Part shown: piece after piece, positions 1 to 39,874 of the stretch | Layout: each line of letters starts with the position of its first letter | Numbering within the stretch: the first letter of the stretch is position 1 | From: a virus | IMG/VR virus record: IMGVR_UViG_3300042335_000666 | Span: 1 to 39,874 of that record | DNA: 39,874 nt | Direction: 5' to 3' (one strand) | Notes under the pieces: generated by a model | Seen by the model: the letters and a program-made list of their open reading frames with translations, nothing else | What the model was told of the DNA's origin: nothing | Databases searched by the model: none | Translations under genes and position numbers: made by a program

Positions 1-135
1 TCATTCGTTCCACGATGACGAGGGGATCATCACTCACGCATTGGTATCGCGTGTGCGTTCGGCCTGGGCACTAAATAATTCGCCCGAGGAATTTGAATTT
101 GAATCAGAGAAAGAAGATCCAAAACCAAATCCAGT
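1..135. repeat. Terminal overlap, left copy
   Basis: Bases 1-135 match 39746-39874 except that TTTGAA occurs twice near 92-103 here and once at the other end. This is what an assembler leaves when a circular or circularly permuted genome is cut open, or it is a short direct terminal repeat. The 6-base indel keeps the reading frame and suggests two variants in the sampled population. Confidence 0.9.
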
Positions 136-478
136 AGTGTACATGTACAAAACATTTTTTGGTTCACCAGCTGATGCTGTGCATGGGTATCAAGGATATC
201 TAAAGGAATACGGCATCTATGCGCGTATAGAGGTGATTACATTTTATCTAGGCGATGTGGAAGCATATGAGGTTATGATTACTTATAATCAGTTTCAACC
301 ATACATGCCTACATCAGAGTGCAACCCAATGGATGATTATAGTCATGACTCATATACCGCGGTTGGCCATACTGAATTTCATCGTGGGTGGGTACACGCA
401 AGGGCTGGTGGAAAGCTTGGCATCATAGATGAGATTCAAACGCGGTTTAATATTAAGCTGGATTACAGCAAAGCATAG
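1..478 (+). CDS. Hypothetical early protein, 3' part of a gene that crosses the contig join
   Basis: The frame is open from base 2 and continues the gene beginning at 39612: joining 39612-39745 to base 1 gives one 612-nt frame of 203 residues. The protein has an acidic Glu-rich linker (about residues 75-90) and then a mixed alpha/beta part with FFGSPADAVHGYQGYL and GDVEAYEV. I recognise no family. It is the second gene of the operon driven by the promoter at 39261-39289. Within the linker this copy has an extra Glu-Phe pair (6 bases) compared with the copy at the other end of the contig. Confidence is high that it is coding, nil for function. Confidence 0.75.
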   Translation, partial: HSFHDDEGIITHALVSRVRSAWALNNSPEEFEFESEKEDPKPNPVVYMYKTFFGSPADAVHGYQGYLKEYGIYARIEVITFYLGDVEAYEVMITYNQFQPYMPTSECNPMDDYSHDSYTAVGHTEFHRGWVHARAGGKLGIIDEIQTRFNIKLDYSKA

Positions 479-487
479 TAGATAAGT

Positions 488-523
488 AAAAACCTGGTGG
501 TAGACCACTGCCACCAGGTGCAA
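488..523 (+). terminator. Hairpin, inverted partner of the hairpin at 1612
   Basis: ACCTGGTGG (492-500) pairs with CCACCAGGT (511-519) around a 10-base loop, just after the stop at 478. No long U run follows; the next bases are the AAGGAG ribosome-binding site of the gene at 537, so it may be an mRNA-processing or attenuation hairpin rather than a strong terminator. The whole element recurs in opposite orientation at 1612-1645. Confidence 0.55.
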
Positions 524-536
524 GGAGTATACGTAT

Positions 537-1043
537 ATGCGATTCGATCCTAATGAGTACCGTTCAGTAGCAGAGCGTCTAGAAATTGCGCGTGAGTTGA
601 TTCAGTCCATTAGCACGGAACCACCGGTGATGATGAATGAGGTAATGGGATATATCAGGTGTACGGTAATTTTCAAGGATGGCCGGTTCGCCAATGGCAT
701 TGCATCGTTTCGGTTAGATGCAAAAACCGGTGCACAGAAAACCCACCCAATCGAGGATTCGGAAACCAGTGCGATTGGCCGCGCGTTGGCATTCCTGGGG
801 ATCGGTAGCAGTAAGTCAATTGCATCACGTGAGGAGATGTATCAGGTATCCGAACGCGAGAATCTGAAAACCGCGGCGCATATGGCTAAACTAGTGAAAC
901 GTGCCAACGAACTGTATCAGCAATGTGTGAGTGCAGGGGTTGAAATTGATTCTGATTTAGATATCCCAATTGAGGGCATGACGTATGATCAACTGGTTGA
1001 GTATGGGTTTGCATTGAAGAAAGCATTAGGATTAACGAGATGA
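537..1043 (+). CDS. Putative ssDNA-annealing/recombination-like phage protein
   Basis: This 168-residue protein starts with FDPNEYRSVAERLE and has the block EDSETSAIGRALAFLGIG followed by SIASREEM (about residues 75-103). That ETSAIGRALA...SREEM signature is common in early phage proteins, which I associate from memory with Rad52/Erf-like ssDNA-annealing proteins; I cannot confirm the fold here. The C-terminal 60 residues are helical and look like an oligomerisation or protein-binding part. The start has a clear AAGGAG eight bases upstream. It lies between two hairpins that are inverted copies of each other. An alternative is an unassigned conserved early protein. Confidence 0.5.
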   Translation: MRFDPNEYRSVAERLEIARELIQSISTEPPVMMNEVMGYIRCTVIFKDGRFANGIASFRLDAKTGAQKTHPIEDSETSAIGRALAFLGIGSSKSIASREEMYQVSERENLKTAAHMAKLVKRANELYQQCVSAGVEIDSDLDIPIEGMTYDQLVEYGFALKKALGLTR

Positions 1044-1336
1044 TGAATGAGATGCGGCCGGATATCGAATTCACCAGGTTTGTATATGACGGGTTCCGCG
1101 TGTTCATCATGCGGAGCCCGTCGTTTTGCGCGCACACAGTGGTATATGAGCATGTGCGGTATCCACTTGCATATATGCGTATCGTGGAGCAAGTGGACGA
1201 ACCAACCGACGTTCCTGGAATTGATGAAATCAAACGTGTTGCGATGGAATTCATTGATATTACTAAATCACAACTCACAGATGATTTGAAAGTCATATTT
1301 GAATCTGATGATTTTGATGATAGTTGCACAATTTAA
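1040..1336 (+). CDS. Hypothetical protein, translationally coupled
   Basis: A 98-residue acidic protein whose ATG overlaps the stop of the preceding gene (ATGATGA), indicating coupled translation. The C-terminus is rich in Asp and Glu (ESDDFDDS). No recognised domain. The reverse-strand frame over the same bases has no ribosome-binding site and is rejected. Confidence 0.6.
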   Translation: MMNEMRPDIEFTRFVYDGFRVFIMRSPSFCAHTVVYEHVRYPLAYMRIVEQVDEPTDVPGIDEIKRVAMEFIDITKSQLTDDLKVIFESDDFDDSCTI

Positions 1337-1352
1337 CGAAATGTATTATACT
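1324..1352 (+). promoter_or_regulatory. Sigma-70-like promoter candidate
   Basis: TTGCAC (1324-1329), a 17-base spacer, then TATACT (1347-1352). It overlaps the end of the preceding gene and precedes the AGGAG and ATG of the gene at 1387. The -10 fits well (5 of 6), the -35 only moderately. Confidence 0.5.
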
Positions 1353-1386
1353 TTGTGATGTATTCATATTACTGTAGGAGTGCGGT

Positions 1387-1602
1387 ATGTCAGATGCAAA
1401 ATTTCAGGAGTTGGTTTACCAGATGATTCGTGATGCGCGTGCAATGTCTATTGCAACCCTGTGGGAAACCATTGCGTACCTGGATCAGGTGATTATTCGC
1501 GACCACTACGAAACCGGCCGAACGAGTGAGTTGGCATACGCGGCAATCAAAGCGTATGGTGATGAGTTGCAAACACGGATTTATGGTGTTCGGCCAAACT
1601 AG
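1387..1602 (+). CDS. Small hypothetical protein
   Basis: A 71-residue, probably all-helical protein with TAGGAG ahead of its ATG. It follows a candidate promoter and is followed by the hairpin at 1612-1645, so it may form its own short transcript. No family recognised. Confidence 0.6.
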   Translation: MSDAKFQELVYQMIRDARAMSIATLWETIAYLDQVIIRDHYETGRTSELAYAAIKAYGDELQTRIYGVRPN

Positions 1603-1611
1603 GATAGTGAA

Positions 1612-1645
1612 TGCACCTGGTGATAGTGGTCTACCACCAGGTGCA
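1612..1645 (+). terminator. Hairpin, inverted partner of the hairpin at 488
   Basis: TGCACCTGGTG (1612-1622) pairs perfectly with CACCAGGTGCA (1635-1645) around a 12-base loop. Its reverse complement matches the element at 492-522 at 29 of 31 positions, including the loop. No U run follows, so Rho-independent termination is uncertain. Confidence 0.55.
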
Positions 1646-1662
1646 TCAGGGGAGCGGCGCGA

Positions 1663-2205
1663 ATGTACAAAATCGAGCTGAAGCGAGATGATTTTTTTGC
1701 TTGTGCTTTTGGTGGTGAGTGTTTGTACTATAACGGTGGAGATGGGCAAGGGGGTAACGTTCAACTCATTTATCCGTCAACACACCACGGTGATAGCTGG
1801 ATTGCAAGAGCATATATCCCAACGCGGTTGCCGCAAGGAATGTGGTACTGGGGAACGCTCGCCGAAATTCATTATTGGTTGCGGTATCAGGGGATTGAGT
1901 CTAATGTTTGGTGGTTGCAGAGTGATCATTCAATACAAGGAGTACTGTATATGAATCATGTTGAGATGGAACGCGATATTTACTACGACAAACAAAACGT
2001 TGCCTGTTTTGCGTATTTCGGCACGTATGCCGGTGTTCGCGTAATAATCTGGCAACGGCCGGATGCATATGATGCGCGGTGGTTTGTGTCGGTTGATCAA
2101 CCAGGGAAAGCCAATGCGCAATCCTGGGGAACTATCGCGGAAATCGTTACGTGGTTGGAGCAACAGGGGATCAATGTTGTTGGCAATGTGCGTAAGGGGG
2201 TGTAA
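1663..2205 (+). CDS. Hypothetical protein with internal duplication (probable fusion of two tandem genes)
   Basis: A 180-residue Trp/Tyr-rich protein. The first half ends in WGTLAEIHYWLRYQGI and the second in WGTIAEIVTWLEQQGI, so the gene is a tandem duplication. Between the halves lies an internal ATG (1951) with AAGGAG at 1937-1942, as good a ribosome-binding site as any in the window. The simplest reading is two adjacent paralogous genes whose intervening stop was lost; an 84-residue second product may still be made. The upstream start has GGGGAG. No function recognised. Confidence 0.65.
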   Translation: MYKIELKRDDFFACAFGGECLYYNGGDGQGGNVQLIYPSTHHGDSWIARAYIPTRLPQGMWYWGTLAEIHYWLRYQGIESNVWWLQSDHSIQGVLYMNHVEMERDIYYDKQNVACFAYFGTYAGVRVIIWQRPDAYDARWFVSVDQPGKANAQSWGTIAEIVTWLEQQGINVVGNVRKGV

Positions 2206-2207
2206 AA

Positions 2208-2648
2208 ATGATTGCTATTTTTCTTGCAATCCTGTGTAGTAGCACAGGTTGCCACGCGGATACTCTCCAAGTGAGTGCACCGGCCGCCATTGTGGCAATG
2301 TGCGAATCCGGCGATACCGTAACAGTTGGATCTCTCGATTGGCAGGCCGTTAACGTGAATGCTGATGGAAGTACCGATCAAGGAGCATGGCAGATAAACG
2401 ATTTTTGGATTTGGAATGCTGATGATCGGTGGTTGGTTCGGCCGTTTGCGAACCAGGTACTAGGAATGAGTAGTGATACGGCACTGCACATTTGGCCAAC
2501 GGTTCGAGATATGCCACCGCGCGTTCAATACGCGTTGTTTGAATACGTTTGGGATCACGGCCGCGGTTGGAGTCATTGGAGCGCGTCGCGCGGTTGCTGG
2601 GGCCAATATATGAGTATCGTTGATGGTGTAGCAGTAGTACAGGAGTAG
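2208..2648 (+). CDS. Secreted transglycosylase/lysozyme-like protein
   Basis: A 146-residue protein with a hydrophobic export signal (residues 1-17; Cys15 could be a lipidation site). The mature part begins IVAMCESGD and continues NVNADGSTDQGAWQIND, the pattern of Rpf/C-type lysozyme-like transglycosylases, with Glu33 as the likely catalytic acid. Such enzymes cut the glycan strand of peptidoglycan. It lies far from the holin/endolysin cassette at 6385-7436, so it may act in the envelope during entry or assist lysis. AAGGGGG precedes the start. Assignment is by motif only. Confidence 0.65.
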   Translation: MIAIFLAILCSSTGCHADTLQVSAPAAIVAMCESGDTVTVGSLDWQAVNVNADGSTDQGAWQINDFWIWNADDRWLVRPFANQVLGMSSDTALHIWPTVRDMPPRVQYALFEYVWDHGRGWSHWSASRGCWGQYMSIVDGVAVVQE

Positions 2649-2652
2649 CACG

Positions 2653-3087
2653 ATGAACCGAATTCCCTGGTATGTGTATGCGTTGAGTATTTTTTTGCTG
2701 ATTGGCCTGGTTGCGCCAAAGGATTCAGAACCAACCGCTGAACCAGTAGCACCAACGTCCACAGCAGTGCCCACAGCACGGCCCACGATTGATAATTCTG
2801 TATGTTATGGGGAATACATCGAAGTTGCAGAGGAAACGCTAGCGCGCCTCCCTATCGCTGGTTCTGTCGAGGGAGTTGATGCACTGATACAACGCTATGA
2901 TGCAATCAAACTCCCGTATACATGTGGTGATAGTGAGTTGCTGGATACTGCTGATATGGCGATCCGGTTGGCCCTCGGAAACGCGCGCACATTCATGCAA
3001 ACGGGAAATGCTGAGTACGATACTGCTACTGGGGTTCAGATGTACCAGGCATACATAGCACTAGACAAGATGAAAGCACATCCATGA
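2653..3087 (+). CDS. Membrane-anchored protein with Pro/Thr-rich linker
   Basis: 144 residues: one N-terminal membrane segment (about residues 5-21, VYALSIFLLIGLVAP), a Pro/Thr/Ala linker (about 27-45), then a helical, probably extracytoplasmic domain with two Cys (CYGEYIE and YTCGDSE) that could form a disulfide. Linkers of this style are frequent in exported Chloroflexota proteins, a weak host clue. It follows the transglycosylase-like gene by four bases, so both probably act at the envelope. Function unknown. Confidence 0.6.
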   Translation: MNRIPWYVYALSIFLLIGLVAPKDSEPTAEPVAPTSTAVPTARPTIDNSVCYGEYIEVAEETLARLPIAGSVEGVDALIQRYDAIKLPYTCGDSELLDTADMAIRLALGNARTFMQTGNAEYDTATGVQMYQAYIALDKMKAHP

Positions 3088-3146
3088 TGCGATTACTGAT
3101 ATTCATGATAGTGGTAGTGGTGCTGATGGATTATATTGGGGGATAG
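3084..3146 (+). CDS. 20-residue hydrophobic peptide
   Basis: ATG at 3084 overlaps the stop of the preceding gene (ATGA). It encodes MMRLLIFMIVVVVLMDYIGG, almost wholly a membrane segment. The coupling and composition suggest a real micro-protein, possibly an accessory of the envelope genes just upstream, but at this length chance cannot be excluded. Confidence 0.35.
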   Translation: MMRLLIFMIVVVVLMDYIGG

Positions 3147-3147
3147 T

Positions 3148-3956
3148 ATGCGTGTGTTTAGTTTCGGGGGGGGGTACAGAGTATGGCCGCGCTCGTATTG
3201 AGTGCTCGTAAGCAACTCCCCTATACCCACTTTCTGTTTGCTGATGTTGGCGTGGATAGTGAAAACCCTGATACGCTTGCGTACATTGATACAGTAGCGC
3301 GGCCGTATGCACAGGAGCACGGATTGCAGATTATCGACGTAAAACGCGTTACCAGATCCGGAGATGATGCATTGACGCTATATCAGGATGCAATGCAGGA
3401 TACCGGAAACGTATCATTACCGGTATTTATGCTCAATGGTGCACCTGGTTCGAGGAATTGCACTGCTAAATGGAAAATTGCGGTAGTAGAAAAATGGATG
3501 CGCCAACACGCCGGCGCATCCAAGGTTAACCGGCAATTGCTCGGCATTGGCATCAGTGTTGATGAGTATCACCGAATGCGAACTGATGATCCGGAACGCG
3601 AACCATATGTTATCAAGGAATATCCACTCATTGAACTGTATCTCACTCGAGCACAGTGCCAGCAAATCATCACTGATTCAGGTTTGCCACTTGCTCCCAA
3701 ATCATCTTGCTGGTTCTGTCCATACAAGCGCAAAAGTGAATGGATTCGGTTGCGTAGTGATAAACCAGAGTTGTTCAATGCGGCAATTGCATTGGAGAAT
3801 AGATTAAACGAGAAGCGTGCCGCGATGGGAAAGGATCGCGTATTTCTCACAGCAACAGGAAAACCACTTGGTGAGGCGATTCCGCTTGCATCAATGAATA
3901 TGTTTGCTGATGATGATGATCCAATGGGTTGTGAGTCTGGGTATTGCATGACGTAA
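3148..3956 (+). CDS. PAPS reductase-like PP-loop protein, frameshifted at a G9 tract
   Basis: From 3183 the frame gives a 257-residue protein of the phage phosphoadenosine-phosphosulfate reductase/adenine nucleotide alpha-hydrolase type: FLFADVGVDSENPDTLAY, RNCTAKWKI, and the late Cys pair SSCWFCPYKRKSEW (C176, C179 counted from 3183). The usual N-terminus with the PP-loop lies upstream: ATG at 3148 with GGGGGA ahead reads MRVFSFGGG, but the run of nine G (3166-3174) leaves it one base short of the downstream frame; a tenth G would give SFGGGVQSMAAL. So this is a slippage site, a real mutation or a sequencing error. Family members act on ATP or PAPS; the role here is unknown. Confidence 0.7.
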
Positions 3957-3967
3957 GAATTGCAGAT

Positions 3968-4000
3968 ACACACCAGTTGATACACACTAGACTGGTGTGT
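3968..4000 (+). terminator. Intergenic hairpin
   Basis: ACACACCAGT (3968-3977) pairs perfectly with ACTGGTGTGT (3991-4000), loop of 13 bases, 12 bases after the stop of the PP-loop gene. An A/T-rich stretch follows but no long U run; it is a terminator or mRNA-stabilising hairpin. Confidence 0.55.
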
Positions 4001-4019
4001 ATATCTATAGGGGAATAAG

Positions 4020-4472
4020 ATGAAGAAAAGTCTACTAGTATTTAATGCTCGGGTTGCACTTTCACACTATATCATTGCGCTTGACGCTGAACGTGATGAG
4101 AATGTGAGTGCTTTATCTGTAGTATGTGGGTTTGCCATGACTAGTGGCAAACAGGGTTGGTGGTTGCATACGGAGTTTTTGTACGTGAATCATACTGAAG
4201 AGGATTTGAAGCGGTTTTTGAATCACCTTGATCTTACCTATCAGGAGATTGATTTTAAGATTACACCGGCCGTTGTATCGAAAATCTTACTTAGTGATGG
4301 CACGGTGCATATATATGATTCGTCATTTAGTGATCGTTACTGGAATCTATGGCACCAAGTGGACGACGACGATACCGACGCTAGTATGAGAGAGTTTTTT
4401 AAGGATGAGGAAACCCACTACAAGGCGATTGGGTATGATCCGACGAAATCGCACGTGGAGCGGCAAGGATGA
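4020..4472 (+). CDS. Hypothetical protein
   Basis: A 150-residue acidic protein with a probable alpha/beta N-terminal half (SLLVFNARVALSHYIIALD) and an Asp-rich segment (QVDDDDTDAS, about residues 116-125). AGGGGAA lies ahead of the ATG. It overlaps the next start (ATGATG at 4469). No family recognised. Confidence 0.6.
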   Translation: MKKSLLVFNARVALSHYIIALDAERDENVSALSVVCGFAMTSGKQGWWLHTEFLYVNHTEEDLKRFLNHLDLTYQEIDFKITPAVVSKILLSDGTVHIYDSSFSDRYWNLWHQVDDDDTDASMREFFKDEETHYKAIGYDPTKSHVERQG

Positions 4473-4684
4473 TGGTAGTTACGGTGTATAGAGTAGTACT
4501 GCGATACTATAAGCGGTGGCGCATTATTGCAGTAATACATCATCGTCATGAACGCGGAATCAGGTACCGCTACCGCACTCGATCAGATGGGATTAGAGAA
4601 GCGATAGAACCGCGGAAAAACAGTTGGTGGCGGCGCAAGTACATTTTACAGCAGAGAGGAGTAGCATGGAATCCAAGGAGGTAA
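4469..4684 (+). CDS. Small strongly basic protein
   Basis: 71 residues, very rich in Arg, His and Tyr (RRYYKRWR-like segments throughout). Its start overlaps the preceding stop and its end overlaps the next gene by 19 bases, which fits coupled translation. The charge suggests nucleic-acid binding, but a spurious frame between two real genes is possible. Confidence 0.4.
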   Translation: MMVVTVYRVVLRYYKRWRIIAVIHHRHERGIRYRYRTRSDGIREAIEPRKNSWWRRKYILQQRGVAWNPRR

Positions 4685-4896
4685 CTATCACGATACAGAA
4701 AGACACATACAACTACCTGATGGTCTATGCTGAGTCATATGGCATCACGCTTGGACAACTCGTAGATCTGTATGTGGCACTCACTGACTACCCATTGACC
4801 ATTGCGCTACTAAGCAAGATCAAGGCGATGAAGTTGAGTGGAGAACAACCAGGTGCACTACAATCCGTACTTAACATCAAACCAATAGAGGAGTAG
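4666..4896 (+). CDS. Small ribbon-helix-helix-like protein
   Basis: 76 residues from the ATG at 4666, which has GAGAGGAG just upstream; longer starts inside the preceding gene are not needed. The N-terminus EVTITIQKDTYNYLMVYAE followed by a second helix resembles the beta-strand/helix/helix of ribbon-helix-helix regulators, but the match is weak. A DNA-binding or antitoxin-like role is only a possibility. Confidence 0.5.
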   Translation: MESKEVTITIQKDTYNYLMVYAESYGITLGQLVDLYVALTDYPLTIALLSKIKAMKLSGEQPGALQSVLNIKPIEE

Positions 4897-4897
4897 T

Positions 4898-5236
4898 ATG
4901 AATATTACTGAGTTGCTTGGCCAGCATCGAAACATCATACAAGAAATCAAGGAGTTGGAGGATTCGCGCGACGTGGTACGGGCCTCGATCGAGGGGTATA
5001 TCAGGGAGCACGGGCCGGTTGCCACAGATACGGATGATGCGGTCATGACACCAGAGTCATACCGGACTAGTTACCCTGAACGCGCGGTGGCAGATGCGAT
5101 TAAAGCGTTGTATCAGGTGCTGGATTGGTGCTCAGATGAATCGGCCTGTGATGCTATCCATCAGGTAGTAGACGCGTTGGAGGGTTCACAGAAAACCACC
5201 GTTACTAAATCCTACTTGCGGATCAAGCATAAGTAG
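4898..5236 (+). CDS. Hypothetical helical protein
   Basis: 112 residues with an N-terminal amphipathic helix (LGQHRNIIQEIKELEDSRDVVRASIEGYIREHG) likely to form a coiled coil, then PESYRTSYPERAVADAIKAL. The layout recalls small early phage proteins, but I cannot name a family. GAGGAG precedes the start. It is the last gene before the tRNA and control region. Confidence 0.6.
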   Translation: MNITELLGQHRNIIQEIKELEDSRDVVRASIEGYIREHGPVATDTDDAVMTPESYRTSYPERAVADAIKALYQVLDWCSDESACDAIHQVVDALEGSQKTTVTKSYLRIKHK

Positions 5237-5275
5237 ACACGCTCGATACCGCGTAAGTTATAACAACAAATTTCG

Positions 5276-5304
5276 TTATTATAGTTTATGCGGTATCTTA
5301 TAAT
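5276..5304 (+). promoter_or_regulatory. Promoter of the tRNA-CAU gene
   Basis: A perfect TATAAT (5299-5304) sits seven bases before the first tRNA base, so transcription would start at about the tRNA 5' end. The -35 at 17-base spacing is only TTATTA. The same leaderless arrangement occurs at the tRNA-like cluster at 35999. Confidence 0.5.
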
Positions 5305-5311
5305 TAGGTAT

Positions 5312-5387
5312 GGGCCAATAACTCAATGGTTAGAGTACGTCGCTCATAACGACTTAGTTATAGGTTCGAATCCTGTTTGGCCCACCA
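5312..5387 (+). tRNA. tRNA with CAU anticodon (Met, or Ile after C34 modification)
   Basis: 76 nt fold into a full cloverleaf with encoded CCA: acceptor GGGCCAA/TTGGCCC, D stem ACTC/GAGT, anticodon loop CTCATAA (U33 present, anticodon CAT), T stem ATAGG/CCTGT with TTCGAAT loop. The first anticodon-stem pair is a C/T mismatch. Sequence alone does not settle elongator Met, initiator or Ile2 (lysidine) identity. Confidence 0.9.
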
Positions 5388-5597
5388 GTGCTGTACACGT
5401 GCGGCAACTGAACTGTCAAGGGATCCTTGACAGTTGCAACCTACAAGTTTTGTACGTTGACTGCCTTGTGCTTGGCATGAGCCATGAATCGACATGGCGC
5501 ATACGGTACGGTGCAGTTGTCAAGGAATCCTTGACAACTCGACAGGTACCGAGGATTACTCGGTAACTCAACAGGTTGATAGCGAAAGGAATACGGT
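5388..5597 (+). promoter_or_regulatory. Control region with twin 25-bp dyads and two further hairpins
   Basis: No gene is seen here. Two near-identical dyads, AACTGTCAAGG-GAT-CCTTGACAGTT (5411-5435) and AGTTGTCAAGG-AAT-CCTTGACAACT (5515-5539), are centred 104 bp apart. Between them lies GCCATG-N6-CATGGC (5481-5498), and after the second TACCGAG-N5-CTCGGTA. Each dyad contains TTGACA on both strands but no good -10 follows at normal spacing. I read it as an operator pair for a dimeric regulator, or a structured leader of the operon starting at 5598. Confidence 0.55.
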
Positions 5598-5795
5598 ATG
5601 TTATACATCACTGATACAGACTTAGATATCATGTACTATAATCGCAATCCGCTTGGCGTTGGGCAGGAGTGTGCGATATGGTGTACATGCTCTGTGTGTT
5701 ATGGCGAGAGGTGGATTCATCCCTATAAAGTGGTAATCAATGCTTATAATGGCAAGATTATGTTTGAGTTTGAAGATTATAGCGAGGTGCGATAA
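5598..5795 (+). CDS. Small Cys-containing hypothetical protein
   Basis: 65 residues with C-x5-CTCSVC, which could bind a metal, and an N-terminus rich in Tyr and Asp. AAAGGAA lies ahead of the ATG. It is the first gene after the control region and its stop overlaps the next start (TAATG). No family recognised. Confidence 0.55.
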   Translation: MLYITDTDLDIMYYNRNPLGVGQECAIWCTCSVCYGERWIHPYKVVINAYNGKIMFEFEDYSEVR

Positions 5796-6139
5796 TGCAA
5801 GATCAAGGTACAACGATACCAAATATAGAGTTGCTCTATGATATCCGTATGGCGTATCACGCGCTTTTGGCGAGTGAGTGGGCACGGCAAGGCAAATTCG
5901 ACGTTCATAAGTCGTTTCGCCACCATAATGGCGAACGATGTTTTGGCGATGAAAATTGGTTTATCGTCGTGGCTATGTTACCAACGGGCCAGGTATCGAA
6001 CCACTACCACAAAGATTTTTGGAACCTGTTTCAATGCCCTGAGGTTCCAGTAGCAAAATACCCGTATGATTGGCATACACCAAAAGATGTTGTTCAGCGG
6101 TTGATTCAACTGGGGTTAATGAACGTGCATGATCAGTAG
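5795..6139 (+). CDS. Hypothetical phage protein with W-x-HTP-x-DV motif
   Basis: 114 residues. The C-terminal part, FQCPEVPVAKYPYDWHTPKDVVQRLIQLG, resembles a motif (W-D-x-HTP-x-D-V-x-x-R-L) I know from unassigned proteins of many phages. The centre carries several His (HKSFRHHNGERCF). Start overlaps the preceding stop. Function unknown. Confidence 0.6.
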   Translation: MQDQGTTIPNIELLYDIRMAYHALLASEWARQGKFDVHKSFRHHNGERCFGDENWFIVVAMLPTGQVSNHYHKDFWNLFQCPEVPVAKYPYDWHTPKDVVQRLIQLGLMNVHDQ

Positions 6140-6392
6140 TATATTCAATTTCGCTGAATCATCTGATATGATTGTATCAGTAGCACAGAACCGGCCAATT
6201 GCAACCGCGATTCGTGCATTTACTACACATCATAGTGGTTCGCATATTGAATTACATGAGTCAATCCAGCAACCAGGTATGTATCTGATTATTGAGCATG
6301 GCCAGGTGTCGCGAGTGCGTGAGATCATCACTGATGTACCAGTAGACCAAGTGTACCGTTTATTTTTTCGTATGGAGCGGATCCATGAATGA
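6129..6392 (+). CDS. Hypothetical protein
   Basis: 87 residues, overlapping both neighbours by a few bases, so part of a tight operon running into the lysis cassette. It has a probable beta-rich middle (YLIIEHGQVSRVREIIT). No family recognised and no membrane segment seen. Confidence 0.5.
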   Translation: MISSIFNFAESSDMIVSVAQNRPIATAIRAFTTHHSGSHIELHESIQQPGMYLIIEHGQVSRVREIITDVPVDQVYRLFFRMERIHE

Positions 6393-6618
6393 TGGGAATC
6401 AAATTTCAGAGATTCGGGAGTTGCTCATTGAGCTACGGGTATCAATGCAACATCTGGTTCAACGCGTCGATACCACATTTGCAAGAACTGACGATGAAAT
6501 CCGGTTGCTCAAAGATCGCGTGGCACAAGTGGAGCGACAACAGTGGATTGCTGTGGGTATCGCTATCATCATCACCACGTTTCTGCCGTACTTTATGGAA
6601 CTGATGAAAGGATCGTAG
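6385..6618 (+). CDS. XhlA-like membrane protein of the lysis cassette
   Basis: 77 residues: an N-terminal coiled coil (IRELLIELRVSMQHLVQRVD...DRVAQVERQ) followed by one C-terminal membrane segment (about residues 53-70, WIAVGIAIIITTFLPYF). This layout is that of the XhlA/haemolysin-like proteins beside holins; with holin and amidase next to it, it probably helps trigger or regulate lysis at the cytoplasmic membrane. Confidence 0.7.
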   Translation: MNDGNQISEIRELLIELRVSMQHLVQRVDTTFARTDDEIRLLKDRVAQVERQQWIAVGIAIIITTFLPYFMELMKGS

Positions 6619-6619
6619 T

Positions 6620-6895
6620 ATGTATGATATTTTGACTCAGGCTCTCGCGGCCACGATGATTGTAAAAGTACTTATTGATATGTGGCGGTATTACTACCGG
6701 TATACGGATACCCTATACGTACCGTCATATGTGTATCCAATCGCCGCGGTAATCCTGGGAATTGGTATCTGCCAGTTGCTCGCAGTTGCATCTGGTGAAC
6801 CGTACACCACTCAAGTGATCGCACAAAATGTGATTGCGGGAATTCTTGCGGCCGGCAATGCCATTGGGGTAACTGAATTGCAGAAACGGGGTTAA
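6620..6895 (+). CDS. Holin
   Basis: 91 residues with hydrophobic stretches at about residues 5-20, 36-54 and 63-80 and a short charged C-terminus (TELQKRG), a class I/II holin layout. It sits one base after the XhlA-like gene and one base before the amidase. Holins open the cytoplasmic membrane so that endolysin reaches the cell wall. Identity rests on topology and position, not on a sequence motif. Confidence 0.7.
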   Translation: MYDILTQALAATMIVKVLIDMWRYYYRYTDTLYVPSYVYPIAAVILGIGICQLLAVASGEPYTTQVIAQNVIAGILAAGNAIGVTELQKRG

Positions 6896-6896
6896 T

Positions 6897-7436
6897 ATGG
6901 CATTTCGAAGTGATATTCAACACTGGAAATCATCAGCACAGTTATACCAGCATATCAAGCAACACGATCCGGCCATTTGCTCGTGGGTTCAGTCTATCGT
7001 GATTCACCACACATACCGGCCAATACCTGCTGATTGGCGCGGCCTACAAAGTATGGAATCACTCAAACGGTACTATACGCAACTTGGTTGGGATTCGGGC
7101 CCGCACCTGTTCATCTGTGCAGATGCTCCGAATCCTGCATATAATGGCGTGTTTCAGTTAACGGCCCTCAATGAACCTGGCACCCATGCAGGGGTATGCA
7201 ACAGTACCAGTTGGGGTATCGAAGTGGTTGGTGATTATGACTCCAAACCGTGGTCGCTTCAAACCACCCATATGGTAGCGCAATCAGTAGCATATCTGAT
7301 GAAATGGGTAAACATGGCAGTGGCATCAACCACGATCAAGGGCCACCGTGATTGTAACTCCCCAAAATCGTGCCCTGGATCTGCTATTAACCTGGATGCA
7401 TTGCGCTCGATTGTGCAGGTATACCGCTATGCATGA
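6897..7436 (+). CDS. Endolysin, N-acetylmuramoyl-L-alanine amidase (amidase_2 type)
   Basis: 179 residues covering a single amidase_2/PGRP domain. Visible zinc-site features are IVIHHTY (H37/H38), GTHAGVCNSTSWGIEVVGDY and the C-terminal GHRDCNSPKSCPG, whose His and Cys complete the metal site. It cleaves the bond between muramic acid and L-Ala in peptidoglycan. There is no signal peptide, so release through the adjacent holin is expected. The C-terminus overlaps the start of the methyltransferase gene. Confidence 0.9.
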   Translation: MAFRSDIQHWKSSAQLYQHIKQHDPAICSWVQSIVIHHTYRPIPADWRGLQSMESLKRYYTQLGWDSGPHLFICADAPNPAYNGVFQLTALNEPGTHAGVCNSTSWGIEVVGDYDSKPWSLQTTHMVAQSVAYLMKWVNMAVASTTIKGHRDCNSPKSCPGSAINLDALRSIVQVYRYA

Positions 7437-7971
7437 TAACGTACTCAATATTCTCCGGTCATTGAAGCATCAACACGATATCCAGGGGCCCGTGCTCGAA
7501 ATCGGTTCTATCAATATCAATGGTAGTGCGCGTGAGATATTTGGCCATATAACTCCCTATGTAGGTATTGATATCGTACCTGGTACTAATGTGGATCTCG
7601 TTGTTGATATCACGGCCCATGATTTTGAACGCATACAATACGATGCACTTATCCATGATTTTAAAACCATTATTTGTACTGAGGTGTTGGAGCATACCCC
7701 ACCAGAGTACTTGGTACCGGCAATGCACGCATTCATTGGAGGTGAAACTACTTTGATCATCACATGTGCCGGCCCAAACCGCAAACCCCATAGTGCTGAT
7801 GGTGCACCAAGTGTGAAACCAGGAGAATACTATAAAAATGTGGATCCGCTACAACTCAGTGAGTTACTCTATCTGGTAGACGATCCAGGGGTAGAAATCG
7901 TTAAAGTATCCGTATGGTCTAGTATGGATAGTACTGATGTATATGCACTTGCACGGTATCGACGATCATGA
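7429..7971 (+). CDS. Class I SAM-dependent methyltransferase
   Basis: 180 residues from the ATG at 7429, which overlaps the endolysin end. Motif I is VLEIGSININGS, followed by an acidic motif II (YVGIDIVPG), motif III VDLVVDI and EVLEHTP after strand 4, a Rossmann methyltransferase of the type 11/23 kind. The substrate cannot be read; no target-recognition domain for DNA is present. Its placement after the lysis genes suggests a moron-like or small-molecule/virion-modifying enzyme. Confidence 0.75.
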   Translation: MHDNVLNILRSLKHQHDIQGPVLEIGSININGSAREIFGHITPYVGIDIVPGTNVDLVVDITAHDFERIQYDALIHDFKTIICTEVLEHTPPEYLVPAMHAFIGGETTLIITCAGPNRKPHSADGAPSVKPGEYYKNVDPLQLSELLYLVDDPGVEIVKVSVWSSMDSTDVYALARYRRS

Positions 7972-8078
7972 TCGAGATGATTATCATGCTGATTGCAGTC
8001 TGTATATGTGTAGGAGTGTATTCCGCGGTGATCATCATTGGGAGTATTGTTGGCCGGTACGGTAGATTTGATGACTAG
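7968..8078 (+). CDS. Small single-pass membrane protein
   Basis: 36 residues; the ATG overlaps the stop of the methyltransferase (ATGA). One long membrane segment (IMLIAVCICVGVYSAVIII) then a basic tail GRYGRFDD. Below normal ORF cut-offs, but the coupling and clean topology favour a real gene, perhaps a second lysis or envelope peptide. Confidence 0.45.
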   Translation: MIEMIIMLIAVCICVGVYSAVIIIGSIVGRYGRFDD

Positions 8079-8107
8079 TTTATAAATAGCATTGATTGGA
8101 GTGGTTA

Positions 8108-8734
8108 ATGTCTATTTTCACCACAGATGAAATTGCATACATTCACGATCGGTTGGGATACTACACCATAGAATCCATTGCAAGGAGCATGGGCCGATCA
8201 GTAAACTCGGTAAAACACATCATAGTGAAAACCGGTGGTGCACCGCTATTTGCTCGTGATGAACGTGGTATGAGTACATGTACCGCGGCGGCCGTTCTTG
8301 GAGCATTCCCAAGCGCAATTACGCGGTGGATCTATGATGCACAGATGCCCGTGATCGATGTACCTAAAGTGTATCGCATCAAAGGAAAACCAAAACCAGA
8401 TTACTACATCATTGATACGTATCGTTTGGAAGATTGGTTGCTGGATTGGAATTGTTTACGCGCCATGAATCCAGAACCAGGGAGTAGGTACTACGAACTG
8501 ATCCACTCACGACGCGTGGATTTGAAACGCATGTACATACCAACGCATACCCTAAAGTTTTTGCCGGTTCAGCAAAAAACGTTAAATGAATGGGATAGAG
8601 ATCAACGGTATAACATTCCGTTTAGTTTGTACCGGTTACATCATAAATTCTATGAACGCCAGGAGATGGCCCGTTGGGTTGGGGAGCAATTTGGGCGCAA
8701 GTACCGGTATATGGTGGAAGATATTGAGTGGTAG
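8108..8734 (+). CDS. HTH DNA-binding protein, possible late regulator
   Basis: 208 residues from the ATG at 8108, which has TGGAG upstream (an in-frame TTG at 8096 is less likely). Residues 8-40, ending ESIARSMGRSVNSVKHII, form a helix-turn-helix of the GcrA/Myb-like or sigma-4-like kind; a second one may lie at STCTAAAVLGAFPSAITRWI. The basic C-terminal half contains several Tyr/Arg-rich segments. It stands directly before the packaging genes and overlaps the dyad pair at 8734-8771, so it may control late genes. Confidence 0.6.
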   Translation: MSIFTTDEIAYIHDRLGYYTIESIARSMGRSVNSVKHIIVKTGGAPLFARDERGMSTCTAAAVLGAFPSAITRWIYDAQMPVIDVPKVYRIKGKPKPDYYIIDTYRLEDWLLDWNCLRAMNPEPGSRYYELIHSRRVDLKRMYIPTHTLKFLPVQQKTLNEWDRDQRYNIPFSLYRLHHKFYERQEMARWVGEQFGRKYRYMVEDIEW

Positions 8735-8771
8735 TTAAATTATTTAACTACCACTAGTTAAACCATTTAAC
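8734..8771. promoter_or_regulatory. Pair of iteron-like dyads upstream of the small terminase
   Basis: GTTAAA-TTA-TTTAAC (8734-8748) and GTTAAA-CCA-TTTAAC (8757-8771) are perfect 15-bp dyads 23 bp apart. The same 15-bp form, at 22-24 bp spacing, occurs inside the replication initiator gene at 38193-38276. This marks a binding site shared with the replication origin, or a packaging/operator site. Confidence 0.75.
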
Positions 8772-8803
8772 TACCAGATTTGCACGATAACAGGAGATTG
8801 GAT

Positions 8804-9226
8804 ATGAAAAAACTATCAGCAGTGGAGCGCGCGGAAAGAACTGCAAAGATTCTCGAATTGCGTAAACAGGGCATGACGTATAGGGAAATTGGGGAGTATG
8901 TAGGGATTTCGATGGAAACCGCGCGGTTAACCGTGCAAAAGGTGATGCAACAGTATATTGAAGATGCAAAAGATTCACAACATGAAATCATCATGTTGGA
9001 GTTATTGCGTTTAGATGATATGCTATTTGCAGTGTATGAGTCAGCACGCGGCGGTGATCTCAAGGCCGTTGATTCAGTACTCAAAGTGATGGAACGGCGC
9101 GCCAAGTTGCTCGGGCTTGATGCACAGGTAACTACCCGTACTGTACAGTTAAGCGTAACACCAGAGCAAATTCAGAGGATGTCAGATGACGAACTCCAAG
9201 CACTCATCCAGCAATTCGATCAATGA
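8804..9226 (+). CDS. terS: Terminase small subunit
   Basis: 140 residues from the ATG at 8804 with AGGAG upstream. The N-terminus carries a helix-turn-helix (ILELRKQGMTYREIGEYVGISMETARLTVQKV, about residues 15-47), then a helical oligomerisation part. Small terminases recognise the packaging site and load DNA on the large subunit. The gene overlaps the large terminase by 41 bases and lies just after the iteron-like dyads, a plausible pac region. Confidence 0.85.
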   Translation: MKKLSAVERAERTAKILELRKQGMTYREIGEYVGISMETARLTVQKVMQQYIEDAKDSQHEIIMLELLRLDDMLFAVYESARGGDLKAVDSVLKVMERRAKLLGLDAQVTTRTVQLSVTPEQIQRMSDDELQALIQQFDQ

Positions 9227-10529
9227 ACGTGCTCGAATCCTGGCATATGCAGAACTAGAACGACGCAAGCGGGCCCAAGCATCACGGTTGCAGTTCCGTG
9301 GTGCGGCCCTGGCGGCGCAATCAATTACCGCGTCAGAGTGGATTATATCCGGCCCTGCAGAAACCGGAAAAACATTTGCCAGCATGTACCGGTTGCACAA
9401 ACTGCTATCCACGTACCCCAACGCGCGTGCTACCATACTTCGTAAGGTGAGAGCAAGTATACCAGGCACGGCCCTCGAAACTTGGAAACGCGTAATCCAA
9501 TACGGTTCACTCCAACCCAAACCCTATGGGGGAGTGAACCCATATTTGTATGTGTATGGCAATGGTTCAATCTGTTGGGTTGGTGGTATGGATAACGCGG
9601 ATAAAATCCTATCAGCAGAGCGTGATTATATCTATGTGAACCAGGCGGAAGAGTTGGCCGCTGATGACTGGGAAAAACTTACGACGCGTACCACCGGCCG
9701 TGGTTCGGTAGTGCCAAACCCCATGCTGTTTGGTGATTGCAATCCAGGAGATCCAGACCATTGGATACTACACCGCGCCAATAGCGGTGCACTCACGTTA
9801 CTCCGATCCACCCATAAGGATAACCCAACCCTACATGATGGGGTGGATTGGACGAATCAGGGCCGTAAAACGATTGATAAACTTCAATCACTCACGGGCC
9901 CGCGGTATGCACGGTTGTATATGGGAGAATGGGTACGTGATGACGGGCCGGAATCATTTCTACCGGCTATGGCTATGTGGGATCAGTGTACGGCACCGGT
10001 TGGCCAACTGGATCAGCATCAACCAGTGGTAATCGCACTTGACGCGGCAATCAGCGGTGACACATTTGCATTGGTTGCGGTGAGTCGTGATACCGTTGAT
10101 CCAGAGCGCGTAGTAGTGCGCGATTGTCGTATTTGGGTACCAGGTGGTACGGCCCTCGATTACACACACATAGAACGCGAGATCCGTGATCTGATTGATC
10201 GGTACAACGTGGTACAAATCGCATATGATCCCTACCAACTGCATTATTTTGCACAGCGGTTACAAGATGTGGTATGGACTGAACCATTTAACCAGAATGC
10301 AGATCGGCTAGAATCAGATGTTACCCTCCGAACCATGATCGTACAACGCAAGATCATGCATGATGGCACCCATGCACAGCTACGTGAGCACCTGGCCAAT
10401 GCTGATGCCAAAATTGACGAATCGGGCCACAAGTTGCGGATCGTGAAACGTGCAAGCCATTTAAAGATTGATGCCGCGGTAGCACTCTCAATGGCAACAT
10501 ATCGTGCAATTGAATTAAATTTATGGTAG
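9186..10529 (+). CDS. terL: Terminase large subunit
   Basis: 447 residues with both expected halves. ATPase: GPAETGKT (56-63, a variant Walker A), YIYVNQAEEL as Walker B with its catalytic acid, then the coupling motif region GDCNPGD. Nuclease (RNase H-like): ALDAAISGDTFALVAV, IAYDPYQLHYF and HLKIDAAVALSMA supply the acidic metal ligands. It drives DNA into the prohead and cuts it. The overlap with the small subunit is typical. Confidence 0.95.
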   Translation: MTNSKHSSSNSINERARILAYAELERRKRAQASRLQFRGAALAAQSITASEWIISGPAETGKTFASMYRLHKLLSTYPNARATILRKVRASIPGTALETWKRVIQYGSLQPKPYGGVNPYLYVYGNGSICWVGGMDNADKILSAERDYIYVNQAEELAADDWEKLTTRTTGRGSVVPNPMLFGDCNPGDPDHWILHRANSGALTLLRSTHKDNPTLHDGVDWTNQGRKTIDKLQSLTGPRYARLYMGEWVRDDGPESFLPAMAMWDQCTAPVGQLDQHQPVVIALDAAISGDTFALVAVSRDTVDPERVVVRDCRIWVPGGTALDYTHIEREIRDLIDRYNVVQIAYDPYQLHYFAQRLQDVVWTEPFNQNADRLESDVTLRTMIVQRKIMHDGTHAQLREHLANADAKIDESGHKLRIVKRASHLKIDAAVALSMATYRAIELNLW

Positions 10530-10539
10530 GAGTATCTGT

Positions 10540-12117
10540 ATGACCGACGCACTCAAAAAGTCAGTAACGAAAGCCGACGCGACAAAGGTATCCGAGGATG
10601 GCGCGGTAACCGTCATGCTTGGCCCTACCATGTGGTCTAACTTTTTTGGTGGACTCTTGGAGGGAGTCAAAGGAGCAACCGGCCTCCCACCGTATGGCAC
10701 CAAAGCGGCCGACGCAATTCTATCAGAAACCCCATTGATTGAAAATATGTGGGCCAGTGCGATCAACACGGCAATCAGTAAGCAGGTAGCACTAGGGTTC
10801 ACAGTAACAGATGATACGGATAGCGCATTCAGGATTAAGCAGGCCCAAAAACTGCTGTTGGAGTTTGACGGATCCTATACGCGCGGTTTGGGCCGGCATT
10901 TGCGCGATTATCTCACTACCGACAACGGCGCATTTATCGAGATTATCCGGCAATCCTCAGCGGCCGGTTCAAAAGTGATTGGACTCCAACACCTGGATAG
11001 TATGCGATGCTATCGCACTGGTGATCCACGGCGGCCGGTCATTTACGTAGATCGCAACGGTGCACATCATGTACTGTACGATCACCAGGTAATTGCACTC
11101 TCGGATATGCCATCACCACGCATTGAGATGCGCGGCTATGGGATTAGTGCGGCCCGTCGTGCATTTGAAACGATCTTGAAATTGGTGGCAATTGAAACGT
11201 ATGTACGCGAGAAAGTTTCAGGGGCCCGCAACCTGGCAATTCACATTGTGAACGGTATTACCGCAAGTCAGTTGGAGGGCGCACTACTCTCCAGTGATGC
11301 ATCACGATCAGGAAAAGGGTTTGTGGTCTACCACGGTTCTACGATCATTCCCATGCTCAAAAGTGAATCACCATCAGTGGTAACAATTCCACTTGCCGAA
11401 ATTCCTGATGGGTTTGATGCGGATAGTGAACGGCGTGATGCATATCTAAAATATGCGAATGCCATTGGCATATTCGTGGGGGATATCCAACCACTTACAG
11501 GGCAAGGCCTCGGAACTGGCACCCAATCCAAAATCTTGAATGAAAATTCTGAGGGCCGCGGATTGGCCGGATGGCGAAAATCATTTGAGCATGAAATCAG
11601 TTACAAGGTGCTCCCAAGTAGCACGGTATTCACATTTGCAGTATCTGATAACGCGGATCGACGTGATAAAGCGGAAACGTTGGCGGCCTGGGCCGGTGCA
11701 CTAAAAACACTCCTAGAAACGCAAGTGATTAAACCAGAACAAGCGTTGAATGTGTTGGTAGATGGTGGATACTTGCCGCGCGATTTTCTTGCATCTGATG
11801 AAACAAGTGGTGGTACCCTGGGGGATAATGACAAGTTGGTATCAGGGAGTGATACATCAGCACTTCCAAGCACTGATGATGATGCGCCACCAATCGAACG
11901 TAGTGGCACACTCCGCGAACGGTTGGCGGCAATCCGTGCCAATCGCAAACAGTTTGAAAGTCGCGTAAAAGCCAATGGGTATTTGAATGCAGAAACGTAT
12001 GTGAATGTTCCTCCAAGCACGTTACCGCGTTCTGCTGAGGATATCCGGCGGTTAATGCAGGAAACCAATAAGAAAGCGCGGGCCCGATATCGATCGGTAG
12101 CAGGAGTGAATCAATGA
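10540..12117 (+). CDS. Portal protein
   Basis: 525 residues, in the standard place after the large terminase. The central part includes YVREKVSGARNLAIHIVNG and a segment with QPLTGQGLGTGTQSKILNEN typical of siphovirus (SPP1/HK97-like) portals, and the C-terminal 90 residues are Arg-rich and helical. It forms the dodecameric ring for DNA passage and head-tail joining. AGGAG lies ahead of the ATG and the stop overlaps the next start. Confidence 0.85.
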   Translation: MTDALKKSVTKADATKVSEDGAVTVMLGPTMWSNFFGGLLEGVKGATGLPPYGTKAADAILSETPLIENMWASAINTAISKQVALGFTVTDDTDSAFRIKQAQKLLLEFDGSYTRGLGRHLRDYLTTDNGAFIEIIRQSSAAGSKVIGLQHLDSMRCYRTGDPRRPVIYVDRNGAHHVLYDHQVIALSDMPSPRIEMRGYGISAARRAFETILKLVAIETYVREKVSGARNLAIHIVNGITASQLEGALLSSDASRSGKGFVVYHGSTIIPMLKSESPSVVTIPLAEIPDGFDADSERRDAYLKYANAIGIFVGDIQPLTGQGLGTGTQSKILNENSEGRGLAGWRKSFEHEISYKVLPSSTVFTFAVSDNADRRDKAETLAAWAGALKTLLETQVIKPEQALNVLVDGGYLPRDFLASDETSGGTLGDNDKLVSGSDTSALPSTDDDAPPIERSGTLRERLAAIRANRKQFESRVKANGYLNAETYVNVPPSTLPRSAEDIRRLMQETNKKARARYRSVAGVNQ

Positions 12118-12683
12118 ATGAACAGGCACTCGACAAACTGATCTCGGATATGATCGCGGCAATTGGCCGGTATACCGCACCTATGTATAAGCGGCAAGAA
12201 TCCGACACACTCACAGATGACGATATGCGGCACTGGTTCGACGAATTGGAACGGTTAATTGCAGAGTATCATCAGGCCGCCGCACTCCTGGGGAAAAATG
12301 GCAACCTGACACCAGAGCAACAGGAAATCATTGCGGAATCAATCACCACACAATTGCAGTATCTGGATCAGTTCAAAATGCAAGTGGTATCAGATGCACA
12401 GTTTGAGCGTGGGTTCTTGAATCGTGCTGAGATGTATGCGCGCGCAATTCGATCCACGTTTTACCAGGCGGTTACTAACTTCCTCCCACTTCCGGCTATG
12501 CCAGCAGAGGGAACCATCTGCCATACCAATTGCAAGTGTGGGTGGACGATCAATACACTGAATGAAGAGGCCGGTGATTTTGACTGCTATTGGATACGCG
12601 GTGCTGATGATAGTTGTAGTACCTGTATTGCACGGGCCCGTGAGTGGGCACCCCTGCAAATCCGCGGTTGGGAGTTAGTGTAA
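12114..12683 (+). CDS. Minor head protein, MuF-like with zinc-binding Cys cluster
   Basis: 189 residues: a helical N-terminal part (residues 1-110), then CHTNCKCGWTI and later SCSTCIARAREWAPLQIRG. The spaced Cys groups followed by RAREWAP are what is seen at the end of phage Mu F-like head morphogenesis proteins. Such proteins sit inside or at the portal and are needed for head assembly. Overlap with portal (ATGA) supports coupled expression. Confidence 0.7.
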   Translation: MNEQALDKLISDMIAAIGRYTAPMYKRQESDTLTDDDMRHWFDELERLIAEYHQAAALLGKNGNLTPEQQEIIAESITTQLQYLDQFKMQVVSDAQFERGFLNRAEMYARAIRSTFYQAVTNFLPLPAMPAEGTICHTNCKCGWTINTLNEEAGDFDCYWIRGADDSCSTCIARAREWAPLQIRGWELV

Positions 12684-13213
12684 TGGCGCGAAGTATGGTA
12701 GCAGTTGCTGATGTCATTATTCCAAAATCGTTGGCACTCCAACCAAGTGCCTGGATTAAAGCGATTGACACCGGTATGAAATCTGCATCCGAATCACTTC
12801 GGGTGGATTTTGTCGCAACCACTAACACTTGGAAACGTAAACCGAAATTTGAACGCTATGAAATCGGTACATTGCAGTATATAATTGGAACAGATGATCC
12901 TATTTGGGCCATGCTCGAACGTGGCACGCGACCACATATCATCAGGATTCGACGCGCGCGATTCCTACGGTTCAATTGGGATGGATATGGTTCGTATGGT
13001 GCCAAGACGCGGCCAAACTTCCTGGGATCCAAGAATGCACGGTACCCCAAGACTCCCCAACGGCGGATCCAGGTAAAACACCCTGGTACAGAGGCCCGTA
13101 ATTGGATTGATACGGCACAACAGAAGTATCAGAAGTTGTTGCCAAAGATTGTACAACGCTCGATAGACTCAACCGCAAACCGTATACTATCTCAGATGGG
13201 AGGTAAACCATAA
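12683..13213 (+). CDS. HK97 gp10-like head-tail/tail completion protein
   Basis: 176 residues from the ATG at 12683 that overlaps the preceding stop (TAATG). The pattern WAMLERGTRPHIIRIRRARFLRF, then VKHPGTEARNWIDTAQQK is that of the HK97 gp10 family (LE-x-GT-x-PH ... HPG-x-x-A). These proteins complete the neck or tail terminator. It is the last conventional head gene before the tagged enzyme island. Confidence 0.7.
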   Translation: MARSMVAVADVIIPKSLALQPSAWIKAIDTGMKSASESLRVDFVATTNTWKRKPKFERYEIGTLQYIIGTDDPIWAMLERGTRPHIIRIRRARFLRFNWDGYGSYGAKTRPNFLGSKNARYPKTPQRRIQVKHPGTEARNWIDTAQQKYQKLLPKIVQRSIDSTANRILSQMGGKP

Positions 13214-16014
13214 TGCCGTTTCAAAGTCAAGCACAATGGAATTGGGCGTTTGCCACCAATCAACCGTGGGCCCGTGATTGGGCCAAACATACCCCAGGGG
13301 GTAAACGGCGGTATGCACTGTTGCGTAAACGAGTATCTAAAAAAGCAAAAAACATTCCCAATAACCCCACACTCTGGAAACGTGCCATAGCACAAGCCAA
13401 GCGCAAGTTTGATGTGTACCCATCGGCCTACGCGAATGCTTGGGCCTCACGATGGTATGCACAGCGTGGTGGTACCTGGTCAAGTGAATCAAAAGATGCA
13501 TATAAGCACCTGCCAGGGCAACACAATCAACAATCGCACGGCCGATCCGGCCGCGGTGGTGGTGGCATGTCCGCATCTGCGTTTAATGCATGGAATGCAC
13601 AAGAAACAGCAAAAATTGACGAAATGCACGCATCATTTGACATGCGTAAACCGTATGCACTAACTCCAGATGAAACGCAACAGTTATCTGATAGAATCAA
13701 AAAAATAGTACAAAATAATGCATGGTATAAAAAAAATCCATCAGCAATATATAAAGATGAAGATCTTGCAAAATTCATCCAAATGGGGATTTCATTAAAC
13801 ATTACTCCAGATGAATTGATTATGATTGCATCAAATCCAGGTATAGGTAGTCAGCCATATGCATCAAAAAGAAATTTAACTGAATCATATTTACAACAAC
13901 ATTACAATGAACAACGTATCAGAATATCCAATATGGATGCTGATGCACAACAACAAATCTTGGATGGCATCAAATCAAAACCAGATCGCACATCATGGGA
14001 TTATGATACTGTGGCCGGATTGTCAATTTATGCTAATCCACAAACCCGTTGGGAGTCTATCGGGTTGTTGATGGATGATCCTAAAGCAAGCATGGATAGA
14101 ACTGTAAATGGACAAGATATTGGTGATACTACTGGAAATAAGTATATAAAAACTCCTCGTGAGGTTATGCAGTTTTACAGTTTAGATTATCGTTTGTATA
14201 CTGCGATTACAAAAGCAAATAATGGTGTAGCACAATCACGATATGATCAGAATGATGATCCTAACTCTACAAACAATCGTTTTGATTCATTTATGCAGGA
14301 TTTTACTTATACGCATTCATCAGAAAACACAAGTAACGTATTAGGAGCACAAATACAACACGCGGTTTCAATGATTGGCCCAAATGCTGGGGGTAGATAT
14401 CCGTCATTTTATCCACGGGGAGTAAAACCGCCTGAACCTAATCCGGAAGTGATTCGGTTGCTTAATGAACAATATCAGGCAACACAACAACGATATGCAA
14501 ATGCTGGGGTAACAGAAATTGCATTGTATCGTGGACAGAAACCGCAATTTGCAATGGGTATTCCTATGGGGCCGTGGTCAGACCAACGGCCGGTTGCTAT
14601 TGGTTTTGCTAATACCGGAGATAGTCGTAACCCTGGTATATTGAATAGCGCAAAAATGCCTGTTCAATATATTTTAATGGATCATACTGATCCAAACTTT
14701 CGTACACGATTCGCAACGGAGTATGAATTTTTGATTACCGAAACCGCATTTGTGAAAAATGCTCGTAAAAAAAATAACGGTTTATCGCGGATCTTTGGTC
14801 AAAACTTTTCAACTGAAGATATATATGATGTTACTTGGACTGAAAAGGCATTCCAGGAACTCCCACCAACTAGTTCGTATTTGGAACAGGATTATGATAT
14901 TTTCTACAATTACCGGACTGATGACAAGCAATCAGCGCGACGCAAACGCCGTGAGAAAGCATACCGCTATAAAGCGGATTTTGAAGCACGTGGTAATACT
15001 CCTGGTCGTCGATGGTCAGCAGGTGGCGGCGAGGTAATCACCGGCAACTTGGGCCGTGATGCATCGGGCCGGTTCGTGAATGTTGGTTCTGGATCGCGCG
15101 CGGTATCGAATGCAGTACAAACCATTGCGCGGGCCCAACGGCAAAATGCCAAGAAACCAAAACAACCAAAGCAATCAGCAGAGCAACGTGCCCAACAACG
15201 CCAACAGGAACGCGCTAGGGCCGGCGAATCTGGTATGCAGGAGTTAGGATACAGTAAGGAGCAATACGCGGCCCTGGCAACGATTCGTGGCAATCCGCAA
15301 CCAATTGGGGAATCAGTAGATGAGTCAACCCAATCATTGATTGATGCTGGATTTGCAGAAATCATTGATGGAAATGTGGTAACCACTTCACTTGGCAAAA
15401 AGGTTCTATCATCAGTAGAATCCGGTTCCCCTGGTGATGCACAAGAGGCCATCATACGTGATCAGGAGAAACGACGGGAGCAGGCCGACAAGCGACAAGA
15501 GAGGGTTGATTCTCTCGAGGAAAAGATCGCTGGCATTGAAGATCGATTGGATTCACTCAAACCACGATCACGGGCCGTTGCTGAACGACGGTTGGCGCGG
15601 TATCGTGCAAAGTTGGCCGAACTCCAAACCAGTGAGAAAAGCATATCATCTGAACCGAAACCGGAACCGGAACCGCCATCAACGCGCCGCAAGTCAACAA
15701 CGGGGTATACCCCACCTGCTAATGTACGGGCCGCGGCCGCGCGTGGGTTGGAGTTGCGTAGGGAGTTTAATCGGGGCGGTACGGCCGTTGGAGTAGCGCG
15801 CGCGCGGGATTTGAGCAACGGGAAATCCGTATCTGCACAAACTATCCGGCGTATGGTATCGTACTTTGCACGGCACGCGGTAGACAAGCGGCCGGATTGG
15901 AGCAATCCATCAGATCCTACACCAGGCTATATTGCGTGGATGTTGTGGGGTGGTGATGCTGGTAAGCGTTGGGCCAATGCGATCAATACCCGTATGAAGA
16001 AGAAACCATCATGA
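13213..16014 (+). CDS. Tagged cargo protein 1: large ADP-ribosyltransferase-like multidomain protein
   Basis: 933 residues. Order: FQSQAQWNWAFATNQPWARDW (1-25), KFDVYPSAYANAWAS (about 70-85), the tag KHLPGQHNQQSHG (98-110), a Gly-rich linker, then a domain homologous to cargo protein 2 that ends in an ADP-ribosyltransferase-like fold: LYRG (R440), PWS (S456) and EYE (E503-E505), an R-S-ExE triad. Later come LGRDASGRFVNVG, a winged-helix-like part, a coiled coil and a C-terminal domain (GLELRREFNRGGTAVGVARA ... WMLWGGDAGKRWA) that recurs in phage virion proteins. The ART block is AT-rich against GC-rich flanks, suggesting separate acquisition. Inferred virion cargo. Confidence 0.7.
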   Translation: MPFQSQAQWNWAFATNQPWARDWAKHTPGGKRRYALLRKRVSKKAKNIPNNPTLWKRAIAQAKRKFDVYPSAYANAWASRWYAQRGGTWSSESKDAYKHLPGQHNQQSHGRSGRGGGGMSASAFNAWNAQETAKIDEMHASFDMRKPYALTPDETQQLSDRIKKIVQNNAWYKKNPSAIYKDEDLAKFIQMGISLNITPDELIMIASNPGIGSQPYASKRNLTESYLQQHYNEQRIRISNMDADAQQQILDGIKSKPDRTSWDYDTVAGLSIYANPQTRWESIGLLMDDPKASMDRTVNGQDIGDTTGNKYIKTPREVMQFYSLDYRLYTAITKANNGVAQSRYDQNDDPNSTNNRFDSFMQDFTYTHSSENTSNVLGAQIQHAVSMIGPNAGGRYPSFYPRGVKPPEPNPEVIRLLNEQYQATQQRYANAGVTEIALYRGQKPQFAMGIPMGPWSDQRPVAIGFANTGDSRNPGILNSAKMPVQYILMDHTDPNFRTRFATEYEFLITETAFVKNARKKNNGLSRIFGQNFSTEDIYDVTWTEKAFQELPPTSSYLEQDYDIFYNYRTDDKQSARRKRREKAYRYKADFEARGNTPGRRWSAGGGEVITGNLGRDASGRFVNVGSGSRAVSNAVQTIARAQRQNAKKPKQPKQSAEQRAQQRQQERARAGESGMQELGYSKEQYAALATIRGNPQPIGESVDESTQSLIDAGFAEIIDGNVVTTSLGKKVLSSVESGSPGDAQEAIIRDQEKRREQADKRQERVDSLEEKIAGIEDRLDSLKPRSRAVAERRLARYRAKLAELQTSEKSISSEPKPEPEPPSTRRKSTTGYTPPANVRAAAARGLELRREFNRGGTAVGVARARDLSNGKSVSAQTIRRMVSYFARHAVDKRPDWSNPSDPTPGYIAWMLWGGDAGKRWANAINTRMKKKPS

Positions 16015-17141
16015 GCACATTTGCATATCATCTGATGAAATTGAAGCATCTACCAGGCCAACATGATCAACGATCTCACGGGAGCGGCGGTAGTGGTGGC
16101 AATAGTGGGGCCGGTGGTAGCGTGTCGATTCTCTCGAATCAGCAAGATGCATATACTACACTCACCAATGAGTTGCAAAATGGCATTGATGGCAAGTTGT
16201 TTTCTCGATTTGGCGAACCATCAGCATTGAAGCATGTTACCGCACACAATAACGAAGTACTCAAGGCGTTATCCAATGCTGATACTGATACACAGCAGGC
16301 CATATTAGATACAATTACTGCTGATGTCATTAGTAATCCGGTTCATATCCAAGCGGCAATGGCATTATCATTGTTTGGTGGATCACCAGATATCCGAACG
16401 CGGGCCGCGGGTATGTTGAATCAAATTGACTCCACTGCATATCAAACGATGTATCCGGTTACATATGGTGGTGGATATGGGGGAACAACAACCGGATATA
16501 TCAAACCAACCGACAATCTTACACCGCGCCAATTCTACGAGATGAATAGCATTGATCATCTTTTAGAATCCAATCCTGATACATTCCCTGAAACCATGTG
16601 GAAGATACATACCACTGGCAACGTGAGTCAACAATCAGTGGCACTTTCTGGCATGGCGGATATTCTAACACAGGTTGGCCCAAATCGTGAGTATACTCCA
16701 CAGCATAGTTTTTATCCACCAGGAGTAAAACCACCAGAGCGAAATGCACGTGCTATTGCACTGATGCAACAGCACTATGATCAAACGCAACGTGCATTGC
16801 AAGATGTAGGTATTGAGCAAGTGCAACTATTTCGCGGTGGGCCACTGCAACCAGGAATTGCAGTAGAACCATGGTCTACTAGTAGACGTGAGGCAACTGA
16901 TTGGGCAGAACGTGGTAAAGCGTTGGCAGGTGTATATCAGTTGCGTACCGCGACGATACCGCGAGAATATATTCTCAATTGGTACCAGAATCCGAACGAA
17001 TCGAATAGTTACACTAATGAATTTGATAATATTGTGCGTGAAAATCGCATATACTCAGAACGTGAGCAAGAATATTCAATCGCCGGTTTAGGGTTTGTCA
17101 ATAGTGAGAATTATCAATCTGAATCAGTTTTTACTAAGTAG
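16011..17141 (+). CDS. Tagged cargo protein 2: ADP-ribosyltransferase-like
   Basis: 376 residues from the ATG at 16011 overlapping the preceding stop. The tag KHLPGQHDQRSHG is at residues 12-24, followed by a Gly/Ser linker. The rest parallels cargo protein 1: NADTDTQQAILD, TPRQFYEMNSID, SFYPPGVKPPERNA, then LFRG (R275), WSTS (S289/S291) and EQE (E352-E354). The R, STS and ExE order is that of R-S-E ADP-ribosyltransferases that often modify Arg. Target unknown. T4 Alt is a precedent for a virion-packaged ART. No signal peptide. Confidence 0.7.
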   Translation: MSTFAYHLMKLKHLPGQHDQRSHGSGGSGGNSGAGGSVSILSNQQDAYTTLTNELQNGIDGKLFSRFGEPSALKHVTAHNNEVLKALSNADTDTQQAILDTITADVISNPVHIQAAMALSLFGGSPDIRTRAAGMLNQIDSTAYQTMYPVTYGGGYGGTTTGYIKPTDNLTPRQFYEMNSIDHLLESNPDTFPETMWKIHTTGNVSQQSVALSGMADILTQVGPNREYTPQHSFYPPGVKPPERNARAIALMQQHYDQTQRALQDVGIEQVQLFRGGPLQPGIAVEPWSTSRREATDWAERGKALAGVYQLRTATIPREYILNWYQNPNESNSYTNEFDNIVRENRIYSEREQEYSIAGLGFVNSENYQSESVFTK

Positions 17142-17153
17142 CGAGGGATTGGT

Positions 17154-18740
17154 ATGCCATCAGTAATCATACCTGCATATAACTACCAAGATGCGTACAT
17201 GATACGGCCAAAACGCACTCCAAAACCCGAATTACTTGATCAATATATTCTGTCATTGAAGCACCTACCAGGCGGCCATGATCAACGATCGCACGGCCGA
17301 TCCACAGGCCGGCGGCAGGCATACCGGAGTGCATACCGCAAGGTTCGTGATAGTGGTGGATCTATCCAGGAGGCCCGTACCGCGGCCCTGGAAGCATCTC
17401 AGCAGGAGTTGCAAAAGAAACTAGAATCACGACGCGCCGAACGTGATGCACGGCGTGCGGAACGTGCGGCCAACCGCAAAGTGAAACCACCAGTAGTACA
17501 ACCGGAAGAAACTCCAACGGTTCCCCTGGTGGATACCGGCGGCCCGTATCGCACTATGGATCCGAAAGAAGTGGTGGCAAGTGTGAAAGCATTTGCCGAG
17601 CAAGTGAACCGCGATGTAGATGCAAAACAAGCCGCTGTTGATGCGGCCAATGAAGAGTATAAAGCATTGGTTGATGATGCTAATCGAATATATGATGAAC
17701 GCCGTGATGCAATCATACGGTTAGAGGATTCTGGTATTTCTAGACAGTATACGTACCAGGGTATACAAACCTTGATTATGGACGGGGAAAAAGTTGATAT
17801 TCCTGCAGGATCAACACCAGATTTTAGAACTGACGAACAAGCCGCGGCGTGGGCGGCGGTACAAGATGCTGAATTGTTGTATGAAGCGGCATATACACGA
17901 TCAGATGTGGCACGCCAACGGATTTTTGATGCACAGGACGCATATAATCAAGCAATAAAAGACGCGAATCAAGCGGTGTATGATCATATCGCGGTTAATA
18001 TGCGCCATCCGAATCCCTATGTACCAACATTTGCTTACAATGATCCCCAGGGGATGATTTCACCAGATCAACGCGCACGTATCGAGCGTGAGGTAACGCG
18101 CGTATTGGGTATGGTTGGTGCTGATAATGTGGAGTATGGCGATAAGCCAATACAAATCAATTACGACGGCGGTGGCCGTGCAAGTGCTGGCGGTTCAGCA
18201 CGATTTACGACATTTAATACTAATGGAGATAATTCTATTAGCACTATCTGGCATGAATCAATGCACATTATCCAGTCCAAAACGCGTGGCACAGCCATTG
18301 ACCAAATCCCCCATGATTTTGCAATCCAACGGATTTCAGCAAGTAAAGAAAAAAAGCCAAAATCGATGACGGCGCAAAGCAATCGCAAAACAAAGGAAGT
18401 TCCAAGCGCGCAATTTGGCAAGTATGAAACAGACGAGTTTGGGTACTATGATACCGTCGATAATCCGTATACGCTGAAAATCTATCAGTCAATTGATAAA
18501 ACCCCATTTCAGGAAGTTCTAGCAATGGCATTTACTGATGTTCGCGGCCAAACAACCAATTTCGAGAGGTATCAAGATCCGGAGTTATTCGAGGTAGGCA
18601 TCCGAGCAATACAAAGTGCTAGCATAAAAGTGCAATTCAAGTATGCTCCAACGTATAGTTATAACTACAGTTCTGTTACCAATGCTCCTGATTTTGAGCA
18701 AATCAGAAATGCCTACCAGTATACCGAGGTGCAACCATGA
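17154..18740 (+). CDS. Tagged cargo protein 3: HExxH metallopeptidase-like
   Basis: 528 residues. Tag KHLPGGHDQRSHG at 36-48, then a 50-residue basic helical module (to about 97) almost identical to that of cargo protein 4, a long Ala/Asp-rich coiled coil (about 130-290), and a zincin-like domain with WHESMHIIQ (H367, E368, H371). A downstream Glu in FQEVLAMAF (E454) is a good third zinc ligand. The fold resembles toxin-type metallopeptidases linked to phage and MuF proteins. Substrate unknown. AGGGATT precedes the start. Confidence 0.65.
   Translation: MPSVIIPAYNYQDAYMIRPKRTPKPELLDQYILSLKHLPGGHDQRSHGRSTGRRQAYRSAYRKVRDSGGSIQEARTAALEASQQELQKKLESRRAERDARRAERAANRKVKPPVVQPEETPTVPLVDTGGPYRTMDPKEVVASVKAFAEQVNRDVDAKQAAVDAANEEYKALVDDANRIYDERRDAIIRLEDSGISRQYTYQGIQTLIMDGEKVDIPAGSTPDFRTDEQAAAWAAVQDAELLYEAAYTRSDVARQRIFDAQDAYNQAIKDANQAVYDHIAVNMRHPNPYVPTFAYNDPQGMISPDQRARIEREVTRVLGMVGADNVEYGDKPIQINYDGGGRASAGGSARFTTFNTNGDNSISTIWHESMHIIQSKTRGTAIDQIPHDFAIQRISASKEKKPKSMTAQSNRKTKEVPSAQFGKYETDEFGYYDTVDNPYTLKIYQSIDKTPFQEVLAMAFTDVRGQTTNFERYQDPELFEVGIRAIQSASIKVQFKYAPTYSYNYSSVTNAPDFEQIRNAYQYTEVQP
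17259..17444 (+). repeat. Shared N-terminal module, copy A
   Basis: 186 bp encoding the tag and a basic helix, repeated at 19025-19210 in the next large gene with long identical stretches (for example CAGGAGTTGCAAAAGAAACT). It is DNA-level evidence of duplication followed by replacement of the downstream enzyme part. Confidence 0.85.
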
Positions 18741-18979
18741 TTACCGTAAGGGAAAGCAAAAATCCAGAATCACCACAAGCAACTCTAATGAATAATGGTT
18801 CGGTAAGTGGCGATCTAATGTTTGGCCGCATTCTCAAATCATTGTACGAACTCCAGGGATATGGGCCCTGGTCAGGTGATGCACACACAACGTTTGCTGA
18901 GTACTTGGGCCGTGAGTATCCAATGTTTGTGGTTGAACGGTTGGTACCACTGAAGTCCAAACCAGGTGTAATTTATTAG
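18737..18979 (+). CDS. Small hypothetical protein inside the cargo island
   Basis: 80 residues; start overlaps the stop of cargo protein 3 (ATGA). It has no tag. The sequence contains SGDLMFGRILKSLYELQGYGPWSGDAHTTFAEYLG. Its position directly after a putative peptidase makes a partner or self-protection role conceivable, but nothing in the sequence shows it. Confidence 0.6.
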   Translation: MITVRESKNPESPQATLMNNGSVSGDLMFGRILKSLYELQGYGPWSGDAHTTFAEYLGREYPMFVVERLVPLKSKPGVIY

Positions 18980-18991
18980 GAGTACTGCTAT

Positions 18992-20569
18992 ATGCTACGT
19001 TTCTACACTGATATCGAGCGGTTGAAGCACCTACCAGGAAAGCACAACCAACGCGATCACGGCCGTTCTACGGGCCGGCGGCAGGCATATCAGAGTGCAT
19101 ACCGCAAAGTACGGGCCGGTGGTGGATCTGTTCAGGAAGCGCGGGCCGCGGCGTTAGATGCATCACAACAGGAGTTGCAAAAGAAACTGGAATCACGACG
19201 GGCCGAACGTGCTGATACGTTGCGGAAACGTGCCGACGCAATCAGCGGTACCACTACCACGGCAACCCCAAGCACTCCTAAGCGCGTCGCACAAGATGAT
19301 CGTATTGGCATTGCAGGTACCACTACCAGGGCCTACGGGAACGATCCCAACCGCCAATATCAGTTACAGCATAGAATCATTGATGCATCGGAGTTGATAC
19401 CATCAAATACCGGTACTGGTGGGATCAATCCTGATTATGATCCTGCACTCCAACCACGCGATCGAAGTCGATCATCATCACAGTTACAGATCGCACAGTT
19501 GGCACAAACGCTAAATCCTGATGTGATGACTGATGATCTCAAACGCATTGATAGTGGTTCGCCGATCATTGACGCGCGCGGTATGGTGGTGAGTGGCAAT
19601 GGCCGAACCCTGGCAATCCTGGCACAATCAGAGTTAGGGTTATCCGATCAGCAGAAACGATACCGTGATCAGGTTATTGCATCTGCTGAAAAATACGGCA
19701 TTGATCCGGCTACTGTTGCTGGCATGAAAAATCCGGTGTTGGTTCGTATGCTCCCAGATGATGTAGATAGTGTGCAGTTTGCACGCGAGGCTAATTCATC
19801 GGGAACGTTGCGTATGAGTCCAATTGAACAAGCGCGCGTTGATGCTGACACACTACCAAAAAGCGCAATGCGAATGATTGATCCTGGTGATGGTGAGAAT
19901 ATCGATCGAGCACTCCGATCACCAGCAAATAAACCGTTCGTTGAGGCATTTCTATCATCTATTCCAGATAATGAACGGGCCGCACTCGTTACTGCTGATG
20001 GTTCCCTAAATCCGGTTGGCCTGTATCGTGTAAAATCTGCTATGTATGTGAGTACATTCCCAGGTGAATCCGGCGGCCGTATGGCACGTTCACTTTTGGA
20101 CTCACTAGAACCGGATCTCCAATCCGTGCAAACGGGTATTGCTGGTGCATTGCCGGCCCTATCACGTTCTATTGCACTTACACGAACCGGTGATCGTGAT
20201 GCATCACTAGATCCAAGTAATGATATTTCGGTTGCAGTAGATACCCTGGCACGTATACGCGATAATCCTGCATATGCACGGATACCGGCCAAAAATCGTG
20301 TGCGTGAGTATCTTCAACAATCAAATATGTTTGGTGGTGGTGCGGCCGGTGGTGGTTTGACTCCCACCCAAACAACATTACTCACGCACCTGGATTCTAT
20401 TGCATCAAAACCTACTAAAGTACGCCAATTCCTAATGGAAATTGCATCACAGATTGAGAATCAACCCACGAGCGGCCAAGTAGATCTATTTGGCGGCGGC
20501 ACTGATGATGGTGCACGGCAAACCCTCGAGAGTATTATTTCAACCGCAATTCAACGTACCACAGACTAG
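18992..20569 (+). CDS. Tagged cargo protein 4: DdrB/ParB-like
   Basis: 525 residues with AGGAG upstream. Tag KHLPGKHNQRDHG at 12-24 and the shared basic module to about residue 73. The main domain, with RIIDASELIPSN, NPDYDPALQPRDRSRS, PIIDARGMVVSGNGRTLAIL (G202-N-G-R205) and REANSSGTLRMSPIEQARVDA, matches the DdrB-type ParB-superfamily domain of phage P1 DdrB and relatives (recalled, not searched). In P1 these proteins enter with the DNA and protect it from restriction. The C-terminus is helical with a Gly-rich turn. The long antisense frame here is a shadow. Confidence 0.75.
   Translation: MLRFYTDIERLKHLPGKHNQRDHGRSTGRRQAYQSAYRKVRAGGGSVQEARAAALDASQQELQKKLESRRAERADTLRKRADAISGTTTTATPSTPKRVAQDDRIGIAGTTTRAYGNDPNRQYQLQHRIIDASELIPSNTGTGGINPDYDPALQPRDRSRSSSQLQIAQLAQTLNPDVMTDDLKRIDSGSPIIDARGMVVSGNGRTLAILAQSELGLSDQQKRYRDQVIASAEKYGIDPATVAGMKNPVLVRMLPDDVDSVQFAREANSSGTLRMSPIEQARVDADTLPKSAMRMIDPGDGENIDRALRSPANKPFVEAFLSSIPDNERAALVTADGSLNPVGLYRVKSAMYVSTFPGESGGRMARSLLDSLEPDLQSVQTGIAGALPALSRSIALTRTGDRDASLDPSNDISVAVDTLARIRDNPAYARIPAKNRVREYLQQSNMFGGGAAGGGLTPTQTTLLTHLDSIASKPTKVRQFLMEIASQIENQPTSGQVDLFGGGTDDGARQTLESIISTAIQRTTD
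19025..19210 (+). repeat. Shared N-terminal module, copy B
   Basis: Second copy of the 186-bp module of 17259-17444, same length (62 codons). Most differences are at third codon positions or conservative, so the protein sequence is under selection. Confidence 0.85.
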
Positions 20570-20578
20570 GAGTAAAGT

Positions 20579-20779
20579 ATGTTACCACCAGTACGGCCGC
20601 GTGAATCATACGATGATGTACCACAGGATAGTTTGGTATACGCGCTATTTCTCAATCCAGCACAACAACCCGATCCGGTAGATACCGGTTCAGAACCGGA
20701 ACCCGTCGAATCAGTAGATCCACTTGCACAAAAGATTGATCGGTTGCGACCACGACGCACCAAAAAACGTGCTGATTGA
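20579..20779 (+). CDS. Small acidic/basic hypothetical protein
   Basis: 66 residues with TAGGAG upstream; Pro/Asp/Glu-rich with a basic C-terminus (IDRLRPRRTKKRAD). The disordered, bipolar composition could suit a head accessory or scaffold-interacting peptide. Lies between the cargo island and the protease. No family recognised. Confidence 0.55.
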   Translation: MLPPVRPRESYDDVPQDSLVYALFLNPAQQPDPVDTGSEPEPVESVDPLAQKIDRLRPRRTKKRAD

Positions 20780-20815
20780 CAACTATGCTATAGTATGAGT
20801 AGGGGGGTGGACTAT

Positions 20816-21247
20816 ATGATTACTGTAATTAAATCTGCTGATGGGTATCGTTGGATTGCCATTAGTAGCACTGCATACCGTGATCGAGATAACGAAATTG
20901 TGAGTACTACCGCGCTCAAAAATGCAGTGAAACGGCGCGCGCGCGATGCAGATTTGGGCCCTTTGAGATTTTGGCACGTACCTGGTATGGATATTGGCAC
21001 TACTGACTATCAGGAAATTACAGATGATGGAAAGTATTTGATCGAATCAGGTATCATACCAGACAAGAAAATTGCAACGCGTATCAAATCGGCATTAGCA
21101 TCTGGTGATTGGCAAATGTCCATTGGATTCCGCCACCCATTAGATGAACCGGATAAGGATAGAGTATTTCACACTATCCAAATTTTCGAGCGTTCCATTG
21201 TGCCACAGGGCAAGGCCGCTAATCCAATGACAAAGTTTTTAATGTAG
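20816..21247 (+). CDS. Prohead (capsid maturation) protease
   Basis: 143 residues from the ATG at 20816 with AGGGGGG seven bases upstream (the in-frame ATG at 20795 overlaps that site). RWIAISSTAYRDRDNEIV at the N-terminus, RFWHVPGMDIGT with H54, and WQMSIGF with S102 fit the His/Ser catalytic pattern of S78/XkdF-like prohead proteases. It would cleave scaffold and possibly the neighbouring tagged proteins during head maturation. The gene lies directly before the scaffold. Confidence 0.8.
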   Translation: MITVIKSADGYRWIAISSTAYRDRDNEIVSTTALKNAVKRRARDADLGPLRFWHVPGMDIGTTDYQEITDDGKYLIESGIIPDKKIATRIKSALASGDWQMSIGFRHPLDEPDKDRVFHTIQIFERSIVPQGKAANPMTKFLM

Positions 21248-21261
21248 GAGAAAGGAGTTTG

Positions 21262-21975
21262 ATGATGCTGAACCAAGAGAAACGCAAGGCCCTCGAATCA
21301 CTGGTTGGCGCGGATATCGCCGATCAGTTGGTAAGTGCATTGCAGGGCCGTGAGAAGTCAGCACAGGCGAGTGGAACATCATACAAAGCGATGGAACCAA
21401 CTTCAAGCGAACTGCATGATATGATTGCGGATATCCTTGGAGCGTCTGAGAAATCGGCGGTGGCTGAAAAGTGCACACCAGGTACCAAAGATGGGAAGTA
21501 TATGGCTAAGGAACGCAAAGCCGAAGACGAAGAAGAGATGATGGAAGACGAGGAGGAAATGGCCGAAGACGAAGAAGAGGGCATTGAATCATTGCTCACT
21601 GCTGATGAAATCGATATGCTTGCAGATGCAGTAGCAAAGCGGCTTATGTCGTCAATGGATGAGATGAAAACCAAAATGGACGCGCTGGATCAGGAGATGA
21701 AAACGCGCGGATATGGTCGCATGAAATCAGATAATTCGGAGGTATTGAGTACACTCAAATCATACACCGAATCACAAGAAGATTTTAGTGAGGCCCTGGT
21801 TTCGATTCTCGAGGAAGTGAATGCGCGGTTGAAGTCTATCGAGGAACATCAGAAGAAAGATGGACACGTTGCATCAACAAGTTTGGCCAACGTGCTCAAG
21901 TCTGCTGATGGTCGCATGGCAAATATGACGGCACAAGAAGCGGCCGCGTATAATCTTTGGTTCCAGAACCAGTAG
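21262..21975 (+). CDS. Scaffold protein
   Basis: 237 residues from one of two adjacent ATGs with AAAGGAG upstream. A run of Glu/Asp (EDEEEMMEDEEEMAEDEEEG, about 84-103) divides an N-terminal helical part from a coiled coil (MDEMKTKMDALDQEMK and ALVSILEEVNARLKSIEEHQ). Acidic coiled-coil proteins between protease and capsid are the usual scaffolds, removed by the protease. Identity rests on position and composition. Confidence 0.75.
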   Translation: MMLNQEKRKALESLVGADIADQLVSALQGREKSAQASGTSYKAMEPTSSELHDMIADILGASEKSAVAEKCTPGTKDGKYMAKERKAEDEEEMMEDEEEMAEDEEEGIESLLTADEIDMLADAVAKRLMSSMDEMKTKMDALDQEMKTRGYGRMKSDNSEVLSTLKSYTESQEDFSEALVSILEEVNARLKSIEEHQKKDGHVASTSLANVLKSADGRMANMTAQEAAAYNLWFQNQ

Positions 21976-21996
21976 GAATAAGAAAAGGAGGATCAC

Positions 21997-23451
21997 ATGT
22001 CGTTGACGCGTGAGGATGTCGAACAGATTATGCGTTCATACCTGGAACGCACCAAGTCCAGTGGTTCAAACCCTGGCACTCCGGCAACCGGCCCGTATGG
22101 GTTGTTTACCACGCCAGGCCTCGAACCAGGCATTGCCACAACCTACATTCCGCCAATGGGGTTGGAAGATTTCTTGGAACGCCAGGGCCACGTTCGCACA
22201 AGCATGTACGCAAACCCCATTTTCGGTATTATCACGGGCCAAACCCCATCAACGGGCGAGGAACCAACCGAACCCTGTGATGAGAATGTGCCAGTTGCTG
22301 GAAGTTTGAAGTTGTGCCAGCAAACTTGGGGTTTCGGTGAAATGACGCTCAAAAGCCAAGTGATTCGTGTGGATCGCCAAGGTGAGTTAATTAACCGTGG
22401 ATCGCCGGTTGAAGCGTCGTTGATCAATAACCCATTTGCCATGAGCACGGCCAACCAGGTTGCTCCCCAATCATCTCAGGATATGTTTCGTTCAACGGTG
22501 GCAAAGTTGACGTTGGAATTGGCCAATGATTTCAAACGCCGCTATGCTCCCCTGGTATGGAACGGCAACCCTGTAAACACGGCCGGATCATCGGGCGGTT
22601 ACTTGGAGTTCAACGGCCTGGATCGTATCGTGAATTCTGGATATCAGGATAGCATCACGGGCATTTCGTGCCCTGCCGCTGATTCCCTCGTTCAGGATTT
22701 TTCATATGGCATTGTACAGAATGACGCGGTGAGCACGGTACGCGCGTTTGTAGAAACGTACCGCGATCGTCAGTACTTGGCGCAACAAACCAACTTCCCA
22801 TTGGTGCAATTCGCTTGGGTTATGCGTAAACAATTGTTCTTGGCACTCACCGAAGTTTGGCCCTGTGCATACTACACCTACCGGTGCTATACGGCCTCAC
22901 CAAGTGGTTCCAATGCAACCGCATTTGTATCAGCAACGGAATCCGCCGCAATTCGTGATGCAATGCGATTGGGCCAGTACCTGTTGATTGATGGCGTTCA
23001 GGTTCCGGTCATCATTGATAACACGATGGACGAAACCAACCACGCCAATGGCAATTTCTCGAGTAATGCATACTTGTTGCCGTTGGCCGCTCCTGGTTCG
23101 TACAGTGATACCGGCGGCCAGTTGCTGTACATGGAATACTTCGATTACCGCGGGCCGTTTGGTATGCAGAGTGTATTGGGTACGATGGCACCGGATCAGG
23201 TGTACCGCGTTTCTGGTGATGGCCGGTTCATCATGATGTTGATGAGCCCAAACAGTTTTTGCCGCCAAATCCAGATGCGTACATCGAAACGCATTGTACT
23301 CCGAACTCCGTTCTTGGCCGCGCGTATTGACAACTTGCAGTACAACGTGTACTTGCATGAGCGCGATCCATATCCAACCAGTAGTTTCTATGTGAACGGC
23401 GGCGCAACCAGTTTTGCACCACCAAGTTTCTACCCACCGGTATCCGCATAG
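21997..23451 (+). CDS. Major capsid protein
   Basis: 484 residues with AAGGAGG upstream. Order after protease and scaffold, long beta-rich sequence without repeats, and codon use shifted to GCC/TTG-rich choices fit a highly expressed capsid gene with HK97 fold. The first 50 residues (Pro/Gly-rich) may be an N-arm. The C-terminal region contains PDQVYRVSGDGRFIMMLMSP. I recognise no sequence motif beyond this; it is longer than most siphovirus capsids (300-400). Confidence 0.8.
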   Translation: MSLTREDVEQIMRSYLERTKSSGSNPGTPATGPYGLFTTPGLEPGIATTYIPPMGLEDFLERQGHVRTSMYANPIFGIITGQTPSTGEEPTEPCDENVPVAGSLKLCQQTWGFGEMTLKSQVIRVDRQGELINRGSPVEASLINNPFAMSTANQVAPQSSQDMFRSTVAKLTLELANDFKRRYAPLVWNGNPVNTAGSSGGYLEFNGLDRIVNSGYQDSITGISCPAADSLVQDFSYGIVQNDAVSTVRAFVETYRDRQYLAQQTNFPLVQFAWVMRKQLFLALTEVWPCAYYTYRCYTASPSGSNATAFVSATESAAIRDAMRLGQYLLIDGVQVPVIIDNTMDETNHANGNFSSNAYLLPLAAPGSYSDTGGQLLYMEYFDYRGPFGMQSVLGTMAPDQVYRVSGDGRFIMMLMSPNSFCRQIQMRTSKRIVLRTPFLAARIDNLQYNVYLHERDPYPTSSFYVNGGATSFAPPSFYPPVSA

Positions 23452-23455
23452 TGCT

Positions 23456-23499
23456 AGGAGTAGTAGCGGTGTAGGGGCCTACACCGCTACTTGGTTATG
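23456..23499 (+). promoter_or_regulatory. Hairpin between AGGAG and the glycosyltransferase ATG
   Basis: AGTAGCGGTGTAGG (23462-23475) pairs perfectly with CCTACACCGCTACT (23478-23491). AGGAG lies at 23456-23460, one base before the stem, and the ATG at 23497, five bases after it. Folded, the Shine-Dalgarno would sit about six bases from the start. It could equally be a terminator after the capsid gene, though only TTGG follows. Confidence 0.6.
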
Positions 23500-24603
23500 A
23501 ACGTAAGCATTATCATTCCAGTTGCTGGGGCACACGCGAAACTGGTAGGATCTGCAATTCAATCGTGCTTGTGGCAGTCATACCCCAATGTAGAAGTCAT
23601 TGTGGTTAATGATGGGAGTGAACCCATTGGGCCGTATGCTGATCCACGCGTGCACGTTGTTGACTCTCCAAACCGTCATGCAATCGAACCGCGCGGTAAT
23701 CGTGCCGCGGTTGCGCGCAACGCTGGGGTACAGGTTGCAACCGGTGAGTATGTGGTGTTCCTAGATGCTGATGATTATTTGTTGCCAGATGGTATAGAAA
23801 TCCTACTCCGCGGTGATGCATCACACAATCATGCATATACGTACAGTTCGCACTATACACAAGATGGCACCCATTTGCGTCCACCAGAGTATGCACAGGA
23901 GAAATACAAAACATTTAACATTCATCCAATCACCTGTTTGATACCGACAAGTGCAGTACGGGCGGTTGGCGGATTTGATGAACGTGCACCTGGTTGGGAG
24001 GATTGGACGTTATACCTACGATTGGCAATTGCTGGATACTGTGGCAAGTATGTGCGCGGGCCGGTATTTGTCTATCGAGATCAGCACTCGATCAATCACC
24101 TGCAGGATGTGGCGGCCGGCCAATCACTGATGGATCGAGTTATTGCACCATATACACACAAAGGAGAAATCACTATGGCAACCTGTTGCGGCGGTTCTAA
24201 AAAGCAAGTTCAGCAAATCGTGAATGCTATGCCATCTATTCCGGTTGCTCCTGATGGTACGCAAACCCTGGAGTTTACCGGCAACATGATCGGCACAAGC
24301 ACCTACCGGCATCCTGTTTCAAAGCGTGTCTATAAGGCCGGTGCCGCGGCATCAGTACGGTATTTGATTGTTCCTGCTGAAGATGTAGCATACCTAATCT
24401 CACTAGGAATCTTTCGAATTATCAAACCGCCAACTCCTATGGTATCTGCACCTGATTCGGCGGCCCTGGCAGAAGTAGTAGAAGATGTAGTGGTCATTGA
24501 ACCAGAATCAGTAGATGAAATCATTGCGAGTGAACCAGAATCAGATGTGGTAGTCGACGATACCACTACCAAGCGGCGTGGGCGGCCAAAGTCCAATGGA
24601 TAA
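23497..24603 (+). CDS. Family 2 glycosyltransferase fused to a small virion-type protein
   Basis: 368 residues from the ATG at 23497. Residues 1-225 are a GT-A glycosyltransferase: VSIIIPVAGAH, VEVIVVNDGS, ARNAGVQVATGEYVVFLDADD (the DxD-like metal site) and GGFDERAPGWEDWTLYLRL. From 24175 a second unit begins at ATG with AAAGGAG upstream: MATCCGGSKK, then TGNMIGTSTYRHPVSKRVYKAG and an acidic/basic tail ending KRRGRPKSNG. That half looks like a separate small head-associated gene that lost the stop before it. Sugar donor and acceptor are unknown. Confidence 0.75.
   Translation: MNVSIIIPVAGAHAKLVGSAIQSCLWQSYPNVEVIVVNDGSEPIGPYADPRVHVVDSPNRHAIEPRGNRAAVARNAGVQVATGEYVVFLDADDYLLPDGIEILLRGDASHNHAYTYSSHYTQDGTHLRPPEYAQEKYKTFNIHPITCLIPTSAVRAVGGFDERAPGWEDWTLYLRLAIAGYCGKYVRGPVFVYRDQHSINHLQDVAAGQSLMDRVIAPYTHKGEITMATCCGGSKKQVQQIVNAMPSIPVAPDGTQTLEFTGNMIGTSTYRHPVSKRVYKAGAAASVRYLIVPAEDVAYLISLGIFRIIKPPTPMVSAPDSAALAEVVEDVVVIEPESVDEIIASEPESDVVVDDTTTKRRGRPKSNG
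24175..24603 (+). CDS. Possible internal-start product of the glycosyltransferase gene
   Basis: In-frame ATG at 24175 with AAAGGAG at 24160-24166, spacing eight bases. It would make a 142-residue protein starting with a CCGG motif. Small CCGG-type proteins next to capsid genes are familiar in phages. Whether it is made separately, only as a fusion, or both cannot be read from the sequence. Confidence 0.45.
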   Translation: MATCCGGSKKQVQQIVNAMPSIPVAPDGTQTLEFTGNMIGTSTYRHPVSKRVYKAGAAASVRYLIVPAEDVAYLISLGIFRIIKPPTPMVSAPDSAALAEVVEDVVVIEPESVDEIIASEPESDVVVDDTTTKRRGRPKSNG

Positions 24604-25255
24604 TATCGCTGTAATCATGCCAATCTATAATAGGGTTGACCAGGCAATTTCAGCACTTGCACGGTTGCGCTTAACGGCTGGGGTTGCGTGTCGATTTATT
24701 GCGGTTGGAGGATCGGGCCAAACCGAAAATCTCAAACAGATTGTTGGCGCGGATCGTGATGTGATTGCATTAACAAGTAGCACGCGTGCACGGTTGACGT
24801 ATTGGGAGGCCCTGCAATATGCAACGGCCAAACTCCCCACACTTCTACCAGAAACGGCCCTCATTGCAACCGTGGCATCTGATGTACTTCCTGCGATGCA
24901 TTGGCTAAAGCGCGCGTATACATGGCACCAGGAACATATGCACGATGACTACATGATTGGATTCAACGGTGATGGTTGGGCCGAACAACATGCGTGCCAT
25001 TTTATGTTGTCAGTACCACGGTTGCACTCTTTGGGGGGGTGGCCAACCTGGTATGATCACAACTATGGTGATACGGAATTGTGCCACCGTGCCAATGAGT
25101 TAAAGCGATTCTACAAGCACCCGTGGGCCATTCTGTATCACGATCATCCAGTGCATGGGGGTGCATCTGATAGCACATATACACTTGGCAATGATCAGTT
25201 TGCGCGCGATGCACAGTTGTTTGAGTATCGGAGAAACCGCCAATGGATATCCTAG
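24596..25255 (+). CDS. Second glycosyltransferase-like protein (GT-A type)
   Basis: 219 residues from the ATG at 24596, which overlaps the preceding stop. IAVIMPIYNRVDQAISALARL and CRFIAVGGSG mark the GT-A N-terminus; later ATVASDVLPAMHWLKRAY in the donor-site place, IGFNGDGW, and a C-terminal HxH (YHDHPVHGG). The two glycosyltransferases adjoin, in the structural cluster, so they may decorate the capsid, tail or a surface sugar. Acceptor unknown. Confidence 0.7.
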   Translation: MDNIAVIMPIYNRVDQAISALARLRLTAGVACRFIAVGGSGQTENLKQIVGADRDVIALTSSTRARLTYWEALQYATAKLPTLLPETALIATVASDVLPAMHWLKRAYTWHQEHMHDDYMIGFNGDGWAEQHACHFMLSVPRLHSLGGWPTWYDHNYGDTELCHRANELKRFYKHPWAILYHDHPVHGGASDSTYTLGNDQFARDAQLFEYRRNRQWIS

Positions 25256-25506
25256 TTGCGATCATCATTTGGTCATTCATCATCTACCGAATAAGTACGG
25301 ATATTGCATATATGGATGGCCCTGCTGATATATTTAGCATTATCCGTGGGTGGTTTATCGTATTTGCTCCTGAGTGGATAGCACGCGGCGTTCAGTGCCC
25401 TATCTGTATCAGTTTTTGGTTGTGCTGTATACTAGTAGCAGTTACCGGCAATTTTTATCTTTTTGCGGTTGCTGGGGTGGTTACGTACTTAGTAAGGAAT
25501 GAGTAA
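25243..25506 (+). CDS. DUF1360-like small membrane protein
   Basis: 87 residues with two or three membrane segments and CPICISFWLCC. The RISTDIAYMDGP...FSIIRGW...CPICISFW order resembles DUF1360 membrane proteins found in phages beside tail and connector genes. Overlaps both neighbours. Function unknown. Confidence 0.55.
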   Translation: MDILVAIIIWSFIIYRISTDIAYMDGPADIFSIIRGWFIVFAPEWIARGVQCPICISFWLCCILVAVTGNFYLFAVAGVVTYLVRNE

Positions 25507-26737
25507 TATGGTTACTCTGAAACGATGGTACAACCTGATGGGTATCAATCCCTGGCATGGGTATCAGTTGGCCGGTACACTGGTACCACTAGATAGCCGG
25601 TGTAACTCCCTGGTATATGAGTATGCATACCAGAATGCCAACAGGGCCGGCCGTCGTGAAATCAGGGAATCCATTGAACGTGCCTATAGTCAATTCAAAA
25701 CGTATGCACACTTTGAACCACGTACCACCTACAAAACGGTAACGATCCCCTATCCTAAACTGGCTGATTACATGCTCCAACGATTTACCGCAAATGACGA
25801 TCAGGGCCGGTGGTTATCGTTGAAACTTCCTGATGGATATATCCAGCAGTTAGGAGTAGAACAATCTACGTTTATCGCGTCGGCATCACTCACATTTCAA
25901 GATCTCAATAGTGATGGGTTATTTGAAACGGCAACCTGTACGGCAACGGTTCCAAGTGGCACTACTGCACAAGATATCCAAATCCGGTTTGCATCTGCTG
26001 ATTTGTTTGATGATTCAGATGCAACGATTGATCCACGCTCGATATCAGTAGTAGGAACCACGGCAACGATTATCCTAGACTCCTATACCCTGGTTCGGCC
26101 AATCCTGTATACCGGTATCAATAGTCAGGGGTACGATCCATCAGTACTTCCACCAACGGCCGGTAGTCCATATGCTAGTGCAGTTGATGTATATACGGTT
26201 GAGTGCAATGGCGATGGGTATACCCTCAATGATGCACAGGCCGTACTAGTATGGCAATCGAGGCCGTTGCCGGCCCTCGGATACTCCTGGTTATTTAATA
26301 CCAGCACTACCGATCCATCATCAGCAAAATATGCCATTGCGCGCGGCGGCATTCGCAACGCGGAACAAGGTATTGTATATATTGGCCAATCAGTATATGA
26401 TGCAACTAGTGGCACGTTTAGTGGTCGGTTGGATTTCTCGAATTGTGCACCACCGGATCAGGTTATTATTCGGTATAAGTGTGGAGTATCAGGAACACAG
26501 TACGATCAAACCATTGCACGATTAGCGGCCGCGGAGTTAGCCAAACCCATCTGTGCTTGTGAACCAGCAAACAAGACGTTAGGAGAATGGCAGTTCGATT
26601 TGGCACGAACCGGTGCATCTGATGAGATCTACCAAACTCCTGGTGATGCAGATAATCCACTAGGATCGCGCCGCGGACACATTTTTGCATGGCGCACTAT
26701 CCAGCAGGTTCAGCGAGTGAGCGGTATTTTAGCATAG
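25499..26737 (+). CDS. Head-tail connector or neck structural protein
   Basis: 412 residues. A helical N-terminus with RREIRESIERAYSQFKTY (residues 51-68) resembles head-tail adaptor entry regions, then beta-rich domains (residues 100-340) and a C-terminal helical part. The position between capsid and tail tube supports a connector or completion role; no single family recognised. An ATG at 25508 is an alternative start. Confidence 0.5.
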   Translation: MSNMVTLKRWYNLMGINPWHGYQLAGTLVPLDSRCNSLVYEYAYQNANRAGRREIRESIERAYSQFKTYAHFEPRTTYKTVTIPYPKLADYMLQRFTANDDQGRWLSLKLPDGYIQQLGVEQSTFIASASLTFQDLNSDGLFETATCTATVPSGTTAQDIQIRFASADLFDDSDATIDPRSISVVGTTATIILDSYTLVRPILYTGINSQGYDPSVLPPTAGSPYASAVDVYTVECNGDGYTLNDAQAVLVWQSRPLPALGYSWLFNTSTTDPSSAKYAIARGGIRNAEQGIVYIGQSVYDATSGTFSGRLDFSNCAPPDQVIIRYKCGVSGTQYDQTIARLAAAELAKPICACEPANKTLGEWQFDLARTGASDEIYQTPGDADNPLGSRRGHIFAWRTIQQVQRVSGILA

Positions 26738-26744
26738 GAGGATC

Positions 26745-28262
26745 ATGATGGCGAATCAGATTGATTCAAACGAGGTCATTAAACAGGGTAATACGCGATC
26801 GTTTTACCAACCAGGTGGGGCCGGTACAGAGTTGTATTTCTTTGGATTGGATACGGAATACCACTTTATCGAGTCTGGGAGTATGCCAACCAATGGCAGT
26901 ATTGATCCAATTTGGGCACCGGATCCGCGTCGGCCTGGTCGGTACAAGTTGATTGGCCGTCAAATTGCCGCGCCAACCCTCCCCTCTGTGAATCTGTCGT
27001 TTGCTGAGAAGTGGGGTGGGATTCCGCGGCCACTGACGGCACCAAAATGTAAGTTCAATCTGTATGAAGTGCATTCACGTTGTGCGGATTTCAGTGATTT
27101 GTATCGCGGTTGGGATTCCTACATGATGGTATACAGTGGATTCCAATTCTCAGATGCAATTGATCTTGGTGCGCGTACCGCTATGAATAGTGATGAGTTG
27201 CTGACAAACACGGTTACTGCAACCGGTTCGGCGATCTATCCAGTAGGTAGTTTGTCATTTGGTGAAGAAGCGGCCACAGATGTTGTAGTAGCAGTGGTAG
27301 ATGTGGTATATGGCACGAATATCCAGTGCAATGACTGTGGTACTCCAAACGATGGATCGCAGTTTCAGTATGCATTGACGCGCGCTAACGTTGGTTCCCC
27401 ATCAGCACCAGGCCAATTGGTATATAGTGTGAATGGCGGATCGAGTTGGAGCACGGCAACGATCACCGGTTTGAATAATACACACGAACCAAAATTTATC
27501 GACATTGCCGGTAATGTATTGTTTGTGGGTGCGGGGAATGACATTTTCTATACCGTACTAGACCAGGAAACCGGAATTCCAGGATCATGGTCTTCACTGG
27601 TTGCAGGTGCTACGCTCCTAGATGTATATGTACAATCACCAAACGCTATTTGGTACATTAGTGCATCTGGTGTATACAAAACCAGCGACATTTCTATTGC
27701 TCCTACTCTTATCAGCTCAACGCCAAGCAATGCGGCACGAATTACCGGATATGAAAACTTACTGCTGGTAGTTGGCGCAAGTGGTATGGTATGGTACAGC
27801 AAAAACAATGGAGTTACGTGGATTCAGGTCAGCGTTCCAGCAGTAACTACGCTGAATGCAGTAGCAATGAAGTCTGAAAAGTCTTGGTTAGTCGGTGGTG
27901 CTAATGGTAACGTGTACGAAACCACAGATCGCGGCAATTCATGGTCGGCACTTGCAATCCCCAATGCGGGTTCGGGGAGTGTGTCGGATATTGTCATTGC
28001 TACGAATGAGATTATTTGGATTGCTCAAAACATTAGTTCGGTAGCATATCTCACCACGACGCTTGATGGTGGCAATTCTTGGACGGCCAATACATCTGGT
28101 ACGGTACGAATCTTGAATTGGCCCGTATTTCAGCAGGTGAACCGGTTGGCGGTTCCTGGAACTGCTGAACCATTTGTGGCGGCAAACTATGTACTCATTG
28201 GCGGTTTGGCAACCGGCGGTGCTGATGGTATCCTGTTGTCAGCAGGCCCAACCATACTGTAA
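26745..28262 (+). CDS. Major tail tube protein with Asp-box beta-propeller extension
   Basis: 505 residues with AGGAGG upstream. The first ~200 residues fit a tail tube protein by position and beta-rich pattern. The rest has Asp-box/BNR-like turns: VNGGSSW, SKNNGVTW, TTDRGNSW, TLDGGNSW at regular intervals, as in sialidase or Ycf48-like propellers. So each tube subunit would carry a surface propeller, possibly for weak binding to cell-surface glycans. Enzyme activity is not implied. Confidence 0.65.
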   Translation: MMANQIDSNEVIKQGNTRSFYQPGGAGTELYFFGLDTEYHFIESGSMPTNGSIDPIWAPDPRRPGRYKLIGRQIAAPTLPSVNLSFAEKWGGIPRPLTAPKCKFNLYEVHSRCADFSDLYRGWDSYMMVYSGFQFSDAIDLGARTAMNSDELLTNTVTATGSAIYPVGSLSFGEEAATDVVVAVVDVVYGTNIQCNDCGTPNDGSQFQYALTRANVGSPSAPGQLVYSVNGGSSWSTATITGLNNTHEPKFIDIAGNVLFVGAGNDIFYTVLDQETGIPGSWSSLVAGATLLDVYVQSPNAIWYISASGVYKTSDISIAPTLISSTPSNAARITGYENLLLVVGASGMVWYSKNNGVTWIQVSVPAVTTLNAVAMKSEKSWLVGGANGNVYETTDRGNSWSALAIPNAGSGSVSDIVIATNEIIWIAQNISSVAYLTTTLDGGNSWTANTSGTVRILNWPVFQQVNRLAVPGTAEPFVAANYVLIGGLATGGADGILLSAGPTIL

Positions 28263-28359
28263 GAGAGTCAAGCGCGTAGCTAGGTTATCGCGAACCGAAA
28301 ATGCAGGGCCCCATGCACTGCTACGCGCTCCTAAGGGGTTATGATATAAAGGGCAGATC
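28263..28359 (+). promoter_or_regulatory. Folded intergenic element before the tail chaperone gene
   Basis: AGCGCGTAGC pairs with GCTACGCGCT across about 40 bases; inside are GGTT-ATCGCG-AACC and TGCA-GGGCCCCA-TGCA, giving a three-way junction. It separates the highly expressed tail tube gene from the chaperone gene, so it may terminate, process or stabilise the mRNA. AAAGGG then precedes the ATG at 28360. Confidence 0.5.
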
Positions 28360-28893
28360 ATGAAAACACACGAGATTACACTACCGGTATCAGGGGTTAC
28401 GTTGCATGTGCGACGACAACCGATCCAAGTGATCCAACAGATCAGTCAACGCGCTGAATCCATCGTATCTGAGCGCACTCCCAAACCAAAACCGCCGGTA
28501 CAGGAAGTGGTTACCGGCCCAAGTGAAACAAAGTCAATCCCAAACCAAAATGATCCAGAGTATGTTGCTGAACTGAATGTGTGGCAAAGTTTAGTTGCAG
28601 TAGAAACCATGAATCAGATGATGGCCGTACTAACACGCGTCGGTATCGTGCATAATAATGCACTGAATGATTACCTTGATGATGCGAAAGATGTACAGGA
28701 GTCATATAAGGATTTAGGGTATGACGTTCCGAACGATTTGATGCAATTTGCATTGCAGTATATCATTGCACCGGCAACAGAGGATTCAAGTACACTGCTA
28801 TACGAAGTATTTGGCCGCACACTCCCAACAGAAAGCCAGGTGGCATTTAAGCGGGCCATGTTTCAGGGCAACGTATCGGAATCGATCAATTGA
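28360..28893 (+). CDS. Tail assembly chaperone, short form
   Basis: 177 residues in the place between tail tube and tape measure where the lambda G analogue is found. Mostly helical with a Pro/Lys linker (PKPKPPVQEV). The frame ends at 28893 with CAATTGA, and the next open frame continues from the same region to 29104, as for a G/GT frameshift pair. Confidence 0.75.
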   Translation: MKTHEITLPVSGVTLHVRRQPIQVIQQISQRAESIVSERTPKPKPPVQEVVTGPSETKSIPNQNDPEYVAELNVWQSLVAVETMNQMMAVLTRVGIVHNNALNDYLDDAKDVQESYKDLGYDVPNDLMQFALQYIIAPATEDSSTLLYEVFGRTLPTESQVAFKRAMFQGNVSESIN

Positions 28894-29104
28894 AGATATT
28901 CGCGTTCCGAGATCGCCAATATCATATAGTTATGAGTTGCATGTACGCGAAGTTGCGCGATGGTTAGGGTATACGTGGGTTGAATTTTGCGATCTTGATG
29001 ATGATGAACAGGCGGCCGCGGTAGCACACTACGAGATCGTACATAAACTTGAATCCATTCAGCATCACGAGCAAGAGAAGCGGGCCAGGAGAGCAAAACC
29101 ATGA
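28360..29104 (+). CDS. Tail assembly chaperone, frameshifted long form (GT-like)
   Basis: The downstream frame (open from 28748, ending 29104) contains YELHVREVARWLGYTWVEFC and LDDDEQAAAVAHYEIVHKL, a typical T extension, and has no convincing start or ribosome-binding site. Frame arithmetic (28360 is 1 and the last codon 2 modulo 3) requires a +1 or -2 shift rather than the commoner -1. The AAT-TGA stop context is one candidate for +1. The long form would bind the tape measure protein while the tail is built. Confidence 0.6.
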
Positions 29105-31713
29105 CGATGCCACAGGTTGGCCTACAACTCGTTGTACAAAATGCCTCGCAGTATGTTCAGCAACTGAACACTGCTGGAACTGCTAATCAAAATTTTGCCA
29201 ACTCAACTATCAATGCGGCAAATCAGTTTGCAGAAAGTGCAAGTACATTTGGCAAACCAGCAACTGCATTAGAGCAAGTTTGGGTGGGAGCACTCCGAAA
29301 CATTGGCGGTATGATCACTGGGAAACTTGCAGAATTTGGCGCGCAAATCACGTCATTCGTTGCAAGTTCCCCAATGGCATTTGCTGAATTTCAGGATCAA
29401 ATGCAAAATTTTGGTGCGGCCGCTGGATTGACTGACGAGCAAACTAAGCCATATGAAGATTTGATATTGATGCTAGGCAAGGAATTGCCAGTAAGTACTA
29501 CTGAAACGGCCCAGGCCGCAATTGAAATGGTGAAAGGTGGTATTGATCCGGCTATTCTGCAAATTGGCGGTTTGCGCGATGTGCTGAACTACGCAAATGC
29601 GAACATGATGGATTTGGACACATCTGCAAATTTGATAGCCAAAACTGTTGGTACTTTTACTAGTGCAACCGCAACCGCGGAAGAACAGCAACGGTTTATG
29701 GCCGAGGCGATGGACTACACTACAAAGGTTGGCAACGCATCGACGTATACCACCCAAGAGTTGATGTTGGGTATGCTCGAGGCCGGTGGTACGGCTAAAG
29801 CGGTTGGGTTAGAGTATGGTGATTTTGCGGTTACTATGGGTGCACTCAGTCCAGCATTTAGCAGTGCAAACGTTGCCGGTACTAGTTTCAAAAACTTTTT
29901 GTTACGGTTGGCACCAACCAGTAAAGAGGCCTACGATCAAATGGAGAAAATGGGCCTGGTTACTGGTGATGTAACAAAATATATGGAAACGTTGCGCCAA
30001 TTTGGTATTGAACCAGCATCTAATGATATTGGACAACTAACCGATCAACTATACGATTACATGAAAAATACGGCCGGAATGACGGAATCCGAGATTGATA
30101 AAACATTTCGAGAATTAAGCCAATCTGCGTTTTATGCTAATGGTGAATTGAAAAGCATGGCGGAAATATCTCAGGTGCTCCAAGATGCAACCGGTGATCT
30201 TACATCTGAGGAAAAATCATATGCAATGGCCAAAATCTTTGGTAACGAGGCTATGAATGCGGCGGTACGTCTAACTGAACTTGGTGCTGATGGCTATAAC
30301 GAATTTGCAAGTACAGTTGATGGTGCAAATGGCATTACCGAGCAAGCCGCGGCTACTCAGCGCGGATTAGAATTTGAGATGTCGCAAGTGCAAGGAACAA
30401 TGGAAACTCTGCAAATTGTCATTGGTAAAGCGGCATCTGGGCCCATGGAAGAATTGTACAAAATACAAAACTCTATTTTAGGGACGATTCTTGATGTAGC
30501 ATTAGCACTTGGTGGTAATAAATCGGCATACGAAAATTTGAGTGGCCCACTTCAGACAGTTATTGATTATATGAACATTGCCAAGACTGCATATGATTCT
30601 TTATTTAACATTTCATACAATCCAACTGGTGGGTTCTATAGTCTACCACTAGTGGTTCAGAGTATCGTGATCGGATTGCGTGATCTGCAAACTTGGTTTG
30701 CTATCACTACTGAAAACGGCGCGGTATTTACCAGTGCATGGGAGTATTTGGTACAGGTTGGCAACCAAGTACTAGCATACTTCGCATCACTTGAACCCCT
30801 CCTGGCACCACTTTATGATGCATTTGATATCATTGGTAAACAAGTAATCGAGATGCAAACCATCTTTCAGCAGTCATTTGGAAACATTGGCGCGCAAATT
30901 GCTGGAGAACCTACCAATTGGGTTCAAACCATCACCGAAGTATTTCGTGTGATTGTGAATATTATTGCTGGGGCCCTGGTACTGGTATCAACAATCATCA
31001 CCGGCGCGGTGAATCTAATTAGTGGGATTTGGTATGTATTTGGTGATAGCATTATCTTGGTGATAGAAGTGGCAATGGAAACAATTCGTTTTCTTTTTGA
31101 ACAAGCAATGAGAATCATAAGCACCGTTATTGAAGTATTTATTGCATTGATGAACGGTGATTTTGTTGGAGCAATGCGTGCAATTGTGCAGTACATACTA
31201 GATACCTGGGATAATGTACTACGATTTTTTACCGGTATCGGAGAGTCTATTATTAAAGCAATTCGTAATTCATGGGATAAACTGTATACGGATTTTATTA
31301 GTGCATGGCCATTTGCAAAAATTGGCGCGGATCTCATTGCAGGCCTGGTATCAGGATTTGTAGATAACGCGGCTAAAGCTATATCAGAAGTGCTTTCATG
31401 GGGCCGCAAGTTGATCAAAGAGTTAAAAGCGGTATTTGGTATTGAATCACCAAGCAAAGAAATGATGGCAATCGGCCAGGAACTAAGTGCAGGACTCTAT
31501 GCCGGTATTGCATCTGGAATACCAGCAATTGAAAGTTTGATGAGTGGAATAAGCCAAACCATTATGGTTTCTCCTTATGCATCAGCAGGATCTACTACAC
31601 AAAACACATATAATCAAACTACTACGAATCAGTATCATTTGGGAGTTACCACGCGTGCAAGTGCTCCAGATGTGATTAGTTCATTTGCAATTATGAAAGC
31701 GGTTTCAGTATGA
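29101..31713 (+). CDS. Tape measure protein (TP901-like)
   Basis: 870 residues; the start overlaps the chaperone stop. Ala/Gln/Asn-rich helical N-terminus, a TP901-type core (AETAQAAIEMVKGGIDP, LGMLEAGGTAKAVGLEYGDF, GTSFKNFLLRLAP), hydrophobic helices at about 620-690 able to cross a membrane, and the C-terminal PSKEMMAIGQELSAGLYAGI motif. It sets tail length and may form the DNA entry channel. The length would predict a tail near 130 nm at about 0.15 nm per residue (inference). Confidence 0.9.
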   Translation: MTMPQVGLQLVVQNASQYVQQLNTAGTANQNFANSTINAANQFAESASTFGKPATALEQVWVGALRNIGGMITGKLAEFGAQITSFVASSPMAFAEFQDQMQNFGAAAGLTDEQTKPYEDLILMLGKELPVSTTETAQAAIEMVKGGIDPAILQIGGLRDVLNYANANMMDLDTSANLIAKTVGTFTSATATAEEQQRFMAEAMDYTTKVGNASTYTTQELMLGMLEAGGTAKAVGLEYGDFAVTMGALSPAFSSANVAGTSFKNFLLRLAPTSKEAYDQMEKMGLVTGDVTKYMETLRQFGIEPASNDIGQLTDQLYDYMKNTAGMTESEIDKTFRELSQSAFYANGELKSMAEISQVLQDATGDLTSEEKSYAMAKIFGNEAMNAAVRLTELGADGYNEFASTVDGANGITEQAAATQRGLEFEMSQVQGTMETLQIVIGKAASGPMEELYKIQNSILGTILDVALALGGNKSAYENLSGPLQTVIDYMNIAKTAYDSLFNISYNPTGGFYSLPLVVQSIVIGLRDLQTWFAITTENGAVFTSAWEYLVQVGNQVLAYFASLEPLLAPLYDAFDIIGKQVIEMQTIFQQSFGNIGAQIAGEPTNWVQTITEVFRVIVNIIAGALVLVSTIITGAVNLISGIWYVFGDSIILVIEVAMETIRFLFEQAMRIISTVIEVFIALMNGDFVGAMRAIVQYILDTWDNVLRFFTGIGESIIKAIRNSWDKLYTDFISAWPFAKIGADLIAGLVSGFVDNAAKAISEVLSWGRKLIKELKAVFGIESPSKEMMAIGQELSAGLYAGIASGIPAIESLMSGISQTIMVSPYASAGSTTQNTYNQTTTNQYHLGVTTRASAPDVISSFAIMKAVSV

Positions 31714-34433
31714 CTATTCAGCAACTGCCACCATTATCAAATGCTGGTTTATATAATGCATGTGAGGGTTCACTATACTATATTGTTCCATCTGCAAGTG
31801 AGAACCTATGTATCAATCCATCATTTGAGTTTGATACCACAAGTTGGGCTTCCACCGGAACCATATCTCGTGTAGTGAGTGGATATTCTGGATATTATGC
31901 ACTACAAGCAATACTTACCGCAAATCAAACTGTAACTTATACACTTACACGCAATCCTACCGCCGTACAACATGCGGCATCAATATACGTGCTCAATAGT
32001 GGAAGTATCGCAGTAACAATCAATGTTCAGGTTGTAGACACAAGTACAATTGCAAATCGTTCATATACTATACCTGCAAACCAGTGGACGCGAGTGCAAG
32101 TATCATTCATTGGCCGTAATGCGTCTACGGTATTTCGCATTGTCGCATCGTCATCATGTACACTTCGGTTAGATGCGTGTCAAATCGAAATTAGTTCTAA
32201 TGGTGCTACTACGTATTTTGATGGCGATACTTCAGGAACGCAACAATCAACGCAAATTGCAAATCCACAATATGGCTGGTATGGCAATCAACACAGTTCA
32301 ACATCATTTCGCAATCGACAAGCCACTAACGGTGGTATCATTGTTGACTTGCAATCATATGGATTTCAGTTGATTTCAATAAATGGTACAGGGAACCCAA
32401 CATTTGACAATCAAATTGCTACATTTGCTTCCACTGATGGTGGCATATTGCAAGATACCGTTGTTCCAACTCGTGAAATTGCATTTCTTGGTCGTATATC
32501 TGGATCAACAAAAACAGAATTACATCAACGATTGCAATCATTTATGGCATTATTTCAACGCGATCAGGTGTCATATTATCAGACACGTAGTTGGAAGTTT
32601 CAACATAAATCAGGGCGAGAAAATATTGGTCAAGAAATATCATTCTCGGCAGTTCTTGTTTCGGCAGTTTCTACAAACATTACTGATCAATTGTCTGTAG
32701 ATGTTACGATACAATTAAATATGACTGATCCATACTTTTATGGTCATGATGTATCTATACAAATACCACCTGAGTACTTTTATAGAACAGATGCAAACCC
32801 AAGTTCACAACAGGGATTTGATTGGTTGCCAACATTTCAAAACAACAATCAAACTGATAATGCTTCTTCACTTCCGTTTCGGTATATTCTTGGAAATGTT
32901 TACTGTGTATACTGTGCTCCTGATGGTTATGTGTATGTATCATATGAAAACACCACCATTTATGATAAGCAAACTGCAACTACATATAATTTTGCTCATA
33001 TTGCAAAGTTTAGTCCAAGTGAACAAAAATGGTATCCGGTAACCGCAGGAAATATTTTTTCAACCGTTGCGAGTCCACGTATAAATGCTATTGTAATGAC
33101 ACTTAATAGAGAGTATCTTTTGATTGGCAGTAATGCTAGTGGTGGTCCATTATCATTGAATAGTTTAATCGTTGTTACCGTTTCTACGGGAGCATACACA
33201 GTACTGGGAACATTTAATGGGGAAGTTCGATGTATTGTAAATGAACTAATATCAAAACCAACTTTACCTTACGGTAATATAATTTATGTGGGCGGCAGTT
33301 TTACCACTATCAATGGCACGGCCCGAAGTAAAGTGGCATATTATAGTTCAGTATGGGCAAGTTTAACGCCGGATGTCTATAATGGTGATGTTTATTCAAT
33401 GGCATATGATAATTCTGATGATGGTACGGGATTAGATTACTTAGTAATTAGTGGCACATTTACCACTGTTGGAGCAATCACATCACGTAGAATTATTATA
33501 TTTGACTTATATGGAACATTTCCAATAGGAACATATTATGCAACGAGTGTTGGGTTGAGTGATTATGCAGTAAGTATCAAAAGAGTTTCATATAAACGAT
33601 ATTTGATATCGGGAGCATTTAATGCTACACAGGTACAGTCAACAGGTGCATTCATTTCATATAATTCTGGATTGTTGGAGATTACCAATTGGAATCCTCC
33701 TACATCATACGGTACATTTACTGATAGAGGTGTTTTGGTTAGCACAGTCAAAGGCAATCATGGCCCAATGGTCATAAAAAATAATGTTTTGTATTCAGTT
33801 TTTCGAAACTTATCCGGTGCAGATGTTTCTAATAGTTACATTACTACAATCAATATAAATGATTTGTATGCTGGCAATTTTACAAGATTATTGCCTGTGA
33901 ATACTATGTTTATAGATGTTGACGATTCTGGAAACGTGTTTTTTGGACAGGTATATAATGCACGTTATTCTCGATATTCAAAACCAATCAATTTTACTAA
34001 TACCGGTACTGCATCTGCATCATTAGCATTTCGGTTTAAACCGGTAACTTATCCATCGAGTGATAAACTTCAAGAGATTGGAAATTTTACTAATAAACGA
34101 AAAATCACTTTTTTGTCTGGGTATACCACAAAATCAATAAGTGATTCAGTTTTATTTGGGCCAATGCCAATGAATAAAATGCCCGTTGAAATTGATTCAA
34201 GTGATGGTTCATATACAAATATTACTTCTGGTGAGTATACCTATTCATTAGTTAATGTTGTTTTGTCGCCATCATCTGATTTATATACATTAACGGTATT
34301 ACCAGGAGTAAATGTTATTTATGCAATGCTTGATGAACCTGCGAGTAATAGTGTATATACCACTAATAACGAAGTAACATTCAAATATACGCAAACGTAT
34401 CAATCATTGTTTGATGGGATAAATGCAGTATGA
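31710..34433 (+). CDS. Distal tail protein with carbohydrate-binding module and propeller-like domain
   Basis: 907 residues. N-terminal CBM-like beta-sandwich (NLCINPSFEFDTTSW ... LRLDACQIEI, about 30-160). Then a siphovirus tail-component part (TFDNQIATFASTDGG, RKSGRE-like turn, LNMTDPYFYG, about 210-350). From about 370 to 760 come repeated strands with IYVGGSFTTINGTARSKVAYY and LVISGTFTTVGAITSRRIIIF, a Kelch/DUF-like propeller. The end returns to a tail fold. A host-recognition role is likely. The gene is visibly AT-richer than the head genes. Overlaps both neighbours. Confidence 0.65.
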   Translation: MTIQQLPPLSNAGLYNACEGSLYYIVPSASENLCINPSFEFDTTSWASTGTISRVVSGYSGYYALQAILTANQTVTYTLTRNPTAVQHAASIYVLNSGSIAVTINVQVVDTSTIANRSYTIPANQWTRVQVSFIGRNASTVFRIVASSSCTLRLDACQIEISSNGATTYFDGDTSGTQQSTQIANPQYGWYGNQHSSTSFRNRQATNGGIIVDLQSYGFQLISINGTGNPTFDNQIATFASTDGGILQDTVVPTREIAFLGRISGSTKTELHQRLQSFMALFQRDQVSYYQTRSWKFQHKSGRENIGQEISFSAVLVSAVSTNITDQLSVDVTIQLNMTDPYFYGHDVSIQIPPEYFYRTDANPSSQQGFDWLPTFQNNNQTDNASSLPFRYILGNVYCVYCAPDGYVYVSYENTTIYDKQTATTYNFAHIAKFSPSEQKWYPVTAGNIFSTVASPRINAIVMTLNREYLLIGSNASGGPLSLNSLIVVTVSTGAYTVLGTFNGEVRCIVNELISKPTLPYGNIIYVGGSFTTINGTARSKVAYYSSVWASLTPDVYNGDVYSMAYDNSDDGTGLDYLVISGTFTTVGAITSRRIIIFDLYGTFPIGTYYATSVGLSDYAVSIKRVSYKRYLISGAFNATQVQSTGAFISYNSGLLEITNWNPPTSYGTFTDRGVLVSTVKGNHGPMVIKNNVLYSVFRNLSGADVSNSYITTININDLYAGNFTRLLPVNTMFIDVDDSGNVFFGQVYNARYSRYSKPINFTNTGTASASLAFRFKPVTYPSSDKLQEIGNFTNKRKITFLSGYTTKSISDSVLFGPMPMNKMPVEIDSSDGSYTNITSGEYTYSLVNVVLSPSSDLYTLTVLPGVNVIYAMLDEPASNSVYTTNNEVTFKYTQTYQSLFDGINAV

Positions 34434-35521
34434 TTCAATTTCAAGTTTATATTACATCAATGGATGGCTCACAAGTTGTTTTTATACGTGATTATATACG
34501 TTTAGAGTATGTATTGCGTGGCGATTCTACTGCTGGGGCTTTTGTTATGGAAGTTGATCAATCATCATACATTTCATTATTCAACCCAAATAATGTTGAC
34601 TATCGCGTGCAAATATATCGCAAGGTTAATGATTTGCCATTTTTATTAGAGGGCAGAACAGAGTTTTTAATCAATCGTTGGGATATAACGGACACAACAA
34701 TTATTGTTACCGGAGAAGATTTGCAATCCATATTAGGTAGACGTGTGAACGCATATCCTGTTGGAAATAGTGCGGCAACATTTACTAATGCTTTTGCTGG
34801 AAACATTATGAAAGCACTTGTACGTAATAATTTTATTACCGCACTTGCTGGTCGTGATACTGGAAGTACAGGATTAAATATATCATCATATTTATCTGTT
34901 GATGCTAATACATCAGATGGATTGCAAATGAGCATTTCGTGTAGTCGAGATAATATATATGATGTGATTCAAAAAATTGCGTCTACTTCTCAGGATTATG
35001 GATCATGGATTTGTGGAAGAATCATTAGTGATGGGTATAAATGGCAATTTTTTACTTTTTCTAATCAATTTGGAAGTAATAATGTAAACACTGTTTTTTC
35101 ACGTCAATCTAAAAATATTGAAAATATTCGATTGGAATATGATAGAACTGAGGAATACACCGCAATATATACCGGTGGTCAGGGTACAGATATTGATCGT
35201 ATCATTGGTTCTGCAACAAGTAGTAATATTGGATTATCTCCTATTTATCGACGTGAATATTTTTATAGTAATCCACAAATTGCCACACAAGATGAAGCAG
35301 ATTATTATGCAAGTGCACTTACTCGATTGTATCGCGGCCAACTACGATTTCGTGCAGAACTGATTAATAGTCAATTTTTTGTTAGGGGTGTTGATTATAA
35401 TATTGGAGATATTATCACCGTATCATTTTTAGATTTGTTATATACATGCCGCATTGATATTGTTTCAGTCAAAATTAATAATTCACAAGTAAGTGAAGTT
35501 GTGGAGTTGAAGTTAATATGA
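34430..35521 (+). CDS. Baseplate hub/tail protein (Gp37-like)
   Basis: 363 residues with the features of siphovirus Gp37-like/tail-hub proteins: VLRGDSTAGAFVMEVDQ, GRTEFLINRWDITDTTIIVTGEDLQSILGRR, NIENIRLEYDRTEEYTAIYTGGQG and a C-terminal YNIGDIITVSFLDLLYTCRI. It would form the tail-tip hub through which the tape measure and DNA pass. AT-rich like its upstream neighbour. Overlaps both neighbours by ATGA-type junctions. Confidence 0.7.
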   Translation: MIQFQVYITSMDGSQVVFIRDYIRLEYVLRGDSTAGAFVMEVDQSSYISLFNPNNVDYRVQIYRKVNDLPFLLEGRTEFLINRWDITDTTIIVTGEDLQSILGRRVNAYPVGNSAATFTNAFAGNIMKALVRNNFITALAGRDTGSTGLNISSYLSVDANTSDGLQMSISCSRDNIYDVIQKIASTSQDYGSWICGRIISDGYKWQFFTFSNQFGSNNVNTVFSRQSKNIENIRLEYDRTEEYTAIYTGGQGTDIDRIIGSATSSNIGLSPIYRREYFYSNPQIATQDEADYYASALTRLYRGQLRFRAELINSQFFVRGVDYNIGDIITVSFLDLLYTCRIDIVSVKINNSQVSEVVELKLI

Positions 35522-35982
35522 GTGATATCACACGCTTAGTATTGCAAACCCAAACAGATCTACGACAACAAAGCAACGTTGAAGTTGACGCTACTAAGTA
35601 CTTAACATTGACCAGAACAACCACGCAAAGTCTTGTTACCACTGGAACTACACTTGTGTGGCAAAGTGCGGCACGAAATAGGGGATTTACATGGTCTGGA
35701 TCTGCGATTACAATACCAGTATCAGGATACTACCATATTGATATAACACTAGTCATCGGATCAAATACGAGTTTTTCTATTGATATGCTCGTTAACACGC
35801 TTGCGGTTGCTCGACTGGTAAATAGCGGTGGGGGAAACGCGTTTCGGTTTGAGGGTATGCGATACTTTACACAAGGGAATACACTCGAGTTTAGAGCACT
35901 TGTTGGAGCTAATCGCACATTAGCCGTAAACGCGTATGGTGCCGTAGATGAAAGTCCGTTTTTGCATATCGTCAAAATATAA
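35518..35982 (+). CDS. Tail tip protein with C1q/TNF-like domain, probable receptor binding
   Basis: 154 residues. A short N-terminal part, then a jelly-roll pattern: WSGSAITIPVSGYYHIDITLVIGSN and EFRALVGANRTLAVNAYG, as in trimeric C1q-like tips of phage fibres. As the last and smallest tail gene it is a good candidate for the receptor-binding tip. The downstream promoter at 35961 lies within its end. Confidence 0.65.
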   Translation: MSDITRLVLQTQTDLRQQSNVEVDATKYLTLTRTTTQSLVTTGTTLVWQSAARNRGFTWSGSAITIPVSGYYHIDITLVIGSNTSFSIDMLVNTLAVARLVNSGGGNAFRFEGMRYFTQGNTLEFRALVGANRTLAVNAYGAVDESPFLHIVKI

Positions 35983-35989
35983 GTATAAT
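35961..35989 (+). promoter_or_regulatory. Promoter of the tRNA-like/ncRNA cluster
   Basis: TTTGCA (35961-35966), 17 bases, then a perfect TATAAT (35984-35989). The predicted start at about 35996-35999 coincides with the first tRNA-like base. It lies inside the end of the tail tip gene. Confidence 0.7.
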
Positions 35990-35998
35990 AGATGAAAT

Positions 35999-36070
35999 GG
36001 AGCAATAGTTTAGTGGCAGAACAGTATACAGGGGTATACAGGCACGGGTTCGATCCCCGTTTCTCCGCCA
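35999..36070 (+). tRNA. tRNA-like element 1 (degenerate, with CCA)
   Basis: 72 nt with D arm GTTT-AGTGGCA-GAAC, T arm ACGGG-TTCGATC-CCCGT and encoded CCA, but the acceptor has only six 3' bases (TTCTCC) against GGAGCAA with a C/T mismatch, and the anticodon arm GTATA-CAGGGG-TATAC has a 6-base loop, or 4 bases if C-G pairs. No U33-anticodon arrangement can be read. It is tRNA-shaped but unlikely to decode normally. Confidence 0.55.
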
Positions 36071-36082
36071 GTTGAATTGTAT

Positions 36083-36158
36083 GGAACTGTAGTTCAGTAG
36101 GTAGATCAGTATACCAATGGTATGCAGTGCATGGGTTCGAATCCCATCAGTTCCGCCA
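36083..36158 (+). tRNA. tRNA-like element 2 (nominal anticodon AAT, lacks U33)
   Basis: 76 nt cloverleaf with a perfect acceptor GGAACTG/CAGTTCC, T arm ATGGG-TTCGAAT-CCCAT and CCA. The anticodon loop CCAATGG has C at position 33, where U is nearly universal, and can close further to a 7-bp stem with AAT loop. The nominal anticodon AAU is not used by bacterial tRNA-Ile. Probably not an ordinary tRNA. Confidence 0.65.
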
Positions 36159-36159
36159 G

Positions 36160-36345
36160 TGGGATAAGTGTGGATGTTCCCATTACGGGTTCAGGGTTTG
36201 TAGGCCCTGTTTACCTGGTTCACCGGAGAGGGTTCCGCCAAACCAGGCCCACGAGTGGGAAACAGGAAAGAATGCCAGACCACGGGGAGTACCCGCCCCC
36301 AAACGGTTTACTGTAGGCCGCCACACAGCAAACCGCATCACAGTG
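36160..36345 (+). ncRNA. Structured non-coding RNA candidate
   Basis: The stretch has no supported gene. CCTGTTT (36206-36212) pairs with AAACAGG (36260-36266); inside it CCTGGTT/AACCAGG (36214-36220/36241-36247, capped by CGGA/TCCG) and CCCAC/GTGGG (36248-36252/36255-36259) form a nearly gap-free three-way junction. CAGGG/CCCTG (36192-36196/36205-36209) would compete with the outer stem. A later stem is CGGTTT-A-CTGT/ACAG-C-AAACCG. It follows the tRNA-like elements from the same promoter. No known RNA class recognised. Confidence 0.6.
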
Positions 36346-36360
36346 GTATGCAATGCAGGA

Positions 36361-36403
36361 ACAAACGGTGATTGTGGTATATCCACGATCGCCGTTTGTT
36401 TTG
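36361..36403 (+). terminator. Rho-independent terminator of the ncRNA cluster
   Basis: A 17-bp stem (36361-36377 with 36383-36399, two G-T pairs, loop TATAT) is followed by TTTTG. It is the strongest terminator in the window and closes the transcript begun at about 35999. Confidence 0.75.
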
Positions 36404-36437
36404 TGCTATACTAGCAGTGGACATCTGTGCCAGCACT

Positions 36438-36477
36438 CACACGAAACCGCGCGCCATCTGGTGTGCGGTTTCGTGTG
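36438..36477. terminator. Terminator hairpin between converging operons
   Basis: CACACGAAACCGC (36438-36450) pairs with GCGGTTTCGTGTG (36465-36477), 13 bp, loop of 14. It lies 16 bases beyond the end of the leftward methyltransferase gene, so it can end that operon as well as backstop the rightward one; no U run on either strand. Confidence 0.6.
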
Positions 36478-36492
36478 TGTTCATCACGTCAA

Positions 36493-37017
36493 TCAAAACC
36501 GTTTCATGCATACACCAATCTCTGAAAACACTCTGCAAAAGTGTGTACTATACCGGCCGTGGTAGAAGAACGTTTGGCCACGCGTGTTGTTGCGTACTGG
36601 TGTACCATCTGGTGTGAGAAATGCGATCCGGTGATTCACCATGCATAGTGCTCCACAGGAATCGGCCAGTGCTTGGTAATACTTGGTATCACTGGTATTG
36701 TTGATGAGTACAATCCCTTGACTGAATCCACCTTTAACGTAATGATTGATGTATCGATCCACAAATGGTTCAATGAGGCCGCGGCTATACGGTGGATTCA
36801 TGTACACGGTATCCACTTCCGGCCAGGGGAGTTCGAGCGCGTTCAGATTCACGGTGTAGTACTTGGCCGCCTGTACCGTCAAATTGGCCTGTATGCTACT
36901 ACTTGGATCAAAGTCGATTCCGCCCAACACTTCGTGCACCATGTTGATATACCGCGCTGGGGTATACCACTCATATCGGCTTTCATCAGTGGTCATTTGT
37001 AGCACATGCTTACTCAT
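36493..37017 (-). CDS. Phage DNA N6-adenine methyltransferase (Dam-like)
   Basis: 174 residues. EWYTP (16-20), GGIDFDPSSS and NPPYS (74-78, catalytic motif IV) define the phage N-6-adenine-methyltransferase family; ends at 36493. It probably protects or marks phage DNA during replication, as it is the last gene of the replication operon; target site not readable. It overlaps the start side of the DnaC-like gene end by 8 bases. No restriction partner is present, so it is an orphan enzyme. Confidence 0.85.
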   Translation of the reverse strand: MSKHVLQMTTDESRYEWYTPARYINMVHEVLGGIDFDPSSSIQANLTVQAAKYYTVNLNALELPWPEVDTVYMNPPYSRGLIEPFVDRYINHYVKGGFSQGIVLINNTSDTKYYQALADSCGALCMVNHRIAFLTPDGTPVRNNTRGQTFFYHGRYSTHFCRVFSEIGVCMKRF

Positions 37018-37792
37018 TGGGGGTTCCTCTCATACTACTAGCATTTATCCAACACCGCGTAGACGCGTTCAGACGGTCTAGGATGCGTTCTTGGTAGGGG
37101 AGTTGATATACATCTAGGTTTGATGTAAAAACGGTTGGCATATCGACGCGTGAGTTAATGACGCGGAATATACGGGCTTCACTCCAATCCGTTGGTTCAC
37201 CATCGGCCCCAATATCGTCGATGATAACCAAATCTGCATCGGCGATTTGCTGTAGGAGTGCATCTACTGAACCGCGGTGCATTGCATCACGGATAAGATC
37301 CAGCAGGGCCGGCATGGAACGATATAGGATTTTCCAGTTTGCGCGTTTTACATGGTTGGCAATCGCCGCCGCGAGATGTGATTTTCCTGTACCTGGGGAA
37401 CCATGAATATATAACCAACCCTGGGGATCGCGCGCAAACTTCTTGGCTTTATCTACCGCGATTTGCACCATGCTTTTTTGCACAGCTATCGAGGCCTCAG
37501 GAAGTGCTGTATACGGCCTATCTAGGTGAAAGTTACTAAATAGCTTGTGCTCGAGCACGGATAATTCCTTGTTGATACGTGCTTCATCTGGTGATGGGCC
37601 CGCGATACCACACGCGCACTTCACCAAGTCTTTCATATGGCCTTGAACCAGATAGTACCAACCGGCACCATCGCAGTTACACCCATCAACCTTTGGTTTA
37701 ATTGGATTAGGATCATGACTCTGTACCTGACCACGGGCCCGCATATCCGCATAGTACGCACTCACGGCCTGGTATCGTTCGTAATTCGTCAT
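37010..37792 (-). CDS. DnaC-like helicase loader ATPase
   Basis: 260 residues from the ATG at 37792 (MTNYERYQ). CNCDGAGWYY ... VKCACG is a Cys4 zinc-binding part; then an AAA+ core with GSPGTGKSH (Walker A), LVIIDDIGAD (Walker B) and VFTSNLD (sensor I). It would load a host or phage replicative helicase at the origin set by the O-like protein. The same frame stays open upstream to 38008, but that would overlap the initiator gene by 190 bases, so I chose the start just after that gene's stop; the ribosome-binding site is weak. Confidence 0.8.
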   Translation of the reverse strand: MTNYERYQAVSAYYADMRARGQVQSHDPNPIKPKVDGCNCDGAGWYYLVQGHMKDLVKCACGIAGPSPDEARINKELSVLEHKLFSNFHLDRPYTALPEASIAVQKSMVQIAVDKAKKFARDPQGWLYIHGSPGTGKSHLAAAIANHVKRANWKILYRSMPALLDLIRDAMHRGSVDALLQQIADADLVIIDDIGADGEPTDWSEARIFRVINSRVDMPTVFTSNLDVYQLPYQERILDRLNASTRCWINASSMRGTPNE

Positions 37793-37817
37793 ACCCGCGT
37801 GAGTGATGCCAATTAAC

Positions 37818-38591
37818 TCATACTTGGTTGGAATCCGTTCCGTGCTGTTGCTGGATGTACTCTTCTGGCGTGAGTATATGCCGGCCCCTGCTAGCATCTT
37901 GTCGCTGTGGTCGCTGTGGTCGCTGTGGTCGTGGTGTTCCATTGGGAATGCCCTTTCTGTACCATTCAAGCATACTACCAACTGCATTGGGCCGGTATCC
38001 GCGGCCAATCCAAGTGCGGATCACGTTGGCCCAAATCGTTTCATCGGTAACTGTGTTCAGTATCTCATCTCGAAACGCAATGGGTACGTGATACCGCGCC
38101 AATTCTCGATACACCTGTAACTGCCAAGCATCAATACGCGGATCGCGTATTGTACTAGATTTCTTTCTTTTCTTTATATCTTTCTTTTGTGTGTTAAATT
38201 CTTTAACTACCTCCTGGTTAAATTCCTTAACTACTACTGGTAAATCTTTTTTACTACCCTGGTTAAATTCTTTTACTCCATCATCATCACTTTCTATCAG
38301 TGATTCCGCACTGACTAACTGATACTCATTCGACGCGCTCGATCGATTGGATTTGTAGACCACCAAGATTTTTGCGCGTTCGAGTTCCTCGATGGCTTTC
38401 ACAATCGTGGGCCGCGTGATACCAGTACCTGACTCAAACTGTGATAGTGAAATTGCATCACGCGCGCGATTCCACCCAATGGTTTTGCGTGCTACCAGCA
38501 GGATGATTTTCACTGCTGGTGCACTAACCGTTGGGAGTTGCTCGATTATCCAGTTTGGGAGTCGTGTGTACATCCTAATCCTCAGATACAT
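37818..38591 (-). CDS. Replication initiator, phage O-like, with origin iterons inside the gene
   Basis: 257 residues. The N-terminal winged helix (IIEQLPTVSAPAVKIILLVARKTIGWNR, TGITRPTIVKAIEELERAKILVV) matches phage replication protein O N-terminal domains. The middle repeats VKEFNQ three times with GTTAAA-type dyads underneath, like the iterons in lambda O. The C-terminus has R-P-Q repeats made by a 9-bp tandem repeat and probably contacts the loader encoded next. Start overlaps the preceding gene by 17 bases. Confidence 0.8.
   Translation of the reverse strand: MYLRIRMYTRLPNWIIEQLPTVSAPAVKIILLVARKTIGWNRARDAISLSQFESGTGITRPTIVKAIEELERAKILVVYKSNRSSASNEYQLVSAESLIESDDDGVKEFNQGSKKDLPVVVKEFNQEVVKEFNTQKKDIKKRKKSSTIRDPRIDAWQLQVYRELARYHVPIAFRDEILNTVTDETIWANVIRTWIGRGYRPNAVGSMLEWYRKGIPNGTPRPQRPQRPQRQDASRGRHILTPEEYIQQQHGTDSNQV
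37902..37928. repeat. Three tandem copies of TCGCTGTGG
   Basis: Perfect 9-bp repeats, with a partial fourth copy after, encode the Arg-Pro-Gln repeats near the end of the O-like protein on the minus strand. Copy number may vary without breaking the frame. Confidence 0.85.
38193..38276. repeat. Iterons, probable replication origin
   Basis: Four 15-bp units: GTTAAATTCTTTAAC (38193-38207), GTTAAATTCCTTAAC (38217-38231), GTAAATCTTTTTTAC (38240-38254) and GTTAAATTCTTTTAC (38262-38276), at 24, 23 and 22 bp steps. The first is a perfect dyad. They lie inside the initiator gene, as in lambda, and an A/T- and pyrimidine-rich tract (38159-38190) adjoins, a possible unwinding element. Confidence 0.75.
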
Positions 38592-38784
38592 CAGTAGCGG
38601 TATACCCTACCTGCTTACTCACATCAATTTTGTTCCGGATCAGAAACCGCACGATTAACCGCAATACAAAACTGATACCCACACTGAAACCAAGCGATTG
38701 AGAAACCTGATCCTCGATTTCTACCAGGTGCTGATAGTCTGATTCTCGGATACTCACTGTGATACGTCGCAAGTCATTTGGCAT
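38575..38784 (-). CDS. Ribbon-helix-helix-like regulator
   Basis: 69 residues with AGGAGG upstream. RRITVSIRESDYQHLVEIEDQVSQ (strand then helix) followed by a hydrophobic second helix (FSVGISFVLRLIVRFLI) fits Arc/MetJ-type DNA-binding proteins. A perfect dyad (ATACAT-CT-ATGTAT) lies within its own promoter, which suggests autoregulation of the replication operon. Overlaps the initiator start. Confidence 0.6.
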   Translation of the reverse strand: MPNDLRRITVSIRESDYQHLVEIEDQVSQSLGFSVGISFVLRLIVRFLIRNKIDVSKQVGYTATDVSED

Positions 38785-38819
38785 ACGTGCCCTCCTATCG
38801 TGATGTAATACCGCTTATG

Positions 38820-38848
38820 ATGGTATCATACATCTATGTATATTGCAA
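38820..38848 (-). promoter_or_regulatory. Leftward promoter with operator dyad in the spacer
   Basis: On the minus strand TTGCAA (38848-38843), 17-base spacer, TACCAT (38825-38820). The spacer holds the dyad ATACAT-AG-ATGTAT (38828-38841), a fitting site for the RHH-like protein encoded next. Confidence 0.45.
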
Positions 38849-38855
38849 CTATGAA

Positions 38856-39239
38856 TTATTGTGGTAGTCCAAATTTTGTTGGATCATATCCGAGATAGGT
38901 GAGAATCGCGGATCCGGCCAACTGCCAATCCGTACAGGTGATGACAAAGTAATCACGATAAATTAACTCGCGGGCCCAATCCTCCTGGTGCTTCGAGAGT
39001 CTACCACCAGGCTTCTTGAGTTCGATAGCCATACCGTGATATCCGTTGGCCGGAACGAGAATCAGGATATCCGGAACGCCAGGCCGCACCCCCATGCGCT
39101 TGAGTCGCGCGGCCGTATGACGCGCGCGGTACTCACCGTTGGGTACGTGCAAGATGAACCGCGTTTCTGGAACCTGATGCTGTATGAGTGCCAAAAAATC
39201 GAATAAAGCGATTTGGATATCAGATTCTGATTGATGCAT
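38856..39239 (-). CDS. VRR-NUC domain endonuclease
   Basis: 127 residues, a stand-alone VRR-NUC domain: E5 near the start, MGVRPGVPDILIL with D57, and AIELKKPGGRLSKHQEDW with E73 and K75 make the D-ExK metal site. Such small phage nucleases act on branched or nicked DNA in replication and recombination. AAGGAG lies ahead of the start at 39239; it is the first gene of the leftward operon. Confidence 0.85.
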   Translation of the reverse strand: MHQSESDIQIALFDFLALIQHQVPETRFILHVPNGEYRARHTAARLKRMGVRPGVPDILILVPANGYHGMAIELKKPGGRLSKHQEDWARELIYRDYFVITCTDWQLAGSAILTYLGYDPTKFGLPQ

Positions 39240-39260
39240 AAAACTCCTTTGATTTGGTGC

Positions 39261-39289
39261 TTGACACCCTATACCATATCGGTTATTAT
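39261..39289 (+). promoter_or_regulatory. Strong rightward early promoter, overlapping a leftward -10
   Basis: TTGACA (39261-39266), exactly 17 bases, TATTAT (39284-39289). It reads into the genes from 39376 across the contig join. On the minus strand TATAAT (39290-39285) overlaps the same bases and faces the VRR-NUC gene, though with a poor -35; the divergent promoters may compete. A small dyad CATTGT-N5-ACAATG (39310-39326) follows. Confidence 0.75.
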
Positions 39290-39375
39290 AACACCATCAG
39301 ATGTAATACATTGTATGAAACAATGATACGCTGAATAACGTAGTATATATGGTTCGTAGTACAAGGAGATTTGAT

Positions 39376-39612
39376 ATGAGTGCTGACAGTCGCGTATTGC
39401 ACGTATCCGGCAAAAAGCAGGCCGGCCTGGCAATCCAGGTATCTATGATGGAACCGGATTTGCTTGATGGGTATCTGGTGAAAATGGTATCGGGCCACAC
39501 AGTAGGGCAGATGCAACCAGTACAATCGGTAGTAGTGGATTCGTATGATGAGGCGGCACGCGTCTATGAGATGTATGTAAAGTGTATGAATATCGCAATG
39601 GGAGAAATGTAA
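39376..39612 (+). CDS. First rightward early gene, hypothetical
   Basis: 78 residues from the ATG at 39376 with AAGGAG upstream. Slightly beta-rich: RVLHVSGKKQAGLAIQVSMM, then DSYDEAARVYEMYVKCMNIA as a C-terminal helix. The stop overlaps the next start (TAATG). No family recognised; its place at the strong promoter suggests a host-takeover or regulatory role. Confidence 0.65.
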   Translation: MSADSRVLHVSGKKQAGLAIQVSMMEPDLLDGYLVKMVSGHTVGQMQPVQSVVVDSYDEAARVYEMYVKCMNIAMGEM

Positions 39613-39874
39613 TGAAAACGATTATTGCATCTGATATGGGCCAAACTGCTATTGAGCACCTGGTGTACATGGCCCTCGAGAACATCAATCAGCATATGAC
39701 TAGCGTACATGATGAGCAACTGGGGAACCTGGTGAACATGGTCGCTCATTCGTTCCACGATGACGAGGGGATCATCACTCACGCATTGGTATCGCGTGTG
39801 CGTTCGGCCTGGGCACTAAATAATTCGCCCGAGGAATTTGAATCAGAGAAAGAAGATCCAAAACCAAATCCAGT
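39612..39874 (+). CDS. Hypothetical early protein, 5' part of the gene crossing the join
   Basis: Begins MKTIIASDMGQTAIEHLVYMALENI with an ATG overlapping the preceding stop and runs off the end of the window; it continues as the frame at 1-478 for a 203-residue product. The first 60 residues look helical. In this copy the linker lacks one Glu-Phe pair. No family recognised. Confidence 0.7.
   Translation, partial: MKTIIASDMGQTAIEHLVYMALENINQHMTSVHDEQLGNLVNMVAHSFHDDEGIITHALVSRVRSAWALNNSPEEFESEKEDPKPNP
39746..39874. repeat. Terminal overlap, right copy
   Basis: 129 bases identical to 1-135 except for a missing TTTGAA unit. See the left copy. Confidence 0.9.

Follow-up and report, generated by a model that had tools for sequence, protein, structure and literature searches.

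Two RNAs of bacteriophage T4, RNAC and RNAD, lie within the tRNA cluster of that phage. They are non-coding and of unknown function (PMC9697503). GOLLD, an RNA of phages or prophages, often adjoins tRNAs, and the phage RNA ROOL is often close to tRNA islands (PMC12286853). In Escherichia coli, 3′ETS-leuZ occupies the stretch from the last tRNA to a Rho-independent terminator and is excised by RNase E (PMC6191717).

Here we analyse a trailer that lies between the second of two tRNA-like genes and a terminator hairpin in the genome of an uncultured phage. Like GOLLD it adjoins tRNA-like genes in a phage, but it is only ~200 nt long, whereas many GOLLD members exceed 800 nt and form nanocages; ROOL is likewise much larger and has multiple pseudoknots. 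A preliminary description had judged the region to be unlike both, and a search of Rfam, proposed there as a check, agrees: only tRNA families stood above chance, at the gathering score and at E ≤ 10, and GOLLD is also excluded by length. With T4 RNAC and RNAD the trailer shares a position beside tRNAs; it differs in that the phage collection yielded no sequence match to it, and the RNA is predicted here from sequence alone. The 3′ETS of tRNA operons, compared by position, likewise lies between a last tRNA and a terminator, but 3′ETS-leuZ pairs with the small RNA RyhB, and the trailer is long by comparison.

A tRNA-like pair at the end of the tail genes

The window (the whole stretch of virus DNA that was analysed, 39,874 bases) carries, on its plus strand, genes for the terminase, the tape measure and a Gp37-like tail protein, followed by the tRNA-like pair and the trailer (Table 1). 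Beyond the trailer stand the terminator hairpin and a second long inverted repeat, and past these a Dam-type methyltransferase, a DnaC-like loader and replication protein O are encoded leftward. The second repeat is likely to be the end of this leftward methyltransferase/replication unit; a 16-nt stretch of the trailer (36322–36337) is 88% complementary to one of its arms (36464–36479).

Table 1 Features of the tRNA-like genes, the trailer and their surroundings
Feature	Coordinates	Strand	Description
Promoter-like site	35961–35989	+	TTTGCA, 17 nt, TATAAT; 10 of 12 consensus bases
tRNA-like gene 1	35998–36069	+	Rfam tRNA, 39.4 bits; 3′-terminal CCA encoded
tRNA-like gene 2	36083–36158	+	Rfam tRNA, 50.8 bits; ARAGORN tRNA-Ile(aat); CCA encoded
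Non-coding trailer	36159–36359	+	Contains the junction; no coding signal, no homologue
Competing fold	36177–36261	+	TTCCCATT (36177–36184) with AGTGGGAA (36254–36261), enclosing the CAGGG hairpin and the long arm
Three-way-junction core	36206–36266	+	Three stems; long arm bears a further 5-bp tip
Segment similar to tRNA-like gene 2 over its 5′ two thirds	36309–36357	+	Possible decayed tRNA; weak alignment
Terminator hairpin	36360–36400	+	AACAAACGGTGATTGTGG-TATAT-CCACGATCGCCGTTTGTT, then TTGT; 18-nt arms, 89% complementary
Second long inverted repeat	36435–36480		Between convergent units; likely end of the leftward unit

Among 994 windows of 120 nt scanned for predicted stability, those adjoining the terminator hairpin are among the most stable, and neighbouring terminator hairpins rank first. 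This hairpin was missed by a strict terminator pattern search, probably on account of its T tract, which sits in the stem. At the other end of the unit, the promoter-like site stops ~9 nt upstream of tRNA-like gene 1. Because sites of such quality are about as frequent in shuffled as in real sequence, its position is the main argument for it. In the simplest model, a promoter or read-through drives a single short unit in which the two tRNA-like genes are followed by the trailer and a terminator. The G+C content of the trailer is 0.54–0.60 per 120-nt window, against 0.46 for the genome. Across the tail genes (31000–36000) it falls to 0.34–0.40 and climbs again at the tRNA unit, which suggests a recombined tail module.

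Neither tRNA-like gene has the 7-nt anticodon loop with U33 of a functional elongator tRNA. The loop of gene 1 (CAGGGG) has 6 nt and lacks U33, its acceptor stem has one mismatch, and the arm could alternatively form a 6-bp GTATAC/GTATAC stem with an AGGG loop; ARAGORN was unable to assign an amino acid to this gene. In gene 2 the loop is CCAATGG, with C rather than U at position 33, and could close into an AAT triloop. The two genes are about three quarters identical and form a tandem duplication (alignment score 71, reached by 0 of 2,000 shuffles). They look incapable of normal decoding, and this abnormal pair, with encoded CCA and no U33, is odder than the junction in the trailer.

The region was previously described as one that no gene explains, and its open reading frames are consistent with this. 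None has a significant Pfam or PHROG family or a tblastn match, and the two longest forward frames have codon scores of −0.14 and −0.17, below the 0.06–0.26 (5–95%) of true-frame stretches. The trailer is non-coding.

A compact junction and a competing fold

Three stems meet in the trailer. They had been given as 7, 7 and 5 bp, and the two 7-bp stems are present: an outer stem that pairs CCTGTTT (36206–36212) with AAACAGG (36260–36266), and a long arm that pairs CCTGGTT (36214–36220) with AACCAGG (36241–36247). The third is realistically 4 bp (CCCA, 36248–36251, with TGGG, 36256–36259, around a CGAG loop), because a fifth pair, C36252–G36255, would leave a loop of two bases. The short arm abuts the outer strand, and A36213 is the sole unpaired base at the junction, as expected from the earlier claim that the stems abut with at most one.

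We counted junctions with stems of 7, 7 and 4 Watson–Crick pairs, allowing no more than one unpaired base at each joint and a span of up to 80. One occurs in the window and none in 120 dinucleotide shuffles of the whole window, a comparison that is post hoc in that the motif was picked after being seen. The same holds when the span is extended to 200, at which the window has three junctions whereas its shuffles average 0.3, and among 20,000 shuffled versions of the 186-nt region 4 contain a junction of any span up to 200. Taken by itself, the 61-nt core has a clean, well-defined fold (z = −2.42; 3 of 300 shuffles as stable). The pairing potential is genuine and, on this local scale, striking.

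The larger region does not stand out in this way. Its predicted fold (36160–36345) has an energy of −63.8 kcal/mol and a z score of −0.69, is matched or exceeded in stability by 45 of 200 shuffles, and ranking by z places the region's 120-nt windows at about 196–345 of 994, so that the view of the region as unusually structured is not borne out. Nor does the junction hold as the main structure of the RNA. In the predicted ensemble it is a minor form in context, with a probability of ~0.3–0.4 against ~0.6–0.7 for the competing fold; in an RNA that runs from the tRNA to the terminator the values are ~0.36 and ~0.62. Adding 29 nt upstream of the junction core is enough to make the competing fold the best one, and its predicted share is ~0.9 in RNAs that end at 36275–36300.

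The preliminary description proposed that a hairpin of CAGGG and CCCTG could switch the outer stem. The hairpin is present (36192–36196 with 36205–36209), and the two folds, when forced, have energies of −63.8 and −63.4 kcal/mol, 0.4 kcal/mol apart, a closeness that a switch would require. However, the ensemble diversity is unexceptional, being higher in 82 of 300 shuffles, so this near-degeneracy is not evidence for a switch. A two-state RNA is possible from the folding models; that either fold has been selected, or that there is a dedicated function or switch, is not supported by them.

Homologue searches and related phages

The suggestion of a conserved RNA found no backing, in that no homologue appeared in phage or plasmid records or in pattern searches of viral contigs and species genomes. 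Searched with blastn at E ≤ 10 against 50,697 phage records, the trailer itself had no match, and the plasmid and phage matches obtained were just to the tRNA T arm or short chance matches. A 15-base pattern (CCTGTTTACCTGGTT) occurs in 53 stretches of viral contigs, the best of which match the junction model at 10–14 bits. Among these, the stretch in L093 falls inside a coding frame that is HNH-like by eye, and those in L088 and L098, where the 15-mer lies ~245 nt downstream of tRNAs, fall inside a small ORF that by eye resembles a lambdoid holin; we rejected all three as homologues. An 18-base pattern gave 14 stretches in species genomes, about the chance expectation and with no homologue among them, a pattern search for tRNA-like gene 1 had no match, and a covariance model of the junction, applied to 68 sources and 46 records, returned no homologue. 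Because searches with a single sequence see only fairly close homologues, this absence is weak evidence. Two likenesses to known RNAs were also discarded: a weak Rfam match to permuted tmRNA (E = 0.74) rests on the T arm of the tRNA, and a resemblance to domain IV of the SRP RNA, seen by eye, has no Rfam support. Within the phage's own genes, the longest exact antisense complementarity is 12 nt, which is at chance level.

Terminase searches identified seven related records (58–73% identity) and no relatives within cellular genomes. Two of the seven, G005 (39,270 bases, terminase 71% identical) and G006 (38,925 bases, 67%), cover the junction between tail and replication genes and keep the last tail genes; a scan by alignment of the tail-end protein again found these two only. 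At that junction ARAGORN detects no tRNAs in either genome, and neither the DNA query nor the junction model finds a match there; unrelated ORFs or a plain terminator occupy the site. Because both relatives that cover the site lack the tRNAs and the RNA, the tRNA-like/trailer cassette is, to judge from these genomes, accessory.

Explanations for the trailer

The region is probably a non-coding trailer at the 3′ end of a small tRNA unit and may be released as an orphan phage small RNA. The unit would stand at the end of the late (tail) operon of the phage, and transcription would either start at the unit's promoter-like site or enter by read-through out of the tail genes. The transcript would cross both copies of the tRNA-like tandem duplication, then the trailer and the strong terminator, and cleavage after the encoded CCA of gene 2 would yield an RNA of ~200–245 nt, to be degraded as a spacer or to persist as an orphan small RNA. 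The released RNA could adopt the compact junction, although prediction favours the second fold. Transcription, processing and any stability of the trailer RNA are what we infer from this model. Should it hold, we think a passive trailer fairly probable, and a functional small RNA would be a serious but lesser prospect. Consistent with a trailer are its place after a tRNA-like gene that ends in CCA and before a hairpin with 18-nt arms, the TATAAT promoter-like site upstream, its non-coding character, ordinary overall stability and nearly equal folds, the lack of homologues in the searches above and the cassette-free relatives. Against it count the core, which surpasses 297 of 300 shuffles in stability, and the compact 7/7/4 junction, rare by chance, because a passive trailer would not require them; the G+C content above that of the genome and a promoter-like site no commoner than in shuffles also fit it less well. 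A passive trailer would account for the data as well as the hypothesis of a functional three-way-junction RNA does.

The core and junction are also points in favour of a dedicated structured phage RNA, in which the junction is the working form and the CAGGG/CCCTG hairpin a conformational switch for the outer stem. The compact junction is unique in the window, the isolated core is stable with low ensemble diversity, and the folds are near-isoenergetic, with the upstream one predicted at ~0.9 up to ~36300 and at ~0.6–0.7 in the full RNA. We nevertheless regard this as unlikely, given that the region as a whole has ordinary stability, the junction is a minor form in context, the diversity of the ensemble lies inside the shuffle range, and neither a homologue, in the searches above, nor a ligand, target or conserved loop was identified. 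Further downstream, a third tRNA unit that has decayed or been rearranged, the last copy having lost its T arm and taken up other sequence, may contribute at 36309–36357. Genes 1 and 2 are already tandem duplicates, their 3′ flanks repeat TCCGCCAGT(T/G)GRAT, and CAGTGGTATGCAATGCA (36341–36357) has 15 of the 17 bases of CAATGGTATGCAGTGCA in gene 2, with an alignment that runs colinearly from 36309. The extended alignment is weak, however (168 of 2,000 shuffles as good), the stretch has neither a T arm nor an Rfam tRNA match, and 36170–36300 would be left unexplained, all of which make this a doubtful account of the region, and a less likely one than a dedicated RNA. Least credible is the remnant of a small protein gene, such as an HNH-type ORF. 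A 95-codon open frame (36127–36411) does span the region, and CTGTTTACCTGG is common to coding frames elsewhere (as LFTW in the L093 gene, and in the small ORF of L088), but the frame crosses the tRNA and the terminator, its codon score is like that of wrong frames, the LFTW frame stops at 36201–36203, and the family and tblastn searches were negative. We also consider it very unlikely, if less so than a protein remnant, that an orphan RNA with a bistable junction arises from two non-decoding tRNA-like genes and that the whole cassette works as a device that mimics tRNA, such as a decoy for host enzymes that process or cleave tRNA.

If the RNA of the trailer is real and stable, it would join the small set of phage RNAs of unknown role that adjoin tRNAs (T4 RNAC and RNAD, GOLLD and ROOL), and its carrier would be a phage of 40 kb, not a large one. 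The case also illustrates how far structure can be read from a single sequence: the junction is striking, yet it lies in a region of ordinary stability that has no known relatives.

Structured DNA elsewhere in the genome

A tRNA-Met gene (5312–5387) is also trailed by ~200 nt of apparently non-coding DNA (5388–5597), to which the trailer has no likeness. This DNA has two strong hairpins, built on palindromes that are nearly identical, GTCAAGG(G/A)ATCCTTGAC, a count that 0 of 100 shuffles reach. In the relative G005, TCAAGGATTCCTTGA and a CTGCCGAGGATTCCTCGGCAG palindrome lie between genes, and the palindromes of the two phages are possibly a shared repeat or operator family. The apparently coding stretch 1041–1200 has a very stable predicted RNA fold with a long stem around GACGGGTTCCGCGTG/CATGCGGAGCCCGTC, and the 120-nt window at 1081 reaches −56.5 kcal/mol (z = −5.86).
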